A DNA stretch of 64,000 nucleotides, taken from positions 62,001 to 126,000 of the forward strand of contig DATATI010000001.1 of assembly GCA_036268875.1 (NCBI GenBank). The letters are read 5' to 3'. The notes below the pieces were generated by a model, which was not told where the DNA came from, ran no database searches, and saw nothing but the letters and a program-made list of their open reading frames with translations. The translations under genes and the position numbers were made by a program. This document shows positions 1 to 64,000 of this stretch, piece after piece. The stretch is from Polyangia bacterium (GTDB taxonomy: Bacteria; Myxococcota_A; Polyangia; Fen-1088). How positions within the stretch are numbered: position 1 is the stretch's first letter; each line of letters opens with the position of its first letter.

Positions 1-976
1 CGCCTTTGCCGTCGTCGACATACTCGACGCGATCGAATTCCATGCCGCGCAGCTTGCCGCCTTCGACCACGAACTTCTTGGGCACATGGTTGACGACGAT
101 CTGGATCAGCTCTTCCTCGGCGTCTTCCAGCTCCCAGGGCGACGCCTTGAAGAACTGGCGCGGGCGGCGGGCCATGACCTTGATGTCCTTGCCGCCCAGG
201 CGCCGCGAGGTGCGACAGCAGTCCATGGCCGTGTTGCCGACGCCGATGATAAGGACGCGCTCGCCGATCTTGTCGATGTGTTCGAAGGCGACGCTTTCCA
301 GCCAGTCGATGCCGATGTGGATGCGCTCGGCGCCTTCCTTGCGACCGGGGAGATCCAGTTCCTTGCCGCGCGGGGCGCCCGTACCGACGAAGACGGCGTC
401 GAAGTTTTCTTTCAGCAGCGCCTTCAGGCTGCCGACCGGCGTGCTGTACCGGATGTCGACGCCCATGTTCAGGATCATCCCGATCTCGTCGTCGAGGACG
501 GCGCGCGGCAAGCGAAAGACCGGAACGTTGGTGCGCATCAGGCCGCCGGCCTCGGCGGATTTTTCGAAGATGACGACCTCGTAACCAAGCGGCATCAAAT
601 CGTTGGCCACCGCCAGCGACGCCGGACCGGCGCCGATGCAGGCCACGCGCTTGCCGTTGCGCTGGGCCGGCGCCTTCGGCAGGCGATCGGTGATGTCGCC
701 GCGCAGGTCGGCGGCCACGCGCTTGAGACGGCAGATGGCCACCGGCTTGTCGTCGATGCGCTCGCGGCGGCAGGCCGGCTCGCAGGGGCGATCGCAGGTG
801 CGGCCCAAGATGCCCGGGAAGACATTCGATTCGCGGTTCAGCATGTACGCGTCGGCGTACTGCTCTTGCGCGATCATGCGGATGTAACCAGGAACGTTGG
901 TGTGCGCCGGACAGGCCCACTGACAGTCGACGACCTTGTGGAAATAATTCGGGTTCCGGACGTCCGTGGGTTTCAC
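1..976 (-). CDS. FAD/NAD(P)-dependent oxidoreductase, GltD-like (partial, runs off window start)
   Basis: The first 325 residues are visible; the 3' end lies outside the window. GTG start at 976 with a GGAGAG-type ribosome site just upstream. The N-terminal ferredoxin-like region carries Cys18, Cys22, Cys61, Cys65, Cys69 and Cys82, arranged as in glutamate synthase small subunits that bind two 4Fe-4S clusters. An FAD Rossmann motif (CIGAGPASLA, about residue 113) follows, then a second dinucleotide motif (IIGVGNTAMDCCR). Family members pass electrons between NAD(P)H and a partner subunit. No gltB is visible, so this could be GltD or a related stand-alone oxidoreductase. The 284 bp between it and glgP hold no convincing gene. 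Confidence 0.85.
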   Translation of the reverse strand, partial: MKPTDVRNPNYFHKVVDCQWACPAHTNVPGYIRMIAQEQYADAYMLNRESNVFPGILGRTCDRPCEPACRRERIDDKPVAICRLKRVAADLRGDITDRLPKAPAQRNGKRVACIGAGPASLAVANDLMPLGYEVVIFEKSAEAGGLMRTNVPVFRLPRAVLDDEIGMILNMGVDIRYSTPVGSLKALLKENFDAVFVGTGAPRGKELDLPGRKEGAERIHIGIDWLESVAFEHIDKIGERVLIIGVGNTAMDCCRTSRRLGGKDIKVMARRPRQFFKASPWELEDAEEELIQIVVNHVPKKFVVEGGKLRGMEFDRVEYVDDGKG

Positions 977-1125
977 CGGCTCTGCTCTCCGTGCTCTTGG
1001 ATACGGTCGAAGGAAGCGGACTCTAAAACGAACGCGTTCCCACCGCCACCGACACCACTGAGGGAAAGCCCTGCCGCGCCCGGTATCTACGAATTACGTC
1101 GATTCATTTAGCAGGTTTCCGGCTT

Positions 1126-1143
1126 GTTTGTCAGGAAACAAAC
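1126..1143. other. Small inverted repeat in the glgP/oxidoreductase gap
   Basis: GTTTGT and ACAAAC arms of 6 bp flank a 6-base loop, about 150 bases upstream of the GltD-like GTG start. It could be an operator or a chance repeat. No T-run follows it, so it is not a recognisable terminator. Confidence 0.2.
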
Positions 1144-1195
1144 GCCCACCCGCGACAAGAGCCGGGCCCGGATGCTAAACACGCACGGTGTCTCC

Positions 1196-1212
1196 GGCGG
1201 GCAAAGCCCGCC
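1196..1212 (-). terminator. GC-rich hairpin downstream of glgP (possible terminator without T-tract)
   Basis: A perfect 7-bp stem (GGCGGGC/GCCCGCC) with a 3-base loop lies about 50 bases after the glgP stop. There is no T-run on either strand, so if it ends transcription it would need Rho or be only partly effective. The placement just beyond the gene end is the main support. Confidence 0.3.
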
Positions 1213-1260
1213 TGCGATCCGCCAGGGGGTACCAGGATCGGGAGTGGATGTCCCGCGCAG

Positions 1261-3786
1261 CTATCGATCGATGAGGTTGAGGTCCGTCTTCCGCGGGCGG
1301 ATGTGCCAGATTTCTTCGGCGTATTGACGGATCGTGTTGTCGCTGGAGAATTGGCTTCCGCCGGCGATGTTCAGGGCGGCGCGGCGCGACCAGACGCGGG
1401 GCTGGCGATAGACGGTGCCGGCCTCGGCTTCGCGGGCGACGTAGCTGTCGAAGTCGGCGCAGACCATGAAGGCGTCGTGGTCGCGCAGGCTGTTGACGAT
1501 GGGTTTGTACCGATCGCGTTCGCCCAGGCTGAAGAAGCCAGAGGCCATCAGGTCCAGCGCTTCGGCCAGGACCGGCGATCGATCGATGAAGGCGCGCGGG
1601 TCATAGCCGGTTTCCCAAAGTTCGGCCACCTGGCGGGTGTCCATCCCGAAAAGGAAGAAGTTCTCGTGACCGACGGCGTCGCGGATCTCGATGTTGGCGC
1701 CGTCCAGCGTGCCCAGGGTCAGCGCCCCGTTCAAGGCGAACTTCATGTTGCTGGTGCCGGAGGCTTCCTTGCCGGCGGTGGAGATCTGCACGGACAGATC
1801 GGCCGCCGGAATGATCGCCTGGGCCAGCGACACGCCGTAGTTCGGCACGAACACCATGGCCAGCCGTCCGCGCACCAGCGGGTCGGCGTTGATCACCGCG
1901 GCCACGTCGTTCAGCAGGCGGATGTGCAGCTTGGCCATGGTGTAACCGGGCGCGGCCTTGCCGGCGAAGATGTACGCGCGCGGCACGGTGTCCAGCGATG
2001 GGTCGCGCCGGATGGCCATGTAATGGCCGATGATCTGCAGGCAAGCGAGCAGCTGCCGCTTGTATTCGTGGATGCGTTTCACCTGCACCACGAACATCGC
2101 TTCGGGCGGCAGTTCGACACCGGTGCGGGCCTGCACCAGCGGGGCCAGGGCGCGCTTGTTCTCCTGTTTGACGGTCCAAAGCTCGTCGAGGAATTCCGGG
2201 TCGTCGGCGAAGGCCGCCAGCGCGCGCAGCCGCGACAGATCGCGATCGATCCATTCAGACGAGCCGAGCTTTTCGGTGATGAGCCGGGTCAGGCGCGGGT
2301 TGGCGTACAAGATCCATCGCCGCGGCGTCACGCCGTTGGTCTTGTTGTTGAACTTGTCAGGCCACAGCTCGTAAAAATCAGCGAGCAGCTGGCTCTTGAT
2401 GAGCTCGGTGTGCAGCTGGGCCACGCCGTTCACGCTGTGCGCCGCCACCGTGGCCAGGTTTGCCATGCGCACCTGCTGGCGGTGGCCTTCTTCGATGATC
2501 GACATGCGCCGCAGGCGATCGTCATCGCCCGGCCAGCGGGTCTGCACCTGGCGCAAGAACCGCTGGTTGACTTCGTAAATGATCTGCAAATGCCGCGGCA
2601 GCAGCTTGCCCAGCAACGCCACCGGCCAGCGTTCCAGCGCTTCGGGCAGCAGCGTGTGGTTGGTGTAGCCGAACGTCTTCTCGGTGATGGCCCAGGCGTC
2701 GTCCCAGGCGAGGCCCTCTAGATCGACCAGCACCCTCATCAGTTCGGCCACGCCGATGGACGGGTGGGTGTCGTTCAACTGGATGGCCACCTTTTCGGGA
2801 AACTGTTCGAACGTCGCGTGGCTGCGTTTGTATCGTTTGATGATGTCGGCGATCGAGCAGGCGACGAAAAAGTACTGCTGCTTCAAGCGCAGCTCGCGGC
2901 CCTCGTCGCTTTGATCGTTGGGGTACAGAACCTTGGAGATGTTCTCGGTGTCGATTTTTTCCTCGACTGCGCGCCGGTAGTCGCCCTCGTTGAAAAACTG
3001 CAGGTCGAAGTCGCGGGTCGCGCGCGCCGCCCACAGCCGCAGCGTGTTCACGTTGTTCACCCGGTGGCCGACGATGAACGAATCGTACGGCAGGCCGATG
3101 ACCGGCCGAGCGTCGACCCAGTCCGCTTGCATGCGTCCGCAGGCGTCGTGGCGCACCTCCACGCGGCCGTAAAACTTCACGGTCTGCGCGTCCTCGTGGC
3201 GCGGCAGCTCCCACGGATTTCCTAAATGCAGCCAGTTGTCATGGCGCTCCACTTGCCGGCCGTCTTCGATCGACTGCTCGAACATGCCAAAGTCGTAGCG
3301 AATGCCGTAGCCGACCGCCGGCAACTCCAGCGTGGCCAGCGAATCCATGAAGCACGCCGCCAGCCGCCCGAGGCCGCCGTTGCCCAGGCCCGGATCGCCC
3401 TCGCGCTCCAGCACGTCGCCGAGATCGAACCCGTGCTGCGCGGCCAGCGCCTCCGCCGCGCCGTACAGATCCAGATTCAACAGGCAAAGGCCGAGCGACC
3501 GTCCGGTCAAAAACTCCGAGGACAAATAGTAGGCGCGCTTGACGTCGTGCTCGAGGTAGGTGCGCTGGGTGGCCAGCCAGCGGTGCACCAGGCGATCGCG
3601 CACGGTGTGGGCCATGGCCTGGTAAAGGTCCAGCGCCGAAGCGTCGCACAGCTCCTTGGCGCAGGTGTGCGTCAGGTGTTCCAGCACCGCGCGGCTGAAG
3701 TCGACCGCCTCGACGCCGGAACGCTTGGCCGCAGCGGTCGCGGCTGCCTTGGGCGCTGGCGGATCAGACCAGCTATTGACCGTCAT
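1261..3786 (-). CDS. glgP: Glycogen/alpha-glucan phosphorylase (GT35)
   Basis: Encodes 841 residues, the usual length for the family. It releases glucose-1-phosphate from glycogen ends using phosphate and pyridoxal phosphate. The cofactor segment EASGTSNMKFALNG is intact, with the Schiff-base lysine near residue 682, and the family signature NGGLGRLAACFMDSLATL occurs in the N-terminal half. The N-terminal 30 residues are Ala-rich and specific to this protein. ATG start at 3786; 93 bp separate it from the ABC-F gene upstream, so it may have its own promoter. Its anabolic partners (branching enzyme, synthase) are encoded 6.5 kb away at 10.3-13.4 kb. Identification is firm. Confidence 0.97.
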   Translation of the reverse strand: MTVNSWSDPPAPKAAATAAAKRSGVEAVDFSRAVLEHLTHTCAKELCDASALDLYQAMAHTVRDRLVHRWLATQRTYLEHDVKRAYYLSSEFLTGRSLGLCLLNLDLYGAAEALAAQHGFDLGDVLEREGDPGLGNGGLGRLAACFMDSLATLELPAVGYGIRYDFGMFEQSIEDGRQVERHDNWLHLGNPWELPRHEDAQTVKFYGRVEVRHDACGRMQADWVDARPVIGLPYDSFIVGHRVNNVNTLRLWAARATRDFDLQFFNEGDYRRAVEEKIDTENISKVLYPNDQSDEGRELRLKQQYFFVACSIADIIKRYKRSHATFEQFPEKVAIQLNDTHPSIGVAELMRVLVDLEGLAWDDAWAITEKTFGYTNHTLLPEALERWPVALLGKLLPRHLQIIYEVNQRFLRQVQTRWPGDDDRLRRMSIIEEGHRQQVRMANLATVAAHSVNGVAQLHTELIKSQLLADFYELWPDKFNNKTNGVTPRRWILYANPRLTRLITEKLGSSEWIDRDLSRLRALAAFADDPEFLDELWTVKQENKRALAPLVQARTGVELPPEAMFVVQVKRIHEYKRQLLACLQIIGHYMAIRRDPSLDTVPRAYIFAGKAAPGYTMAKLHIRLLNDVAAVINADPLVRGRLAMVFVPNYGVSLAQAIIPAADLSVQISTAGKEASGTSNMKFALNGALTLGTLDGANIEIRDAVGHENFFLFGMDTRQVAELWETGYDPRAFIDRSPVLAEALDLMASGFFSLGERDRYKPIVNSLRDHDAFMVCADFDSYVAREAEAGTVYRQPRVWSRRAALNIAGGSQFSSDNTIRQYAEEIWHIRPRKTDLNLIDR

Positions 3787-3879
3787 CGTCGGCCAGTCTG
3801 CGCCGACCGTTGTAACAGCGGTGTTTCGGTTGTGACTGTCCTCGGTAACTTTCAGAGCGCGGAGCCGACGCCCGCTAGT

Positions 3880-5499
3880 CTAGCGCAGCCCGGGCGCCTC
3901 GTGGCCGCTGCGAGCGACGTATTCGACGTAACCGCCGCCGTAGGGGATCGGACGGTCGGACGTCAGCTCCAGCACGCGGTTCGAAAGCTTGGCCAGGAAT
4001 TGCCGGTCGTGCGAGACGAACAGCATCGTGCCTTCATAATCGCCCAGCGCCCGCACGATCATGTCCTTGGTGGCGATGTCCAGGTGGTTGGTCGGTTCGT
4101 CCAGCACCAAAAAGTTGGGGCGTTCATAAAGAATCCGGGCCAGCACCAAACGCGCCTTCTCGCCGCCGGACAGCACGCGGCAGATCTTGTCGATGTCGTC
4201 GCCGGAGAAACCGAATCCGCCGGCCAGACCGCGAAGGGCGCCGACGCTGGCCAGCGGAAATGCCTCTTCCAGAATCTCGTACACGGTTTTGTCGGCGTCC
4301 AAGATCTCCATCGCGTGCTGGGCGAAGTAGCCCATCTTCACGCTGGGGCCGACGCTGACGACGCCGTCGTCGGGGGCGGTTTCGCCGGCCACCAGCCTCA
4401 GCAGCGTCGATTTGCCGGCGCCGTTGACGCCCATGATCGCCCAGCGCTCGCGGCGGCGGACGTTCAGATCGAAGCCGTCGTAGATCACCCGCTGCCCATA
4501 GCGTTTGCCCATCCGTTCGATCTTCACCACGTCCTCGCCCGAGCGGGCGCAGCCGGGAAACTCGAACTCCAGCGCGCGGCGCCGCTTGGGCGGCTCGACC
4601 TTCTCGATCTTGTCCAGCTTCTTCACCCGCGACTGCACCTGCGCCGCCTTCGCCGCCTGGGCCTTGAACCGTTCGATAAAGCGCATCTCCTTGGCCAGCA
4701 TGGCCTGCTGGCGCTGGTACGCTGCTTCGGCCTGCACCTCGTTTTGCGCCCGCTGTTTTTCGTAGAAGTCATGGTTGCCCGAATAGCTGGTCAAGACGCC
4801 GCCGTCGATCTCGATGATGCGGCCGACGATGCGGTTCATGAACTCGCGATCGTGCGAGGTCATCAGCAGCGCGCCTTCGTACGTCTTGAGAAAATTTTCC
4901 AGCCAGATGAGCGATTCCAGATCCAGATGGTTCGACGGTTCGTCCAGCAGCATGGCGTCGGGCCGCATCAACAAGATTCGCGCCAGGGCCACCCGCATCT
5001 TCCAACCGCCGGACAGCTGGTTGACGTCGCCGTCCATCATTGACTGCGAGAAACCCAGGCCGGCCAGGATCTCGCGGGCCCGCGCCTCCAGCGCGTAACC
5101 GCCGAGCTCGTCGAAACGCGCCTGCACCTCGCCGAAACGATCCAGCAGCTTCTCCATCTCGTCGGCGCGCGCCGGATCCGCCAGCGCCGCCTCCAGGTGT
5201 TTCAGCTCGGCGGCCACCGTCGACACGGCGCCGGCACCGGCCATCACCTCGGCCACCGCCGGGCGGCCGGACATCTCGCCCACGTCCTGGCTGAAGTAGC
5301 CGATGGTGACGCCGCGATCGACCGAAACCTGGCCGTCGTCGGCCGACTCTTCTTTCATGATCAAACGGAACACCGTCGACTTGCCGGCGCCGTTCGGTCC
5401 CACCAGGCCGACCTTCTCGCCGCGGTGAATGGCCGCCGACGCCTCGACGAACAGGATCTGCGGTCCGTGCTGCTTGCTGATTTTCTCCAGACGAATCAC
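3880..5499 (-). CDS. ABC-F family ATP-binding protein (YbiT/EttA-like)
   Basis: 539 residues with two ABC ATPase domains in one chain and no membrane segments, as expected for ABC-F proteins that act on ribosomes. First Walker A GPNGAGKST near residue 34, with signature LSGGW and LLDEPSNHLD; second Walker A GVNGAGKST, with LSGGEKARL and LVLDEPTNHLD. The linker between the domains is charged and helical (MLAKEMRFIERFKAQAAKAAQ), matching the P-site tRNA interaction motif region. Its start overlaps the stop of the upstream ABC-F gene by four bases (ATGA), so the two are co-translated. The subfamily cannot be fixed without alignment. Confidence 0.93.
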   Translation of the reverse strand: MIRLEKISKQHGPQILFVEASAAIHRGEKVGLVGPNGAGKSTVFRLIMKEESADDGQVSVDRGVTIGYFSQDVGEMSGRPAVAEVMAGAGAVSTVAAELKHLEAALADPARADEMEKLLDRFGEVQARFDELGGYALEARAREILAGLGFSQSMMDGDVNQLSGGWKMRVALARILLMRPDAMLLDEPSNHLDLESLIWLENFLKTYEGALLMTSHDREFMNRIVGRIIEIDGGVLTSYSGNHDFYEKQRAQNEVQAEAAYQRQQAMLAKEMRFIERFKAQAAKAAQVQSRVKKLDKIEKVEPPKRRRALEFEFPGCARSGEDVVKIERMGKRYGQRVIYDGFDLNVRRRERWAIMGVNGAGKSTLLRLVAGETAPDDGVVSVGPSVKMGYFAQHAMEILDADKTVYEILEEAFPLASVGALRGLAGGFGFSGDDIDKICRVLSGGEKARLVLARILYERPNFLVLDEPTNHLDIATKDMIVRALGDYEGTMLFVSHDRQFLAKLSNRVLELTSDRPIPYGGGYVEYVARSGHEAPGLR

Positions 5500-7307
5500 G
5501 ACTGCATGGCCTCCAGCTGCGCCCAGCGCGCGTACAGGGCATCGATCGCCGCCCGGGCTTTCTCTATCTCAGCGCCGAGCGCAATCAAGCGCGGTCCGTC
5601 ACTGACCACCGCCGGCGATTGGCTCTCCGTCTCCAGCGCGCCCAGGGCGGCCTCGGCGGCGGAGATGCGTGCCTCGATGGTGTCCCAGTCGCGCTGGTCC
5701 TTGAAGGTGAGCTTGGCTTTCTTGCTGGCCGCGGTCGAGCGGCCGCCGGCATCGCGCGCCGCCTTGGTCGCGCGCGGCGCCGCCTGCGTGGCATGCCAGG
5801 CGTCCCACTGCGAAAGCCCCACCAGCGCGGTCACCTGGCCTTCCTCGCCGGGTTTGGTGTGAAAGGCCAGGATCTGGGTCGCCACTTGATCCAGAAAATA
5901 TCGATCGTGCGTCACCAGCAGCACCGCGCCGTCGAACGAGCTCAGGGCGTCTTCCAGCACCTGCAGCGTCGGCAAATCCAGATCATTCGTCGGCTCGTCC
6001 AGCACCAGCACGTCCGCCGGCAGCAGCATCAGCTGCGCGATCAGGAGACGGCTCTGCTCGCCGCCCGAAAGCCGGGCCACCGGCAGCATCATCTGCTCGG
6101 ACCGAAACAGAAACCGCTCCAGATAACCGAAACGGTGCACGCGAGCGCCGCGGAACGAAACGAAATCACCGTCGGGGCAAACCGTATCAGCCAGCGAACG
6201 GGTCCCGTCCAGCGATTCGCGGTTCTGTTCGAAGAACGCCACCCGCAGGCCGTCGGCGCGCACCACCGTGCCCACGGTCGGCGCGTCATCGCCGACCAGC
6301 ACACGCAGCAGCGTCGACTTGCCGCAGCCGTTCGGCCCCAGGAAACCAACCCGCGCCCCTGGCCCGACGAACAGATCGACGCCGGCGAACAAAGCCCGTT
6401 CGCCGAAGCGCCGGGCGATGCCGCGCGCCTCGATCAACCGGCGCGGCCCCTTGCCGCGGGCAGCGAAGCCAAGCTCGACGCCGCGGACCTGGTTGCGCGA
6501 CGACAGCGCCGCGACCTCGTCGGCCAGCGCGCCCGCCCGTTGAATGCGGGCCTCCTGTTTGGTGGTGCGCGCCTGCGGCCCGCGCCGCAGCCATTCCGTC
6601 TCGCGGCGAAGCGTGTTGCGCAGGACATCTTCGCGGCGTTCCTGTGCCTGCATCGCCTCGGCCTTGCGTTCCAGATAGGTGGCGTAGTCGCCGGCCACAT
6701 CCATCAGACCAGCGGCGTTGCGGCGATCCAGTTCCAGAATTCGGTTCGCCACCCGCTGCAAAAACAGCCGATCGTGCGTCACCGTCACCGTGGCAAAGCG
6801 CGCGCCGGCCAAGAACTTCTCCAGCCAAAGAATGCTCTCGACGTCCAGGTGATTGGTCGGCTCGTCCAGCAGCAGCAGCTCTGGATCGCGAACCAGCGCC
6901 TGTGCCAGCGCCACCCGCTTGCGCCAGCCACCCGACAATTGATCGACGGGCCGATCGGCGCCAGCGGCGTCGCTGGCGAGATCCATCTTCGCCAGCAGCT
7001 CGTCGACGCGCGCTTCGTCGTCGCCAGCGCCCAGCGCTTCGCGCAGCACGTCGCGCACCGTCGCGCCCGGCGTCAAGACCGGAATCTGCGCCAGATATCC
7101 GACCCTCAGTCCAGCGCGCGCCGCCACCAGCCCGCGATCGGCGGACAGCGCACCCGCCAAGATCTTCAGCAGCGTGGATTTTCCGGCGCCATTTGGCCCG
7201 ATCAAGCCAACCCGATCGCCATCCGACAAGGTGAAGCTGACCGATTCAAACAAGGCGCGCGCCCCGAACGAATGAGCGAGCTCTTGCGCTGACACGAGAA
7301 TGGCCAC
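5496..7307 (-). CDS. uup: ABC-F family ATP-binding protein, Uup-like
   Basis: 603 residues with two ABC domains (GPNGAGKST near residue 38; GPNGCGKST in the second half), both with LSGG signatures and a DEPTN(H/D)LD Walker B. The last 80 or so residues (around KKAKLTFKDQRDWDTIEARI) are charged and predicted coiled coil. This tail separates Uup from other ABC-F proteins, and in Uup it contributes to DNA and ribosome interactions. It is the first gene of a two-gene minus-strand unit overlapping the next ABC-F gene by ATGA. Two different ABC-F proteins in one operon suggests shared translation-related duty; the precise roles are inferred. Confidence 0.9.
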   Translation of the reverse strand: MAILVSAQELAHSFGARALFESVSFTLSDGDRVGLIGPNGAGKSTLLKILAGALSADRGLVAARAGLRVGYLAQIPVLTPGATVRDVLREALGAGDDEARVDELLAKMDLASDAAGADRPVDQLSGGWRKRVALAQALVRDPELLLLDEPTNHLDVESILWLEKFLAGARFATVTVTHDRLFLQRVANRILELDRRNAAGLMDVAGDYATYLERKAEAMQAQERREDVLRNTLRRETEWLRRGPQARTTKQEARIQRAGALADEVAALSSRNQVRGVELGFAARGKGPRRLIEARGIARRFGERALFAGVDLFVGPGARVGFLGPNGCGKSTLLRVLVGDDAPTVGTVVRADGLRVAFFEQNRESLDGTRSLADTVCPDGDFVSFRGARVHRFGYLERFLFRSEQMMLPVARLSGGEQSRLLIAQLMLLPADVLVLDEPTNDLDLPTLQVLEDALSSFDGAVLLVTHDRYFLDQVATQILAFHTKPGEEGQVTALVGLSQWDAWHATQAAPRATKAARDAGGRSTAASKKAKLTFKDQRDWDTIEARISAAEAALGALETESQSPAVVSDGPRLIALGAEIEKARAAIDALYARWAQLEAMQS

Positions 7308-7381
7308 GGCGGGCGCACTTTACACGGAACCTTGGACGACGCTGGCGCAGTCGGGGGATTTTGTGGCGTCCGCACCGTCGC

Positions 7382-8422
7382 TCAGGTCGCTGCCACGCCC
7401 AACGCCCGCCCGATCAAGAACGTCACGCCAGCTGCTCCTGCGCCGATGAACAGCATGCGCAGTCCGCCCTTCAGCGCGCCCTTGCCGGTGAACAAGCTGG
7501 TCGCCGCGCCGACGACGAACAGCGCCGCGCCAGTGACGAACAGCGCGCCGGTCAGCGCCGCGCGTCCGCTGGTCACCAGAAACGACAGCAGCGGCAAGAA
7601 CGCGCCGATGGCGAACGAGATCGCCGACGATCCCGCCGCTCTCCACGGCGAGCCGAGCTCCGTCGGATCCAGACCCAGCTCTTCGCGCGCCAGCGTGTCC
7701 AGGGCGTGCTGCGGGTTTTCGATCAAGCGCGTCGACACGCGCTGGGCGTCTTCTTTTTCCAGGCCGCGCGCTTCGTAGATCAGCGCCAGCTCGGCGGCCT
7801 CCTCGCGCGGGTATTCGGACAGCTCGTCGCGTTCAGCGCTGATCTGGCGCTCGAACATCTCGCGCTGCGACCGCACCGAAACGTATTCGCCCGATGCCAT
7901 CGAGAACGCGCCGGCCAGAAGCCCGGCGACGCCCGACACGACGATCATCCGTTCACCACCAGCGACGCTGGCCGCGCCGGCCACGCCCAGGATCAAGCTG
8001 GCGTTCGACACCAGGCCGTCGTTCACGCCGAAGATGGCCGCGCGTAAGCTGCCGCGACCTTTTCCTTGATGACGACGACCCACTTCCTCGACGGTGGTGG
8101 GCATGGCGTGGCCGGGCCGCCGGCCATCATAGATGGACATGCCGCGCACCTTCATCGCCGCCAGCACCCCGCGCATGTGCTGGGGGCCAAACTGCCGCAC
8201 CAACGCCGCCACCACCCGCGCCCGTCGAGTCGGTTGAAACGACGTCGGCGCCGCCGCGCCGCTGCCACGCGCCTTGTCCTCCCAGATCGAGGCCTGCGCC
8301 TCCGCTTCGGCGGCCAGGCGCGCGAACAACTCGCGCCGTTCGGGCGACGGCTCGGTTTCGGCCAGCACCCGGTACAGGAAGGCTGATTCCTTCTCCTGTC
8401 CCCAACTGTCAGCCGCGCTCAT
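7382..8422 (-). CDS. Ferritin-like / VIT1-CCC1 family iron transporter (MbfA-like)
   Basis: 346 residues from the ATG at 8422; an in-frame ATG at 8623 would run into the divergent gene and adds residues with no family look. The N-terminal 55 residues (EKESAFLYRVLAETEPS...) are a short ferritin-like helical region. From about residue 120 the VIT domain follows: GVNDGLVSNASLILGVAGA, a membrane helix with MASGEYVSV, an acidic cytoplasmic loop rich in Glu, and C-terminal helices ending in a Gly/Ala-rich membrane segment. VIT proteins move Fe2+/Mn2+ out of the cytoplasm. The ferritin-like part looks short and lacks a clear ExxH pair, so its metal site may be weak. Confidence 0.82.
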   Translation of the reverse strand: MSAADSWGQEKESAFLYRVLAETEPSPERRELFARLAAEAEAQASIWEDKARGSGAAAPTSFQPTRRARVVAALVRQFGPQHMRGVLAAMKVRGMSIYDGRRPGHAMPTTVEEVGRRHQGKGRGSLRAAIFGVNDGLVSNASLILGVAGAASVAGGERMIVVSGVAGLLAGAFSMASGEYVSVRSQREMFERQISAERDELSEYPREEAAELALIYEARGLEKEDAQRVSTRLIENPQHALDTLAREELGLDPTELGSPWRAAGSSAISFAIGAFLPLLSFLVTSGRAALTGALFVTGAALFVVGAATSLFTGKGALKGGLRMLFIGAGAAGVTFLIGRALGVAAT

Positions 8423-8595
8423 GTCGTCCACATTACCAGAGGCACCCGGACGCAACGGCGCGCTGCTTGAAAAGAAACGGCGGCGATGCGCCTCGGAAAC
8501 AAATCGGCAGCGTCCCGGATATCTTAGTTTCGCCTCTGCATTATTTTCCGCTGCGCTTCCAATCCGTGAGTAAGCTCTGCCTGCCGAGTCGATGA
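8423..8595. promoter_or_regulatory. Divergent intergenic region between VIT gene and glycogen operon
   Basis: These 173 bases separate two outward-reading genes and must hold the promoters of both. I see no clean -35/-10 pair or palindrome. AT content rises around 8518-8545, which is the likeliest promoter location. Confidence 0.3.
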
Positions 8596-10293
8596 ATGAG
8601 CGAAGAAACCACCCAAACCCCATCCTCTGAACACGCTGGTCTGACTGTCGTCGCAGCGCAGATCCTCAGCGCCGTCAGCCAGCACGACGGCGCATCGCCG
8701 TCGACGGCGTCGTCAGTGGAAAATTTTCTCCGCTGCACCCGCGATCAATTATTGGGCTTCGCCAAACGCCTGGGCGTAGGCGGAACCAGCAAATTGTCGA
8801 AGGCCGAACTGGCGGCGCGCCTGCACGGCCTGCTGGCCGCGCTGCCACGCACGGCCGGCGGCGAGAGCACCAAAGACCAAGACAAAGACAAGATCGCGGG
8901 CGAGTCAAGCGGCGACGGCGGCGGGTTTCCCCCGAAGTACGATCTCGGCCCCGACGCCGAAGAGTTGCAGATGCCCCGCCACATTCCGTGGGGCTATGGC
9001 CAGGACCGCGTCACCGCGATGGTCGTCGATCCGGATCGCCTGTTCGTCTACTGGGAAGTCACCGACGCTGCGATGGAGAGCGGGCGGCGGGCGCTGGGCA
9101 AAGGCGGCGCCGACGCCTGGCTGTGCCTGCGCGTGTACGACACCACCGGGCGCCTGTTCGACGGCACGAACGCCCACAGCTATTTTGACCACAACATTGG
9201 ACGCGGCGATCGGCAGTGGTTCTTCGACATCAACAAGCCGACGTCCGCGGCGTGCGTCGAGGTCGGCCTGAAATCGACGGAGGGATTCTTCGTCAAGGTG
9301 GCGCGCTCGGGCCGGGTGGAGTTTCCGCGCAGCCAGCCGGTAGGCGGCGGCCACGTCGAGTGGATGACCGTCACCAACGCCGCGGGCGCGCCGGGCCCAT
9401 CGACGCCGGGAACGCTGCCGACCGGGCCAGCGGCGGCGCCGGGTCATGGGCCAGGTGGCGGCGACGGCACGGCCCAGGCGGCGGCAGCCCCAGGGGGAGG
9501 CGGCGCCGGCCACGGCGGAGTCGTCGAATCGATCGCCACGGGCTTCACCGAGCACCAGACCGAACGTCACTGGGAATGGCGCGAGGGCGAGCAAGCGTCC
9601 TGGCAGACCGAGCTGGCGTCGATCTCCTGGACCGAACCGGTGATTCGATCGACCTGGGAAGCCGGCCCGTTCACCTATCCGGTGCAGTCGCCGGTGCTCA
9701 CTGAAGAACATCACGGTGCCCAGGGACACCTGCACTACCGCACCGAGAACGGTCGGGTGCACATCACCTACGGCCCTTGGCAAGTGGTCATCCGCGGCCT
9801 GGGCGCCCGCGCCGAGCGGCGGGTGCTGGCGACCTGGCAGGTGACGCACAGCTGGTCGACGGTGGCGGCGCGCGAGAGCACGCCGGTGACCTGGCGGCCG
9901 GTGGGGCCCGGCGCATCGGAGTGGATGGCGGAGGGCGGCAGCGAGCGCGTGTGGATGAGCGGCAGCGAGCTGCGATTGGGCGGCGGCTCGGAGATGTTCA
10001 TGCTGGGCGCCAGCGAGCTGCGGCTTTTCGGGGCCAGCGAACGCCTGCTGAGCGGCGCCAGCGAGTACCGGTTCCGCGGCGCCAGCGAGCGCCTGTTGAG
10101 CGGCGCCAGCGAGTACCAATTTCGAGGCGCCAGCGAGCGCCTGGGCGCCGGCGCCAGCGAATCTTTATTTCGCGGCGCCAGCGAACGCGCGCTGGGCGGC
10201 GCCAGCGAGCGGGTCATCGGCGCCAGCGAACAGCACCTGGGCTATCCGGCGGCGATCGCGCTGGCCAACGGCACCGACGGAGAGGGAGGCTAG
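8596..10293 (+). CDS. DUF4912 protein with C-terminal octapeptide repeat, glycogen operon
   Basis: 565 residues, with no signal peptide or membrane helix, so cytoplasmic. Residues 49-80 (RDQLLGFAKRLGVGG...) look like a SAP/Rho-N helix-turn-helix module. Residues 126-250 match my recollection of the DUF4912 domain (PWGYGQDRVTAMVVDPDRL, FVYWEVTD, WFFDINKP), which has a carbohydrate-binding-like beta character. A Gly/Ala/Pro linker and a Trp/His-rich region (about 300-435) follow. Residues 439-549 are 14 tandem units of G-[AG/GS]-S-E-x4. The stop is 5 bp before the branching enzyme start, so they form one operon. The function is unknown; a role in organising glycogen synthesis is inferred from context. 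Confidence 0.85.
   Translation: MSEETTQTPSSEHAGLTVVAAQILSAVSQHDGASPSTASSVENFLRCTRDQLLGFAKRLGVGGTSKLSKAELAARLHGLLAALPRTAGGESTKDQDKDKIAGESSGDGGGFPPKYDLGPDAEELQMPRHIPWGYGQDRVTAMVVDPDRLFVYWEVTDAAMESGRRALGKGGADAWLCLRVYDTTGRLFDGTNAHSYFDHNIGRGDRQWFFDINKPTSAACVEVGLKSTEGFFVKVARSGRVEFPRSQPVGGGHVEWMTVTNAAGAPGPSTPGTLPTGPAAAPGHGPGGGDGTAQAAAAPGGGGAGHGGVVESIATGFTEHQTERHWEWREGEQASWQTELASISWTEPVIRSTWEAGPFTYPVQSPVLTEEHHGAQGHLHYRTENGRVHITYGPWQVVIRGLGARAERRVLATWQVTHSWSTVAARESTPVTWRPVGPGASEWMAEGGSERVWMSGSELRLGGGSEMFMLGASELRLFGASERLLSGASEYRFRGASERLLSGASEYQFRGASERLGAGASESLFRGASERALGGASERVIGASEQHLGYPAAIALANGTDGEGG
9910..10242 (+). repeat. Coding tandem repeat: 14 octapeptide (24-bp) units
   Basis: The 3' end of the DUF4912 gene encodes GASEWMAE, GGSERVWM, SGSELRLG, GGSEMFML, GASELRLF, GASERLLS, GASEYRFR, GASERLLS, GASEYQFR, GASERLGA, GASESLFR, GASERALG, GASERVI (7) and GASEQHLG in direct succession. 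The Ser-Glu pair is invariant and positions 6-8 alternate hydrophobic and basic residues. Units 6-9 also show a 16-residue double period, suggesting recent duplication of a pair. Confidence 0.95.
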
Positions 10294-10298
10294 CGGTC

Positions 10299-11882
10299 GT
10301 GGCAACCGGTTACTTCTCGCTGGTGTTGCACGCCCACCTGCCCTTCGTCCGCCACCCGGAAGATCCGACGGTGATGGAAGAACAGTGGCTGTACGAGGCC
10401 ATCACCGGCACGTACCTGCCGCTGCTGCAAATGTTCGAAGGCCTGGTCGCCGATCACATCCCGTATCGCTGCACGGTCTCGCTGTCCGCGCCGCTGATGA
10501 CCATGCTGACCGACGATCTGCTGAAAGAACGTTACGCCGCCTCGATCGACAAGCTGATCGAGTTGGCGGAAAAAGAGATCGAGCGGACCAAGCCCGAGCC
10601 GCATTACCAGCGGCTGGCGCAGATGTACTTCGATCGCTTCCAGTCGCTGCGCCACACCTGGCGCTGCCACGACGGCGATCTGGTGCAGGCATTTCGCCAG
10701 CTGCAGGAGGCCGGGCGCATCGAGGTGATCACCTCGACCGCCACGCACGCCTTCTTCCCGCTGATGGATCGCAACTGGGCCAACATCCGCGCCCAGGTCC
10801 ACGTGGCGGCGGATCTCTACGAAAAAAACTTCGGCCACCGCCCGCGCGGCATGTGGCTGGGCGAATGCGGCTATGTGCCCGGTGTCGACGAGCTTTTGCG
10901 CGAGGCGGCCATCCGTTACTTCTTCGTCGACACGCACGGCATCCTGTTCGCCGATCACCAGCCGGTCTACGGCGCCTACGGACCGCTTTACTGTCCCAGC
11001 GGCGTGGCCGCCTTCGGCCGCGACATGGAATCGTCGCAGCAGGTGTGGAGCGCCAAGGAAGGCTACCCGGGCGACAAGCAGTACCGCGATTTCTACCGGG
11101 ACATCGGGTTCGACCTGCCGATGGATTACATCGGGCCGTACGTGCACCCGGAAGGCCACCGCATCTATACCGGCATCAAGTACCACGCCATCACCCACGA
11201 CAAACTTCACGACAAGTGGGTCTACGATCCGGGCGCCGCCGTCAGCCGCGCCGCCGAGCACGCCATGCACTTTCGCGTGAACCGCCAGCAGCAGGCGGCG
11301 CACCTGCGTGGCGGGATGGATCGCCCGCCGATGATCATCAGCCCCTACGACGCCGAACTGTACGGCCACTGGTGGTACGAAGGGCCGGTGTTCCTGGGCT
11401 ATCTTTTCAGGCAACTGCACTTCAACCAGGACACCATCGAGACGCTGACGCCGGGCGATTACCTGGATCGTTATCCCACCAACCAGGTGGCCACGCCGTG
11501 CGCGTCCTCGTGGGGCGCGAAGGGCTACAACGACTACTGGCTAAACGAGACCAATGCCTGGACTTACCGCCACCTGCACGTCGCCGCCGAACGGATGGTC
11601 GAGCTAGCCCGCCGCCACCCGGCCGCTGACCCGCTGACCACCCGCGCTCTCAACCAGGCCGCGCGCGAGCTGATGCTGGCCCAGAGCAGCGACTGGACGT
11701 TCATCATGAAGACCGGTACCACCGTCCCGTATGCCACGCGCCGGATCAACGAGCACATCCTGCAGTTCACTCGCCTTTACGACGATCTCCGATCGGCCAA
11801 GGTCAGCGAGCCGTTTTTGTCGGACCTGGAGACGCGCGACAATCTATTCCCGCACATGGACTACCGGATCTACGCTAGCTAG
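10299..11882 (+). CDS. 1,4-alpha-glucan branching enzyme, GH57
   Basis: 527 residues from the GTG at 10299, preceded at 10 bases by GGAGG. The reading frame is open further upstream but overlaps the DUF4912 gene and is not coding there. GH57 motifs are in order: HAHLPFVRHPE at residues 9-19, the nucleophile Glu189 in WLGECGYVPG, and the acid/base Asp351 in SPYDAELYGHWW. The latter is followed by the C-terminal helical domain found in branching enzymes. It creates alpha-1,6 branches in glycogen by transglycosylation. It sits between DUF4912 and glgA on one strand with gaps of 5 and 14 bp. No GH13 glgB is present in the window. Confidence 0.93.
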   Translation: MATGYFSLVLHAHLPFVRHPEDPTVMEEQWLYEAITGTYLPLLQMFEGLVADHIPYRCTVSLSAPLMTMLTDDLLKERYAASIDKLIELAEKEIERTKPEPHYQRLAQMYFDRFQSLRHTWRCHDGDLVQAFRQLQEAGRIEVITSTATHAFFPLMDRNWANIRAQVHVAADLYEKNFGHRPRGMWLGECGYVPGVDELLREAAIRYFFVDTHGILFADHQPVYGAYGPLYCPSGVAAFGRDMESSQQVWSAKEGYPGDKQYRDFYRDIGFDLPMDYIGPYVHPEGHRIYTGIKYHAITHDKLHDKWVYDPGAAVSRAAEHAMHFRVNRQQQAAHLRGGMDRPPMIISPYDAELYGHWWYEGPVFLGYLFRQLHFNQDTIETLTPGDYLDRYPTNQVATPCASSWGAKGYNDYWLNETNAWTYRHLHVAAERMVELARRHPAADPLTTRALNQAARELMLAQSSDWTFIMKTGTTVPYATRRINEHILQFTRLYDDLRSAKVSEPFLSDLETRDNLFPHMDYRIYAS

Positions 11883-11896
11883 TTTGGGAGCAGAGA

Positions 11897-13438
11897 GTGG
11901 ACGCTGCTGAACGCGGAGGCCGCCCCGGCGGCCCGCCGCCGCTGAAGGTGTTGTTCGTCGCCTCCGAGTGCGCACCGTTCGCCAAGACTGGCGGCCTGGC
12001 CGACGTGGTCGGGGCATTGCCGCGCGCCCTCAGCGCGCTGGGCATTGACGTGCGCGTGGTGATGCCGCTTTACGCCGGCATGCCCTGGAACGATCTGGAA
12101 GTCCTCGATGGCACACTGGCCGTGCCCATGTGGTGGGGCAACGCCAATGCCCGCGTGCGCACCGGCGTGCTTCCCGGCAGCCGTGTGCCGGTGTATTGCC
12201 TGGAATACCACCGCTACTTCGATCGCCCGTATCTCTACGGTCCACCCGCCGAGGGCTACCCCGACAACCTGGAACGATTCACGTTCCTGTCACGCGGGGC
12301 GCTGCAGACGTGCAAGGCACTCGGCTGGATCCCCGACGTCATCCATGCCAACGACTGGCAAACCGCGCTGGTCCCGGTGTACCTGAACACCGTCGAGTGG
12401 GCGCAGCCGCTGCACGGTACCGCCAGCATCTATTCGATCCACAACCTCGCTTACCAAGGCGTGCTGGAGGGCGGCGCGCTGTTCATCACCGGCCTTGGCC
12501 GCGAGCACTACAACCCGCACGAGTTCGAACATTTCGGGGCCATGAACCTGACCAAGGCGGCGCTTTTTCATTCGACGCTGCTCTCCACCGTCAGCCCGAC
12601 GTACGCCCGCGAAATCCAGACCGGCGAGTACGGCTGCGGTTTGGACGGCGTGCTGTCGCAGCGGGCGCACGATCTGCGCGGCATCTTGAACGGCATCGAC
12701 ATCGACGAATGGAACCCGGCCACCGACAAACATCTGGCCGCCCGCTTCGACGCCCAGCGCATGGCCGGCAAGGCAAAGTGCAAGGCGGCGCTGCAAAAGG
12801 AAGCGGGATTTCCTCTGCGAAAAGACGTTCCGGTGCTGGGCCTGGTCGGGCGGCTGACGGCGCAGAAAGGCGTCGACGTCCTGGCCCACGCCCTGGATCG
12901 CATCTTGAACTGGGACGTGCAGGTGATCTTGCTGGGCACCGGCGATCCCGAAGCAGAACGATTTTTTGCCCGCGCCGAAGGCCTGCGCGGCGATCGTTTT
13001 CGCGCCTGGTTGCAGTTCGACAACGGCCGCGCCCATCGCATCGAAGCGGGCGCCGATTTTTTCCTGATGCCGTCGCGTTTTGAGCCGTGCGGCCTGAACC
13101 AGATGTACAGCCAGCGTTACGGAACGCTGCCCATCGTGCGCGGCACCGGCGGATTGCTGGACACCGTGGCCAACTATAACGAAGTCACCGGCGAAGGGAC
13201 CGGGTTCATCTTGCAGGACCTGCGCCCCGACAGCTTGGCCGACACCATCGGGTGGGCGGTGTCGACCTGGTTTCAGCGCCCGAAGCACATCAAGGCCATG
13301 CGGCAGCAGGCGATGGCCCAGGACAATTCGTGGCAGCGGGCGGCGCTGGCCTACCAGCAGCTCTATCTCGACGCCTATCAGCGCCGCCGCGGCCACGCCT
13401 TTGCCGGCGCGCCCGCGGCGATGATCAGCGCCGCCTGA
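11897..13438 (+). CDS. glgA: Glycogen synthase (GT5)
   Basis: 513 residues from a GTG at 11897 with GGAG seven bases upstream. Residues 22-41 contain KTGGLADVVGALPRAL, the ADP-glucose binding loop of bacterial glycogen synthases. Near the C-terminus PSRFEPCGLNQMYSQRYG carries the conserved catalytic-pocket glutamate and is followed by GTGGLLDTV. The enzyme extends alpha-1,4 glucan chains from ADP-glucose (or UDP-glucose). It is the last gene of the DUF4912-branching enzyme-synthase operon, convergent with the CobW gene 13 bp away. No glgC is visible. Confidence 0.95.
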   Translation: MDAAERGGRPGGPPPLKVLFVASECAPFAKTGGLADVVGALPRALSALGIDVRVVMPLYAGMPWNDLEVLDGTLAVPMWWGNANARVRTGVLPGSRVPVYCLEYHRYFDRPYLYGPPAEGYPDNLERFTFLSRGALQTCKALGWIPDVIHANDWQTALVPVYLNTVEWAQPLHGTASIYSIHNLAYQGVLEGGALFITGLGREHYNPHEFEHFGAMNLTKAALFHSTLLSTVSPTYAREIQTGEYGCGLDGVLSQRAHDLRGILNGIDIDEWNPATDKHLAARFDAQRMAGKAKCKAALQKEAGFPLRKDVPVLGLVGRLTAQKGVDVLAHALDRILNWDVQVILLGTGDPEAERFFARAEGLRGDRFRAWLQFDNGRAHRIEAGADFFLMPSRFEPCGLNQMYSQRYGTLPIVRGTGGLLDTVANYNEVTGEGTGFILQDLRPDSLADTIGWAVSTWFQRPKHIKAMRQQAMAQDNSWQRAALAYQQLYLDAYQRRRGHAFAGAPAAMISAA

Positions 13439-13451
13439 TCGCGCGCGGCGG

Positions 13452-14438
13452 TCAGACGCCCGACGCGCGACAGGCCCACAGCTGCCGGCGCAGCGCCGCC
13501 GGGTCCAGGCCTTCGCCGATGAAGACCAGCTCGGTGCGCGGCGTCTCGGCGGCCCACGGCTCGCCGAAGGTGAGCGAGGTGCGCGCGCCGGCCCGTTCGA
13601 GAAACCCGCGCCGGGTTTCGCCGGCGACGTGCACGAAGCCCTTCGCCCGCAGCAGTGATTCGCCCAGGCGATCGCAGAGCGCCAGCAGCGGCGCCGCCAG
13701 CAATGGGCCGTCTTCGGCGAAAGCCGCCGCGCCCAACTGGCTGTGCTGGTGCGCGGCGTGCTTGGGGCGCGCCGGTGACGGCTTGCTGATCGGCTCCAGC
13801 ACCCAGGCGATAAGCTCGGCCGTCCCCGCCGCGGACTGGGGAAAGCTGGCTCGTTCGGCGGCCGGGTTGCGCTGGGCCAGCAGCGCGTGCAGCGCCTCTG
13901 CCTGCCGATTGGTCGCCAGATCTAACTTCGAGATCAAGAGGCGATCCGCCGCCTCGACCTGGGCGCGCGCTTCCTCGTGGCGCTCCAGTTGGCGCGCCCC
14001 CGCCTCGGCGTCGACCACGCAGATGACGCCGCCCGGGATCACCGGCGCCAAGCGCGGCGGCAGCGCCGCCAGCCCGTCAAGGATCGACCACGGCTCTGCG
14101 ATGCCGGTGGTCTCGAGCACGATCATCTCCGGCTTTGATCGGGCGAGCACCTCGCGCATGCCGTTCCACAGCTCGGACTGGACGCGCACTTCATGACAGA
14201 CGCAGCCGCCTGCCAATTCCATCACGTCGCCCGACCGCGCCTTGATGAGCCGCGTGTCGATGTCGATGCGTCCGAGCTCGTTGATGATCACGCCGATGCG
14301 CCGGTGGTGCTGCTCGGTCAGCACGCGGTTCAAGACCGTGGTCTTGCCCGCCCCGAGAAACCCGGTGAGGATGAGCAGCGGCACCGGCGACGACGCGCGG
14401 TCTTCCCCGTCGTGGCTGTTTTCATCAATGGGCGGCAA
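13452..14438 (-). CDS. CobW/P47K (COG0523) family GTPase, putative metallochaperone
   Basis: 328 residues. G-protein motifs: Walker A LTGFLGAGKTTVL (residues 25-37), Walker B-like ETTGIAEP, and base recognition SKLDLA. The metal motif that is usually CxCC reads G-C-V-C-H (Cys81, Cys83, His84), a substitution at the last ligand. The C-terminal half (HVAGETRRGFLERAGARTS ... LDPAALRRQLWAC) fits the CobW_C domain. Family members deliver Zn, Co or other metals to client proteins. Neighbours do not reveal the metal. The gene lies 76 bp downstream of the octaheme cytochrome and could be co-transcribed with it. Confidence 0.88.
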   Translation of the reverse strand: MPPIDENSHDGEDRASSPVPLLILTGFLGAGKTTVLNRVLTEQHHRRIGVIINELGRIDIDTRLIKARSGDVMELAGGCVCHEVRVQSELWNGMREVLARSKPEMIVLETTGIAEPWSILDGLAALPPRLAPVIPGGVICVVDAEAGARQLERHEEARAQVEAADRLLISKLDLATNRQAEALHALLAQRNPAAERASFPQSAAGTAELIAWVLEPISKPSPARPKHAAHQHSQLGAAAFAEDGPLLAAPLLALCDRLGESLLRAKGFVHVAGETRRGFLERAGARTSLTFGEPWAAETPRTELVFIGEGLDPAALRRQLWACRASGV

Positions 14439-14514
14439 GCGCGGCAGTGTAGCGCGCGCCGCTGTACTTTTCGATGCCCACGCGAGGGGGGCCTTATCGG
14501 CGGCGCGCGGTCGC

Positions 14515-16464
14515 TCAGTCGTCGTTTAACGACGAGCCGTTGTCCTCGTGCCCGGGCGACGGTGCCGAATCAGAGCGCCGCTGAAAGGTGCCGGCATTCA
14601 GACCGGGAACGCACCGATCTAGATCGGCGCTGATGGCGGCGTCCGAACGATTCAGGTCGACCTCGCACGGCTGATCGGTCAATTTGGTCAGCGCCTTCAG
14701 CGCGTACGGCCGCACCAGCGGATACGGATTCAAAACCTGGCGGGCCACCACGGTGATCGCCGCCTTGATGTTGTGTTCGCCGAGCGCGACCATCGCCGGC
14801 ACCTTCTCGTGCGGCTTGCCCAGCGCGACGGTGGCGATCAGCACGTTGCGATCCAGGCCGCCGTAAAGGGTGTTTAGCGCCGAAAGGTCGACCCGCTGGC
14901 CCCACAGCTGAAACAGATCGTCGGCCACTTGCCCGACAGTCTTGTCGGCGTGGCACAAGGCGCACTCGAGCGGACGATCGCCGGTGACCCGAAGCTTGTC
15001 AGTTGGCGAACCGATGCGGTGATACCGGGTAAGGGCTATCCCCAGCCCCATGTTCTTGAGCGGCATGTGACAGGCCACGCAAGAACCGCCTGCCTGACGT
15101 GGGTCGTGGTGGGTGTGCGCGTGCAGCGCCTGCGGGGTTTGAAACTGATCGTGGCAAGTGGTGCACACGCCGTTGCCGGCCGGCGTCTGTAGCAGCGCCA
15201 AACGCTCGGCTGAATCGGCGCCGTGGGGATCATGGCAAGTGGTGCACGACAGGGCCCGCGAACATTTGCTGAGCAAGAAATCGCGCCCCTCGCCCGAGGT
15301 TATATGGCTGCCGCCGGGCCCATCGGCGCGCCGCCCGCCTTCCCATGTGTACGGGTAACGTGAGAACAGCACCTGGTGACAGCGGGCGCACGTCCGATTG
15401 ATCAGCTGCGCCTTGTTGTTCGGCGTGGTCAGCGAATCGTCGGTGGAGGCCATGAACGCGGCGTGCGGGAGCAGATCGGGTAGCACGCTTGGCTGGCGTG
15501 CGTGCTCACGGCTGCCGCCGTGGCACGATTCGCAGCCAATCCCGACCTCGAGCAGATGCTGGCCGCCGAAATGGCGTCGCAAGGCGGGGATCGCCGTGGA
15601 CAAGATGTCCCGGGCCAACGGTCCGCCGCCGCCGGCGGTGCCGCCGACGAATCTGACCTCTGCCGCAACGGCGTCGGTCAGCGCAGCTTCGTTCCTGACA
15701 TGGAATGACCACCGCGTGCTCGCCGGCAACAGTCGATCAACCACCTCGCCCTGGTAAGCGGGGGCACCGCGGCCGTACAACGCGCCCCAGGTGGCGTCGA
15801 AGTATGGAATCGTGTTGTGGCAGAAGATGCAGCTCTCGCTCCACACGCCGCCGGCACGAAGGCCCGGTCGCTCGCCCACCATCACTGAATAGCCTTTCAA
15901 TCGATAGGTCTGCGACGGCAGCAGGAACGACACAGGTAAGATCAGCTCGGGCGCGCCCTGCAGCGGGGCCAACCGATCGATAGGCGGCGCCGCCGCCGGA
16001 TCGACGGACGGGACCTCGATCCCGGCATAGTCCTCGCGGTAACGCCCCCCGATGACCCGGCTGATGCGATAGACGTGATCGCCGAACTGCTTCGAGGCGA
16101 TGCGCATGAACCGCGCATCGCCCTTCTGTTCCAGCGTGGCACGATCGTCTTTGAACTGGAACGTCTCGCCGGCGAACGGGGCATGGACGGCGGCGGCGGT
16201 AGGCAGGCGGGTCATCTGGTGCATCGGCGAGCCCTGCCAGGCGGCGTAGATCTTGGCGTGGCAACCCTCGCAAGCCGCCGAGCCGGCATAATCGGTCCGC
16301 AGAATATTGCTTTCCACACGGGTGGCCGACGGCACCTTCACTTCGCCCGCGCTGACACGCGTCGAACCCGCGGTCCGGCAACCGAGCAAACCGAGGGCGA
16401 CCACCGGCGTCAATAGTCGTAGCCGCTGCAACGAAAATTGGGCCGCTTGGAGGAGCGATTTCAC
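14515..16464 (-). CDS. Octaheme cytochrome c-type lipoprotein with C-terminal HEAT-like segment
   Basis: About 649 residues from a GTG at 16464; an ATG at 16515 in the same frame is the alternative (666 residues). A hydrophobic stretch ends in the lipobox LLGC, predicting an outer-membrane or periplasmic lipoprotein. Eight CxxCH heme sites are visible: CEGCH, CIFCH, CESCH, CARCH, CTTCH twice, CVACH (followed by MPLKNMG) and CALCH. The order resembles multiheme cytochromes of the c554/NrfA-related superfamily. The last 130 residues (LGEHNIKAAITVVARQVLNP) look like HEAT-type helical repeats, as in some multiheme electron-transfer proteins. The substrate is unknown; periplasmic electron transfer is inferred. 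Confidence 0.85.
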   Translation of the reverse strand: MKSLLQAAQFSLQRLRLLTPVVALGLLGCRTAGSTRVSAGEVKVPSATRVESNILRTDYAGSAACEGCHAKIYAAWQGSPMHQMTRLPTAAAVHAPFAGETFQFKDDRATLEQKGDARFMRIASKQFGDHVYRISRVIGGRYREDYAGIEVPSVDPAAAPPIDRLAPLQGAPELILPVSFLLPSQTYRLKGYSVMVGERPGLRAGGVWSESCIFCHNTIPYFDATWGALYGRGAPAYQGEVVDRLLPASTRWSFHVRNEAALTDAVAAEVRFVGGTAGGGGPLARDILSTAIPALRRHFGGQHLLEVGIGCESCHGGSREHARQPSVLPDLLPHAAFMASTDDSLTTPNNKAQLINRTCARCHQVLFSRYPYTWEGGRRADGPGGSHITSGEGRDFLLSKCSRALSCTTCHDPHGADSAERLALLQTPAGNGVCTTCHDQFQTPQALHAHTHHDPRQAGGSCVACHMPLKNMGLGIALTRYHRIGSPTDKLRVTGDRPLECALCHADKTVGQVADDLFQLWGQRVDLSALNTLYGGLDRNVLIATVALGKPHEKVPAMVALGEHNIKAAITVVARQVLNPYPLVRPYALKALTKLTDQPCEVDLNRSDAAISADLDRCVPGLNAGTFQRRSDSAPSPGHEDNGSSLNDD

Positions 16465-16573
16465 ATTGCGACGGTACCGGCGTTGACCGGCTGACTCAAT
16501 TGGTCTCGATCGCATTTTGACGGCGATTGCCCGGTTGCAGCGCCGATTGGCCAGCCGTAGGATTATTATTGTC

Positions 16574-17614
16574 ATGGCTGTCGTCGATCTTTCAGCCAAC
16601 GATGAGGCGGCGCCTGTTGGGCAGGGGCCCGGCACCGGTTACGAGTTTCGTTCGCGCTGGAAGATCGGATCGCTTCCCCTGGTGCACATCGTGCGCGGAA
16701 TCGATCCCGCCACCGGCTCTCGCCCGCCGGCCATCGGCGTGGTGGCCATCGGCCAGATCGCCGTCGGGGTGGTGGCCGTCGGCCAACTGGCGGTGGGCGT
16801 GATCGCCGTCGGGCAAGCAGCGCTGGGCCTCGGCTGGGGGGTGGGCCAGCTGGCGGTCGGTCTGCTGGCCGCTGGTCAGGTCGCCCTGGGCGCGCTGGGC
16901 GCCGTCGGCCAAGTGGCGACCGGCGCGCGACCGCTGGGTCTCATCGAGGATCACGGCCCGTGGACGGCGCTGGCCTGGCTGCTGGGCGGGCTGGCGATGG
17001 CCACCTGGCTGTTTTATCAGCTGCGCACGCTGGGTCCGATCGTCGGGCGCGGCACCGGCGCTTTGGCGTCCATCGCTTCGCTGCGCGATGGGCGGGCCCG
17101 CATCGCGGCGCACGTCATCTCGGAGAATCAACTGCGCGCGCCGCTGTCCAATCGGCCTTGCGTCTACTGGCACGCGCTGCGGGTCGGGCCGGGCATTCGC
17201 GCGCAAGAGAAAGGCGGCGGCTCATTGCTGGTCGCCGACAGCAGCGGCACCGCGCGGGTTGATCTGAAAGGCGCGGCCATCTTCATCCGAAACGATCGCT
17301 ACACCGAACTGTCGGCACCCGACTGGTCGTTGCACATGGAGACCTATCTTGGCCGAGGCGATCAGCTTTACATCGCCGGGCCGGTGCGCATGGAACCGGA
17401 CGTTGAAGCGCAGGGGCTTTATCGGGGCGACGTCGGGCCGGTGTTTCACGGCGACGCCAGCGATCCGGTGGTGATCACCACCCGGCCGCCGGCGCAGATG
17501 TCCGCCGAGCTGAAGCTGGGCTTTGGCATGGCGGCGGCGTTGGTGGCGGGCGCGCTGGCCTTGCTGGGTCACGCGGCGGCGGTCGCGGCGATGCTCTCCG
17601 TCGCCGGCACGTAG
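16574..17614 (+). CDS. Membrane protein with A-x-G-x-x pentad repeat and GIDE-like domain
   Basis: 346 residues from the ATG at 16574 (AGGA upstream); an earlier in-frame ATG at 16517 adds a basic tail and overlaps the divergent promoter. Residues 53-117 are about 13 pentads of the type A-[VI]-G-[QV]-[ILV] (e.g. AIGQI, AVGVV, AVGQL), forming decads VVAVGQLAVG. A membrane helix follows at 131-150. Residues 165-310 (RAPLSNRPCVYWHALRV ... LYIAGPVRMEP) resemble the GIDE/E3-ligase-like domain found in bacterial membrane proteins, and a second helix lies at the C-terminus. The function is unknown. It diverges from the cytochrome gene. Confidence 0.72.
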   Translation: MAVVDLSANDEAAPVGQGPGTGYEFRSRWKIGSLPLVHIVRGIDPATGSRPPAIGVVAIGQIAVGVVAVGQLAVGVIAVGQAALGLGWGVGQLAVGLLAAGQVALGALGAVGQVATGARPLGLIEDHGPWTALAWLLGGLAMATWLFYQLRTLGPIVGRGTGALASIASLRDGRARIAAHVISENQLRAPLSNRPCVYWHALRVGPGIRAQEKGGGSLLVADSSGTARVDLKGAAIFIRNDRYTELSAPDWSLHMETYLGRGDQLYIAGPVRMEPDVEAQGLYRGDVGPVFHGDASDPVVITTRPPAQMSAELKLGFGMAAALVAGALALLGHAAAVAAMLSVAGT

Positions 17615-17618
17615 GCGA

Positions 17619-18251
17619 TCACATCGCCAGCGGATCCTGCCCTGGCTTGGTCACGCCTCGCAGAATGGCCTTTGTGGTGGTTACAAAGCGAACGCCGTCT
17701 TGCACAGAGACCTCGACAGCGATGGGGCCGACGCCAGGCGCGAAGGTGGTGCGCACGATCCGGATCGGTTCTGACCGCGTCTCTTCCACCACCACGCAAT
17801 TCTTGAAAGTACCTGCCTCGACCGTCACCTGCTGACCAACCGACAAGACCTGCGCTTTGCCTTCGGTCAGTGTCCAGGCGGCTCCGGGCGAAAGCGGATC
17901 CTTGATCAAAAAATCTCCCACACCATTGCCATCGCGATGAGCCACTCCCAACGGCGTGATCGCATAGGTCAAAATGTCATTGCCGGCTTGCACGGTGGCG
18001 CTGTCGCCCTGGCGCGCGACCACCGAATAGAACGCCAGTATGTGCTGGCCATCCTTCTCGATGTCATACGACCATCGCCATCCGGTTTGCAGCGGGTAAT
18101 ATTCCGCAGCGGTCAGCGGCGTGGGCGGCACCTCCGGCACGATGGCCGCCCCACCGCCGGCGCATCCAACCGACGACAGTACCGACAGCAACGCACTCGC
18201 CGCGCACGCCAACCGAACCCCGCCCCGAACGCGATCGATGGAAAGCTCCAT
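17619..18251 (-). CDS. Conserved-looking lipoprotein of unknown function
   Basis: 210 residues from the ATG at 18251; an upstream in-frame ATG at 18284 gives a poorer signal peptide. A hydrophobic segment (ASALLSVLSSVGC) ends in a lipobox Cys, so this is probably an outer-membrane lipoprotein. The mature part is beta-rich, with YYPLQTGWRWSYDIEKDG and GTFKNCVVVEE, a pattern seen in small secreted proteins from this kind of organism in which a text-like 'PLxxGxxWxY' start is common. No enzyme motif. It is convergent with the GIDE-like gene with a 4-bp gap. Confidence 0.65.
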   Translation of the reverse strand: MELSIDRVRGGVRLACAASALLSVLSSVGCAGGGAAIVPEVPPTPLTAAEYYPLQTGWRWSYDIEKDGQHILAFYSVVARQGDSATVQAGNDILTYAITPLGVAHRDGNGVGDFLIKDPLSPGAAWTLTEGKAQVLSVGQQVTVEAGTFKNCVVVEETRSEPIRIVRTTFAPGVGPIAVEVSVQDGVRFVTTTKAILRGVTKPGQDPLAM

Positions 18252-18449
18252 GACGCCAGGATGCCAAACCACTTGTGAACCCACAACCGGCGGGCGTTGG
18301 AAACGGCCATGCGAAATCCGTCCAGGTTGTCAGAAAACTGAGGATGCGACCGTCGACCGCTCAAAGGGCCGAGGGTTTGCGCCGGTCTGCGATGACTTGC
18401 CCGTGGTACAACCGTTGCAGTCCCTTGCTGCGATCGTGAGAGAACGCTG

Positions 18450-19526
18450 ATGTCCCTCCGCACGCACAGCTTGAGCCTGACCGTCAGTCTTCTGGCGAGT
18501 CTCTGGCTGGCCACACCGGCAAGCGCCTGGGCCCGCGGCAACAACGCCGAAACCACCGTGGCCCCCGGCGCCAGCCTGCAGGCTGAGCGGCGCAAGCTGG
18601 CCAGCGATCTCGATCGCGCCAACGCCGATATCGAACAGCTGAAAAAAAAAGAGCGCGGTGTGCGCGATGACTATCGGCTGCGGGCGCGCATGGCCGATGC
18701 CGAAGCGATCGCCCGACGGTTGACCGAGATCGACGCCCAGCTAGGCGTTGCCCGCGGGGGCAATGTGCCGTCGCGGGCGGCGCCTGGCTGGGCGCCGGTG
18801 GCCGAACCCGCCGTCACCGACGGCCCGGCCGAGTTGGAAGCGCGCGCCGATATGCTGACTGATCAGTCGCGGCGGCTGGAGGCGCAGGCCGGGACGCTGA
18901 GCCAACGGGTGTCGGGCTTGCGCAGCCGCATGGAACTGCGGCGCCGCGCCGGGCAGCTGGAATCCGATCCGTTCGCGCCGATGGAAGGTTCCAAGCGGCG
19001 CCTCATTGCCGGCGTTCCTGGCGCTCTGTCGGCGCCAGGACCAATTGTCCCGAAGGAGAATGCCGCGGGCGGATCGTCGTCGGTACCGCCCGCTACGCGC
19101 ACCGGCAACCCGACAGAGATGCCGGCTTCCAACGGCAACACTTCGGTGTCGGCGCCTGGGGCGATGAGCTCGCCACCGACGGTTACCCCCCCCGCCGGCA
19201 GCAACTCGGTACAACCCGAAGCGCTTCCAGCAGGCGGTGCAGGGGTCGGCCGCAGCCTGACGCCGGCGCCGCTTCCCCCGACGGGGCCTTCCGGCGCCGG
19301 TGGTGGCGCAACGGGATCGTTGGGCGACGGCGGCTTGCTGTCGTCGCAGCTCCGCGATTTTCTCGATCCGAGCGCGCTGGCCGCCATCCGCAAGCTCGAG
19401 CTGGCGGGAAACCCGGTGTCGAACCTGGAAGCGATGGACCGCGCCGCCGCTGCCCTGCGCGAGCGCGCGTCGAAGCTGCAACAGCAGTCGAATAGCCTGC
19501 GCGAGCGCGCCCACCACACGCGCTAG
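18450..19526 (+). CDS. Secreted protein with coiled coil and low-complexity Pro/Gly/Ser region
   Basis: 358 residues. A signal peptide with A-x-A cleavage (LATPASAWA, about residue 28) is clear. Residues 40-100 and 125-170 are Arg/Glu/Leu-rich and predicted coiled coil (QAERRKLASDLDRANADIEQ), and residues 190-285 are low complexity, rich in Pro, Gly, Ser and Thr. The C-terminal 70 residues return to coiled coil (AAALRERASKLQQQSNSLRE). No catalytic motif. It is 114 bp upstream of a beta-barrel gene on the same strand. A structural or scaffolding envelope role is a guess from composition. Confidence 0.65.
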   Translation: MSLRTHSLSLTVSLLASLWLATPASAWARGNNAETTVAPGASLQAERRKLASDLDRANADIEQLKKKERGVRDDYRLRARMADAEAIARRLTEIDAQLGVARGGNVPSRAAPGWAPVAEPAVTDGPAELEARADMLTDQSRRLEAQAGTLSQRVSGLRSRMELRRRAGQLESDPFAPMEGSKRRLIAGVPGALSAPGPIVPKENAAGGSSSVPPATRTGNPTEMPASNGNTSVSAPGAMSSPPTVTPPAGSNSVQPEALPAGGAGVGRSLTPAPLPPTGPSGAGGGATGSLGDGGLLSSQLRDFLDPSALAAIRKLELAGNPVSNLEAMDRAAAALRERASKLQQQSNSLRERAHHTR

Positions 19527-19583
19527 CAGCGCGTCCCGGTATGGACCGGCACGCTGCATACGCGGACGGACTACCCACCCGCA

Positions 19584-19618
19584 ACCGCTCGCGCCCTTCG
19601 GGCGCGACCGATAGCGGT
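19584..19618. terminator. Two-tier GC hairpin between coiled-coil gene and barrel gene
   Basis: The inner stem is a perfect 8 bp, TCGCGCCC/GGGCGCGA with a 3-base loop (19589-19607). The outer arms ACCGCT (19584) and AGCGGT (19613) extend it. It lies 58 bases after the coiled-coil gene and just before the next promoter-like motif. No T-tract, so terminator activity is uncertain. Confidence 0.35.
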
Positions 19619-19622
19619 CTGC

Positions 19623-19638
19623 TGGTAGTATGCGCGCC
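19623..19638 (+). promoter_or_regulatory. Extended -10-like motif immediately before beta-barrel gene
   Basis: TGGTAGTATGCGCGCC ends three bases before the ATG at 19641. TGG-TAGTAT fits an extended -10 element, which would put the transcription start almost on the start codon. Nearly the same 16 bases occur at 38630 before ileS. No good -35 is seen. Confidence 0.35.
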
Positions 19639-19640
19639 GA

Positions 19641-20837
19641 ATGCGACGCCGCGCCTCGGCGCTGTTTGCGACGGCCTGCGTGGCCGCCACCAGCTTCGGC
19701 CTCCAGCCGCCCTTGTGGGCGTCGGCTGAAGACAGCGAGCGAGCGTCGCTACGGGCCGAGCTAGGCGTCGAATACGACACCAACGCCCAGCGCACCGAGC
19801 TGGTGGGGAACACCAACCCGCCCATCATCGCTTCGCCTCTGGCGCGCGGGGTGATCACTGGCCAATTAAGCGATCGGATCGCCGATGCGCAGACCATCGC
19901 CTTGGCCGTCACATTCGGCGGCAAGTTGTTCGCCAAACCCGAGGCCCGCACCGAAAACGTCGGCATCCTTTCGACCGGCGTGCAGTGGCGGGCGCGGCTG
20001 AACGAACGGTACAACCTGGGCCTCGGCGGCGCTTATTATGAAGCCTTCCAAAGCGCCGACGCCGCCAGTGTCAGCAGCGCCGCCGATCAGCGTGGCGACT
20101 TTCGCTCGCTGGCCCCGACCGCGCGGCTGGCGCGCGCGCTGGGCGCCGGCGCGGACGTCGCGCTCAGTGGCGGGTATCGCTGGCTGGTCTTCAAGCCAAA
20201 TCCCGATTACACCTTCGCCGGCCCCACGGGGGCGCTGGATCTGCGTTGGGTGAACGAAGACCCCGACGCCGGCGTCGACTGGGAGCTGGGCGGCGGCGTC
20301 GGGTACGAACGGCGCCAGTTCGACGGCCACGCGCTGGTCAAGGGCACGTGCACCGGCGCCACCTTGGGCCTGATGTGTCCGCCCACGCCCAACACCGTCG
20401 GCACCACCCGGCTTGACGATCTCTACTCCGGACACGCAGAGATCACCCGCACCGGCGCCGTCTTGCTGGGTCTGGGATACGTTCTGCAGTGGAACCAGTC
20501 GAACAGCATCGGCGAGACCCTGCAGCGACATTTTCTTTCGCTGCGCCTTGCCGCCGCCTTGCCGCTGGGCATTTACGTCGCCGCCCGCGGCGAATTGCTG
20601 ATCGCCCGCTATGCGGATCCGGTCGTGCTGGCCGCCGGGACCGGCACGCAGTCGTACTACCCCGACATCGACCGCGAAAACCGCAGCAGCCTGCGGGTGG
20701 AGCTCAGCCGCACTCTCACCGACAATCTGCAGCTCATCGCCCGCTACACCGTCTACGTCAACGAGCTCGGCGATTCAGTCGGCCGCTATCACCGTCAGAC
20801 CGCGCTGCTGTGCCTGGCCTTCACCGCCGAAAAATAA
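19641..20837 (+). CDS. Putative outer-membrane beta-barrel protein
   Basis: 398 residues. An N-terminal signal peptide (ALFATACVAATSFGLQPPLW, cleaved near A-x-A before residue 32) is followed by alternating polar and hydrophobic strands typical of a barrel: ELGVEYDTNAQRTEL, LALAVTFGGKLFAK, GVGYERRQFDG, LLGLGYVLQWNQSN and others. The protein ends with RYHRQTALLCLAFTAEK, a plausible last strand. About 12-14 strands can be drawn. The 'YDTN' start resembles the barrel of the TPR protein at 52.7 kb. It is a single gene with its 3' end meeting the groEL terminator. Ligand or substrate is unknown. Confidence 0.65.
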   Translation: MRRRASALFATACVAATSFGLQPPLWASAEDSERASLRAELGVEYDTNAQRTELVGNTNPPIIASPLARGVITGQLSDRIADAQTIALAVTFGGKLFAKPEARTENVGILSTGVQWRARLNERYNLGLGGAYYEAFQSADAASVSSAADQRGDFRSLAPTARLARALGAGADVALSGGYRWLVFKPNPDYTFAGPTGALDLRWVNEDPDAGVDWELGGGVGYERRQFDGHALVKGTCTGATLGLMCPPTPNTVGTTRLDDLYSGHAEITRTGAVLLGLGYVLQWNQSNSIGETLQRHFLSLRLAAALPLGIYVAARGELLIARYADPVVLAAGTGTQSYYPDIDRENRSSLRVELSRTLTDNLQLIARYTVYVNELGDSVGRYHRQTALLCLAFTAEK

Positions 20838-20872
20838 AAAAATCGGCGACGCCATCACTGGCGACGCCGATT
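20832..20872 (-). terminator. Rho-independent terminator of groES-groEL
   Basis: On the minus strand a 13-bp stem (AATCGGCG A CGCCA, one A-A mismatch) with a 4-base loop at 20841-20872 is followed by a T-rich tract (seven T, then ATTTT) at 20841-20832. It lies 35 bases past the groEL stop. On the plus strand no T-run follows, so it serves groEL; it overlaps the last codons of the convergent barrel gene. Confidence 0.85.
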
Positions 20873-20906
20873 CATCAGACGGCTATTGAGGCCGAAGCCC
20901 CGCGCG

Positions 20907-22574
<1,668 letters not shown>

Positions 22575-22865
22575 CTACTTTTCGATGACGCCGAGGACAT
22601 CGTCCTCGCGCATGATGAGATGATCGACCCCGTCGATCTTGATGTCGTTGCCGCTGTACTTGCCGAACAGTACGCGATCGCCCTTCTTGACGGCGAGCGG
22701 ACGCACTGTGCCCTTGTCGTCAGCTTTGCCGCTGCCGACTGCCATCACCTCGCCCTCGGCGGGTTTTTCTTTGGCGCTGTCGGGAATGATGATTCCCCCT
22801 TTGGTCTTCTCTTCCTCAGCGACGCGACGGACCAGAATGCGATCTGCAAGCGGGCGAACCTTCAT
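22575..22865 (-). CDS. groES: 10-kDa co-chaperonin GroES
   Basis: 96 residues, the standard length. [20 protein letters not shown] at the start, a mobile loop with [13 protein letters not shown], and the C-terminal DDVLGVIEK are typical. It caps the GroEL ring. The ribosome site is strong: GGAGGAG at 22872-22878, six to seven bases before the ATG. First gene of the CIRCE-regulated operon. Confidence 0.98.
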
Positions 22866-22899
22866 GGTTGACTCCTCCGAAATAAAAACGAAATGCGGT

Positions 22900-22926
22900 C
22901 TAGCACTCGGCGCGACCGACTGCTAG
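22900..22926. promoter_or_regulatory. CIRCE operator (HrcA binding site) upstream of groES
   Basis: CTAGCACTC, nine bases, GACTGCTAG. Against the consensus TTAGCACTC-N9-GAGTGCTAA this has one mismatch in one arm and two in the other, with the exact 9-base spacer. It lies 35 bases upstream of groES and directly downstream of a promoter, as expected for repression by HrcA. hrcA itself is not in the window. Confidence 0.85.
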
Positions 22927-22932
22927 GCGCGG

Positions 22933-22960
22933 AGTCTATGCACAAGTCCTTTTCCGTCAA
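22933..22960 (-). promoter_or_regulatory. Predicted groESL promoter
   Basis: Read on the minus strand: TTGACG (22960-22955), a 16-base spacer, TAGACT (22938-22933). The transcription start would fall at about 22926, the edge of the CIRCE palindrome, which fits the usual groE layout. Confidence 0.6.
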
Positions 22961-23044
22961 TGCCTCCGCGGCGCGTCGTTGGCAACCAGGAAGCCTGACT
23001 GCCAACGTTAACGGCATGTATCTATTTGTAATGATTAATGAAAC

Positions 23045-23073
23045 TTGACTGCCGGCCGATGTATCCTTGTACT
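23045..23073 (+). promoter_or_regulatory. Possible promoter for the unknown gene pair at 23.1-24.3 kb
   Basis: TTGACT at 23045-23050, 17-base spacer, then TGTACT (four of six matches to the -10 consensus). The start codon at 23081 is only about 8 bases on, implying a very short or absent leader. Confidence 0.35.
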
Positions 23074-23080
23074 AGAAGTC

Positions 23081-23650
23081 ATGCATGTCGCCGATTCGAT
23101 CGAAGAATTTTTTCGAGCCGAGGTCGACCGGGCCTTCAGGGAGCGTGGCCTCGCCTGCGGAACGTTGACCGAGCACTATGTTGTGCAATTGCTGGCGGCT
23201 TATGGCTCGCAACCGATCGAGGAGCGGCCGCTGGCCCTGCGGATGATGGCCGCGCTGGACGCCACCCCGCGCGAAAGGCGCACCAAGCTGCGCGAGATCG
23301 GAGACACGTCACTGTACGTGTCGGGCTTCTGGACAGACAGCTTCATGAACAAGCCCGTCGACGTCGAGTACTACATCGACATGGGCGGCACCGCGTATGG
23401 CGAACTGGCCCGCGGCGGCACTGGCTGGTCGGGCGATCCGTTCGGCGACGTGTTCGGCGATCTGGCGGCGAACTTTGCTCGTTTCGTCGAGGTGTTGATG
23501 CTGGTCAGCCGGCGAACTTCCCACTGCGCCAGCAGTCAGGACGTGGTGCGCCTTTACCAGCGCTGGCAGCGCACCAAGAGTCAGTGGGCGGCCCGCCGAC
23601 TGGCGGCGCTGGGCGTGGTGCCACCAAAAAACCAGGGCCCGCTGCAATAA
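23081..23650 (+). CDS. Hypothetical cytoplasmic protein (first of an overlapping pair)
   Basis: 189 residues from the ATG at 23081. No signal peptide, membrane helix or catalytic motif that I recognise. The start is helical (VADSIEEFFRAEVDRAFRER), the middle has a compact region with VSGFWTDSFMNKPVDVEYYI, and the C-terminal part is Arg/Trp-rich helical (YQRWQRTKSQWAARRLAAL). The stop overlaps the next start (TAATG), so the two are translationally coupled. It reads away from groES. It looks like a real conserved gene by codon use and start/stop fit, but no function can be given. Confidence 0.65.
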   Translation: MHVADSIEEFFRAEVDRAFRERGLACGTLTEHYVVQLLAAYGSQPIEERPLALRMMAALDATPRERRTKLREIGDTSLYVSGFWTDSFMNKPVDVEYYIDMGGTAYGELARGGTGWSGDPFGDVFGDLAANFARFVEVLMLVSRRTSHCASSQDVVRLYQRWQRTKSQWAARRLAALGVVPPKNQGPLQ

Positions 23651-24339
23651 TGGCCGAACGCGCGGCGGCCGGGTCTGGCGCCGCAGAAGCAACGCCGCCC
23701 GCCGAGACGCCGTCGGTGCTGGGTCGGCTGCAGCTGGGCCTGGAAGACCTTTACCGCGTGCGCACCGATCTGGCGGTCGATGCCTTCGTCATCGACCACC
23801 AGCAACGGCAACAAGCCGGCCTGACGCGCGCGCCGCGCGAGCAACTGTTGCTGCGCCAATCGGGCGACGATCTGGATCTGGCGCTGTTCGTCGATCCGGC
23901 GACGGTGGCCAATCTGGAACGAAACGATCCATCGCACGGTCTGCACGAAGGAAATTTCAGCGACTTCTGCCTGGCGGTGGAAGGCGTCAGCCACTTTGTC
24001 TACGTGGCGCTGTGCGCGGCCGGCGATCGTCGCGTCTCGGCGCTGGAGCTTGAACTTCAAGCCGAGGTCGACAAGTTCGCCTGCTGCGTGCTGCTGTCGA
24101 GACGGGGCGCCGATCTGCGCCGGCGTCTGTACTCTCAGGTTCAATTCGACGCGAACCTCGACGACGACGAACGCGCCCGCTATCGCACCGCCAATGATCA
24201 AGCCAACCGCTATGCGGCGGCGCTGGAGCGGCGGTTCATCGCCACCGATCGGTTGACTCAGATGCTGGGCGATCTGCGGCTGTTTTACCGCCTTGATCTG
24301 CCCGCCAAGCTGGACCACATCGGGCGGGCCTCAGGTTGA
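23650..24339 (+). CDS. Hypothetical cytoplasmic protein (second of an overlapping pair)
   Basis: 229 residues from the ATG at 23650, overlapping the upstream stop by one base; the frame is open upstream but that part overlaps the other gene. An Ala/Pro-rich first 20 residues is followed by GRLQLGLEDLYRVRTDLAVDAFV, LFVDPATVANLERND, GNFSDFCLAVEGVSHFVYVAL and a charged helical C-terminus. No known motif, no export signal. It converges on panC with a 13-bp gap. The coupling implies the two products work together. Confidence 0.65.
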   Translation: MAERAAAGSGAAEATPPAETPSVLGRLQLGLEDLYRVRTDLAVDAFVIDHQQRQQAGLTRAPREQLLLRQSGDDLDLALFVDPATVANLERNDPSHGLHEGNFSDFCLAVEGVSHFVYVALCAAGDRRVSALELELQAEVDKFACCVLLSRRGADLRRRLYSQVQFDANLDDDERARYRTANDQANRYAAALERRFIATDRLTQMLGDLRLFYRLDLPAKLDHIGRASG

Positions 24340-24352
24340 TTGGCGACCGGGT

Positions 24353-25204
24353 CTAGGGCAGGCGCATGTTGTCGATGAGGCGGGTCCGGCCGACGAGTGC
24401 CGCCACCAGCATCACCGCTGGCTGATCGACGCGCGCGATAGGGGCCAGCGTTTCGGCATCGCGCAGCTCAACGTAGTCGACGCTGTCGACCTGACCTTTC
24501 AGCGCGCCCGCGGCCAGCGCCACCAGCGCGGCGCCGTCCTTTTCGCCCGCCCGCGCTGCCGAGACCGCCAGGTGGAGTCCGCGCGACAGCGACAGCCCGC
24601 GCTGCCGCTCGACCGGCGACAGATAGCGGTTGCGCGACGACATGGCCATGCCGTCCGCCTCGCGCACGATGGGCATGCCCACGATGTCGACGGACAGGTC
24701 CAGGTCGCGCACCATGCGGCGAATGACCGCCAGTTGCTGAAAATCTTTTTCGCCGAACAGCGCCACCTGCGGGCGAACGACGTTGAACAGCTTGCAGACC
24801 ACCGTCGCGACGCCGACGAAGTGTCCGGGCCGGCGCTCACCGCAGAGGCCCTTCTCCACCTCGCGCACCTCGACGAAGGTCTGAAAGCCGGGCGGATAGA
24901 CCGCCGCTGCCTCGGGCACGTACGCCACGTCGGTGCCGGCCGTCGCCGCAAGCGCGAGATCGCCGTCGAGATCGCGCGGGTAGCGCGCCAGATCTTCGGT
25001 CGGTCCGAACTGCGTCGGGTTGACGAAGATCGACAGCACCAGGCGTTGACCGCGCCGGCGACCTTCGCGCAACAACGAGACGTGGCCTTCGTGCAGAGCA
25101 CCCATCGTCGGCACGAAGGCGATGCGATGGCCCTGGCGGCGCGCCGTTTCGGACCAGGCCGCCATCTCGATTGAATCGCGGATGATCGTCGGCGGCGCGG
25201 TCAA
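24353..25204 (-). CDS. panC: Pantoate-beta-alanine ligase (pantothenate synthetase)
   Basis: 283 residues if the TTG at 25204 is used; this start overlaps the panB stop (gaTTGA), which fits translational coupling and the family's usual length. The frame is open further upstream but inside panB. FVPTMGALHEGHVSLL near residue 34 is the ATP-binding HxGH-type motif, and GEKDFQQLAVIRRMVRDL and MSSRNRYLSPVER are the other family signatures. It condenses pantoate and beta-alanine to pantothenate using ATP, the last step of vitamin B5 synthesis. Confidence 0.95.
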   Translation of the reverse strand: MTAPPTIIRDSIEMAAWSETARRQGHRIAFVPTMGALHEGHVSLLREGRRRGQRLVLSIFVNPTQFGPTEDLARYPRDLDGDLALAATAGTDVAYVPEAAAVYPPGFQTFVEVREVEKGLCGERRPGHFVGVATVVCKLFNVVRPQVALFGEKDFQQLAVIRRMVRDLDLSVDIVGMPIVREADGMAMSSRNRYLSPVERQRGLSLSRGLHLAVSAARAGEKDGAALVALAAGALKGQVDSVDYVELRDAETLAPIARVDQPAVMLVAALVGRTRLIDNMRLP

Positions 25205-26025
25205 TCCCAGCTCTCGTCTTTCGAGGGGAAGCGTCCAGCGCGCACGTCGTCGGCATACGCGGCGAAGGCCTGGCCGACGGCGGCGCCCATCTCGGCATAG
25301 CGGCGAACGAAACGCGGCTTCCACGACGGCTCCAGACCCAGCAGATCGTGCATCACCATCACCTGCCCGTCGCAATCTGGCCCGGCGCCGATGCCGATGG
25401 TCACGGTGGGAACCGCCTCCGTGATCGTCGCGGCCAGGGCGCGCGGCACGCCTTCGATGACCATCGCGTACGCGCCGGCCTCGGCGACGGCGCGGGCGTC
25501 GGCCAGGATCGCCGCGCGCTGCTCGTCGGTGCGGCCTTGAAGCTTGAAGCCACCGAACTTGTGGATCGACTGCGGCGTCAACCCGACGTGACCCATCACC
25601 GGGATGCCCACCGCCACCAGACGGCGGATGAGCTCGGCGACTTCGACGCCACCTTCGACCTTGACCGCCTCGGCGCTCGCTTCTTTGATCAGCCTGCCCG
25701 CCGCGCGCATGCCGTCTTCGATCGACGCCTGGTAACTCATGAATGGCATGTCAGCCACCAGGTGAGCGCGGGTCACGCCGCGGCCCACCGCCCGGGTGTG
25801 ATAGACGACGTCGTCGACGGTCACCGGCAACGTTGAGCCCAGGCCCTGTACCACCATCCCCAGCGAATCGCCGACCAGCACCACGTCGACGCCGGCCTGG
25901 TCGGCCAGGCGCGCGAAGACGACGTCATACGCGGTCAGCGCCACCACCTTGTCGCCACCCTTGCGGGCGCGCACGGCGGGCGCGGTCACTTTCAACGTGG
26001 TGTTTGGTTTGGGCGGCGTCGACAT
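25201..26025 (-). CDS. panB: 3-methyl-2-oxobutanoate hydroxymethyltransferase
   Basis: 274 residues. ALTAYDVVFARLADQAG and LVGDSLGMVVQG give the alpha-ketoisovalerate and metal site, with VADMPFMSYQ, VMGHVGLTPQS and GAGPDCDGQVMVMHDLLGL following in the usual order. It adds a hydroxymethyl group from 5,10-methylene-tetrahydrofolate to alpha-ketoisovalerate, the first committed step to pantothenate. It lies 11 bp after the deoxynucleoside kinase and overlaps panC, forming a kinase-panB-panC operon. Confidence 0.97.
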   Translation of the reverse strand: MSTPPKPNTTLKVTAPAVRARKGGDKVVALTAYDVVFARLADQAGVDVVLVGDSLGMVVQGLGSTLPVTVDDVVYHTRAVGRGVTRAHLVADMPFMSYQASIEDGMRAAGRLIKEASAEAVKVEGGVEVAELIRRLVAVGIPVMGHVGLTPQSIHKFGGFKLQGRTDEQRAAILADARAVAEAGAYAMVIEGVPRALAATITEAVPTVTIGIGAGPDCDGQVMVMHDLLGLEPSWKPRFVRRYAEMGAAVGQAFAAYADDVRAGRFPSKDESWD

Positions 26026-26036
26026 GGCGGCGTTGA

Positions 26037-26681
26037 TTATCCCCGACTCCAGTGGCTGGTGCCGCTGCGCGTGCGGCGGATGACCGACACCAGCGCGGCT
26101 CGGTCCTCGCGGTTGTTCACGAAGTCGATGTCGGAGGCGTTGACGATCAGCAACGGGCCTTCGTTGTAGTTGAAGAAGAACTCGGCGTAGGCGTGGGCCA
26201 CCTGCTCGACGTAGTCGGCGCGGATCGGTTTTTCTTCGCTGCGTCCGCGCTTGCGAATGCGCTCTAGCAGCACGTCGGTGCGCGCTTGCAGGTACACGAC
26301 CAGATCCGGCGTCACGGTGCGCGGCTTCAGCATCTGGTAGACGCGATCGTAAAGGGCCATCTCGTCGGCCGACAGGTTCAGCGCGGCGAACAGACGATCC
26401 TTGGCGAACAGATAGTCCGACACGGTTCCACCGCGGGCGAACAGATCGCCTTGTGACAGCTCGCCCTGCTGGCCGTATCGCTGCAACAGGAAAAACAGCT
26501 GCACCGACATGGCATGCCGTTTGGGATCTCTGTAAAAAGGCCCCAGGAACGGATTCTCCTCGGGATTTTCCCGGATGATCCGGGCTGATAGCTCTTCGGC
26601 CAGGATCTCCGCCAGGCTGGATTTGCCGGCGCCGATGGGACCTTCCACGGCGATGTATCGAGGCCGGTCGGTGCGCGCCAT
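26037..26681 (-). CDS. Deoxynucleoside kinase (dGK/dAK type)
   Basis: 214 residues. P-loop EGPIGAGKSSLAEIL at residues 14-28, a DRS-like segment in KDRLFAALNL, and the lid LERIRKRGRSEE place it in the dNK family, which phosphorylates deoxyribonucleosides for salvage. The substrate (dA, dG, dC or dT) cannot be read from sequence alone. ATG start. First gene of the kinase-panB-panC unit; such kinases sit beside pantothenate genes in several deltaproteobacteria as far as I recall. Confidence 0.88.
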   Translation of the reverse strand: MARTDRPRYIAVEGPIGAGKSSLAEILAEELSARIIRENPEENPFLGPFYRDPKRHAMSVQLFFLLQRYGQQGELSQGDLFARGGTVSDYLFAKDRLFAALNLSADEMALYDRVYQMLKPRTVTPDLVVYLQARTDVLLERIRKRGRSEEKPIRADYVEQVAHAYAEFFFNYNEGPLLIVNASDIDFVNNREDRAALVSVIRRTRSGTSHWSRG

Positions 26682-26744
26682 GGTCAGCGTCCCCTATACC
26701 GCGCCAGCGCGGCCACGATCAAATCGCCCAAGCGCCGGCATTCC

Positions 26745-28046
26745 TCAGTCGGCAAACAGCAGCTCAACCCGGGCCAGCGTTGGCTTGGGTCGTGCCGACG
26801 GTGGCGTCGTCGGGGCCGAAACCACCAGACCACCTTTCACCGTCTCTTCGAGGCAACCGACGAAGTCCGGGTCGAGATTGTTCGGGCGCGGCACCGTGGC
26901 GCGCGTCAGGTTGCCGCGACCGTCAAGTTCGAGGTCCAGCGCGATCCGCAGCGGTTCATGCGGCGGCGGAAGCGAGAGGCGCGCCAGACACCCGTCCAGC
27001 AAATTGGGACGGTGTCGCCAGGCCACATCGATCAATGGCGCCGGGATCGGCCCCGACGCATAGGTGGTAGCGGTGCCGGCCAGGTGATAGGCGCTGCGGC
27101 CGTTGCGGTGCTGGCGGCGCGCCTCCAGCGCCGCCAGATGCGCGCGGGCCGGTTTTTCCCAGCGTCCACCGGGTTGGGCGGCGAGAAAGGCGCGGAACGC
27201 TTCCTCCGCCTCGTCGGTTCGCTCCGCCACCAGATGCGCCAGCGCCAGATAATAGTGAACGTCGCCGGCGGGAACGAACGAAACGTCGCTGCCCGGCTGC
27301 TGGCCCAGGTGCAAAAGCGCCATGCCCGGATCCAAGAGCAGCGCGCGGCCAATCATCTCGTGCGCGCCGGCGGGCTTTCCGTCGCGATCCAGCGCCACGC
27401 CCAGGCCGTAGTAACTCAGCGCCAAAGTGTGATCGCGCAGGCGGCGATCGGGAGCGTCGTTGTCCGCGGAAATGGCCTCGCGATAGCGATCCTCGGCCTC
27501 CGGCAAACGACCGACGGCCATCAGCAGTTCAGCGACGTTGGCGGCGACGACGGCGTCGGGGCGGCCCAAGGCCAGCAAGCGATCGGTGGCCGCCACCGCC
27601 TGGGCGTATGCGCCGCGATCGGCGTACAACGCTGCCAATCGTAGCCAGCACTCACTTTGTTGCGCGGGCAGCTCGGCCAGCGCCAATGCGCGCCGCAACG
27701 TTCGCACGGCGTCGTCGCCGCGCCCGAGGGTGGTCGCCACGTCGGCCAGCGCCAGGGTCAGGCGAAAATCGCCGGGGCGCAGGTCCAGAGCCTGGCGCAG
27801 GATCGGTTCGGCCTTGGCTGCCCGCTGGCGCCGCATCGCCGCGCCGGCTTCCGTGCGCGCCGGAACGCCCACTCGCACAGCGCCCCGCTCGGGGGCCAAA
27901 AGCTCGTCCGCCTGATGGACCAGCTGATCCCAGCGCCGTGTATCAACCTCATCGGTCGCCCGCTGCCAAAAATCGCCGGCTTCGGCGGCTCGACCAGGCG
28001 CGGCACCGACCAGTAAAAAGACGATAATCCCGGCCCGCAGCGCCAT
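26745..28046 (-). CDS. TPR protein with AgmX/PglI-like C-terminal domain, exported
   Basis: 433 residues from the ATG at 28046 (an in-frame ATG at 28076 is less likely), because MALRAGIIVFLLVGAAPGRA is then an ideal signal peptide. Residues 60-290 hold about six TPR-like helical pairs (ALDLRPGDFRLTLALADVAT, LLALGRPDAVVAANVAELLM). The C-terminal 100 residues (LLDGCLARLSLPPPHEPLRI ... VGCLEETVKGG) resemble the TonB-like domain with two cysteines at the end of myxobacterial AgmX/PglI proteins. Probable periplasmic adaptor; partners unknown. 63 bp upstream of the deoxynucleoside kinase gene. Confidence 0.72.
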   Translation of the reverse strand: MALRAGIIVFLLVGAAPGRAAEAGDFWQRATDEVDTRRWDQLVHQADELLAPERGAVRVGVPARTEAGAAMRRQRAAKAEPILRQALDLRPGDFRLTLALADVATTLGRGDDAVRTLRRALALAELPAQQSECWLRLAALYADRGAYAQAVAATDRLLALGRPDAVVAANVAELLMAVGRLPEAEDRYREAISADNDAPDRRLRDHTLALSYYGLGVALDRDGKPAGAHEMIGRALLLDPGMALLHLGQQPGSDVSFVPAGDVHYYLALAHLVAERTDEAEEAFRAFLAAQPGGRWEKPARAHLAALEARRQHRNGRSAYHLAGTATTYASGPIPAPLIDVAWRHRPNLLDGCLARLSLPPPHEPLRIALDLELDGRGNLTRATVPRPNNLDPDFVGCLEETVKGGLVVSAPTTPPSARPKPTLARVELLFAD

Positions 28047-28145
28047 CAGTCGCTGACCTGCCCCTCCAGCAATCAACCGTTTGCCCTCTTCGGCACGTGA
28101 CGAGCCCCGGCAATTATACGCGCTGTTTTCCCGCTTTTTCGGGGT

Positions 28146-28841
28146 ATGTTACCACCCGTGCATCCCGACGACGGTCCCCCGCGCAGCATGACGTCGTCGG
28201 GCGCGATCGCCATCTCGGCGGACGAGCCGACGCCGATGCTGGTCTTGTCGGAGCCGCGTTCACCGACGGTCCGCGACGAGGAAGAACAAGCGCTGATCGA
28301 ACGCTGCCTGGCCGGCGACATGGAAGCGTTCCGGCCGTTGGTCCAGCGTTATCAGCGACTGGCTTTCTCGGTGGCGCTGCGCATGCTGGGCAGCCGCACC
28401 GACGCCGAGGACGTGGCCCAGCAAGCGTTCGTCGACGCCTTCAACGCCCTGGATCGGTTTCGCGGGCAGGGGCGCCGCCACGCCTTTTCCACCTGGCTGC
28501 TGCGCATCGCCGTCAACCGATCGAAGGACATCCTCAAATCGAAGCGGCGCACCGAAGAGCCGTTGCGGCACGACATCCCGGGCAGCGCCGCGGTGTTCTC
28601 GCACGATCCGTCCAACCCCGAATCGAACGCCTCGCGCGGCGAGCGGCGCCAGCACCTTGAATGGGCGTTGCTGCGCCTCGAACCCAAGTACCGCGAGGTG
28701 CTGATCCTGAAAGACATCGAAGATCTCTCGTACGACGAGATCCGTTCGATCCTGGAGCTTCCGATTTCCACGCTCAAAATCCGAGCGGTGCGCGCGCGCA
28801 TGATGCTGCGCCGATTGGTCGATGGTCAGGGTGGGCGCTGA
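28146..28841 (+). CDS. ECF-type RNA polymerase sigma factor
   Basis: 231 residues. The first 45 are a variable tail, so a later start (GTG at 28158 or ATG at 28188) is possible. Region 2 (AFRPLVQRYQRLAFSVALRM, DAEDVAQQAFVDAFNALDRF, FSTWLLRIAVNRSKD) and region 4 (LILKDIEDLSYDEIRSILEL followed by an SxLKxR helix) are complete. It directs transcription of a specific regulon. The stop is 2 bp before a membrane-protein gene, the usual place for an anti-sigma factor. An imperfect GGTA-TGT-TACC repeat covers the ATG. Confidence 0.93.
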   Translation: MLPPVHPDDGPPRSMTSSGAIAISADEPTPMLVLSEPRSPTVRDEEEQALIERCLAGDMEAFRPLVQRYQRLAFSVALRMLGSRTDAEDVAQQAFVDAFNALDRFRGQGRRHAFSTWLLRIAVNRSKDILKSKRRTEEPLRHDIPGSAAVFSHDPSNPESNASRGERRQHLEWALLRLEPKYREVLILKDIEDLSYDEIRSILELPISTLKIRAVRARMMLRRLVDGQGGR

Positions 28842-28843
28842 CC

Positions 28844-29473
28844 ATGTGGCGCCGTTCATCGCCCGCTAGCAGCGAAGTCGTCGACGGCATCGTCGAGGAG
28901 TTGGCCTCGCTGCGCGCCGATGTTCACACGCCGCCGGCGATGGTGGCGCGGGTGATGGGTGAGATCGCCGACCGCCCGTCGCCCAGCCTGCTGGCCTGGC
29001 TGCAGCGGCCGCTGCGCATCGTCCTACGGATTTCGCCGATGGCAATCGTCGGCGGGACGGTCGGGCTGGCGCTGGCGGGGGCGCTGCTGGCGTCCACCGG
29101 TCGCTACCCGATCCCGATGTCCATCGCCCGCAACGACGTGCCGGCAGCCGCGCCCGCGCCGCCTTCGATCAGCGCCGCCTTATCGGCTGCGCCGGCGTCC
29201 AGCGCGCCGCCGGCGAGGGTGCTGGTGCGGTTCGCCTTGCGGGCCAAAGACGCCCGCCGGGTGGCAGTGGCCGGCACGTTCAACAACTGGAACGCCACCG
29301 ACGCAGTCCTCGCCAGCAGCAACGGCGGCGGCGTTTTCACCGGTACCTTCGCTCTGCCGCCGGGCGATCACGAATACATGTTCGTCGTCGACGGCCGCTT
29401 TGTCACCGATCCCAACGCGGGCGAATACCGGCCCGACGGCTTTGGCAACCTGAACGCGCTTTTGCGCCTTTAG
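28844..29473 (+). CDS. Single-pass membrane protein with C-terminal CBM48/AMPK-type glycogen-binding-like domain (putative anti-sigma)
   Basis: 209 residues. Residues 1-60 are cytoplasmic and helical ([20 protein letters not shown]), with no HxxxCxxC zinc motif of classical anti-sigma factors. Residues 65-84 form one membrane helix, then an Ala/Pro linker. Residues 126-209 match the early-set/CBM48 fold ([20 protein letters not shown], then [28 protein letters not shown]). Topology would place this domain in the periplasm. Position 2 bp after an ECF sigma gene suggests it controls that sigma factor; this is inference. Glycogen binding is likewise untested. Confidence 0.72.
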
Positions 29474-30375
29474 CCGACGCCGTTTTTCTTCAGGAAGGCC
29501 AGGGCGCGCGTCCAGCCGTCCTCGGCAGCGTCCTGGCGATAGCTCGGACGATAGTCGGCAAAGAAGGCGTGGCCGGCGTCGGGGTAGATCTTGAACTCGC
29601 AGGCCCGGGCGGCTTTTGAGTGGGCGGCGGCCAGCGCTTTTTGCATTTGCTCGACGGTGGCGACGGGGATGCCTTGATCCTGAGCGCCGTAAAGGCCCAG
29701 CACCGGCGCCTTCACCGCGGCGGCGATATCGAGGGGATTCTGCGGGTGCAGCGGATCTTTATTCCCGACGATGCGGCCGTACCAGGCGACGCCGGCGCGC
29801 AGGTGCGGGTTGTGCGCGCTGTAGAGCCAGACGATGCGACCGCCCCAGCAAAACCCGTTGATTGCCAGCCGCGAGACATCCGCTTCGCCGCTGGTCTTGG
29901 CCCACGCCACCGTGGCATCCAGATCGCCCATCACCTGCTGGTCGGGAACCTTCGAGACCACCTTGGCCATGATCTCTTTCGAGTCGGTCATGGTCGACAC
30001 GTCGCCCTGGCGCGCGTACAACGCGGGCGCGACGGCAAGGTAGCCTTGTTTGGCGAAGCGCCGGCAGACGTCTTTGATGTGTTCATGGACGCCGAAGATC
30101 TCCTGCACCACCATTACGACGGGGAATCCTTTGCCCTTCGATTTCGCCGTGCCTTTACCGGGCATGGCGCGATAGCCGGGGATGCTCTCGGCGCCGACCG
30201 GGATCTTGATCTCGCCCGCCTCGATGCCTTCATCGCTGGTGGAGATGGTGGCGGCGGAGACGGGCAGCACCGCCAGGGCGAATCCGCTGCCCAAGGCGGT
30301 GACGATGACCTGACGGCGGGACGGACGCTCAGCGCTGTCGCGAGGGACGGCAGCCGTTTTGCCGGTTGATCGCAT
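29470..30375 (-). CDS. Dienelactone hydrolase family protein, Tat-exported
   Basis: 301 residues. A twin-arginine signal ([20 protein letters not shown]) predicts Tat export to the periplasm. The alpha/beta-hydrolase core has the DLH triad: nucleophile Cys in GFCWGGR, Asp in YGAQDQGIP, and His in [10 protein letters not shown]. Members hydrolyse dienelactone or other esters and lactones; the substrate here is unknown. Its stop codon overlaps the stop of the CBM48 gene (convergent, 4-bp overlap). No operon partner on the minus strand within 50 bp. Confidence 0.9.
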
Positions 30376-30425
30376 GCGGCCAACCGTAGCATGGCGGCAC
30401 GCCGGACGATCGAAAGCGAACGCCG

Positions 30426-31964
30426 CTAGTAGAAATTCACCTGCAGTCCCAGATTGAGATCGGCCACCGCGGACGTCGTCGGGAATCCCACCAACCCGTT
30501 AATTTCCAGGTTCACGGAAAGCGCGCGCACCACCGCGTAGGAAAGGCCGCCGCTCAAGCCGGCAATGATCGGACCGCCGAGGACCGAGTCTTTGGCGCCC
30601 GGATCAGTTTCATCGGGCGTGAAGATGAACCGAAAATTGCCGTAGCCGACAGTGGGCCCGCCGTAAAGACGAATCGATCGAGGCGCCGTAAAGAACAGCA
30701 TGCGCAACAGAACCGCCGCCGCGCCCGAGGCGCCGCGCTTGTCCTTGCCGGATTGTTCAATCCATTGAATGCGCCCCTGCAACGCAAGAGCGAACCCTTT
30801 GGTCACGTGGAGACCAAACTCCGGCGCAAGCTGACCCAAACCCGCCCACCCCAATCCCGGACTGAACTTGCTCTGAAGATCCTTGCGCACTTCGAGACCG
30901 TCGCCCTTGGCATAACCAAAACCACTACCGGCGCCGAGGCCGATCCACAGCTTGCGTGACGGGAAGCGCGGCCCCCGCGATTCCTTGTCCACCGTCCGTC
31001 GCACCACCCCGTGCTGGTCCAGGTTTTCCAGCGGGTTTTCTTCAGGCTCGGCCGCCGCCGCGGGGTGGGCTTTGCTATCGGCGTCCGCCTCCGCTTCGTC
31101 CGGGTCGCGCACCAGCATGAGATTCGGGCTGCCGCCGCGGCCGTTGGCCACGATCGGTTTGCCATTGCGGTCGCGTCCCTCGACGTAAAATTGTACCGAC
31201 TTGCCTTCGGTGACGTCTTTGGGAATTTCCCCGACGAACCATCCCTTGGGGCTCTTCTTCATTGCCACAGTGGAGAATTCTTCCGCCCCAGGCACGCGAT
31301 AGAAAAGCACCGTCGAAAAGACCTTCAGGGCCGGGGACACCGCACAACGAATGACCGCGCTTTGGCCCCGGGCGACGTCGTCGGTGTTCGGGCAGTCCAG
31401 CGCCGCGACGTTCATGGGAAGGTCGGGCTCGTCTTGGCCCTTGCCCTTGCGGGCGGGCGGCGCCTTGCTTTCCTCGGCGTTCTTCTTGTTGCTGGCGCTC
31501 TTCTTATTGTCACTGTCAGTGTCGTCGTCGCTGGTCACGGTGGCGCCGCCGCCTTTGGCCACTTGCGCCTGTGCGTCGCTGAACGCCGCGCTGATGGCCG
31601 GCGTTTCCATCGCGGTCGCCACGCGGATCTCCGGATCGATCTGCAAGGCTCGTACAAAGCACTGCACCCCGGCGTTGCGATCGTGCAGACCGACGACGTA
31701 GACCGCGCCCAGGTGCAAATAGGTGCGCGCCACGATGGGGTGGGTTTCGATGCTGCTTTTTTTTGCCTCGGCGATCGCCTCGAGCAGGCGGCGCTTGGCG
31801 CTTTTCCACTCGAGGTTGTCGTAATCGTCCAGGGCGCGCTTGTTCATCTGGACGAGCTTGGCCACCGCCGGCGGATCGCGGGCCAAGACCGTCGCCGGGG
31901 AGAAAATCAGCCCGACGGCGACCAACAGAGCGGACACAAGCGGCACGGAAAGGGGCTGAATCAT
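30426..31964 (-). CDS. Exported TPR protein with C-terminal beta-barrel-like region
   Basis: 512 residues from the ATG at 31964, which gives a clean signal peptide ([20 protein letters not shown]); the frame is open upstream but non-coding in appearance. Residues 30-120 look like TPR-type helices ([39 protein letters not shown]). A charged Asp/Lys-rich segment and a beta domain with [14 protein letters not shown]-like pattern and [14 protein letters not shown] follow. The last 150 residues ([15 protein letters not shown] ... [10 protein letters not shown]) end in an aromatic residue, like outer-membrane barrels. Role unknown. Confidence 0.68.
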
Positions 31965-32078
31965 CTTCGCCGTCCTCGCTGCAGAGGAACCCGATTCGAG
32001 ACCTTGTGTATCACGGCAACGCGAGGGGAAGATGCCATTTCGCATATGGGTCAGTGCCGAACAGCGACGGGTTCCGTC
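31965..32078. promoter_or_regulatory. Divergent intergenic region
   Basis: Contains the starts of two outward genes (TPR/barrel protein and a secreted protein). No recognisable -35/-10 pair. GAGGGGA at about 32022-32028 could be a ribosome site if the plus-strand gene starts at 32046. Confidence 0.25.
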
Positions 32079-32765
32079 ATGCTCTGGTTGATTTTCGCGG
32101 CCATGCTTTTTCCCCGCGCCGCGTCCGGCGCGCCGACCGACTTGCCGGTTGACCAGCGACTGGATCCGGTGCGCCCCGCGCTGCAGGCGGCGCTCGCCCG
32201 GGCCGCCGACGCCAGCGTGCCGGTGCAGCCGGTGGTCGACAAGATCCGCGAAGGATTGGCCAAAGGCATCGCCGCGCCGGCCATCCGGGACGCCACCATC
32301 CATCAGGTCGCCCTGCTGGTCGACGCGCAGCACTTCGTGGCCGCCCATCGCCCCGGGGTGCCATCGTTCCCGTTGGTGCGCGCCATCGCCTTGGCCAAAG
32401 AAAGGGGGATCTCCCCGGCTGACCTTCAATCGCTGGTCGAAGTGCTGGAGCCGGCCGCCGTCGCCACGCGCGCCGTGGAGGCCACCACCGACCTCGCCAG
32501 CCATGACTACCCGCTGCGGCCGGCAGCCACATCAGTGCTGGCCCTGGCCCAGCGCGAGCCGGCCGCCGTGCCGCGTCTGCTGGCCGGCCTGGAAGCCATC
32601 CGCGCCGAAAAGAAACTCACCGCCGCGTCAGCGCTGAACGCCCTCAACCGACATGCCGCGGACAACGATTCGTTCGAGACCATCGTGACCCGCATTCTTC
32701 AGGAGCCACTGCCGACCGCCGCCCCGCTCAAGGCGAAACGCCGCCGGCATCGGTCGGCCGACTGA
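32079..32765 (+). CDS. Hypothetical secreted protein
   Basis: 228 residues from the ATG at 32079 (an in-frame ATG at 32046 is possible). LIFAAMLFPRAASGAP is a signal peptide with an A-S-G cleavage site. The mature protein is almost all helical and Ala-rich (VRPALQAALARAADASVPVQ, DLQSLVEVLEPAAVATRAVE), with a basic C-terminus. No known domain. It is convergent with parE, 22 bp away. Function unknown. Confidence 0.6.
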   Translation: MLWLIFAAMLFPRAASGAPTDLPVDQRLDPVRPALQAALARAADASVPVQPVVDKIREGLAKGIAAPAIRDATIHQVALLVDAQHFVAAHRPGVPSFPLVRAIALAKERGISPADLQSLVEVLEPAAVATRAVEATTDLASHDYPLRPAATSVLALAQREPAAVPRLLAGLEAIRAEKKLTAASALNALNRHAADNDSFETIVTRILQEPLPTAAPLKAKRRRHRSAD

Positions 32766-32787
32766 ACGCCGACACGTTGGCGCCGCG

Positions 32788-34698
32788 TTATAGATCCAGG
32801 TCCGCTTGCGCGGCCCGTTCCATGATGAACTTGAAGCGCGCCTCGACGTCCTTGCCCATCAGCTCGCCCAGGACGCGGTCGGTCTCGACGGCGTCGTCGA
32901 CGGTGACGCGCAGGAGGCGCCGGCTGGCCGGATCCAGCGTGGTGCGCCGCAACTCATCGGGCTGCATCTCGCCCAGCCCCTTGAAGCGCATGATCTCTGG
33001 CTTGGCGTTCTTCGGCAGCCCAGCGACGATGCGTTCGCGGTCGGCTTCATCCAGCGCCCAGTACGTCTCCTTGCCGTGATCGATGCGGAACAGCGGCGGC
33101 TGGGCAAGATAGACGAAGCCGTCGCGCACCAGCGGCGTCAGGTGTCGGTAAAAGAAGGTCATCAACAGAGTGGCGATGTGGTGGCCGTCGGAATCGGCGT
33201 CCATCAGCAAGATGATCTTGTGATAGCGCAGCCGATCGCCCTTGAAGTCTTCGCCGACGCCGCACCCCAGGGCCGAGACGACATCTTGCAGTTCCTTGTT
33301 CGACAGCACCTTCTGCAGGGAGGCCTGCTCGGCGTTCAACACCTTGCCGCGCAAGGGAAGGATCGCCTGGGTCTTGCGCTCGCGGCCCTGCTTGGCCGAA
33401 CCGCCGGCCGAATCGCCCTCGACGATGAACAGCTCGCTGCGCGCCGGATCCGTCGACGAACAGTCCGCCAGCTTGCCCGGCAAGTTCAGCCGGTGCGACA
33501 CCGCCGTCTTGCGCGACACCGCCTGCGACGCCGCCCGCGACGCCTCCCGCGCCTTGGCCGCCAGGGCGATGCGCTCGACGATGGCGGCCCCGGCGGTGCG
33601 GTTTTCCAGCAGGAACGTCTCCAGCGCCGGGCGCACGACACCGTCCACCTGGTTCTGCGCCTCGGGGCTGCCCAGACGTTCTTTGGTTTGCCCCTGGAAC
33701 TGCGGCTCCTGCATGTACACCGACAGGACGCCGACCAGACCTTCGCGGATGTCTTCCGCGGTCAGCGTGACGCCCTTGGGGGCCAGGTTCGCCGCTTCGA
33801 TGAACGAGCGCACCGCCTTGACCACCGCCGCCCGGAATCCCTGCTCGTGCGTGCCGCCCTGGGTGGTGGGGATGGCGTTGACGTACGAACGGATGGTCTC
33901 CTCGTGCGACTCCGTCCACTGCAGCGCGCACTCCATGCGAAAACCGCTGTCGACGGTGCGCTCGAAATAAAACACCTGCGGCGCCGTGGGCGCCTTGCCG
34001 CGATCGGCGACCACCTTGGTGAGAAAATCGGCGATGCCGCCGGCGTGCTCGAACACCTCGCTGGTGCCGGCCGCTTCGTCCTTGTAGGTGATCTTGAGGC
34101 CCTTGTGCAGGAAGGCCTTGGCGTCCAGGCGGAAGCGGATGGTCTCGGTCGAGAACTCCTGCTGGCCGAAGATCTGTGGATCGGGGCGAAACAGGATCGA
34201 CGTGCCGCTGCCGCGCGCCGTGCCCACCTTGCGCAGCTTGCTGACCGCTTTGCCGCGCTCGTAGGTCTGCTCCCACTCGGCGCCGTCGCGCTTGACGGTG
34301 GCGACCAGCTTTTCCGACAGGGCATTGACCACCGACGAGCCGACGCCGTGCAGGCCGCCCGAAAATTGATACTGCGCCGACGAGAACTTGCCGCCGGCGT
34401 GCAGCGTGGTCAGCACCAGCTCCAGCGCCGACTTCTTGAATTCCTTTTTGACGTCTACCGGAATGCCGCGCCCGTCGTCGGTGACCGTCGCCGACTGCTT
34501 GTCCTTGTGCAACGTGACGTGGATGTGCGAGGCGAACCCGTTGATCACCTCGTCGACCGAGTTGTCGACGATCTCCCACAAAAGGTGGTGATAGCCCTTG
34601 GTGTCGGTGCCGCCGATGTACATGCCGGGGCGGCGGCGCACCGGCTCCAGGCCCTCGAGGACCGTGATGTGTTCGGAGGTGTAAGAGGCGCTGGCCAT
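32788..34698 (-). CDS. parE: DNA topoisomerase IV subunit B
   Basis: 636 residues. The GHKL ATPase domain shows [33 protein letters not shown] and the ATP-lid glycines ([16 protein letters not shown]). The toprim domain shows [20 protein letters not shown] and [16 protein letters not shown]. The C-terminus ([19 protein letters not shown]) is typical. ParE rather than GyrB is suggested by pairing with the adjacent ParC-like A subunit, the absence of recF/dnaN neighbours and its compact length. Together they decatenate daughter chromosomes. It lies 13 bp after parC. Confidence 0.92.
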
Positions 34699-34711
34699 GG
34701 TCGAGGGAAGC

Positions 34712-37144
34712 CTAGTTCAACAAGGAGGGCGCGGCGGGCGGCTCGGGTGGAGCGGCGCGCGTGACGGTAGCCTTGCGGGCCAGTTGATGACCGCGACCGC
34801 CGCGGCCAGTGACATCGAAGCGGCCGGGGCCGACGGCGATCTTCTTGCCGCTGTCCAGCTCGGCGATCAGCACATCTTTCTCCTTCGGCCGGCCAACGCC
34901 GAAGCCCAGCACGCCGTCGTCCTCGGCGACCTTGATGACGGTGACGCCGCGCCCGGGATTGGCCAGCTCGGGCAGCTCGTCGGCGGCGCACAGCAAGGCG
35001 CGCGCCTGGGTGGTGACGACGCAGACCACGTCGGTCGCCTTCGCCAAGGCGATGCCGACGATCTCGTCGCCGTCGGCCAGCTTGGCGAAGCGCCGGCCGG
35101 CGCGCGTGGACAGCTCGCGGTGCGGATCGAGATTGAAGCGCATGCCGAAGCCACGGCGGGTGACGGCGGCGCACAACCCGCCGGTGGGAACGGCGGCCGT
35201 GCTCATCAGCTGCGCGGCGATGGCCCGTTCACCGTCGCGAAAGTTGAAAAGCTTCTGGATGGGCTCGCCGTAGCCGGTGGACGCCGGCACGTCGTTGATG
35301 CGCATGACGTAGCAGCTGCCCAGGTTCGAGAAGATGGCCATCGATTCTTTCGTCGACCCGCGCACGGCGGTCAGCACCGCGTCGCCCTCGCGCAGACGAG
35401 TCGCGGACAGATCCTTGATCTCCCGCGAGCGTTTCAGCCAACCGTCGCGGGACAGCACCACCGTGGCGTCCTCGTCGACGATGAAGGCCTCGGCGTCGAA
35501 CGCGACGTCTTCGCCGCCGGGTCCGCCGATGCGGGTGCGCCGCTTGTCCTTGAACTTGTCGGAGACCTCGGAAAGCTCGGTGCGGATGACCTTCCACAGC
35601 TTGCGCTTGTCGCCCAGGATGGCCCGGATGTCCTTGGCCCGGACCTGCTTTTCGCGCAGTTCGTCCAGGATGGCCTGAATTTCCAGGCGCGCCAGCTTGT
35701 ACAGCTTCAGCTCAAGAATGGCGTCGGTCTGCACGTCGTCGATCCCGAAACGCTTCATCAGCTTGCCGGCGGCGTCGGCCTTGCCGTCCGATTTACGGAT
35801 GATGCGGATCGCTTCGTCCAGCAGATCGAAGATGATCCGGAAGCCTTCCAGAATGTGAATGCGGCGCTCGAGCTCGCCGAGCTCGAACTCAAACCGGCGG
35901 GTCACCACCTCCTCGCGGAACTCGAGGAACTCGCGCAGGATGGCCTTCAGATCCAGGCGCATCGGCCCGGCGATTTCGCGGTTCTCCGTCGGCACTAGGC
36001 AGGTGAAGTTGCAGTGGAACGACTGTTCCAGCGGCGTGTGCTTGTAGAGATACGACATCACCAGCGCCGGATCGGCGTCGCCCTTCAGCTCAAGGACGAT
36101 GCGCACGTCGGCGGTGGATTCGTCGCGCACGTCCACCAGCATGGGCAGCGTCTTGTTGATGATCACGTCGGCGATGCGCTCGACGACGGTGGACTTGTCG
36201 ATGCCGAAGGGAATCGACGTGACGATGATGCGATCGCCGCCGCGCTGCTGGGCCTCGGTCTTCCACTCGCCGCGCAGGCGGACGCCGCCCTGCCCGGTCT
36301 CGTAGATCTCGCGCAGCTCTTTCTTGTTGTTGGTGATCTGCCCGCCGGTGGGAAAATCCGGGCCCTTGATGAACTTCAGGAGATCTTTGGTCTCCAGATT
36401 CTTGTCGTCGATGAGCGCGATGGCCGCCTGGCAGACTTCTTCCAGGTTGTGCGGCGGAATGTTGGTGGCCATGCCGACGGCGATGCCGGTGCAGCCATTG
36501 ACCAGAAGCTGCGGCAGCTTGGCCGGCAGGACGATCGGTTCTTCAGTGGTGCCGTCGTAGTTGGGGCGAAAGTCGACCGTGCCCTGCTTGATCTCCGACA
36601 GCAGCTCCATCGCCAGCGGAGCCAGGCGCGCCTCGGTATAGCGGTAGGCGGCGGCGCCATCGCCGTCCAGCGAGCCGAAGTTGCCGTGCCCGTCGACCAG
36701 TAGATAGCGCAGGGAAAAATCCTGGGCCATGCGCACCATCGCTTCGTACGAGGACGCGTCGCCGTGTGGGTGGAATTTGCCCAGCACCTCGCCGACGATG
36801 GTGGCGCACTTGCGAAAGCGCGCGTCGGGGTAAAGGTGCAGGTTGGCGTACATCGCGTAGAGGATGCGCCGCTGGACCGGCTTCAAACCGTCGCGCACGT
36901 CGGGCAGCGCCCGCGCCGTGATGACGCTGACCGCGTAGTTCAGGTAGCGGCGCTGGGCTTCGAGCGCCAGGGATGCGTCCGTGGGCGGCGTCGGCCCGCC
37001 GCCGCCATTGCCGCCGTCACCGCCGCCGCGTTTCTTGCCACGACCGCCGCCGCCCCCATTGCGCGTTGGCGCATCGCTGACGGTGTCTTTTTCCGTGCTG
37101 CCCGGGAGATCGAGTTGCCGCTGAGCCATTGGACGTAACTGCAT
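34712..37144 (-). CDS. parC: DNA topoisomerase IV subunit A
   Basis: 810 residues from the ATG at 37144; ATG at 37129 is an alternative and neither has a good ribosome site. Residues 20-55 are an unusual Gly-rich/basic stretch ([20 protein letters not shown]). The breakage domain follows: [40 protein letters not shown], and the catalytic Tyr in [10 protein letters not shown]. The C-terminal pinwheel is degenerate and I see no QRRGGKG GyrA box, which favours ParC over GyrA. The topoisomerase-poison region ([10 protein letters not shown]) is canonical. In one unit with parE. Confidence 0.9.
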
Positions 37145-37241
37145 CGCAAGCTAAAGGACGCCCTGCCCGAATGCAAGAAAGCCCCGGCTCACCGACGGTC
37201 GACCTCGCCGCGATTTCAACGCGAGCGCCCGCGGGCAGCGC

Positions 37242-37970
37242 TTAGCTTTGCAGCTTCTTGCGCTTCCAGCCGCGGGGCGGGCGCTTTTCTGACGCGTTCG
37301 AATTGGCCGGCGAATAGTCGACCCAGCGGAAGCTTGGCGCCGGCCGCACGTCGATGTGGACGAACTGGCTGCGCGGGTAGATGCCGATGCCCATGCCGCC
37401 GGTGTCCAGCGTCTCGGCAAAGGCGCGCACCTTCTTCGGGCTGACGCCGCTGATGCGGATGTCGCTGGCGGTGCCACTGAAGTGGTGGCTCGACTGCTTG
37501 CGCTGGTTGCGATAGCCCGAGATGATCTCGAGCGGCTTGCCGAAGTGGTCGTACACGTGCGACAGCAGCGTCAGCAGGCGCGGGTCGATGGCCTTTTCAT
37601 CCTCGGTGCGGCGACAGCGGAGGATGTGGTCGACTTGGCGAAGCGAGTCGATGTTGTACGAGCCGTCCTCGTTGAAGATGTTCACGTCGGCTTCTTCTTT
37701 GAGGCCCTGCGTGGCCACCACCAGATGACCGGACGGTGGCGGCAGCGGTTCCTGGCGCAGATTCTCCTCGGCCACCACCCGGCCGCTGAAGCGCGCCGTG
37801 TGTTTGGAACGTCGATGACGCCCGGGCCGCTGGGCGGGCGGCGCCTCGGTCGCGCTGTCCCCCGCCTCCTCGGCGTGGTCGCTGTGTGAATCATCAGGCG
37901 CCGCGAACACTGCGGGGGAGGCCACCGCCGAGAGCACGAACGCCGCTCCGAAGAAAACCAACCGAAGCAT
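37242..37970 (-). CDS. DUF882/M15-type peptidase, exported (YcbK-like)
   Basis: 242 residues. Signal peptide with A-x-A cleavage (SAVASPAVFA). A basic, Pro-rich linker to about residue 60 leads to the conserved domain: IDSLRQVDHILRCRRTED, IISGYRNQRKQSSHHFSGTA, and the zinc ligands His and Asp of HxxxxxxD (HFSGTASD) plus His of FVHIDVR. This is the DUF882 branch of M15 metallopeptidases, probably a murein endopeptidase. It lies 97 bp upstream of parC on the same strand. Confidence 0.85.
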   Translation of the reverse strand: MLRLVFFGAAFVLSAVASPAVFAAPDDSHSDHAEEAGDSATEAPPAQRPGRHRRSKHTARFSGRVVAEENLRQEPLPPPSGHLVVATQGLKEEADVNIFNEDGSYNIDSLRQVDHILRCRRTEDEKAIDPRLLTLLSHVYDHFGKPLEIISGYRNQRKQSSHHFSGTASDIRISGVSPKKVRAFAETLDTGGMGIGIYPRSQFVHIDVRPAPSFRWVDYSPANSNASEKRPPRGWKRKKLQS

Positions 37971-38140
37971 GAAACTTTAGGGTGCGATGAAACACGCTGG
38001 AGGGTCAACCAAAAACGCCGCACCGCTCGGTGGAAAATGGGGCGTCATGTCGCAGCTTTCCTACTTTACCGCTTTCCTTTGGCCTTTATCGCTTTTGAAC
38101 ATTTCGTTTAGGCAATCGCGCCAGCGGAAGCCGCGCGCGG

Positions 38141-38587
38141 TCAGCGGTGCGGCGCTTCGACCTGGCTGGGGACGTGGACCAGCTCGATGCCCAGGCGTTC
38201 GGCGACCTTGAAGATGCGTTCATCGCGGTAGAACTCGCCATAGACGATGCGGCGCACGCCGGCGTTGGCGATCTGTTTGAAGCAGCTCCAGCAAGGACTG
38301 GCGGTGACGTACACCGTACCGCCGTCGATCATCACGCCATTCTTCGCCGCCTGGATGAGAGCGTTCGCTTCGGCGTGGATGGTGGCGACGCAGTGATCGT
38401 TCTCCATCATGTGGCCGTCGTCCGTGCAGTGGGGCATGCCTCTGATCGATCCGTTGTATCCCGTCGACAGGATGGTGCGATCGCGGACGATAACGGCGCC
38501 GACGAACTTGCGCGGACAGGTCGAGCGCGACGACACCACCTGCGCGATGTTCATGAAGTATTGATCCCACGGCACGCGCTGGTCCAT
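38141..38587 (-). CDS. Deoxycytidylate (dCMP) deaminase family protein
   Basis: 148 residues from the ATG at 38587. The zinc site is complete: HAEANAL (His ligand and catalytic Glu) and SPCWSCFKQIANAG (two Cys ligands); NGSIRGMPHC is the extra motif typical of dCMP deaminases and ComEB. It converts dCMP to dUMP for thymidylate synthesis. Divergent from ileS across a 62-bp gap containing a palindrome. Confidence 0.92.
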   Translation of the reverse strand: MDQRVPWDQYFMNIAQVVSSRSTCPRKFVGAVIVRDRTILSTGYNGSIRGMPHCTDDGHMMENDHCVATIHAEANALIQAAKNGVMIDGGTVYVTASPCWSCFKQIANAGVRRIVYGEFYRDERIFKVAERLGIELVHVPSQVEAPHR

Positions 38588-38596
38588 GGCGTCTCT

Positions 38597-38609
38597 CTTA
38601 TCAGATAAG
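38597..38609. promoter_or_regulatory. Palindrome in the dCMP deaminase / ileS divergent promoter
   Basis: CTTATC-A-GATAAG, a perfect 6+1+6 inverted repeat 10 bases from the deaminase start. Its position in a short divergent gap fits an operator for either or both genes. Part of it (TATCAG/GATAAG) could also serve as a -10 element. Confidence 0.4.
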
Positions 38610-38629
38610 CGGGACAAGCAGGGCTCGTT

Positions 38630-38645
38630 TGGTAGTATCCGCGCC
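38630..38645 (+). promoter_or_regulatory. Extended -10-like motif immediately before ileS
   Basis: TGGTAGTATCCGCGCC; the TAGTAT would be a -10 hexamer preceded by TGG. It ends five bases before the GTG at 38650 and matches the motif at 19623 in 15 of 16 positions. It makes the TTG at 38629 an unlikely start. Confidence 0.35.
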
Positions 38646-38649
38646 AGCT

Positions 38650-41547
38650 GTGGACTGGAAAGCAACCCTCAATCTGCCCAAGACCAACTTCGCGATGCGC
38701 GCCGATCTGGCCAAGCGCGAGCCACAGTGGCTCAAGCGCTGGGAGGACGAGCAGCAGTACCAGCGCATCCTGGACGAACGTCTTCGTGAAGAAGCGACGC
38801 CGTTCATCCTGCACGATGGCCCGCCCTACCCGACCGGCGCCATTCACTACGGCACGGCGCTGAACAAGGTCCTCAAGGACATCATCGTGCGCTCGCAGCT
38901 CATCATGGGGCGACGGGCAGAGTTTCGTCCCGGCTGGGATTGCCACGGCCTGCCCATTGAACAGCAGGTGGAAAAAGAGCTGGGCGCCAAGAAGAAAGAG
39001 CTCTCGGCGGCGCAGTTCCGCACGCTGTGCGAGGCGCACGCGCGCAAGTTCGTCGACGTCATGCGCGCCGAGTTCAAGCGACTCGGCTGTCTCGGGCACT
39101 GGAGCGATCCCTACCTGACGCTGTCCAAGGATTACGAGGCGACCATCGTGCGCCAGCTGGCCGAGTTCGCGCGGCGCAAGCTCATCTACCGCGACAAGAA
39201 GCCGGTGCACTGGTGTCTCATCCACCGCACGGCGCTGGCCGAAGCGGAGGTGGAATACGAAGACCACGCCTCGCCGTCGATCTACGTCCGCCTTCCGGTG
39301 CACGGCGATCTGGGCAAGGCGGACCCGCGCCTCAAAGATCAAAGGGCGGCCTTTGTCATCTGGACCACCACGCCCTGGACGCTGCCGGCGAACCTGGCCG
39401 TCGTCGGCAACCCCGAGCTTGATTACGTGGCCATCCCCGTCGAGCGCGACGGCGGCCGCGAGTTCTTGGTGGTGGCCGCCGGTTTGGCCGAAAATTTTCT
39501 CGCCGCCTGCGGAATCACCGCCCCCAGCGAGACCTGGGTGCGGCTGTCGCGTGAGGGATTCCGCGCGTTGCAAGGCACGCGCTACACGCCGCCGTTTCCA
39601 CCAGCGACGACCGCCGAGCTTGATTACCGCCTTTATTTCGCGCGCCACGCCACCCTGGAGGCCGGCACCGGCCTGGTCCACACCGCGCCCGGGCACGGCG
39701 CCGAGGACTACGTCGTGGGGCGCGAGGTCGGCCTGCGCATCTACGCGCCGGTCGACGAAAGTGGTCGCTTCACGCCCGACGCCGGCGAATGGGCCGGTAT
39801 GCAAGTGTTCGACGCCAACCCGAAGATCGTCGCCACGCTGGCCGCGCGGGGCGTGCTGCTGAACAAAGCCGGCGAGACCGTGCGCCATTCCTACCCGCAT
39901 TGCTGGCGCTGCAAGAACCCGATCATCTTTCGCGCCACCGAACAATGGTTCGCCAAGCTGGGCGAAGCCGACGACGCTTCGTCGCTGCGCAGCGCCGCCC
40001 TGCGCGAGATCGCCAAGACGCAGTGGATCCCTTCGTGGGGCGAAAACCGCATCCGCGGCATGATCGAGGCCCGCCCCGACTGGTGCCTGTCGCGCCAGCG
40101 CGTCTGGGGCGTGCCCATCCCGGCCTTTCGCTGCGCCAACGAGGCGTGCCGGAATGATCTGCTGGACGGGACCGTTATGGACCGCGTGGCCGAGATTTTC
40201 GCCGCCGAAGGATCCAACGCCTGGTTCGCCCGCCCGGCCGCCGAGCTGCTGCCGCCCCACACCACCTGCTTCCGCTGCGGCGGCGCCACCTTCGACAAGC
40301 AGCACGACATCGTCGACGTGTGGTTCGAGTCGGGCGTGTCCTGGGCCGCCGTCTGCGAGAACAAGCTGGTGGCGCGCGGCGAGAAGGTCGACCTTTATCT
40401 GGAAGGCTCCGATCAGCACCGCGGGTGGTTTCACTCGTCGCTGCTCACCGGCGCCGCCACCCGCGATCAGGCGCCTTACAAGGCTGTGCTGACCCACGGC
40501 TGGGTCCTCGACGAGCGCGGCAAGGTCTATTCAAAGTCGGAGATCGCCAAGGCACGGCAGAGCGGCGCCAAGATCGACTACGTCGATCCCGGTGTGTGGA
40601 TGGAAAAGAACGGCGCCGAGCTGCTGCGTCTGTGGACGGCGGCCTCCGATTATCAAGGCGATATCGTCTTTTCGCAGACCATCCTCAACCAGCTGGGCGA
40701 GTCGTACCGCAAGATTCGCAACACCTGCCGTTATCTGCTGTCGAACCTGTTCGACTTTGTTCCCGCCCGCGACCAGCTGGAAGACCAGCACCTGCGCGAG
40801 CTGGATCTGCTGGCGCTGGGCGTGCTGCGCGAACGCGACCACCAGATCTTCGAGGCCTTCCGCCGCTTCAGCTTTCACGAGGTGGTCCGCCTGCTGACCG
40901 ACTACACCATCACGGTTTCGGCCGAATACTTGGACCCGATCAAGGACGCGCTTTACTGCGAGGCGCCGCCGTCACCGATCCGGCGCAGCGTGCAGACCGC
41001 GCTATACGAGATGGTGCGAACGCTGGCGCGCTGGATGGCCCCGGTCCTGTGTTTCACGGCCCAAGACGTGGCCGACGAGCTGGGACAGATCACCGGCCAG
41101 CGTTTCGACGTGCACGGTGAGGTGCGCGGCGAGGTCCAAGTGACCGGCCGCGAGATGAAGAGCCCCAACCGTCGCTGGATGGAAGAGATCCGCCCACGCC
41201 GCGAAGCCATCTTGAAAAAGCTAGAGCCGTTCCGCGCCGCCGGCCACAAACCGCTGGAGGCGCGCGCCAAGGTGCGCCCCACCGCCGCCGAGCGCCCACA
41301 TTGGCTTTGGAACCAGGCCCACCTGACCGAGCTGGCGGTGGTCTCGGCGATCGAGATCGACGCCGCTGACGCGGCCTCCGAAACCGAAATCACCGTCGAC
41401 GAAGCGCCCGGCCCCGAATGCCCGCGCTGCTGGCGCCGCACCGGCCAGGCCTCGGGCGCGGCGATGGAACCGAACCTCTGCGATCGCTGCGCCGCCGTGG
41501 TGGCCACGCTTGCCGTCGCGCCCGCCCAGCCCGGAGCCGCGTCATGA
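38650..41547 (+). CDS. ileS: Isoleucyl-tRNA synthetase
   Basis: 965 residues from the GTG at 38650, which aligns VDWKATLNLPKTNF with the usual N-terminus; TTG at 38629 is the alternative. Class I core: DGPPYPTGAIHYGTALNK holds the HIGH-equivalent, reading H-Y-G-T. The editing domain has WTTTPWTLPANLAV and GTGLVHTAPGHGAEDY. The KMSKS-equivalent reads V-Y-S-K-S followed by about ten extra residues before NGAELLRLW. The C-terminal zinc module (CPRCWRRTG ... LCDRCAAVV) is intact. It charges tRNA-Ile and edits valine. It overlaps lspA by ATGA. Confidence 0.96.
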   Translation: MDWKATLNLPKTNFAMRADLAKREPQWLKRWEDEQQYQRILDERLREEATPFILHDGPPYPTGAIHYGTALNKVLKDIIVRSQLIMGRRAEFRPGWDCHGLPIEQQVEKELGAKKKELSAAQFRTLCEAHARKFVDVMRAEFKRLGCLGHWSDPYLTLSKDYEATIVRQLAEFARRKLIYRDKKPVHWCLIHRTALAEAEVEYEDHASPSIYVRLPVHGDLGKADPRLKDQRAAFVIWTTTPWTLPANLAVVGNPELDYVAIPVERDGGREFLVVAAGLAENFLAACGITAPSETWVRLSREGFRALQGTRYTPPFPPATTAELDYRLYFARHATLEAGTGLVHTAPGHGAEDYVVGREVGLRIYAPVDESGRFTPDAGEWAGMQVFDANPKIVATLAARGVLLNKAGETVRHSYPHCWRCKNPIIFRATEQWFAKLGEADDASSLRSAALREIAKTQWIPSWGENRIRGMIEARPDWCLSRQRVWGVPIPAFRCANEACRNDLLDGTVMDRVAEIFAAEGSNAWFARPAAELLPPHTTCFRCGGATFDKQHDIVDVWFESGVSWAAVCENKLVARGEKVDLYLEGSDQHRGWFHSSLLTGAATRDQAPYKAVLTHGWVLDERGKVYSKSEIAKARQSGAKIDYVDPGVWMEKNGAELLRLWTAASDYQGDIVFSQTILNQLGESYRKIRNTCRYLLSNLFDFVPARDQLEDQHLRELDLLALGVLRERDHQIFEAFRRFSFHEVVRLLTDYTITVSAEYLDPIKDALYCEAPPSPIRRSVQTALYEMVRTLARWMAPVLCFTAQDVADELGQITGQRFDVHGEVRGEVQVTGREMKSPNRRWMEEIRPRREAILKKLEPFRAAGHKPLEARAKVRPTAAERPHWLWNQAHLTELAVVSAIEIDAADAASETEITVDEAPGPECPRCWRRTGQASGAAMEPNLCDRCAAVVATLAVAPAQPGAAS

Positions 41548-42083
41548 GCCCAGCCACGATCGACACGGAGACCACCGACGCCCGCCCCTCGCGCAAGTAT
41601 CTGTGGTTCGGGATCTTCGCTGCCATCAGCATCGGCCTTGATCAGTGGACCAAGCAGCTGGCCCGCACGTCGCTGAAACCGCTGGGCCCGTATCGGCCCA
41701 AGGTGGTGATCGACGGTTTTTTCAACCTGCGCTATTCGGAGAATCCGGGCGTGGCCTTCGGGATGCTGCAGTCGATGCCGGGCGGGCGCCTCTTGCTGAC
41801 GCTGATGGCGGTGGCGGCCTTCGCGCTGGTGGTGGCCTACCTGCGCAAGATCCCGGGCGAGGCCACCCGCCTGCACATCGCGCTTGGCCTGGTGGGTGGC
41901 GGCGCGGTCGGCAACTTGATCGACCGCGCGCTTTACGGCCGCGTCACCGACTTCATCGTCTGGCACGTCAAGCAACACGAATGGCCGGCCTTCAACATCG
42001 CCGACGCGGCGCTGGTGATCGGCGTGGGGCTGATGGTCCTGGACATGTTCGGCACCAAGCCGCGCGCCGACTCCTCGTCCTGA
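41544..42083 (+). CDS. lspA: Prolipoprotein signal peptidase
   Basis: 179 residues from the ATG at 41544 (overlap ATGA with ileS). Four membrane helices. Catalytic Asp residues lie in GGAVGNLIDRALYGRVTDFI and FNIADAALVIGVGLM; FFNLRYSENPGVAFGML is the other family signature. It removes signal peptides from lipoproteins after lipidation, in the inner membrane. The ileS-lspA arrangement is classical, and lgt follows within 40 bp, so lipoprotein maturation is one operon. Confidence 0.97.
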   Translation: MSPATIDTETTDARPSRKYLWFGIFAAISIGLDQWTKQLARTSLKPLGPYRPKVVIDGFFNLRYSENPGVAFGMLQSMPGGRLLLTLMAVAAFALVVAYLRKIPGEATRLHIALGLVGGGAVGNLIDRALYGRVTDFIVWHVKQHEWPAFNIADAALVIGVGLMVLDMFGTKPRADSSS

Positions 42084-42122
42084 GGCCGCGCATCGGCCAA
42101 GCTTTCGCCAGGCACGCGAACC

Positions 42123-43064
42123 ATGAGGCCGATCCTTTTCACTTTGCACCTCGGCGGCCGCCTGGTGGGCATCCATACCTACGGCATCTTGATCGCCGTC
42201 GGTTTCGCCGCCGGGATCGGCGTGGCCTGGCGCGAAGGCCAGCGTCAGGGCCTGGACGGTGGACGCATCCTGGACCTGTCGTTCTGGATCTTGATCGCCG
42301 GCTTGCTGGGCTCGCGCGCGCTGTACGTGCTGGTGAACGCCGGCTCGTTCGGCCGCGCCTGCTTCCACGGCGATGGCGCGCCGCGCACGCTGGCCAGCGT
42401 GGTCTGGGACTGCACCCGTGTCGTGCACGTTTGGGAAGGCGGACTGGTTTTCTATGGCGGCTTTCTGGCCGCGACCGGCTTGGTGCTGCTGTTCACCCGT
42501 CGCGAGGGCTGGAACTTCTGGACCGTGGGCGACGTCTTTGCGCCGGGGCTGGCGCTCGGCCACGCTTTCGGCCGCCTCGGTTGCTTCGCTGCCGGCTGCT
42601 GCTTCGGCAAGGCCTGCCCGCCGGCGGCGTCCACCTTCTGCGTGTTGTTCCCCAGCGACAGCGTGGCCTACGACCAGCTGCAAGCGCTGGGCGCGGTCGC
42701 CGCCGGCAGCGGCACGACGCCGCCCCTGCATCCGACCCAGCTTTTCGAAGCCGCCGGCGACCTGATCATCTTTCTGATCCTGCTGGGGCTGCGTCGTCGC
42801 CAGCACCGCCGCGCTGATCACCGGCCTGGGCTGCTGGTGCTGACCTACGCAGGCCTCTACGCCATCCTGCGCTTCGTGGTCGAGCTTTACCGCGGCGACA
42901 TCGAACGCACGTTCGTCGCCGCGCTGTCGACACCGCGCCTGTCGGTGGCCCTGCACCTTCCTCCCACCGAACCGGCGCTCCTGTCGTCGGGACAGCTGCT
43001 GAGCCTGGTGGTCCTGGCCAGTGTTTTCGTGCTGATTTATCGACGAGCCCGCGCCAACAACTAG
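42123..43064 (+). CDS. lgt: Prolipoprotein diacylglyceryl transferase
   Basis: 313 residues with about seven membrane helices. HLGGRLVGIHTYGILIAVGF at the start, the essential Arg/Gly segment in GLALGHAFGRLGCFAAGC, and HPTQLFEAAGDLIIF near residue 200 match Lgt. It transfers diacylglycerol from phosphatidylglycerol to the lipobox cysteine. The segment at about 80-105 and the C-terminal loop (residues 260-285) are longer than in E. coli, as in other deltaproteobacteria I recall. Its substrates are plentiful in this window: at least seven lipobox proteins. Confidence 0.95.
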   Translation: MRPILFTLHLGGRLVGIHTYGILIAVGFAAGIGVAWREGQRQGLDGGRILDLSFWILIAGLLGSRALYVLVNAGSFGRACFHGDGAPRTLASVVWDCTRVVHVWEGGLVFYGGFLAATGLVLLFTRREGWNFWTVGDVFAPGLALGHAFGRLGCFAAGCCFGKACPPAASTFCVLFPSDSVAYDQLQALGAVAAGSGTTPPLHPTQLFEAAGDLIIFLILLGLRRRQHRRADHRPGLLVLTYAGLYAILRFVVELYRGDIERTFVAALSTPRLSVALHLPPTEPALLSSGQLLSLVVLASVFVLIYRRARANN

Positions 43065-43139
43065 GCGGCTGCCAAAGCGCTGTGGTATTGTTGGAAGTCT
43101 CGCTTATCTAACCGAGCGCAACCTCGGGGCCTTCGCAGT

Positions 43140-44168
43140 ATGAATATCAATTTGCTCTACCGTCTTATTGTGATCTCGCTGTGCCCGCTCGCTTGTTCGA
43201 CCGCTGGCTCGCCGGCCTCTTCTGTGAACGGCCCCACCGACAGCGACGCCGGCACCGACAGCGCGTCCACCGACGGCGCGCCGTCAACCAGCGTCGGCCT
43301 GCCGGATGCGGCGATGTCCGTGCAACCGGTGGCGCCGGGCTATTACGTGGCCGATCCTTCGGTGTCAGGCGCCGGCGCCTGCACGTCGAAGACATTGGGT
43401 GACGTGCTGACGGCGATCCGCGCCGCCAACCCTGCGCTCGGCGCCGTCACCACCATCTACAACCCGACTCAGCAAAGCACCGGCGACGGCAACTTTGTCT
43501 ATCCCTACCAAACCAGCGACGGCGGATTCGCCATCGTATTCAAGCGCGGCGCTGGCGACTGCCCGGCCGGCTGCACCGACAACACCTACGACTATTTTCA
43601 GACCGACGACTCTTGCGCGCCGGCGCAGGTCGGCCACTATCACGAGGTCAGCGGCACCTGCTTGCAGGTCGACGGCACGCCGATGTGGGATCACCCGCCG
43701 TCGCCGCCCGATCCATCGCTGGTGTGCGGCGCCGACAACACGCCGCAGATGATCTCCGGCCAGTATTCGCTGCGCGCGGTTGGCCAAAGCCAACCCTGCG
43801 CCGCTTCCGGCGACACGCCGTCGTCGAACGCCATCGACACCACCGTCACGCTGACCATCGTGCAAAGTGGGGCCAATGCCGCCACGGGCGTGGTGTCCTT
43901 CGCCGGCACCGGCAACGCGCTGGTGGACAACGTGGGTCTGCCGGCCCAGTTCATCCGCCGGCGCTTCGAGGCCATGCTGCAGAAAAACAACCTGCCCAGC
44001 ACCTGCTTGCAAGAGTACGCCGTGACGGCCCAATACGATTTCGAGAACGCGTTGCCCGGCACGCTGACGGTGACCCAAGTGGGCGATACCAACTGCTCCC
44101 TGTGCAAAGGGGGCCTGGCCCTGACCCTGACCCCGCTGACCGATCAGGGCGTCAGCGCGAAGCAGTAG
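43140..44168 (+). CDS. Cysteine-rich lipoprotein of unknown function
   Basis: 342 residues. Short signal with lipobox (VISLCPLAC), then a Ser/Thr/Asp-rich linker (SSVNGPTDSDAGTDSAS) typical of myxobacterial surface lipoproteins. The mature domain has about ten cysteines, probably paired in disulfides, and beta-rich segments (VTLTIVQSGANAATGVVSFA, GTLTVTQVGDTNCSLCKGG). No known domain. Its 3' end overlaps the convergent DUF1554 lipoprotein gene by 25 bp. Confidence 0.65.
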   Translation: MNINLLYRLIVISLCPLACSTAGSPASSVNGPTDSDAGTDSASTDGAPSTSVGLPDAAMSVQPVAPGYYVADPSVSGAGACTSKTLGDVLTAIRAANPALGAVTTIYNPTQQSTGDGNFVYPYQTSDGGFAIVFKRGAGDCPAGCTDNTYDYFQTDDSCAPAQVGHYHEVSGTCLQVDGTPMWDHPPSPPDPSLVCGADNTPQMISGQYSLRAVGQSQPCAASGDTPSSNAIDTTVTLTIVQSGANAATGVVSFAGTGNALVDNVGLPAQFIRRRFEAMLQKNNLPSTCLQEYAVTAQYDFENALPGTLTVTQVGDTNCSLCKGGLALTLTPLTDQGVSAKQ

Positions 44169-45055
44169 ATTCCGCCGTAGCCACCGCCTGCGCCGACGGT
44201 GAAGACGTTTGCGGGCGGGCCGCCGCCTTCCTGCAAGTTGACGCCGGGACCGCAGCCGCCCTCGGCCAGGCTGGACATCCAGTTGACGCCGCTGCCGTCG
44301 CGCGGCCACGAATGCCCGCAGCGCGGACCGTTGCCAGCGCCGCCCGGATCCTGCGCCACCCCGCTGGTCCAGTCGTTACAGGTGGAGGACGGGTTGGTGC
44401 TGAAGAGCTGGCCGAGATCGTTCGTGCCGGTGAGGATGTCGTGGTTGTCGGGGCAAGCATGGCCGATGCAACCGGTCGCGCCGTCGCTGTGGTTGGGCAC
44501 GCCGTCCTCGTTGGGCAGATCGTCGGCGATGGCCGGATCGGCGCCCACTGGCCGGTCATGCAAAAGATCGGCGCGGGTCATCGCCACCAGCCGCCCCAGG
44601 CGGTCGTACCAGGGACCGTCGCCGATGCGATCGATGGCGTGCACCGGACCGGCGACGGTGCTGAGAAAAGCCCGCCAGGTTTTGGCGCCCGCTCCGGGCA
44701 GCGACCTCTCGGCGATGGTGCCGCAGATCTTGTCGGCGCCGGCCAGGCCGGTGGCTTCGCCATCGCGCAGATCGCCGCCAAAGCCGGCCTGCGAACCAGA
44801 GACCATCTGCATCGCCTCGAGGCTGGTGACGAAAAAGCTGAACCGCGGCAAGGCGCCGCCCTCAGGCCCGCCATCGTCGGACGGGCCGCTGTCGGGTGCG
44901 CCGCTTTCATCGGGATGCAGATCGACGCTGGCGCCGCCGGTACCCGCGCCCGCCTCGCCGCCGGAACCGCTGCTGCCGCCGTCGCCTGCGCCACCGGCGC
45001 AGGCGGCCAGCGGCGCGCAGAGACAAACGCCCAGGATGCTTCGGCGGCCCCTCAT
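44144..45055 (-). CDS. DUF1554-type lipoprotein
   Basis: 303 residues. Signal peptide and lipobox (LCAPLAAC), a Gly/Ser/Asp-rich linker to about residue 70, then a domain with FFVTSLEAMQMVSG, TGLAGADKICGTIAERS, WRAFLSTVAGPVHAIDRIG, several Cys, and C-terminal GGYGGIYCFAL. The 'GLAGADxxC' plus 'WxAFLS' pattern is that of DUF1554, found in secreted proteins of myxobacteria and Leptospira as I recall it. Last gene of the minus-strand operon, overlapping pabB by ATGA, which is odd company for a surface lipoprotein. Confidence 0.72.
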   Translation of the reverse strand: MRGRRSILGVCLCAPLAACAGGAGDGGSSGSGGEAGAGTGGASVDLHPDESGAPDSGPSDDGGPEGGALPRFSFFVTSLEAMQMVSGSQAGFGGDLRDGEATGLAGADKICGTIAERSLPGAGAKTWRAFLSTVAGPVHAIDRIGDGPWYDRLGRLVAMTRADLLHDRPVGADPAIADDLPNEDGVPNHSDGATGCIGHACPDNHDILTGTNDLGQLFSTNPSSTCNDWTSGVAQDPGGAGNGPRCGHSWPRDGSGVNWMSSLAEGGCGPGVNLQEGGGPPANVFTVGAGGGYGGIYCFALTP

Positions 45056-46404
45056 CCGTCGCCGCCCTGGCGCTCGCCGTCGTCGTCGCCCAGCGCGGCG
45101 AAGGCCGCCGCCTTGGCGGTGGTCTCGGCCAGCTCGGCGGTGGGCAGCGAATCGGCGACGATGCCGCCGCCCACCGACAGCGTCAGTCGACCGTCGCGCA
45201 CCAGCGCGGTGCGAATGGCAACGGCCAGATCCAGATCGCCAGCAGCGCCCAACCAGCCGGTGGCGCCGGTGTAAGGTCCACGGCGAAACGGCTCCAGCTC
45301 TTCGATGATCTCCATGGCGCGCTGCTTGGGCGCGCCGGTGACCGAACCGCCGGGGAACGTCGCGCGCAACAGCGCCGCCAGGCCGACGTCAGAGCGCAAC
45401 TGTCCGCGCACCGTCGACACCAGATGAAACACCGTCGGCAACGTCATCACCCGCAAAAGCTCACCTAGCACCACGGATCCCGCGCGGCAAACCCGACCCA
45501 GGTCGTTGCGTTCCAGGTCGACGATCATCACGTGCTCGGCGCGATCTTTCTCCGACGCGACCAGCTGCCGGCGGGGCTCTTCGTCGCCGCGCGGATCGGC
45601 GCCGCGGCGGCGGGTGCCCTTGATCGGGCGCGTCTCGACCAGCCCGCGGCCGTCGGCGCGCAAGAACCGCTCGGGCGAATTGCCGACGATGGCGCCCCGT
45701 CCGTCGGCGGTGGCCAACCACAGACCGTGCGGCGCCGGCGCCTGCCCGCGCAGGCGAGCCGCCGCTGCCAGCGTGTCTGCGATCGGCAGCGGCGCACTCA
45801 ACCGCCGCGCCAGATTGACCTGATAGGCGTCGCCGGCCTGCAGATAATCGAGAATGCGGGCCACGCCGCCCAGGTAATGCTGGTCCGGCCGATCCGCTTG
45901 CAAACGCGGCCAGAGAACCGCCCCTGGTGAACCCGCCGACGGCGGCGGCGACGGCCCATCCGCCAGCCGCGCGCTCAGTCGGCGCGCCGCCGCGGCGTCG
46001 ACTGCCGCGATGGTGGCCCTGCCGGTGATGGCGTCGGCGCGCCAGACGGCGTCGTAGAAATGAAATCCCAGCGCCGACCATCCGTGATCGTCCGCGGCGC
46101 GCGCCGGCAGCTTGATCCACGCGCGCGCCAAATCATACGACAGCCAGCCGACGCCGATCGGCCATCCCAGCGGCGCGGCACCACTGCCCCCGGCCCAGCG
46201 ACGCCGCTCGTCGCCCCAAGCGATCTCCAATTCATCGACGACGGGCGACTGCACTACCCGGAGGGGATCGCAGCCGACAAAATCGGCGACCACGTCAATG
46301 TCATGATCGGCGCCCGGCGACGCCAGCCAGAACGCCCCCACCCCGCGCGCTGCGCGCCGCGCGGCCTCCGCAGGCGGCAGCGGCACCGCCGGGACAACGA
46401 TCAC
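45052..46404 (-). CDS. pabB: Aminodeoxychorismate synthase component I
   Basis: 450 residues. Chorismate-binding domain with VGNSPERFLRADG, ETRPIKGTRRRG, RAEHVMIVDLERNDLGRVC, ATFPGGSVTGAPKQRAME and YTGATGWLGAAGDLDLAVAI. The PIKGT motif, with its lysine nucleophile, marks PabB rather than TrpE (PIAGT). It makes 4-amino-4-deoxychorismate for folate, with PabA supplying ammonia. Neither pabA nor pabC is in the window. It overlaps pgsA upstream and the DUF1554 gene downstream by four bases each. Confidence 0.93.
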   Translation of the reverse strand: MIVVPAVPLPPAEAARRAARGVGAFWLASPGADHDIDVVADFVGCDPLRVVQSPVVDELEIAWGDERRRWAGGSGAAPLGWPIGVGWLSYDLARAWIKLPARAADDHGWSALGFHFYDAVWRADAITGRATIAAVDAAAARRLSARLADGPSPPPSAGSPGAVLWPRLQADRPDQHYLGGVARILDYLQAGDAYQVNLARRLSAPLPIADTLAAAARLRGQAPAPHGLWLATADGRGAIVGNSPERFLRADGRGLVETRPIKGTRRRGADPRGDEEPRRQLVASEKDRAEHVMIVDLERNDLGRVCRAGSVVLGELLRVMTLPTVFHLVSTVRGQLRSDVGLAALLRATFPGGSVTGAPKQRAMEIIEELEPFRRGPYTGATGWLGAAGDLDLAVAIRTALVRDGRLTLSVGGGIVADSLPTAELAETTAKAAAFAALGDDDGERQGGDG

Positions 46405-46997
46405 GGAACCGAACGCGCCGGCCGAAACGCCGCCGCGAAGAAATCACGCAGGTACTGTGCCGCCGACAGCAGCGACACCACCATCGACAGGTAAAGAACG
46501 ATCATCCCCGCCCGGTGATAATCGAGGTTGATCCCCGTCCCCAGCACCGGATAGCGGAAGTAGATCAGCAGCATCATGATCGCCACCAGCTGCAGCGCGG
46601 TCTTGATCTTGCCGCCGTCGCTGGCGGCGATCACCAGCCCTTGAGCCGAGGCCACGCTGCGCAGGCCATTGATCGCCAGATCGCGGGCGATCAGCACCAC
46701 CACCACCCAGGCCGGCACCCGGCCCAGCGAGACCATGAACACCAGCACCGCGGTGACGATCAGCTTGTCCGCCAGCGGATCGAGAAATTTTCCCAGCGTG
46801 CTGACCTGCCCCCGGCTGCGCGCCAGGTATCCGTCCAGCGCATCACCGGCGGCCGCGCCCAGATACAGGAGGCTGGCCAGGAAGCTGCGAAATGGGCTGA
46901 AATTATCCATGAACAGCAGCACGAACGGCACCAGCACCACCCGGCCCATGGTGACCAGGTTCGGCAGGTTGGTGATCTCGCGTCTTAGGGTTGCCAT
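46401..46997 (-). CDS. pgsA: CDP-diacylglycerol-glycerol-3-phosphate 3-phosphatidyltransferase
   Basis: 198 residues with about four membrane helices. The CDP-alcohol phosphotransferase motif DGx2ARx8Gx3Dx3D is present as DGYLARSRGQVSTLGKFLDP followed by LADK. NLPNLVTMGRVVLVPFV at the N-terminus is typical. It makes phosphatidylglycerophosphate, precursor of phosphatidylglycerol, the acyl donor used by Lgt. It is 3 bp after the TPR-AIM24 gene and overlaps pabB by ATGA. Confidence 0.95.
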   Translation of the reverse strand: MATLRREITNLPNLVTMGRVVLVPFVLLFMDNFSPFRSFLASLLYLGAAAGDALDGYLARSRGQVSTLGKFLDPLADKLIVTAVLVFMVSLGRVPAWVVVVLIARDLAINGLRSVASAQGLVIAASDGGKIKTALQLVAIMMLLIYFRYPVLGTGINLDYHRAGMIVLYLSMVVSLLSAAQYLRDFFAAAFRPARSVP

Positions 46998-47000
46998 CAG

Positions 47001-48368
47001 TCAGGCTGGCCGGTGGGGTTCGGCTTTGACCCGGCGATGATGACGGGGCGAACGGCCGCCGTCCAGCAGGACCACGCCCTCGCCTTCGCACTGGATCTGG
47101 AACAGGCGACCGCCGCGCAGAGCGTGCGGCACGATCCGGCCCACCCAGCCGTATAGCCTTCCGCGCGGTACGAACACCGGGTGGGCGCTGGTCACGCGCA
47201 CCGCCGACGGCGGCAGATCAAATTGCAGCGCCACCCGGCCGCTGCCGCGAAACTGCAACAAGCGCAGCCGATCGCCGGGGATGCGGCCCGCCTCCCAGGA
47301 GACACCGCGATCGAACGCCAGCACCCGATCCTCACGCAGATAAAAGATGTCGTCGTCGAGGGCGACGGTCGTCCAGTGGCCGGCCGGCCCGGTCACCAGC
47401 AACTGACCAGCGCCCGCCACCCGGAAAAATCCGCGGCGTTTGCGGCCGAGCGGCTGCTCGGTGGCGCGGCCGCGCACGCGACGAAACGCCGGCCGCCACG
47501 GCGATGCGCCCGCCCAGGCCAGCGCGGCGTCGCTGCGCACGTAGGCGTCATCGTCCCCGACCAGGAAGGCCACCGCGTCCGGCGCCAGAGCCAACCCGCC
47601 CACGCCCAGACCGGCCAGCACGAACGAAACCAGCGACGGGGTCTGCTCCGCCATCAGGTCGGTGTTCGGCGCCAGCGTGGCCAGCGCGTTCACCGGCGGC
47701 GCCTCGACGGTCATCGCCACCGTCGATGGCAGAGGATCCAGCGCCGCTGCCTCGTTGGTGGGCTGCCCGCTGATCACCTCGACTTCCTCGCGCGCCGGCG
47801 CGGGCCCGGCCGGCGCAACCGCGGGCGCCGTCTCGCTGGAATTACCCGACGCGCCGGTGACCTTCGACGTGCTGACGTCGGCGATCGGCACCACCGCCGG
47901 CTCCAGCTGGGCAGCCAGGAGATCTTGCCCGGCCCGCCGAAACGCCAGCGCCGCCCCGGTGCTGTCGCCGCCCTTGGCCAGCGCGTAACCGAGGTAGCTC
48001 CAGGCCTTCAGATCGTCGGGCGCCAGCCGGGTGGCCCGATCCAGCGCGGTGACCGCGTCGTCGTACCTTTCCATCTTCAGTGACACCAAACCAAAGTTGC
48101 GCTGGATGTTGGCGTCCGACGGCTGTAGCGCCGCGATCTCGCGGTAGGTGGCGCGCGCCTCGTCCAGCTTGCCCAGCTTGAAGCGCACCAGCGCCAGCAG
48201 GTTCAGCGCGCGCACGTCGTCGTGCGTGTTGGACAGCGCGCGCAGGATCTCCACCTCGGCCTGACGGTAGTGGCGGCCGCTCAGCAGCTCGCCAGCCGCC
48301 GCCAGGTGCGATTGCAGGCGATCGCGCTCGGCGCCGTGATCGTCGGGTGGTGGCGGGGTGGTGGTCAT
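47001..48368 (-). CDS. TPR protein with C-terminal AIM24-like domain
   Basis: 455 residues, cytoplasmic. Residues 20-150 are three to four TPRs (SGRHYRQAEVEILRALSNTH, LDEARATYREIAALQPSDAN, YDDAVTALDRATRLAPDDLK). An Ala/Pro-rich linker reaches about residue 245. The last 200 residues (GQLLVTGPAGHWTTVALDDD, FYLREDRVLAFDRGVSWEAG, LLQFRGSGRVALQF) match the AIM24/TIGR00266 beta-sandwich. AIM24 proteins influence mitochondrial membrane organisation in yeast; the bacterial role is unclear. It sits between a lytic transglycosylase (2-bp gap) and pgsA (3-bp gap). Confidence 0.8.
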   Translation of the reverse strand: MTTTPPPPDDHGAERDRLQSHLAAAGELLSGRHYRQAEVEILRALSNTHDDVRALNLLALVRFKLGKLDEARATYREIAALQPSDANIQRNFGLVSLKMERYDDAVTALDRATRLAPDDLKAWSYLGYALAKGGDSTGAALAFRRAGQDLLAAQLEPAVVPIADVSTSKVTGASGNSSETAPAVAPAGPAPAREEVEVISGQPTNEAAALDPLPSTVAMTVEAPPVNALATLAPNTDLMAEQTPSLVSFVLAGLGVGGLALAPDAVAFLVGDDDAYVRSDAALAWAGASPWRPAFRRVRGRATEQPLGRKRRGFFRVAGAGQLLVTGPAGHWTTVALDDDIFYLREDRVLAFDRGVSWEAGRIPGDRLRLLQFRGSGRVALQFDLPPSAVRVTSAHPVFVPRGRLYGWVGRIVPHALRGGRLFQIQCEGEGVVLLDGGRSPRHHRRVKAEPHRPA

Positions 48369-48370
48369 GA

Positions 48371-49204
48371 TCAGCGCTCGGCCACGAAATCGCCGCCGAT
48401 GGCGGCCTGCTGATACTGCTGATACCGGCGCATCACCGCCGCGACGTAGGCGCGGGTGGTTTCGTAGGGCGGCACGCCGCCGTATTTCTCCACCGCCGCC
48501 GGACCGGCGTGATACCCGGCGATGACCTTGATCTTCTCTTCGATCGAACAGACCAGCAGGCGCGCCGCCATTGGAGCGCCGGCGCTGTCATCCATCGGCG
48601 ACGGCGTCTTGCAGAACCGGCGCGCCAGCACTTGCAGATAGCGGGCGCCTCCCATGATGTTCTGGCGCGGGTCGAACACGTCCGTCACGCCCATCAGGCG
48701 CGCGGTGTCGGGCATCAGTTGCATCAATCCTTTGGCGCCCACGCTTGAGACCACGTCCGGATCAAAATCCGATTCGGTTTTTATCACGGCTCGCATCAGC
48801 GATTCAGGGATCCCGAAAAAAGCCTGCTGATCGTGAATGTGCTGGTCGTAACGGGCGAACCGCACCGGCGAGGTGTCGCGCGGCGGAACAGCGTCGGTGC
48901 GCCCGCGCAGCGCCGCCGCCTTGCCGGGACCGGTCTTGGACCAGACCTTCCAGTGGGCGCCGATGGGCGGCAGGTTGGTGAACTCGACCACGCCGTCGGC
49001 GCGTTCGCGCGCCCAGAACGTCCCGCTGCCGCGATCAAAGCGAACGCCGCCGCCGCGGCGGTTGCTGAACTCGACCACGCCGTCGGCGCCGGTACGGTTG
49101 GAGACTTCGCCGCGCGCGAGTCCGGTCGCGCCGACCAACACCAACGCCATCGCAGCGGCGCTTGACCGTAGGGTCCGCCTCGTCACCAGCCTGGATCGTA
49201 ACAT
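48371..49204 (-). CDS. Lytic transglycosylase (SLT domain), exported
   Basis: 277 residues. Signal peptide (AAAMALVLVGATGLARG). Residues 35-85 contain two copies of a short motif, DGVVEFSNR and DGVVEFTNL, of the DUF4124 type. The SLT domain runs from about residue 130: catalytic Glu in MRAVIKTESDFDP, then GAKGLMQLMPDTARLMGV, NIMGGARYL and YHAGPAAVEKYGGVPPYETT. It cleaves the glycan strand of peptidoglycan to anhydromuropeptides. First gene of a five-gene minus-strand operon; divergent from nadB. Confidence 0.92.
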   Translation of the reverse strand: MLRSRLVTRRTLRSSAAAMALVLVGATGLARGEVSNRTGADGVVEFSNRRGGGVRFDRGSGTFWARERADGVVEFTNLPPIGAHWKVWSKTGPGKAAALRGRTDAVPPRDTSPVRFARYDQHIHDQQAFFGIPESLMRAVIKTESDFDPDVVSSVGAKGLMQLMPDTARLMGVTDVFDPRQNIMGGARYLQVLARRFCKTPSPMDDSAGAPMAARLLVCSIEEKIKVIAGYHAGPAAVEKYGGVPPYETTRAYVAAVMRRYQQYQQAAIGGDFVAER

Positions 49205-49232
49205 ATGGCGCCCCGTGGGTTATGGTTCATCG

Positions 49233-50822
49233 GTGATCGAGACGGACTACCTGGTGATCGGCTCGGGACTGGCGGGCCTTTACTTCGCCCTGCGTGCGTC
49301 GCAACACGGGCGGGTGGTGATCGCCACCAAGCGGGCGCCACAAGAGTCGAACACCAGCTGGGCGCAGGGCGGCGTGGCCGGCGTCCTGGATCCGTCAGAC
49401 AACATGGAGGCGCACATCGCCGACACCCTGCGCGTGGGTGACGGCCTGTGCAACCGCGCCGCCGTCGAGAGCTGCGTGCGCGAAGGCCCCGAGCACATCC
49501 TGCGCCTGGCCAACCAACTGGGCGTCCCGTTCGATCGCGACCACGAAGGACACTTTGAACTGGGCCGCGAAGGCGGCCACACCGCGCGCCGGATCGTGCA
49601 CGTCAAGGACATGACCGGCTGGGCGATCCAGCAGGCCTTGCTGGATCGCGTCGCCGAGCACGCCGACCGCATCACCATGCTGCCCGATCACATGGCGATC
49701 GACCTGCTGACCACCGCCAAGTATGGCGGCCCCAACGCCGTCTTCGGCGCTTACCTTCTGAATCAAACCACCGGCGAAGTGACGACGGCGGTGGCGCGCG
49801 CGGTGGTGCTGGCCACCGGCGGCTGCGGCAAGGTTTATCTCTATACAACCAACCCCGACGTGGCGACCGGCGACGGCGTGGCCATGGCCTACCGGGTGGG
49901 CGCGCGGGTAGCGAACATGGAATTTTTTCAGTTCCATCCGACCTGTCTTTACCACCCGGCGGCCAAGTCGTTCCTGATCAGCGAAGCCTTGCGCGGCGAA
50001 GGCGGCATCTTGCGGCTACGGGACGGCACCGCCTTCATGCACCGCTATCACGAGATGAAGGATCTCGCCCCCCGCGACATCGTCGCCCGGGCCATCGACG
50101 GCGAGCTGAAACGGACTGGCGACGATCACGCCGTGCTGGATATGACCCATCTGGCGCCGGATTTTTTGGTCGAGCGCTTTCCGACCATTCACGCCCGCTG
50201 CCTGGAGCTGGGCATCGACATGCGCACCATGCCGATCCCGGTGGTGCCGGCCGCGCACTATAGCTGCGGCGGCGTGCTGGTCGACGAGCGCGCGCGTTCC
50301 AGCGTGAAGAACCTGTATGCCATCGGCGAGGTGTCGATGACAGGACTGCACGGGGCCTGTCGGCTGGCCTCGAACTCGCTGCTGGAAGCGATGGTCTACG
50401 CGGCGCGCGCCGCCGACGACATCCGCGACGTCACCGCCAACCGTCCGCCGCAGGTGGCACCCTGGTATGCCGGCGCCGCCGGATCGTCCGACGAAGCCGT
50501 GGTGGTCAGCCAGAACTGGGACGAGATCCGCCGCCTGATGTGGAACTACGTGGGTATTGTGCGCACCGATCGCCGATTGGAGCGCGCGGCGCGCCGGATC
50601 GAATTGATCCGTTCGGAGATCCGCGACTACTACTGGAACGTGACGGTGAACGGCGATCTGCTCGAGCTGCGCAATCTCGCGCTTTGCGCCGACCTGATCA
50701 TTGAATGCGCCCGCCGACGCGCCGAAAGCCGCGGCCTGCACTTCAATTTGGACCACCCCGAGCACGATTCTCGACTGGCGCGCGACACACTGCTCACACG
50801 CGGGGACGGCCCTGTCGTATAA
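49233..50822 (+). CDS. nadB: L-aspartate oxidase
   Basis: 529 residues from the GTG at 49233 (GTG at 49215 also possible; neither has a strong ribosome site). FAD motif VIGSGLAGLYFALRA, TSWAQGGVAGVL, HTARRIVHVKDMTGWAIQQA, FFQFHPTCLYHP and GEVSMTGLHGACRLASNSLL match NadB. In the last motif the usual Asn of HGANR is Cys, while the Arg is kept. It oxidises aspartate to iminoaspartate, the first step to NAD. nadA and nadC are not adjacent. Confidence 0.93.
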   Translation: MIETDYLVIGSGLAGLYFALRASQHGRVVIATKRAPQESNTSWAQGGVAGVLDPSDNMEAHIADTLRVGDGLCNRAAVESCVREGPEHILRLANQLGVPFDRDHEGHFELGREGGHTARRIVHVKDMTGWAIQQALLDRVAEHADRITMLPDHMAIDLLTTAKYGGPNAVFGAYLLNQTTGEVTTAVARAVVLATGGCGKVYLYTTNPDVATGDGVAMAYRVGARVANMEFFQFHPTCLYHPAAKSFLISEALRGEGGILRLRDGTAFMHRYHEMKDLAPRDIVARAIDGELKRTGDDHAVLDMTHLAPDFLVERFPTIHARCLELGIDMRTMPIPVVPAAHYSCGGVLVDERARSSVKNLYAIGEVSMTGLHGACRLASNSLLEAMVYAARAADDIRDVTANRPPQVAPWYAGAAGSSDEAVVVSQNWDEIRRLMWNYVGIVRTDRRLERAARRIELIRSEIRDYYWNVTVNGDLLELRNLALCADLIIECARRRAESRGLHFNLDHPEHDSRLARDTLLTRGDGPVV

Positions 50823-50854
50823 GACCCGCCACTTGCGCTATTGTTAAGGGGCGG

Positions 50855-51523
50855 ATGCTGGACAGCGAAGACATTGCCCGGCTGGTGCGACGCGCGCAGG
50901 ACGGTGATGTACGCGCGTTCGAAGAGCTGGTTGGCGCGCACATTCCGCAGGTGCGACGTTTCGCGCAGGCCTTCGCCCACGACGAAGGCGACGCCGCTGA
51001 CCTGGCCCAGGACGCCCTGGTCAAAGTCTACCGATCGATCAGCAGCTATCGGTTTCAGTCAGCGTTTTCCACCTGGCTTTACGCCATCATTCGCAACGTT
51101 TTCCTGGACAATGCCCGCAGCCGCGCCGGCAAGGAACGCGCGCTTGAGTTGCCTTTCGATATCAAGCACATCGACACGACACGGCCGTCGGACGCCGACG
51201 ATATGGCGCGCGCCGATGTGCAGATCGAACGGCAGCAAGAACGGCGGCGGGTGTGGGCAGCCCTGGCCCTGGTGCAGACCGAATTTCGCTCGACGCTGGT
51301 GCTGTTCGACATCGAAGGCCTGTCCTATGAAGAAGTGGCGGCCATCGAATCAGTGCCTCTGGGCACCGTGAAATCGCGTCTATCGCGAGGACGCGATCAG
51401 CTGCGGCGGCTTCTGTCCTCGACCACCGGCGGAGAATCGGCGCGACCAGACGACAACGCGCAAGACGACGGGAACAACCAAGAGAGACTTGTCGTCACTC
51501 AGCAGAGGAAACGATCAGGATGA
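50855..51523 (+). CDS. ECF-type RNA polymerase sigma factor
   Basis: 222 residues from the ATG at 50855 with AAGGGG five bases upstream. Region 2: ADLAQDALVKVYRSISSYRF, STWLYAIIRNVFLDNARSRA. Region 4: LVLFDIEGLSYEEVAAIESV and PLGTVKSRLSRGRDQLRRLL. The C-terminal 30 residues are polar and likely disordered. First gene of a four-gene operon; its stop overlaps the next start (ATGA). TATAAG at 50816, within the end of nadB, may be the -10 of its own promoter. Confidence 0.93.
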   Translation: MLDSEDIARLVRRAQDGDVRAFEELVGAHIPQVRRFAQAFAHDEGDAADLAQDALVKVYRSISSYRFQSAFSTWLYAIIRNVFLDNARSRAGKERALELPFDIKHIDTTRPSDADDMARADVQIERQQERRRVWAALALVQTEFRSTLVLFDIEGLSYEEVAAIESVPLGTVKSRLSRGRDQLRRLLSSTTGGESARPDDNAQDDGNNQERLVVTQQRKRSG

Positions 51524-52134
51524 CGCCACATATTCCCACGCGGCCCGACATCAGCGACGACGATGTGCGTCGGATGCTGGGTGGCCTACGCGTCGATCCG
51601 GCGGATGGTGGCTTCGGCGAAGCGCTGCACCGGCGACTGGCCGCCGAAGCGCCGCCAAAAGCGCCTGGCATTTTGTCGGCGGTGCGCGCGGTCTTCGCTC
51701 GCTGGCCCGCCGTGCTGTGGCCGGCGACCGGCGTATTGAGTGGAGCGGCGGCGTTCGCCTTGTTGGTGACGCTACGGGCGCCGGCGGTGGTCCCGTCCGC
51801 ACCGGTGGCGGCGCCCGTCGCCGCGGTGGCGGAGGTCGTCCATCGCTTGCCCGCCGACAAGACGGCCGTCATCCGCATCAACTTCGCCGCCGAGGTGGCG
51901 GTGGACGACGTCAACTTCGAGATCACCCTGCCCGACGGTCTTTCGTTCTGGAGCCGCGGAGAGAAGCTGGCCATGCGATCGTTTCGCTGGCAGGGAAAGT
52001 TGGAAGCGGGCGACAACCCGATCCCGATCGCCGTGCGCGGTGATCGGCCGGGCGTGTACCGGGTGCGCGCCGACGCCGACGCGGGCGGAACCCGCATCGA
52101 GCACGAGGTGGTGTTGCGGGTGGAGGGGGCATGA
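51520..52134 (+). CDS. Single-pass membrane protein with Ig-like periplasmic domain (putative anti-sigma)
   Basis: 204 residues. Residues 1-62 are cytoplasmic (ISDDDVRRMLGGLRVDPADG, GFGEALHRRLAAEAPP), with no zinc-binding HxxxCxxC. One membrane helix at 63-85. Residues 105-204 form a beta-sandwich-like domain (VNFEITLPDGLSFWSRGEKL, GVYRVRADADAGGTRIEHEV). Direct overlap with the sigma gene (ATGA) and topology suggest an anti-sigma factor of non-ZAS type. The N-terminal layout parallels the CBM48 protein at 28.8 kb. It overlaps the next gene by ATGA. Confidence 0.7.
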   Translation: MTPHIPTRPDISDDDVRRMLGGLRVDPADGGFGEALHRRLAAEAPPKAPGILSAVRAVFARWPAVLWPATGVLSGAAAFALLVTLRAPAVVPSAPVAAPVAAVAEVVHRLPADKTAVIRINFAAEVAVDDVNFEITLPDGLSFWSRGEKLAMRSFRWQGKLEAGDNPIPIAVRGDRPGVYRVRADADAGGTRIEHEVVLRVEGA

Positions 52135-52610
52135 TGACGGGCAGGTTGGCGGCGGGAAGAAAATTATTCGTGGCGGCGGTGCTGGCCGGCGGCTTGCTCG
52201 CCGGCGCCAAGCAAGCGGCCGCCCAGGGGCACGACAACAACGAGAAGCGGCCGCGCCCGCCCATCCGGGCCAGCGCCACCGTCGAGGTGATCGATCCGGC
52301 GCACGGCGTGGACGAGATCATCAGCCGGGTGCGCGATCAAAAAGGCCGGCGCGGCGACGGGTCAAAAGATCACACCAATCAAGACCAAGGTAACCGCGCC
52401 GGCGGCGACGATGACAGTCACCGCGGTGGCGGGGCGCTGCCCAACGCCACCGGCGGCGATCGCGAGACGTTGCCTCCTCCCGACAAGAATGATCGCCCGA
52501 GCTATCGCCCCGATCGCGACCGCCGCGATCCGCGCCGCCAAGACGGTGAGACCCGCCTGTCCTTACCGAACAACCGTACGAATAGTATGCAGAGGCAGCA
52601 GCGCCGATGA
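52131..52610 (+). CDS. Exported, highly charged, probably disordered protein
   Basis: 159 residues (a second Met immediately follows the first). Signal peptide LFVAAVLAGGLLAGAKQAAAQ. A short ordered-looking segment (ASATVEVIDPAHGVDEIISR) is followed by about 100 residues very rich in Asp, Arg, Gly, Asn and Gln, e.g. DNDRPSYRPDRDRRDPR-like runs, predicted disordered. No known domain. Third gene of the sigma operon, overlapping the second by ATGA. Function unknown; a cell-envelope role is inferred from export and context. Confidence 0.6.
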   Translation: MMTGRLAAGRKLFVAAVLAGGLLAGAKQAAAQGHDNNEKRPRPPIRASATVEVIDPAHGVDEIISRVRDQKGRRGDGSKDHTNQDQGNRAGGDDDSHRGGGALPNATGGDRETLPPPDKNDRPSYRPDRDRRDPRRQDGETRLSLPNNRTNSMQRQQRR

Positions 52611-52695
52611 CGCGGCGATAGCGCCGGTCAGCCACATCGCGCGCTGGGAGGTCGACAATCGTCGGCCTGAAATTGCGAGTACACTGCGGCGCGAC

Positions 52696-54687
52696 TTGCT
52701 GTCGTCTTTCTTGTGCGGCCAGGGCCGCCCGCTGGTTTTGCTGCTCGCTTTGCTGACGCCGGTGGTGGCCGCCGGCGCAGCGGCGGTGGCCGCGCCTGAT
52801 GCCTCGTTGCCCGCCGGCGTGGCCGAAGCGCGCGCCGAACTGGACGCCGGCCATCCCGAGAAGGCCGCGCGCATCGCCGAGCGGGCGGTGATCGCCGATC
52901 CAGAGAACGGCGATGCCCACTTGGTCCTGGGCTTGGCGCGCTTTCGCACCAAACGCTATGTCGAGGCGGCCGACGCCTTCGAGGCGGCCGCGCACGCCGC
53001 CCGCCCGGTGGCGACGACCGTCGCGGCGTTCAACAAAGGATCCGCGCTTTACAAGGCTGGCCAGTTCGAGGCGGCGGAGAACTGTTTTCTTGAAGCGGCG
53101 GCCGACAAATCACTGGCCGCGCTGGCCACGGTGAACGCCGCCTTCGCCGCCCTGGACAGCGAGCAGATCGATCGCGCCAAAGAACTGCTGTCGGCGGCGC
53201 AGCGCCAGCCCCGGGCCCGGGACATCAGCAACGTGCTGGATGATCTGCGCCAGCAAATCGAAGACGAGGAGGATCGCCTGGCCGACTCGCGCGTGCGCAA
53301 GCTGCGCGATGAAGCGCGCCAAGCGTTGAATCAAGGCAAGTGGGCGCACGCCATCACCGGGTATCTGGCGGCGCTGGGCCAGGCCCGCAAGCTGGAACGT
53401 TCCAACGCCGAGCTTGGTGAACTGACATACGCGCTGGGCGTCGCGCAGTACCGCGCCGGGCACTTCGAAGACGCGCGCCGCACCTTCAACGACGCCGCCA
53501 CGCTGTCGCCCGGCGAGGGTGAGTTTCACATGATGGCCGCGGTGTCGGCGGCCCGCCTGGACGAGAACGCCGCCGCCCGCCGCAGCTTCGAGGAGGCCTT
53601 GCGCCGCGGCTTGAGCCCGGAGAACACCGATCTCATCCGCGGTTATCTGGCGGCGCTGGCGCCGGGCCTGGCCACCCGCGGCAGCGGCGTCGACATCAGC
53701 GCGGCCGTGGCCACTGGCTATGACAGCAATGTCACCCAGTCGGGCGTGGGCCGCACCGAGACCATCGCCAACACCGGCTCCAGCCCCTTCGCCGAGGCGG
53801 CCTTCGATCTGGCCTGGCGTTTCCCCGTCGGCGAGCGCGGCTTCGCCGAGCTGGCCTACGATTTCGATCAGACCGCGTTCTTCGACGGCGAGCTGGACGC
53901 ATTCAGCTTGCAGCAGCACACGGTCGAGGCGACGGGTGAGGTGCGCCTTTTGCCTTGGCTGCGCGCGTCCCTGCTGGGCGGTGGCGACATGCTCTTCGCC
54001 GGGTTGTCGGGCTTCGCGGCGTTTCAGATCGGCGCCACCGTGCGCCCGATGCTGGCCTTCGACGAAGGCCAGCGCACCAGCACCCGCGTCGAGCTGGAGC
54101 ATTCCTGGAAGCACAGTCTGCAATCCGATTTCAGCCATCTGAGCGGGACCCGCACCGATCTCACCATCGCCCAGGACACCGGCAGTCGGCGCGTGCGCTT
54201 GACGTTGGCGTATCGCTACCGCGACGAGAGTCTGCCCACCCCAGAGCGGATCAACACCGCCGATCTGCCCAATCTGGGTGAACTGCCGCAGTGCCCGAAC
54301 AATTCGTGCACGTATGTCATCCCTTACGGCTACACCGCCCACGCCGGGTTGGCGCGCGCGGTGATCGCCTTGCCGAACCTGGGACGGTTGCTGCTGACCG
54401 CGTCGCTGGAAAGCCGACAGTACGGGCGCAACAGCTATATCGAGATCGCCGCCGGCGGCGTGTCCATCGGCAACATCTACCCGCGTGAACGCCATGACGT
54501 GCGGTACGGCGCCGGCATCGCCCTGATCCTGTCACACAGCACGGTCTACGACGCCACCGTTCGCTACGACCTGCTCATCAGCCGTTCGAACATCGACAAC
54601 ACCGTCGACCGCCTGGATTACGACAACAAGAACTTCGCCAAGCACGTCGTCAGCATCGAAGTCGGGTCCGACTGGTCCTGGCGATGA
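52696..54687 (+). CDS. TPR protein with C-terminal outer-membrane beta-barrel
   Basis: 663 residues if the TTG at 52696 is used; no in-frame ATG or GTG precedes a plausible signal peptide (RPLVLLLALLTPVVAAGAAA), so the start is uncertain. Residues 40-340 hold seven or so TPR-like units (PEKAARIAERAVIADPENGD, RYVEAADAFEAAAHAARPVA, GHFEDARRTFNDAATLSPGE). Residues 350-663 are alternating strands beginning AAVATGYDSNVTQSGVGRTE and ending in Trp-Arg, about 14 strands. TPR-plus-barrel is the layout of Slam and polysaccharide porins such as PgaA; which applies is unknown. Last gene of the sigma operon. Confidence 0.72.
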   Translation: MLSSFLCGQGRPLVLLLALLTPVVAAGAAAVAAPDASLPAGVAEARAELDAGHPEKAARIAERAVIADPENGDAHLVLGLARFRTKRYVEAADAFEAAAHAARPVATTVAAFNKGSALYKAGQFEAAENCFLEAAADKSLAALATVNAAFAALDSEQIDRAKELLSAAQRQPRARDISNVLDDLRQQIEDEEDRLADSRVRKLRDEARQALNQGKWAHAITGYLAALGQARKLERSNAELGELTYALGVAQYRAGHFEDARRTFNDAATLSPGEGEFHMMAAVSAARLDENAAARRSFEEALRRGLSPENTDLIRGYLAALAPGLATRGSGVDISAAVATGYDSNVTQSGVGRTETIANTGSSPFAEAAFDLAWRFPVGERGFAELAYDFDQTAFFDGELDAFSLQQHTVEATGEVRLLPWLRASLLGGGDMLFAGLSGFAAFQIGATVRPMLAFDEGQRTSTRVELEHSWKHSLQSDFSHLSGTRTDLTIAQDTGSRRVRLTLAYRYRDESLPTPERINTADLPNLGELPQCPNNSCTYVIPYGYTAHAGLARAVIALPNLGRLLLTASLESRQYGRNSYIEIAAGGVSIGNIYPRERHDVRYGAGIALILSHSTVYDATVRYDLLISRSNIDNTVDRLDYDNKNFAKHVVSIEVGSDWSWR

Positions 54688-54697
54688 CCGCTCGCCT

Positions 54698-54713
54698 CGC
54701 TCGTTAACGAGCG
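54698..54713. other. Perfect 16-bp palindrome between convergent genes
   Basis: CGCTCGTTAACGAGCG lies between the barrel gene stop (54687) and overlaps the DsbA-like gene stop (54704). It can fold into a 6-bp stem with a 4-base loop in either transcript. Without a T-run, terminator function is uncertain. Confidence 0.35.
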
Positions 54714-55621
54714 TTGGCGATTTCTTCCTTCACCCACTCGCGGACGCTCTCGACATCGTGGTTGTCGGTGAACTCTTTGCCGTCGATATAGAGGGTGGGC
54801 GTGGAGGACAGGCCCAGGGTCGAGCCGTCGACGCGATCCTTCTGGACACGTTCCTTCACGGCGGGCGAATCCAGATCCTTGCGGAACTTGGCCACGTCGA
54901 GTCCGGTCTCCTTGGCGTACTTCTCGATCTCGGCGGGCGAGATGCTGTCCTGGTTCACCCACAACTTTTCTTCGAAGGGCCAGAACTTGCCCTGCTTCTG
55001 CGCGGCCACCGCCGCCTCGGCGGCCAGGCGGGCGTTGGTGTGTTGGGGCAGCGGGTAGTGCTTGAAGTACAGCTTCACCTCGCCAGGGAACTCGTCCAGG
55101 ATCTGCCGCAGCACGGGCTGAAAGCGTTTGCAGTGCGGGCACTCGTAGTCAGCGAACTCGACCAGGGTGACCTTGGCGTTCGGGTTGCCCTTCATCGGCG
55201 CCTCGGAGACGTCGATGAATTTGGGCGTGGCGTTGCGATAGCGCTTGGCCAGCGCCTCGCTGATCTCCGAATCGGTGTAGCCCTCATCGACCAACTTGGC
55301 GACATACCGAACCGCATTGAGCGACCGCCGGCAGCTGGAATCCTTCTTCGCCGATTGGATCAGGCTTTGCGCCTGGCCACAGATGGCCGGTTCGCTGTTG
55401 ACGATGCGGAAGAAGACCTTCTTCTGGAGCTCGTCGAACTTGGAGATGTCCAGGCCTGGCGGCGGCGTGGTGTCCTGCGCGGCCGCAGGCGGTTCGGCGG
55501 CCGACGCCGGCGCCTCGATGGTCTCGGGCGCGTGCTTGGAACAGGCCGACAGGACCAGCGGCAGCCCGACCACCACCAGCGTGACCTTGACCAGAAACAT
55601 CGTCGTCTTCGCGGCGCGCAT
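54704..55621 (-). CDS. DsbA-family thiol-disulfide lipoprotein
   Basis: 305 residues from the ATG at 55621; upstream in-frame Met codons would overlap the nuo promoter. Lipobox VVGLPLVLSAC. Residues 50-125 are a helical N-terminal region with CGQ and SSCRRS. The thioredoxin-fold domain begins near residue 135: VTLVEFADYECPHCKRFQPV with active site CPHC, helical insert, and the cis-Pro loop in LSSTPTLYIDGKEF. It resembles DsbA/DsbG-like proteins with a DSBA oxidoreductase domain (Thioredoxin_4). Probable role in periplasmic disulfide formation or repair. Divergent from nuoA. Confidence 0.88.
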   Translation of the reverse strand: MRAAKTTMFLVKVTLVVVGLPLVLSACSKHAPETIEAPASAAEPPAAAQDTTPPPGLDISKFDELQKKVFFRIVNSEPAICGQAQSLIQSAKKDSSCRRSLNAVRYVAKLVDEGYTDSEISEALAKRYRNATPKFIDVSEAPMKGNPNAKVTLVEFADYECPHCKRFQPVLRQILDEFPGEVKLYFKHYPLPQHTNARLAAEAAVAAQKQGKFWPFEEKLWVNQDSISPAEIEKYAKETGLDVAKFRKDLDSPAVKERVQKDRVDGSTLGLSSTPTLYIDGKEFTDNHDVESVREWVKEEIANAR

Positions 55622-55683
55622 CAGCGACGTATGTATAGAAACCAACTGCCCCCGAGTCAACGGAAGCCACCTGCGTCCACGCA

Positions 55684-55712
55684 TTGACGTAGCTTGCGGC
55701 ACCATCTATAAA
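55684..55712 (+). promoter_or_regulatory. Sigma70-type promoter of the nuo operon
   Basis: TTGACG at 55684-55689, a 17-base spacer, TATAAA at 55707-55712: five of six matches in each hexamer with ideal spacing. The predicted start is about 55719, giving a leader of roughly 20 bases before nuoA. It is the best consensus promoter I see in the window. Confidence 0.8.
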
Positions 55713-55740
55713 TCGCGGGGCGCGAAGGCGCTGCAAACCC

Positions 55741-56142
55741 ATGACATCAGACTACGTTCCCGCAGCATTGACGATTTTGATCGGGGTCGGGTTCGCGTTG
55801 CTTTTGACGGCGGCGGCCAAGTATCTGGGACACAGCCGCCCAAGCAAGGCCAAGGACTATCCGTACGAATGCGGCTCCGAGGTCATCGGCAGCCCGCGCA
55901 CGCGCTTTGAAGTGAAGTTCTACCAGGTGGCAATTCTCTTCCTGGTGTTCGACATTGAAACGGCTTTCTTGTATCCGTGGGCGCTGAAGTACCGCGAGCT
56001 GTCCTGCACCGGCCCGCTGGAAAACGGTCTGTGCGGCAGCGGCGTTTCGTTCTTTGGCCTGGTGGAGATCTTGGTGTTCATGGCCGTGCTGATCGTCGGC
56101 CTGACCTACGTGTGGCGCAAACGCGCGATTGGCTGGGAGTAG
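55741..56142 (+). CDS. nuoA: NADH-quinone oxidoreductase subunit A
   Basis: 133 residues, three membrane helices. KAKDYPYECGSEVIGSPRTR is the signature loop with the conserved Cys, followed by VAILFLVFDIETAFLYPWAL. A segment after the second helix (KYRELSCTGPLENGLCGSGV) is longer than in E. coli. It is a membrane subunit near the quinone channel of complex I. First gene of nuoABCDGHI; 6 bp before nuoB. Confidence 0.96.
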   Translation: MTSDYVPAALTILIGVGFALLLTAAAKYLGHSRPSKAKDYPYECGSEVIGSPRTRFEVKFYQVAILFLVFDIETAFLYPWALKYRELSCTGPLENGLCGSGVSFFGLVEILVFMAVLIVGLTYVWRKRAIGWE

Positions 56143-56148
56143 TCGTCG

Positions 56149-56706
56149 ATGGGTTTTGAATTCGTCTACTCGTCGAAGCTGGAGGCGGCGGTCAACTGGG
56201 CCCGCAAGTTCTCGCTGTTCAGCTATCCGTTCGTCACCGCCTGCTGCGGCATGGAGTACATGTCGACGGCGGCGCCCAAGTACGACATCGCCCGCTTTGG
56301 CTCGGAATTCCCGCGCTTTTCGCCCCGGCAAGCGGATCTGTTGATCATCGTCGGGACCATCACTGAACGCCAGGGCCCGGCCCTGCGCCGCATCTACGAA
56401 CAGATGTGCGAGCCCAAGTGGGTGATCGCCTTCGGCGTGTGCGCGTCGACGGGCGGCTTTTACCAGAACTACTCGACCATGCCGGGCGCCGACCAGGTGG
56501 TGCCGGTCGACGTCTACATCCCCGGCTGTCCGCCGCGTCCGGAACAGGTGCTGGACGCCCTGATCATGTTGCAAGAGCGCATTCAGCGCGGCGAAGGCCA
56601 CAGCCAGATCGCCATGCGCGTCGATCAGGGTTTCGACGTGCCGGCGGCGTCCGTCCGCCCGATCAGTCGGATCACGGAGCACGGCGAGAAAGCAAAGGTC
56701 AAGTAG
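56149..56706 (+). CDS. nuoB: NADH-quinone oxidoreductase subunit B
   Basis: 185 residues. The N2 cluster ligands are present: tandem Cys in PFVTACCGMEYM, Cys in FGVCASTGGFYQNY, and Cys in VYIPGCPPRPEQVLDAL. It holds the last iron-sulfur cluster before quinone. The C-terminal 20 residues are a family-variable tail. Between nuoA and nuoC with gaps of 6 and 3 bp. Confidence 0.97.
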   Translation: MGFEFVYSSKLEAAVNWARKFSLFSYPFVTACCGMEYMSTAAPKYDIARFGSEFPRFSPRQADLLIIVGTITERQGPALRRIYEQMCEPKWVIAFGVCASTGGFYQNYSTMPGADQVVPVDVYIPGCPPRPEQVLDALIMLQERIQRGEGHSQIAMRVDQGFDVPAASVRPISRITEHGEKAKVK

Positions 56707-56709
56707 GTC

Positions 56710-57204
56710 ATGGCGCAACTGGTCCTCGATCGCTTGCTGGCGCAGTTTGGCGGCGGCGAGATCATCAAGACGGGTTCGCAGCACGGCAACGAATGGGCGC
56801 GCATTCGCCCCGACGCCTGGACGGCGGTCTGCACGTTCTTGCGCGATGATCCGACGCTGTCGATGGAGATGCTGACCGATCTGACGTGCGTCGATCGGTT
56901 CGGCGACGAGCCGCGCTTCGACGTGGTGGTTCATTTGTACTCGGTCAGCAAGAAGCACCGCGTGCGCCTTTACGGCGGCGTGCCCGAGGAGAATCCGCTG
57001 ATTGATTCGTTGGTCCCGCTGTGGCCGGGCGCCGACTGGCCCGAGCGCGAGGCCTACGATCTGTACGGCGTGCGCTTCGCCGGCCACCCGGATCTGCGCC
57101 GGCTGCTGATGTACCCCGAATTCATCGGCCACCCGCTGCGCAAGGATTACCCGAAGGAAAAGCGCCAGCCGCTGGTCCGCCGGCAAGCCGGCAGCCTCGA
57201 CTAA
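56710..57204 (+). CDS. nuoC: NADH-quinone oxidoreductase subunit C
   Basis: 164 residues. LTDLTCVDRFGDEPRFDVVV, then WPGADWPEREAYDLYGVRF, and LLMYPEFIGHPLRKDYPKEK are the 30-kDa subunit signature. It is a peripheral-arm subunit of complex I. It is separate from nuoD, 17 bp apart, unlike the NuoCD fusion of E. coli. Confidence 0.96.
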   Translation: MAQLVLDRLLAQFGGGEIIKTGSQHGNEWARIRPDAWTAVCTFLRDDPTLSMEMLTDLTCVDRFGDEPRFDVVVHLYSVSKKHRVRLYGGVPEENPLIDSLVPLWPGADWPEREAYDLYGVRFAGHPDLRRLLMYPEFIGHPLRKDYPKEKRQPLVRRQAGSLD

Positions 57205-57221
57205 GAGAGAGTGAAGGCCAA

Positions 57222-58469
57222 ATGGACACCGTAGCCTCAAGCCGCCGCATCGTGATGGGGATCCAGGACGCGGCCGACCTGGACGCGCCTGATCTGCCCA
57301 CCGAGCCCATGCCGCTGAACATGGGTCCTTCGCACCCGGCCATGCACGGCACCGTGCGCATGGTGCTGGATGTGGAGGGCGAGAAGATCACCAACGCCGA
57401 CGTTCAGATCGGGTACCTGCACCGCTGCTTCGAGAAAGAAGCGGAGTACGCCACCTGGACCCAGATCTTTCCGTACACCGATCGGCTGAACTACGTCTCG
57501 CCGATGCTGAACAACGTCGGCTACGCCATCGCCGTCGAGAAGCTGCTGGATATCGACAAGAAGATCCCCGAGCGCGCCCAGTACATCCGGGTGATCGTGG
57601 GCGAGATCTCGCGCATCACCGACCACATGACGTGTCTCGGCGCCGGGGCGATGGAGCTGGGCGCGTTCACCGTATTCCTTTACATGCTGAAGGGCCGCGA
57701 GTGGCTTTACGAGCTGCAGGAGGAGATCTCCGGAGCGCGCCTGACCCACAGCTTTGTCCGCATCGGCGGCGTGGTCGGCGACCTGCCGGCCGGCTATATC
57801 GACCGGCTCACCGAGGTGCTGGGCAAGATCCGCGTCATCCTCGACGATGTCAGCAAGCTGCTCGATCGCAACCGCATCTTCCGCGACCGGATGGACGGCA
57901 TCGCCATCATCACCAAGCAAGAGGCGATGGCCTACGGCCTGACCGGTCCGGTGGGACGCTCGACGGGGTTGGAATACGACGTCCGTCGGGACCACCCGTA
58001 TCTGGTCTACGACCGCTTCGACTTCGACGTGCCGGTGGGCTCGGTCGGCGACAACTTCGATCGGTACGCGGTGCGGGTCGAGGAGATCAAGCAGTCGATG
58101 AGCATCCTCGAGCAAGCGCTGAAGCAGATCCCGGCCGGCCCAGTGATGTTAAACGACCCGCGCATCGCCCTGCCCTCCAAGGCCGAGACCTACAACTCGA
58201 TCGAGGCGATGATCGCCCACTTCAAGATCATCATGGACGGCATCCACGTCCCGCCCGGCGAGGTGTACTCGTTCACCGAGGGCGGCAACGGCGAGCTCGG
58301 TTTCTACCTGGTCTCCGACGGCACCGGCCGCCCCTGGAAATGCCGGGTGCGCCCGCCTTGCGTGCCGGCGGTGGCCATCATGAACAAGCTCCTTCCTGGC
58401 CTGTTTATGGCTGACGTGGTGCCGACCTTCGGCATGATGAACATGATCGGCGGAGAGTGTGATCGCTAA
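57222..58469 (+). CDS. nuoD: NADH-quinone oxidoreductase subunit D
   Basis: 415 residues from the ATG at 57222; GAGAGAGTGAAGG upstream provides a ribosome site. LNMGPSHPAMHGTVRMVLDV gives the quinone-site His, then GYLHRCFEKEAEYATW, YTDRLNYVSPMLNNVGYA and the C-terminal GGECDR. 49-kDa subunit, forming the quinone pocket with NuoB. The stop overlaps the nuoG start by one base (TAATG). Confidence 0.97.
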   Translation: MDTVASSRRIVMGIQDAADLDAPDLPTEPMPLNMGPSHPAMHGTVRMVLDVEGEKITNADVQIGYLHRCFEKEAEYATWTQIFPYTDRLNYVSPMLNNVGYAIAVEKLLDIDKKIPERAQYIRVIVGEISRITDHMTCLGAGAMELGAFTVFLYMLKGREWLYELQEEISGARLTHSFVRIGGVVGDLPAGYIDRLTEVLGKIRVILDDVSKLLDRNRIFRDRMDGIAIITKQEAMAYGLTGPVGRSTGLEYDVRRDHPYLVYDRFDFDVPVGSVGDNFDRYAVRVEEIKQSMSILEQALKQIPAGPVMLNDPRIALPSKAETYNSIEAMIAHFKIIMDGIHVPPGEVYSFTEGGNGELGFYLVSDGTGRPWKCRVRPPCVPAVAIMNKLLPGLFMADVVPTFGMMNMIGGECDR

Positions 58470-60085
58470 TGGCTGAGACGATGCCCCTGTCCCCGGTCCC
58501 GGCACCGAACCCAGAGTCGGTCACCGTCACCATCGACGGCAAGCTGCACCAGTTCCCGAAAGGGAAGAACCTGCTGGAGGCGTGCAACGACGCCGGCTGC
58601 AACGTCCCCTTCTTCTGCTACCACCCGGGGCTGTCGTCGCCGGCGGTGTGCCGCCAGTGCCTGGTCGACGTCAAGGGCCAGCCCAAGCCGGTGCCGTCCT
58701 GCTACACGCCGGTGGCAGACAAGATGGAGGTGACGACGAACTCGCCGCGCGTGCTCGACGTCCGGCGCCAGATGCTGGAGTTCACGCTGCTGAACCACCC
58801 CATCGACTGCCCGATCTGCGACAAGGCGGGCGAGTGCACGCTGCAGAAGCACTACTTCGACTGGGACGCCAAGCTGGCCCGCAACGACGGCATCAAGGTC
58901 CACAAGGCCAAGGTCGTCGACCTCGGCAAGCACATCGTGCTTGATCAAGAGCGCTGCATCCTGTGCACCCGCTGCATCCGTGTCTGCGACGAGGTGGCCA
59001 AGACGCACGACCTGGAAATGGCCGCGCGCGGTGACCACGAGGTGCTGACCACCTCGCCGGGTCGGCGCCTGGACAATCCGTATTCGCTGAACACCGTCGA
59101 CGTCTGTCCGGTGGGCGCGCTGACGGCGAAGGACTTCCGCTTCGCCATGCGCGCCTGGGAGCTGTACACGACGCCGTCGGTGTGTCCGGGCTGCGCCACC
59201 GGTTGCAACATCGACATCCACGCCTCGCACGGGCGCCTCTATCGCTTGGTGCCGCGGGTGAACGAGGCCGTCAACAAGCACTGGATGTGCGACGAGGGCC
59301 GCTTCACGTACAAGGGCGTGCAGGCCCAGCGCCTGACCGCGCCGACGGTGGCAGGCGCCATGGTCGACTGGGACCGCGCGCTGGACGAAGCGACCAAACG
59401 CCTGCGCCCGGTGCTGGATCACGATCCGGCCAAGGTGGGCGTGGTCTTCAACGCCCAGAGCACCAACGAAGATCTCTACGCGCTGTCGCGCCTGGCGTTT
59501 CAGCATCTGGGCGTCGGGCGGGCCTATCTGGCCGGCCGCGATCAAGGCTGGCACGACGACATCCTGGTCAGCGCCGACAAGAACCCGAACACCGCCGGCG
59601 CGGTGGCGATCGGCGGCGGGCGCCTGGCCAGTCTGGTCGATCTGGCCAACGACCTGAAGAGCGGCGCCATCACCGCCTTGCTGGTGCTGGGCGCCGACGG
59701 AATCCTGGTCGGCCCGACGGCGGCGACGGCGATGCCGTTCTCCGGTTTGAGCGCGCTGGTGGTGGTCAGCTCGCACCAGGATCCGCTGGTCGACGCCGCG
59801 CACGTGGCGCTGCCGATGGCGGCCTGGGCCGAGGTGGACGGCACGTTCACCAACAAGATGGGAATGGTCCAGCGCATCCGCTCGGCGGTGCCACCGGCCG
59901 GTGATTCGCTGCCAGGCTGGGACATCCTTTGTCACCTGGCGCGCAAGCTGGGCGCGACCATGGACTGGGATGCCGCCAAGACCGTCTTCGCCGAGGCCAA
60001 GCAGAAGCTGCCGTTCATGAGAGACGCCGACTGGGGCCGCGCCCGCCTGCCGGTGCAACTGCGCTTCGCCAATTCACGAGGCTAA
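58469..60085 (+). CDS. nuoG: NADH-quinone oxidoreductase subunit G (short form with N7 motif)
   Basis: 538 residues, shorter than the 600-900 usual. The 2Fe-2S domain (CNDAGCNVPFFCYHPG, VCRQC), the His/Cys N5 region (DCPICDKAGECTLQKHYFDW) and the 4Fe-4S motif (CILCTRCIRVCDEV ... CPVGAL) are complete. CPGCATGC followed at 27 residues by WMCDEGR gives CxxCxxxCx27C, the N7 cluster motif found only in some bacteria. The molybdopterin-like domain after residue 280 is reduced and has no cofactor residues that I recognise. It follows nuoD directly; nuoE and nuoF are missing here. Confidence 0.95.
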   Translation: MAETMPLSPVPAPNPESVTVTIDGKLHQFPKGKNLLEACNDAGCNVPFFCYHPGLSSPAVCRQCLVDVKGQPKPVPSCYTPVADKMEVTTNSPRVLDVRRQMLEFTLLNHPIDCPICDKAGECTLQKHYFDWDAKLARNDGIKVHKAKVVDLGKHIVLDQERCILCTRCIRVCDEVAKTHDLEMAARGDHEVLTTSPGRRLDNPYSLNTVDVCPVGALTAKDFRFAMRAWELYTTPSVCPGCATGCNIDIHASHGRLYRLVPRVNEAVNKHWMCDEGRFTYKGVQAQRLTAPTVAGAMVDWDRALDEATKRLRPVLDHDPAKVGVVFNAQSTNEDLYALSRLAFQHLGVGRAYLAGRDQGWHDDILVSADKNPNTAGAVAIGGGRLASLVDLANDLKSGAITALLVLGADGILVGPTAATAMPFSGLSALVVVSSHQDPLVDAAHVALPMAAWAEVDGTFTNKMGMVQRIRSAVPPAGDSLPGWDILCHLARKLGATMDWDAAKTVFAEAKQKLPFMRDADWGRARLPVQLRFANSRG

Positions 60086-60091
60086 CCGACG

Positions 60092-61219
60092 ATGGAATAC
60101 GGAACGCAAGCATTCGACGCCTTGGCGGCGACGGCGAAGATCCTGTTCATGATCCTGGGATTCGCCATGCCGCTGGCGTCGATCCTGACCTGGCTCGAGC
60201 GCCGGCAGTCGGCGATGATGCAGGACCGCCTGGGCCCGAACCGCGCCAACATCGGTCCCATCCGCGCCTGGGGCATCACCCACTTTCTCGCCGACGCCCT
60301 GAAGTTCATGTTCAAGGAGGACTTCGTGCCGCCCAAGGCGCACAAGTTCTTGTTCATGTGGGCGCCGATCATGGCCATGGCCCCGGCGTTGATCGTGTCG
60401 GCCATCGTGCCGTTCGGCGCGCCGCTGTGCTGGGGGCACATCCTCGACAAGGGAAGCGTCTGCGAAAGCCCGGTGCCGCTGCAGATCGCCCGCCTGGACG
60501 CCGGGATGCTGTTCTACTTCGCCATCGCCTCGCTGTCGGTGTACGGCGCGACGCTGGCCGGGTGGGCGTCGCACAACAAGTGGGCGATGATGGGCGGCCT
60601 GCGCGCCAGCTCGCAGATGATCTCGTACGAAGTGACATTGGGCATGTCGATCCTGGGGTCGTTCCTGGTCTTCGGCACGCTGGAGCCAAGCGCGATGGTG
60701 GCGCAACAGACGTCGTTCCTGGACGTCCACGACCTGGCCCACAGCTGGGGGATCTTCTCGCAGCCGGTGGGCTTCCTGTTGTTTCTGACCGCCGCCATCG
60801 CCGAGACCAAGCGCACCCCGTTCGACATCCCCGAAGGCGAGCCGGAGATCATCGGTTACTTCGTCGAATACTCGGGCCTGCGCTTCGGCATGTTCTTTCT
60901 GGGCGAGTTCCTGGAGATCGTTTTCTCCAGCGCCATCATCGTGACCATCTTCCTCGGTGGCTGGCACATGCCGGATATCTTTGGCCTGAACACCTACTTG
61001 ATGGAGCACCTGCCCAACATTGGGTTCGTGCTGTTCAGCATGCTGATCTGGGGCGGCAAGGTGTTCTTGTTCTGTTCGTTCCAGCTGCTCATTCGCTGGT
61101 CGTTGCCGCGCTTCCGGTCGGATCAGCTGATGCGTCTCGGCTGGCAGCGCCTGTTGCCGGTGTCGATCGCCAACGTGGTGCTCACGGCGCTGGTCATCCT
61201 TTACTTTCAATCGCGATAA
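60092..61219 (+). CDS. nuoH: NADH-quinone oxidoreductase subunit H
   Basis: 375 residues, eight membrane helices. LTWLERRQSAMMQDRLGPNR at residues 30-49, SYEVTLGMSIL and TPFDIPEGEPEIIGYFVEYS are hallmark loops lining the quinone entry. A stretch of about 25 residues after the third helix (FGAPLCWGHILDKGSVCESP) is an insertion relative to E. coli, with two cysteines. It lies 6 bp after nuoG and 18 bp before nuoI. Confidence 0.97.
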   Translation: MEYGTQAFDALAATAKILFMILGFAMPLASILTWLERRQSAMMQDRLGPNRANIGPIRAWGITHFLADALKFMFKEDFVPPKAHKFLFMWAPIMAMAPALIVSAIVPFGAPLCWGHILDKGSVCESPVPLQIARLDAGMLFYFAIASLSVYGATLAGWASHNKWAMMGGLRASSQMISYEVTLGMSILGSFLVFGTLEPSAMVAQQTSFLDVHDLAHSWGIFSQPVGFLLFLTAAIAETKRTPFDIPEGEPEIIGYFVEYSGLRFGMFFLGEFLEIVFSSAIIVTIFLGGWHMPDIFGLNTYLMEHLPNIGFVLFSMLIWGGKVFLFCSFQLLIRWSLPRFRSDQLMRLGWQRLLPVSIANVVLTALVILYFQSR

Positions 61220-61237
61220 ACGAAAGGCAGCGTCTTC

Positions 61238-61882
61238 ATGGCCATCGGAGTCAAGGTCGTCAGTCGCCCCGGCAGCCTGGGCCAGCAGACGTATTTGCCG
61301 GCTATCGCCGAAGGATTGGGCGTCACGTTCCGCCACTTCGCCAAGAACTTCATCGGCAACCTGGTCGGGCTGCGCGCCAAGACCGACATCGTGACCATCC
61401 AGTACCCCGAGGAAAAAAAGAAATACCCCGAGCGGCACCGCGGCCTGCACCGCCTGATGTTGCGCGACGACGGCCAGACCCGCTGCGTGGCCTGCATGAT
61501 GTGCCCGACGGCCTGCCCCGCCCACTGCATCACCATCGTCCCCGAGGAAGCGCCCGACGGCCGCATCGAGAAGCGGCCCAAGATTTTTGAGATCGACGAG
61601 CTCCGCTGCGTGGTGTGTGGTCTGTGCGCCGAGGCTTGCCCGTGCGACGCCATCCGCATGGACACCCTGGAGCACGCCATGCCGACGTACCGTCGGGTGG
61701 ACGCCATCTTGGATCGCGAGGAGCTTCTGTCGCGCGGTACGCGTTCGGAGGCCAAGCAAGGTGGCGTGGGCGCCTTCTGGCGCGAGAAGGTGAAGGGCGA
61801 GCCACAGACACCGCCCGCCGCCAACGTCGTGCCCGCGGGTTCGCCCCCCGGCCCAACGGAAAAGTCAAAGCAAGAGAGTTGA
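61238..61882 (+). CDS. nuoI: NADH-quinone oxidoreductase subunit I
   Basis: 214 residues. Two 4Fe-4S motifs: CVACMMCPTACPAHCI and CVVCGLCAEACPCDAI, for clusters N6a and N6b. The last 45 residues are Pro/Gly/Lys-rich and disordered, an extension beyond the core. GAAAGG-type ribosome site upstream. It ends the cluster: nuoJ-N do not follow, so the membrane pump subunits must be encoded elsewhere. Confidence 0.97.
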   Translation: MAIGVKVVSRPGSLGQQTYLPAIAEGLGVTFRHFAKNFIGNLVGLRAKTDIVTIQYPEEKKKYPERHRGLHRLMLRDDGQTRCVACMMCPTACPAHCITIVPEEAPDGRIEKRPKIFEIDELRCVVCGLCAEACPCDAIRMDTLEHAMPTYRRVDAILDREELLSRGTRSEAKQGGVGAFWREKVKGEPQTPPAANVVPAGSPPGPTEKSKQES

Positions 61883-61952
61883 TCGCGGGCGCGCGGCGCA
61901 TTGCGCGCCGAAGGTCCTTGACCGCTGGTGCGCCGCTGGCCATGCTGGAACG
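61883..61952 (+). promoter_or_regulatory. Spacer between nuoI and the structured RNA, with possible promoter
   Basis: TTGACC at 61918-61923 and, 17 bases on, CATGCT (weak -10) would start transcription at about 61953, where the structured RNA begins. GAAGGTCC at 61910 is complementary to GGACCTTC at 61954, allowing an alternative hairpin in a read-through nuo transcript. A short CGGCGC/GCGCCG stem lies at about 61895-61911. Confidence 0.4.
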
Positions 61953-62150
61953 CGGACCTTCTGCATGGCTCGACACGGAGAGGAATTCTTTTCCCTACAA
62001 GAACGAAATAGGGAGCCGCCCCTGACCGATGGATGTGCACGCCCGCGAGTCGGGAAGCCCGATGCGGTTATCACTGTGGCTCCCCCCTTACGAAGGTAGG
62101 GGCTGAGAATTCTCCCCGATCGGCCGAGGTGGAAGGTTCACATTTTTTTT
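61953..62150 (+). ncRNA. Structured RNA with 6S RNA (ssrS)-like architecture
   Basis: Five helices nest in order. H1 61954-61961/62132-62139 (GGACCTTC with GAAGGTTC, one G-U); H2 61969-61972/62125-62128; H3 61983-61990/62105-62112; H4 61992-61998/62096-62102; H5 62011-62017/62078-62084 (GGGAGCC with GGCTCCC). H4 and H5 flank a symmetric A-rich internal bubble (61999-62010 and 62085-62095), the open-promoter mimic of 6S RNA. The apical arm has a further TGACCG/CGGTTA stem and begins CCCCTGACCGAT, close to CCCCUGAGCCGAU of E. coli 6S RNA. Eight T at 62143-62150 end it. 6S RNA binds the housekeeping RNA polymerase in stationary phase. Identification is by folding by eye. Confidence 0.55.
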
Positions 62151-62151
62151 G

Positions 62152-62679
62152 TCATTTCGTCTGGGCCAACGCCAGTAGCCGCTCTTCCATCAGGCGCGCG
62201 TCCGACCGCTCGAAGCCGGCATTGACGTAACGGAGGATGCCGTGGGTGTCGACGATGTACGAGGTCGGCATCTTGGACGGCTGCAAAAGCTCGGGGACCT
62301 TGCCCTGCGGGTCGTGGGCCAAGGTCAGCGACCAGCGCGGGCGTGACTTCAGGAAGGTCATGGCGCTGGCCCGCTGCTCGTCGACGGAGACGGCGATGAT
62401 CTCCACGCCCTTGTGTTTCAGCCGCGCCGCCATGTCATCCAGCATCGGCATCTCTTCTTTGCACGGCGCACACCACGATGCCCAGATGTCCACCAGCACG
62501 ACCTTTCCGCGCAAGGCGCCAAGGTCGACGGAGCGTCCCCCCTCCAGCGTCTTGACGACGATCGCCGGCATGGGCTGACCGACGCCGTTGCCTTGCTCGG
62601 CGCGTTCGCCGCCCCCGACTGACGCGCAGCCGGCCAGACAAAGCAATCCCCCCACAAGGGTTCGGTTCAAGCTGGCCAT
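62152..62679 (-). CDS. TlpA/ResA-like thioredoxin lipoprotein
   Basis: 175 residues from the ATG at 62679 (an in-frame ATG at 62757 adds an Arg-rich stretch). Lipobox LLCLAGC. AlkC/Redoxin-type fold with VVLVDIWASWCAPCKEEMPM (active site WCAPC), IIAVSVDEQR and cis-Pro in PSKMPTSYIVDTHG. Membrane-anchored periplasmic thiol reductase, often for cytochrome c maturation or disulfide reduction; this fits the cytochromes nearby in general terms only. Its stop lies one base after the T-run of the structured RNA on the other strand. Confidence 0.88.
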   Translation of the reverse strand: MASLNRTLVGGLLCLAGCASVGGGERAEQGNGVGQPMPAIVVKTLEGGRSVDLGALRGKVVLVDIWASWCAPCKEEMPMLDDMAARLKHKGVEIIAVSVDEQRASAMTFLKSRPRWSLTLAHDPQGKVPELLQPSKMPTSYIVDTHGILRYVNAGFERSDARLMEERLLALAQTK

Positions 62680-62814
62680 CGTCACGCCCGGCCATTTTAT
62701 TCCTCGTCGCCGCCGCGAAGCAAAACCGACGCGAAGACGCCCGGAAAAGCCGACCACCCTGTGCGCTTTTCCGCTCGATCATGACCCGTTCTTCCGCGTC
62801 CGGCCGCTCGAAAA

Positions 62815-63915
62815 TCAGTAGGCGAAGCGACGGACGCTGACGTTCATCACCAGGCCCAGCGCGACCATGATGGTCAGGATGCTGGAGCCGCCGTAGCTGA
62901 TGAGCGGCAGCGTCACGCCGACCACTGGCAGGATGCCGCTGACCATCCCGACGTTGATGGCCACGTGCCAGAACAGCAGCGCCGCTACGCCGACACAGAC
63001 TGTGGCGCCGAAGCGATCGCGCGCCTCGCTGGCGATCTTGATGCTCCACAAGATCAACGCCAGGTAGGCCAGCAAGACCACCAGCGAGCCGACGAAGCCC
63101 CACTCCTCGGCCCACACGGCGAAGGGGAAATCCGTCCACAAGGCCGGGAAATGCCGCAGGCGGATCTGCGTGCCGTGCAGGAAGCCCTTGCCGGTGAAGC
63201 GCCCCGACCCGATGGCGTTCAGCGCCTGCCGGGTCTGGTACGCGCCCTGCGAGTTCGGGTTCAAGAACGCTTCGAAGCGCTTGCGCTGATAGTCGCGCAG
63301 CAGGTGCTGATAGATGGGAAACGCCGCGATCGTCGCCAGCCCCAGGATCACCGCCAGGGTCTTCAGCTTCAGCCGCGCGGTCAGCATGATGGTGATGAAG
63401 ATGAGCAGGATCAGGAACGCCGTCCCGAAGTCCGGCTGCGCGGCGATCAGCAACGCCGGCGCGCTGGCGATGGCCACCGGCAGAACCATGTGGCGAAACG
63501 ATCGTCCCTCCAGCGCCGGCGAGTCGTTGAGGTATTTCCCCAGCGCCACGATGGTCAAGACCTGCATCATCTCTGATGGCTGGATGTGGAACGGCCCCAT
63601 GTCGAACCAGCGCCGCCCGCCGCCCACCATCTTGCCGAAGATCAGCACGCCGACCAGCAAGGCCAGGCCCGCGCCGTACATCACGTAGCTGAGCCTGCTG
63701 ATGGTGCGGTAGTCGAACGACGCCACCGCCAGGAAGACCACCGTGCCCAAGGCCAGCCAGGAGATCTGCTGGGTGAACAGCTGCGACTGGCGCTCGTGAA
63801 CCGCGCTCCACAGGTTTGCCAGACCCAGGGCGACGACGATCAGCGCGCAGATGGTCAGGGCCCAGTCGAAACGGAACCGCAGCTTGCGCCAGGAGATCAC
63901 CCGGGGCATCAGCAT
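62815..63915 (-). CDS. rodA: Rod-shape-determining SEDS glycosyltransferase
   Basis: 366 residues, about ten membrane helices. GGGRRWFDMGPFHIQPSEMM, QPDFGTAFLILLIF, WTDFPFAVWAEEWGFVG (with the essential Asp) and ISYGGSSILTIMVALGLVMN are RodA/FtsW signatures; RodA is favoured by the adjacent PBP2 gene. It polymerises lipid II for side-wall peptidoglycan in the elongasome. The start overlaps the upstream stop (TGATG); ATG at 63909 is also possible. Confidence 0.95.
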   Translation of the reverse strand: MLMPRVISWRKLRFRFDWALTICALIVVALGLANLWSAVHERQSQLFTQQISWLALGTVVFLAVASFDYRTISRLSYVMYGAGLALLVGVLIFGKMVGGGRRWFDMGPFHIQPSEMMQVLTIVALGKYLNDSPALEGRSFRHMVLPVAIASAPALLIAAQPDFGTAFLILLIFITIMLTARLKLKTLAVILGLATIAAFPIYQHLLRDYQRKRFEAFLNPNSQGAYQTRQALNAIGSGRFTGKGFLHGTQIRLRHFPALWTDFPFAVWAEEWGFVGSLVVLLAYLALILWSIKIASEARDRFGATVCVGVAALLFWHVAINVGMVSGILPVVGVTLPLISYGGSSILTIMVALGLVMNVSVRRFAY

Positions 63916-64000
63916 CAGGGCGCCTTGTCTTCGAACGTGAAACGCGTGACGCCTGCGGCGGAAGCTGGCGCGGCCTTGGGCACCGCCGGCGCGGCGTCCG
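63915..64000 (-). CDS. C-terminal end of a probable penicillin-binding protein 2 (partial)
   Basis: Only 27 codons are visible, ending ASAAGVTRFTFEDKAP and a TGA that shares one base with the rodA start. The Ala/Pro-rich tail alone is not diagnostic. Assignment to mrdA (PBP2) rests on the very common mrdA-rodA gene order. Confidence 0.5.
   Translation of the reverse strand, partial: DAAPAVPKAAPASAAGVTRFTFEDKAP

Follow-up and report, generated by a model that had tools for sequence, protein, structure and literature searches.

What could a tandem array of octapeptides, most of them starting with Gly-Ala-Ser-Glu (GASE), be doing at the end of a protein encoded in a glycogen operon? In the window analysed here (the whole stretch of 64,000 nucleotides, with the parts of the glycogen run described below on its forward strand), the array belongs to a protein of 565 amino acids (8596..10293) whose residues 134-248 match the DUF4912 family of Pfam (PF16258, E=5.9e-27), with a score of 94.7 bits against a gathering score of 29.4. 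Its gene is the first of a run in which it is followed by a gene for a GH57 1,4-alpha-glucan branching enzyme (10299..11882; PF03065 and PF09210, the NCBIfam branching-enzyme models scoring below their cut-offs), with a GTG start 5 bases past the DUF4912 stop, and by a gene for a glycogen/starch synthase (GT5, GlgA-like; 11897..13438; PF08323, E=1.1e-78). The source genome (6.15 Mb in 95 contigs) contains a single DUF4912 gene. A further coding tandem repeat is present in the window at 16729-16816, where 15/30-bp units encode AVGQ-LAVG-like motifs within the ORF 16517-17614.

The DUF4912 protein begins with a predicted helical domain resembling SAP/Rho_N domains (residues about 11-81; 8626..8838), in which AF2 places helices at residues 11-28, 41-45, 49-58 and 69-81 with a pLDDT of up to about 90; the Rho_N match, at residues 50-73, is sub-threshold. 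The DUF4912 domain itself (8995..9339; pLDDT about 70-93) is confidently modelled as a fibronectin-III-like (or Ig-like) beta sandwich. Foldseek searches with the confident part of the model retrieved fibronectin-III domains (best E 4.7e-5), and none of the 50 listed matches was a CBM; comparison with viral models gave generic FN3 matches only. A linker separates this domain from a second conserved region, rich in Trp (residues about 326-425; 9571..9870), which was delimited by the alignment of homologues and contains the invariant residues W345, P348, P394, W395 and W414. This region, for which we found no Pfam match, is probably a beta domain, AF2 predicting strands at residues 370-400 with low confidence.

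The array follows at residues 439-549 (9910..10242). Translation confirmed the position and the count of 14 units given in an earlier note on this DNA: there are 12 octads, one unit of 7 residues (GASERVI) and a final octad (GASEQHLG). Ser-Glu is present in 14 of the 14 units and the longest in-register run of SE reaches 13, whereas no run longer than 3 arose when the tail was shuffled 20,000 times; at the DNA level, TRF reports periods of 24 and 48 bp. The octads had been described as perfect, a term that is slightly strong, position 1 being Ser in unit 3 and position 2 varying between Ala and Gly. The hydrophobic pattern proposed for the second half of the unit needs correction as well, since R, Q or H frequently occupies position 6 and only position 7 can be relied on to be hydrophobic; a better consensus for the family is G-[AGS]-S-E-x-x-(hydrophobic/aromatic)-x. 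Among 161 distinct octads from 25 genomes, position 1 is G in 146, position 2 is A, G or S in 159, position 3 is S in 157 and T in the other 4, position 4 is E in 146 (Q in 11, D in 4), and position 7 is hydrophobic or aromatic in about 90%. The tail has no match in Pfam up to E=10 or in the PDB at E<=10, and the DUF4912 protein has none in NCBIfam, which bears out the first impression that the repeat belongs to no named family. Past the array, many homologues end with a YPxP(D/E) motif (e.g., YPSPDS, YPDPES or YPAPDR), of which the window keeps only GYPAA (10243-10290).

A Pfam-driven search, independent of the array, detected DUF4912 proteins in 39 of 59 relatives. Within the window's family, none of the 16 assessable genomes lacks the array; they include the window's own and G001, whose DUF4912 gene is split over two contigs and was counted. 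A contig end truncates the gene of G015, which was therefore not assessable, and the family member G002 has no DUF4912 gene. Profile searches also detected the array in two genomes of another Myxococcota family (G391 and G115) and in five genomes of the phylum of G411 (Methylomirabilota/Rokubacteria), and three genomes of one Planctomycetota class encode it too, which makes three phyla according to the assignments in the MAG records, from which the phylum labels are taken. Most other DUF4912 proteins of Myxococcota lack the array, though they are also encoded beside GH57, and end otherwise, for instance with a second beta-like domain. Unit numbers, counted by regular expression with a few false ends included, are 13-15 in most of the window's family (5 in G006 and 11 in G008) and about 4-16 elsewhere.

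Independent GASE-repeat proteins could be dismissed: tail-only profile matches in 379 Myxococcota genomes (in G114, G385, G208, G267, G326, G348, G046 and G337) all correspond to low-complexity or unrelated sequences, and those in the window's own genome are the DUF4912 gene itself and its antisense. The array therefore belongs to the DUF4912 protein. We also rejected the antisense frame as a real gene; long antisense ORFs are artefacts of GC-rich DNA, and it is the repeat, not any antisense frame, that is kept across phyla. Four single GxSE motifs, for 0.8 expected, occur in the array-less DUF4912 proteins L124, L120, L113 and L117; they are suggestive only, and may perhaps be seeds or remnants of an array. 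Another DUF4912 protein of the same class (L118:1-1512) has a quite different tandem tail, made of two blocks that together hold about 20 TPGS[VI] pentapeptides, and DUF4912 proteins seem to have gained tails of repeats more than once. In G470, from the phylum of G411, a contig of 6.9 kb (L100) contains the whole DUF4912-GH57-GlgA run with a GH57 80% identical to that of the window, which could reflect a recent transfer or a binning error. In the three Planctomycetota genomes (L105, L106 and L109), the array-bearing DUF4912 gene is divergent from a gene encoding an ABC-F ATPase; an ABC-F neighbour is common to these Planctomycetota and the window, and was set aside because those relatives of the window that were checked do not share it.

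The DUF4912 gene adjoins GH57 in nearly every locus examined. In the Planctomycetota G409 and G518, the GH57 gene lies some 6-8 kb from DUF4912 on the same contig and its product is 67-68% identical to that of the window. In a maximum-likelihood tree of 37 rows, the GH57 partners of array-bearing proteins form one clade (support 100/98, with one label change), which is also recovered as a single clade when Planctomycetota are left out. G002, which lacks DUF4912, encodes only a distant GH57 (41%), and G412 keeps a degenerate array in an assembly where we found no GH57 of the array-partner type. A natural fusion is present on a distant Myxococcota contig (L085:4542-7418, from G050), in which DUF4912, the linker LGASEHLGATERSLGASERLG and GH57 form one ORF. 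A second DUF4912-GH57 fusion, from the same Myxococcota family (L086:5443-8127, G042), lacks the motif, so that only the first of the two has GASE-like motifs in its linker. The common clade does not prove contact, since adjacent genes are co-inherited anyway. A search for a docking site in the GH57 of this clade revealed no clade-specific insertion and six clade-specific positions (109, 157, 160, 185, 201 and 399), including D157, R201 and T399, with a D-R-N-W motif at 157-160 in most members. As one long branch would produce such residues in any case, they do not demonstrate a docking site; they may reflect plain ancestry, and offer a lead towards a putative one.

Taken with the conservation of the repeat, this association leads us to propose, with a probability of roughly 45%, that the DUF4912 protein is itself non-catalytic and serves the GH57 branching enzyme as an accessory or scaffold, and that the GASE array is its multivalent docking or assembly tail. 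The array is probably a working attachment tail because it is kept together with one branching-enzyme line in at least three phyla, and its combination of a short, conserved, repeated motif with divergent spacer residues is what one would look for in a scaffold. The FN3-like DUF4912 domain and the Trp-rich region probably make contact with glucan or enzyme, while each Gly-x-Ser-Glu unit would provide one weak binding site, equivalent to the others and repeated at a fixed spacing of 8 residues (16 in the window's family). One scaffold might thereby gather several branching-enzyme molecules, or several scaffolds, at the growing glycogen particle. The branching enzyme as partner, a multivalent mode of binding and an effect on glycogen structure are what we infer here. 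Non-catalytic proteins that gather biosynthetic enzymes by repeated short motifs or a carbohydrate-binding domain include CsoS2, EPYC1 and PTST, which the GASE protein would resemble in architecture, no sequence relation being claimed. Points against docking include the degenerate array that G412 keeps and the fact that, in other Myxococcota, GH57 works beside array-less DUF4912 proteins, which have the domain and the neighbour gene in common with the window's protein and carry other tails in place of the array.

The strict octad had at first suggested a beta-solenoid, which the models do not bear out: in the AF2 model of the full protein (19 homologues), the tail has a pLDDT of about 30 and is devoid of secondary structure, and the tail modelled alone (22 homologues) has a mean pLDDT of 43 and a pTM of 0.11, with neither strands nor helices. 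Although these alignments are shallow, AF2 is reported to produce confident beta-solenoids even from random perfect repeats (32 of 78, for unit lengths of 5-30; PMC11795689), and since it over-predicts solenoids its blank result for the tail argues against a monomeric one, a fold that we set aside, neither run having given confidently stacked strands. Such an unfolded model is as expected for a tail that may fold only on a partner or never.

In the best surviving alternative, two octads would form one 16-residue coil or hairpin of a self-assembling beta structure, and copies would stack from one molecule to the next to give a fibre or shell on which glycogen synthesis is organised; monomer prediction would then fail because the array folds only on assembly. 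We regard this as somewhat unlikely, even though the repeat itself has features that speak for it. In the window's family, octads of the type x-R-(L/M/F)-(R/G) tend to alternate with octads of the type R-x-(aromatic/L)-(small/hydrophobic), and because two octad types alternate the true period there is 16 residues. The lag test took in eight genomes of the family, each from a different genus apart from two of g2/g6-type lineages. Alternate octads resemble each other in their variable residues far more than expected (3.61, against 0.42 when shuffled; 0/500 shuffles), and neighbouring octads less than expected (-0.59, against 0.42; p_le 0.022). The clearest stretch corresponds to units 6-9 (10030..10125), where we confirm the previously noticed repetition of a 16-residue pair (GASERLLS GASEYRFR, then GASERLLS GASEYQFR). 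Six codons distinguish the two 48-bp copies, and five of these differences are synonymous, which indicates that this duplication is old and selected rather than the product of fresh slippage. More generally, lag 2 brings no rise in codon identity at the GASE positions (0.60 versus 0.57, p 0.12), so that recent 48-bp copying alone does not explain the alternation. The motifs are spaced by 8 residues in 236 of 277 steps, and by 16 where one motif is degenerate. Such strict spacing, together with the alternation, exceeds the needs of independent motifs in a floppy tail and hints at ordered assembly. Against it, alternation is missing in the distant array-bearing members subjected to the lag test, units of 6 and 7 residues break the register, Arg and Glu are abundant, the polarity of positions 5-6 is loose, and AF2 gives neither strands nor solenoid despite its bias towards the latter.

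Comparison with known beta-rolls is similarly divided. The RTX beta-roll is built of nonapeptides (GGxGxDxUx) in which, as in the GASE unit, a Gly-rich turn with an acidic residue precedes a hydrophobic strand position, and its two units per coil would match the 16-residue period. The GASE unit differs by having eight residues instead of nine, Glu instead of Asp and a single Gly; its tail has no Pfam match to RTX and is encoded in an operon of cytoplasmic enzymes. Silk-inspired octapeptides, (GAGAGAGX)n with Glu or Gln as last residue, provide a precedent of the same unit length: they form beta-rolls of two oppositely oriented sheets that stack into fibrils, possibly via Glu, and for which templated folding has been proposed (PMC5388506). 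The likeness lies in an 8-residue, Gly/Ala-rich unit with a polar residue. These designed sequences simply alternate Gly and Ala, whereas GASE units have four variable residues, among which Arg and bulky hydrophobics are frequent, and no roll appears in the AF2 models of their tail.

The remaining alternatives make different predictions about which residues should be constrained. We counted codon differences between close relatives in alignable octads, in pairs that are not independent and whose contrast is nonetheless large: synonymous and nonsynonymous differences number 44 and 2 at the G codon, 33 and 0 at the S codon, 34 and 6 at the E codon, 23 and 13 at position 2, and 122 and 111 at positions 5-8 together. 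Since synonymous codons drift freely, the constraint acts on the protein and not on DNA or RNA, which also disposes of an RNA-level function of the GC-rich repeats.

This distribution of constraint makes direct glucan binding improbable. In that case, positions 5-8 would supply the aromatic and Arg side chains that stack on alpha-glucan, and it is glycogen, not an enzyme, that the protein would hold with avidity. The glycogen operon setting fits this idea, as do the aromatics (roughly one per one to two octads) and the Arg-rich positions 5 and 6. Invariance is a property of G, S and E and not of the aromatics, and amino-acid changes at positions 5-8 are about as frequent as silent ones. For DUF4912 itself, the beta sandwich found by Foldseek is a fold expected of a glucan-binding module.

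Phosphorylation of the Ser residues, which the earlier note had raised and which would switch binding or granule attachment by charge, accommodates the constraint on Ser, replaced only by Thr in the octads (157:4) and free of nonsynonymous changes among close relatives. It leaves the invariant Gly and Glu unexplained, a structural hydroxyl forming a turn or cap would equally favour Ser or Thr, and the neighbouring genes that were examined include none for a kinase; we consider such an array of phosphosites very unlikely.

A lineage-specific, functionless low-complexity tail kept by slippage in GC-rich DNA is scarcely tenable: unit number does vary (about 4-16) and the prediction is disorder-like, but the repeat is conserved across phyla, its units are orthologous between genera, and strong purifying selection operates alongside free synonymous drift. 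The earlier note would have accepted such an extension if homologues lacked the repeat and the tail were disordered; homologues keep the repeat, though the tail has no confident fold, and the note's idea of a regular, functional-looking, multivalent array on a glycogen-operon protein is strengthened. Its suggestion that the tract is still expanding and contracting fared less well, most of the family having 13-15 units that align one to one between genera, many synonymous changes apart.

The DUF4912 domain and the DUF4912-GH57 pair are already in databases, DUF4912 having no assigned function; in a literature search whose coverage left out most subscription journals, a single paper mentioned DUF4912 and nothing relevant turned up for a GASE repeat or motif. 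The boldest interpretation, which we think quite unlikely, is that GASE octads are a new assembling repeat, in which alternating pairs would form a 16-residue beta unit polymerising only with the branching enzyme or glycogen, into a scaffold (condensate, fibre or shell) on which glycogen particles are built. If true, some bacteria would possess an equivalent of the scaffolds that organise starch or carboxysomes. Only if pairs of octads turn out to form a fold that assembles would the finding be categorically new; otherwise, it is an accessory protein with a tail of repeats. The enzymes themselves mostly explain how large and how branched bacterial glycogen particles become, and the co-inheritance of a conserved, non-catalytic repeat protein with one GH57 clade points to an organising factor. 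The array also gives a concrete handle on DUF4912: one can remove the tail, trim it or graft it elsewhere, and there is an obvious first partner, with a natural fusion as support.

Follow-up and report, generated by a model that had tools for sequence, protein, structure and literature searches.

The question raised by this locus is whether four genes that follow one another, encoding a sigma factor, a membrane protein, a disordered exported protein and a barrel protein, form one set, and what such a set might do at the outer membrane. The window, i.e. the whole stretch of DNA analysed, comprises 64,000 nucleotides from a Polyangia bacterium. An earlier note, made from the sequence alone, had read the four genes as a single operon whose products could sense and act on the outer membrane, the latter being a plausible inference. 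Coordinates, order and the common plus strand were confirmed (Table 1), as were the two ATGA overlaps at 51520 and 52131; a third ATGA, at 52607, starts a frame of four codons only. That the genes belong together is borne out by 7 genomes, from 5 families, in which homologues of them stand in the same order. Order and ATGA overlaps are both kept in L077, L079 and L085, and the order is also found in L084, L087 and L088.

Table 1. Features of the four-gene locus, with positions in the window
Feature	Position	Strand	Basis
Gene 1, ECF sigma factor	50855..51523	+	Pfam Sigma70_r2, r4_2; grouping in sigma tree
ECF-type promoter motif GGAAC-N17-CGTC (predicted)	51471..51496	+	within sigma gene 3' end; gene 2 starts 23 bp further on
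Gene 2, membrane-bound anti-sigma factor (predicted)	51520..52134	+	zf-HC2 in orthologues; alignment A5
Last anti-sigma helix kept in gene 2, GFGEALHRRLAAEAPP	51613..51660, approximate	+	aligned to same helix of zinc-finger orthologues
Gene 2, putative transmembrane segment	51703..51777, approximate	+	hydrophobic stretch read from sequence
Gene 2, periplasmic Ig-like domain, residues 98-204	51811..52131	+	AlphaFold2 and PDB match
Gene 3, exported Arg/Asp-rich disordered protein (predicted)	52131..52610	+	signal-peptide-like N-terminus; composition
Gene 3, conserved strand-helix motif IRASATVEVIDPAHGVDEIISRVR	52263..52334	+	leave-one-out HMM
Gene 4, predicted outer-membrane protein with TPR domain and 14-strand barrel; TTG as likely start	52696..54687	+	Pfam, AlphaFold2 model, frame reading
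Gene 4, periplasmic TPR domain, residues 40-328	52813..53679	+	Pfam TPR_16 E=5.4e-18; model helices
Gene 4, 14-strand barrel, residues 331-663	53686..54684	+	model; CymA/OmpG fits

By its domain content gene 1 (222 aa) is an ECF sigma factor. Sigma70_r2 (E=1.7e-17) was matched at residues 25-91 and Sigma70_r4_2 (E=4.2e-10) at 133-183, with neither region 3 nor region 1.1 between or before them, and the protein scored above the cut-off for TIGR02937. In the sigma tree it forms a group with 16 other sigmas of such modules, separate from 8 other sigmas (support 92/95). The genome is rich in ECF sigma factors, with 42 matches to the gene 1 sigma, gene 1 included.

Gene 2 adjoins gene 1 and overlaps it by an ATGA. 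It had been described as an Ig-like membrane protein, and the Ig-like part of this description stood, as a beta-sandwich is predicted for the periplasmic domain (AlphaFold2 pLDDT mostly 84-92; best PDB match with Z 10.0 and rmsd 3.4 over 106 residues), but the protein is probably not merely a membrane protein, since orthologues with zf-HC2 point to an anti-sigma factor. No Pfam model matched gene 2 of the window itself, whereas zf-HC2 was above the cut-off in all five orthologues tested (families f3, f16 and f18). When aligned with the window protein, the zf-HC2 orthologues of L087 and L088 have the last helix, the membrane segment and the Ig-like domain in common with it. From this alignment and the zf-HC2 matches, gene 2 is predicted to be the anti-sigma factor of gene 1, of which the window protein retains only the last anti-sigma helix, followed by the transmembrane helix and the Ig-like periplasmic domain.

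The ECF type of gene 1 and the zf-HC2 of the gene 2 orthologues resemble the class I pairs (RpoE-RseA, SigW-RsiW, ChrR type). According to excerpts of one source, zinc-free class I anti-sigma domains are known and the fourth helix of the domain, to which the shared last helix of gene 2 corresponds, contacts sigma region 2 (PMC7406223). In contrast to these pairs, the zinc finger and the first helices are lost here (in the window, f27, f14 and f11), and an Ig-like domain that matches no Pfam model forms the periplasmic part. Family f11 combines the module sigma and the barrel with a gene 2 that lacks the Ig-like domain and has a disordered periplasmic part, and in L082 gene 2 has almost no periplasmic part. 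An impression that a gene 3-like tail is fused to gene 2 in f11 came from composition only and was dropped; a motif common to the f11 tail and the divergently encoded protein described below was also rejected (in L081 it amounted to the 5-mer FELPE plus others of low complexity, and L086 and L083 gave none).

The reading as one four-gene operon stood as regards the linked order, but it is only part of the picture because an ECF-type promoter motif sits before gene 2, so that genes 2-4 could probably be transcribed without the sigma gene. The same position, 20-24 bp before gene 2, is occupied in L077, L079, L085, L083 and L086, and of 16 loci, 8 have GGAAC-N16/17-CGTC in the 110 bp that precede gene 2, where 0.036 would be expected. 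Relative to the codons of the overlapping sigma gene the motif occurs in two different frames, so it is the DNA itself that is kept. Up to 250 bp before the sigma gene, no GGAAC-N15-18-CGTC was found in the window, L084, L085, L082 or L173, and candidates with two mismatches up to 400 bp before the window sigma gene were rejected as resembling chance. Across G000, the genome of the window, GGAAC-N16-TCGTC gave 25 sites versus 21 for the reversed control, and the only site clearly preceding a module gene was the window's own; the motif is thus not commoner than its control genome-wide, and only its position counts. A tighter pattern ending in CGTCTGA was of no use (11 sites in 6 genomes versus 5 controls).

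In the class as a whole, 12 of 317 genomes gave strong hits to Ig-type gene 2 (E below 1e-30) and 26 have the barrel, and all 12 lie within the 26 (hypergeometric 5.5e-15, with the relatedness of the genomes ignored). The two genes are unlinked in five of the 12 genomes. One genome, G019, carries sigma and barrel together (L036) and gene 2 with gene 3 on another contig (L172), while its four sister genomes show the complementary division, with sigma, gene 2 and gene 3 together (gene 3 being cut by the contig end in one of them, L170) and the barrel elsewhere. The G019 sigma is nested in the clade of the four sister-genome sigmas (support 98/94). The earlier note had held that barrel homologues without the other three genes would refute its reading. 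Such homologues do exist (e.g. L034, L037, L038, L072-L074 and L076), but five such genomes have the other genes elsewhere. No GGAAC-N15-18-CGTC lies in the 250 bp before any of 8 unlinked barrel or gene rows, and unlinked barrels may therefore lie outside the regulon. In other classes, 20 neighbourhoods of distant barrels were set aside, as they contain neither gene 2 nor a sigma of the module type; the sigma matches there were two weak ones, with E about 1e-15.

For gene 4, the TPR/14-strand architecture proposed earlier was reproduced by an AlphaFold2 model built from an alignment of four sequences (mean pLDDT 77.9), in which about 16 helices precede the long strands, exactly 14 in number. 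The barrel fits CymA (Z 21.5, rmsd 3.8 over 286 residues) and OmpG (Z 21.2, rmsd 3.8 over 256 residues), which places it with the 14-strand monomeric OmpG/CymA-like porins by fold only, the identity being about 8-10%. TTG 52696, the earliest ATG, GTG or TTG of the frame past the gene 3 stop, is the likeliest start in the window, although the frame stays open upstream within gene 3; no Shine-Dalgarno sequence is visible close to it. This TTG is not conserved among homologues, which start with ATG (L084, L085) or possibly GTG (L077, L086), and low, coupled translation from it was rejected as a feature of the system.

In FecI-FecR-FecA an ECF sigma factor, a membrane anti-sigma factor and an outer-membrane barrel are encoded together, and these gene types and their logic are shared by the present locus. 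The barrel might accordingly bind an outside ligand and signal through its periplasmic part directly to gene 2, with gene 3 as an accessory. TonB-dependent receptors of the FecA type have 22 strands, however, whereas gene 4 has 14 strands and a TPR domain; a FecR domain was found neither in window gene 2 (Pfam) nor in 7 orthologues, and the additional disordered exported protein, with its strong conservation, would have no explanation. We therefore regard this arrangement as improbable.

Export of a polysaccharide, with the Arg-rich protein binding the polymer, would agree with the TPR-and-barrel build of BcsC, PgaA and PelB and with the Foldseek matches listed for gene 4, which include BcsC (9b8h, 6tzk), PelB (9h80) and a polysaccharide secretin (4y25), as well as with the conserved charged residues of the barrel, most of which point to the polar side of its strands and which also count in favour of the circuit proposed below. 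This option is nevertheless quite improbable, as no synthase or glycosyltransferase was recognised beside the window operon (Pfam, 8 window proteins) or by eye in the translated neighbourhoods, and the strand number differs from the 16 given for PgaA in excerpts of PMC8406197. The same excerpts describe an N-terminal TPR domain and a 14-strand barrel for the Slam/DUF560 type XI channels (Pfam SlipAM, PF04575), an architecture resembling the gene 4 model. If gene 4 were a secretion channel of this kind, gene 3 would be its cargo, an exported charged-repeat protein encoded divergently from the sigma gene would be the cargo in other families, and the sigma pair would do no more than match supply to demand. 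In line with this, the promoter motif also marks the divergent genes for charged exported proteins, in 8 of 8 loci, L034 has an exported low-complexity charged protein beside a barrel without a sigma gene, and a low-complexity frame lies beside the barrel of L035. However, PF04575 matched none of 18 barrels and nothing in G000, a search without positive control as 14 control genomes gave no match either; on this search Slam membership was rejected. No Slam structure is among the structural matches listed, an absence that is no evidence. The best fits, CymA and OmpG, are passive porins, gene 3 has no lipobox and is no lipoprotein, and sigma and anti-sigma partners accompany the barrel here. A Slam-kind channel is possible but rather unlikely.

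Gene 3 corresponds well to the disordered Asp/Arg-rich exported protein described earlier, with 17% Arg, 13% Asp and 11% VILMFWYC in the mature part and an N-terminus resembling a signal peptide, from which export is predicted. A leave-one-out HMM run over 3507 ORFs recovered its strand-helix motif with E=6.2e-6, the best non-member reaching 0.19, and the motif is present in 10 of the 12 genomes with Ig-type gene 2, with a weaker variant in the remaining two. Conceivably the product acts as a messenger that links barrel and anti-sigma factor, a role we put forward tentatively; it could equally be secreted cargo.

We consider a private ECF sigma/anti-sigma circuit very likely, and it probably controls the gene 3/barrel pair and probably also senses it. 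In detail, the sigma factor would transcribe gene 2, gene 3 and the TPR-barrel gene from the promoter that lies within the 3' end of its own gene; as it would thereby drive its own anti-sigma gene, negative feedback would result. Gene 2 would tether the sigma factor at the inner membrane through the last anti-sigma helix, as homology and the model suggest, with the Ig-like domain in the periplasm. The Arg-rich tail of exported gene 3 might be held or threaded by the TPR domain and the barrel, and its conserved strand might dock on the Ig-like domain. If the barrel were absent, obstructed or saturated, unbound gene 3 product would dock on gene 2, the sigma factor would be released and more of the set would be made. 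Docking on an Ig-like domain cannot be general, given the gene 2 forms of f11 and L082. For the explanation as a whole, a circuit that makes and monitors one outer-membrane device with gene 3 as messenger, we see somewhat less than an even chance.

RcsF/OMP/IgaA stress sensing is likewise described as placing an exported protein between a barrel of the outer membrane and a brake in the inner membrane, but a phosphorelay operates there instead of a sigma factor and RcsF is a lipoprotein. It is a bolder and rather doubtful suggestion that the locus represents a third kind of outer-membrane-to-sigma signalling, in which a disordered Arg-rich protein would report the state of the barrel to an Ig-domain anti-sigma factor by beta-strand addition, the same sigma would drive the divergent charged-repeat protein in sister families, and the anti-sigma domain would have shrunk to hardly more than one sigma-binding helix in several lineages. 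In the papers searched, no title or start of an abstract describes such a set; the ECF group tables in supplements may still list it.

Reporting of the state of the outer membrane to the cytoplasm is known for few systems, and the set would be a compact, genetically linked case in which a barrel and a disordered go-between come together with an anti-sigma factor and a predicted promoter. The series of anti-sigma domains, from the zinc-finger form to a single recognisable sigma-binding helix, is open to testing, and the set as a whole looks like an undescribed route from the cell surface to gene expression.

The four frames lie where the earlier note had placed them, with the two ATGA overlaps it described. 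As judged from the sequence, the set comprises an ECF sigma factor (gene 1), an anti-sigma homologue (gene 2), an exported disordered protein (gene 3) and a predicted outer-membrane TPR-barrel (gene 4). Pfam and NCBIfam identify gene 1 as an ECF sigma factor, their above-cut-off matches for gene 4 are to TPR models only, and no model of either collection matched gene 2 or gene 3. The flavoprotein preceding the set appears to be L-aspartate-oxidase-like. At the other end, where the barrel gene and the DsbA-like gene converge, the perfect 16-bp palindrome CGCTCGTTAACGAGCG lies between them; it overlaps the end of the DsbA-like gene and may be a two-way terminator that lacks a T run. The TPR protein further upstream has a C-terminal AIM24 match of 24.6 bits, just below the Pfam cut-off of 25.7.

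Coordinates of the set, its surroundings and other companions of the sigma and barrel genes
Locus	Feature	Position	Strand
Window	TPR protein, AIM24-like C-terminus	47001-48368	-
Window	FAD_binding_2/Succ_DH_flav_C protein	ends 32 bp upstream of sigma start	same as sigma
Window	Gene 1, sigma	50855-51523	+
Window	Gene 2, putative anti-sigma	51520-52134	+
Window	Gene 3, exported disordered	52131-52610	+
Window	Gene 4, TPR-barrel (likely start)	52696-54687	+
Window	Palindrome	54698-54713	
Window	DsbA-like thioredoxin protein	downstream of gene 4	convergent
L169	Divergent charged protein	about 7200	+
L170	Divergent charged protein	2803-3285	-
L171	Divergent charged protein	2273-2788	+
L036	Divergent charged protein	9050-9517	+
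L081	Divergent charged protein	3555-4202	-
L082	Divergent charged protein	2869-3459	+
L083	Divergent charged protein	about 3720-4379	+
L086	Divergent charged protein	2075-2647	-
L034	KAEIEAKIAE-repeat protein	8104-8812	-
L034	TPR frame	7266-8048	-
L034	Barrel frame	6272-7294	-
L035	GGPKAGGPEGG-repeat frame	3623-4177	-

A profile of the barrel (A2) matched 26 of the 317 genomes of the class, and its neighbourhoods were examined in 25 of these (G132 was left out). A sigma gene of the gene 1 type adjoins the barrel at 13 loci, namely 12 of the 26 compared loci and L173. All four genes stand in order at seven of them (the window, L077, L079, L085, L084, L087 and L088), spanning families f1, f27, f14, f18 and f16; five, all from f11, combine the sigma factor and the barrel with a gene 2 that lacks the Ig-like domain, and the last, in genome G019, has sigma and barrel. 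The barrels of G008, G134, G135 and G195 lie near contig ends, where their gene company cannot be judged. Against those 317 genomes, the gene 2 profile (A5) gave 12 strong matches (E below 1e-30), from six families, and the barrel is present in every one of the 12 genomes concerned (hypergeometric 5.5e-15, ignoring relatedness); eleven further genomes with weaker matches (E above 1e-8) were left out of this count. Gene 2 and the barrel are unlinked in five f3 genomes, four of which keep the first three genes of the set in one place and the barrel in another, while in G019 sigma lies beside the barrel and gene 2 beside gene 3. The sigma tree sets all 17 module-locus sigmas apart from eight others as one group (support 92/95), which recurs in 93% of bootstrap trees; within it, the f3 clade (98/94) includes the sigma of G019. 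A strict module is disfavoured because in f1, where gene 2 occurs in the window genome only, G002 and G008 carry barrels without it. In other classes of the phylum (L124-L143), some distant barrel relatives adjoin exported FecR-domain proteins, not module-like sigmas; the FecR score was above cut-off at L124 and L126, below it at L131, and absent from three others tested.

Residues 98-204 of gene 2 were modelled as an Ig-like sandwich (mean pLDDT 84-92 in most blocks; best Z 10.0), and the N-terminal part was poorly modelled. zf-HC2 exceeded the Pfam cut-off in all five orthologues tested (f3, f16, f18); those of f16 and f18 align with the last helix, the Ig-like domain and the intervening membrane segment of window gene 2, and those of f3 were found with a profile of the alignment joining the f16, f18 and window copies. 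The zinc finger has been lost from the window, f27 and f14 copies, and Pfam gave no match for f27 and f14 gene 2 (one copy tested each). In PMC7406223, the fourth anti-sigma helix is stated to contact sigma region 2, and zinc to be sometimes dispensable in such domains. Given these statements, the zf-HC2 orthologues and the shared helix, window gene 2 is best read as a putative shortened class I anti-sigma factor.

The 250 bp upstream of 17 first genes were scanned, namely 16 sigma genes and, for L172, gene 2 (some starts approximate). Twelve of them carry the ECF-type motif GGAAC-N17-CGTC there (N16 in one case), against 0.105 expected from pair-shuffles; the window sigma does not. Eight of 16 loci have the motif at most 110 bp upstream of gene 2, against 0.036 predicted by its density in 28 loci without a module sigma. 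At six loci, the window among them, its end falls within the sigma gene, 20-24 bp short of gene 2, and the motif occupies two different reading frames of that sigma gene. None of eight unlinked barrel or L034 rows is preceded by the motif, its count in the 64-kb window is 2 against 1.14 expected, and it shows no genome-wide enrichment. Position and conservation of the motif, which are the whole of the promoter case, point to a likely feedback promoter in the set. In 8 of 8 loci (f3, f11) the motif also precedes a gene, read divergently from sigma, for an exported, highly charged low-complexity protein (KADKKEIKADK-type repeats in f3), a candidate fifth component that is absent from the window. 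Among other barrel companions, an exported repeat protein in G002 (L034) is followed by separate TPR and barrel frames, the split being either a frameshift or two genes, and a repeat frame with a run of N precedes the G008 barrel at a contig end (L035).

The AlphaFold2 model of gene 4, made from the window sequence and three homologues (mean pLDDT 77.9, pTM 0.53), has 14 long strands in addition to a TPR domain. Its barrel resembles two porins of 14 strands, CymA (Z 21.5, rmsd 3.8, 286 residues) and OmpG (Z 21.2, rmsd 3.8, 256 residues). Foldseek matches also include BcsC and PelB, both exporters of the TPR-barrel type, as well as the polysaccharide secretin 4y25. Across 18 aligned barrels, each of the 14 strands shows alternating hydropathy, and the polar face holds several conserved charged residues, namely R464, R486, R509, E572, R574, D601 and R603; Q406, H408 and H650 lie off this face.

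A short strand motif, roughly R-x-S-x-V-T-V-I-D-P, is common to the exported gene 3 proteins; in f1, f27 and f14 it continues with DDIISRxR or a close variant. Outside the motif the proteins are Arg-rich with few hydrophobic residues. The motif is found in 10 of 12 genomes with an Ig-type gene 2, with a looser form in L087 and L088. Profiles built without the member in question recovered window gene 3 at E=6.2e-6 among 3507 ORFs (next non-member 0.19), L084 at 0.00069 (0.83), L085 at 1.2e-7 (0.54) and L172 at 0.0023 (0.47).

ECF/anti-sigma pairs and TPR-barrels are already known kinds, and the combination seen here did not turn up among the titles and abstract openings that the literature searches returned. 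The anti-sigma factor would sense the periplasm through its Ig-like domain. Gene 3 stays with the Ig-type gene 2 even in genomes that carry the barrel elsewhere, which suggests that the two proteins touch. We tentatively prefer a messenger role for gene 3, a possibility somewhat short of even, over a role as cargo, which seems somewhat less likely still.
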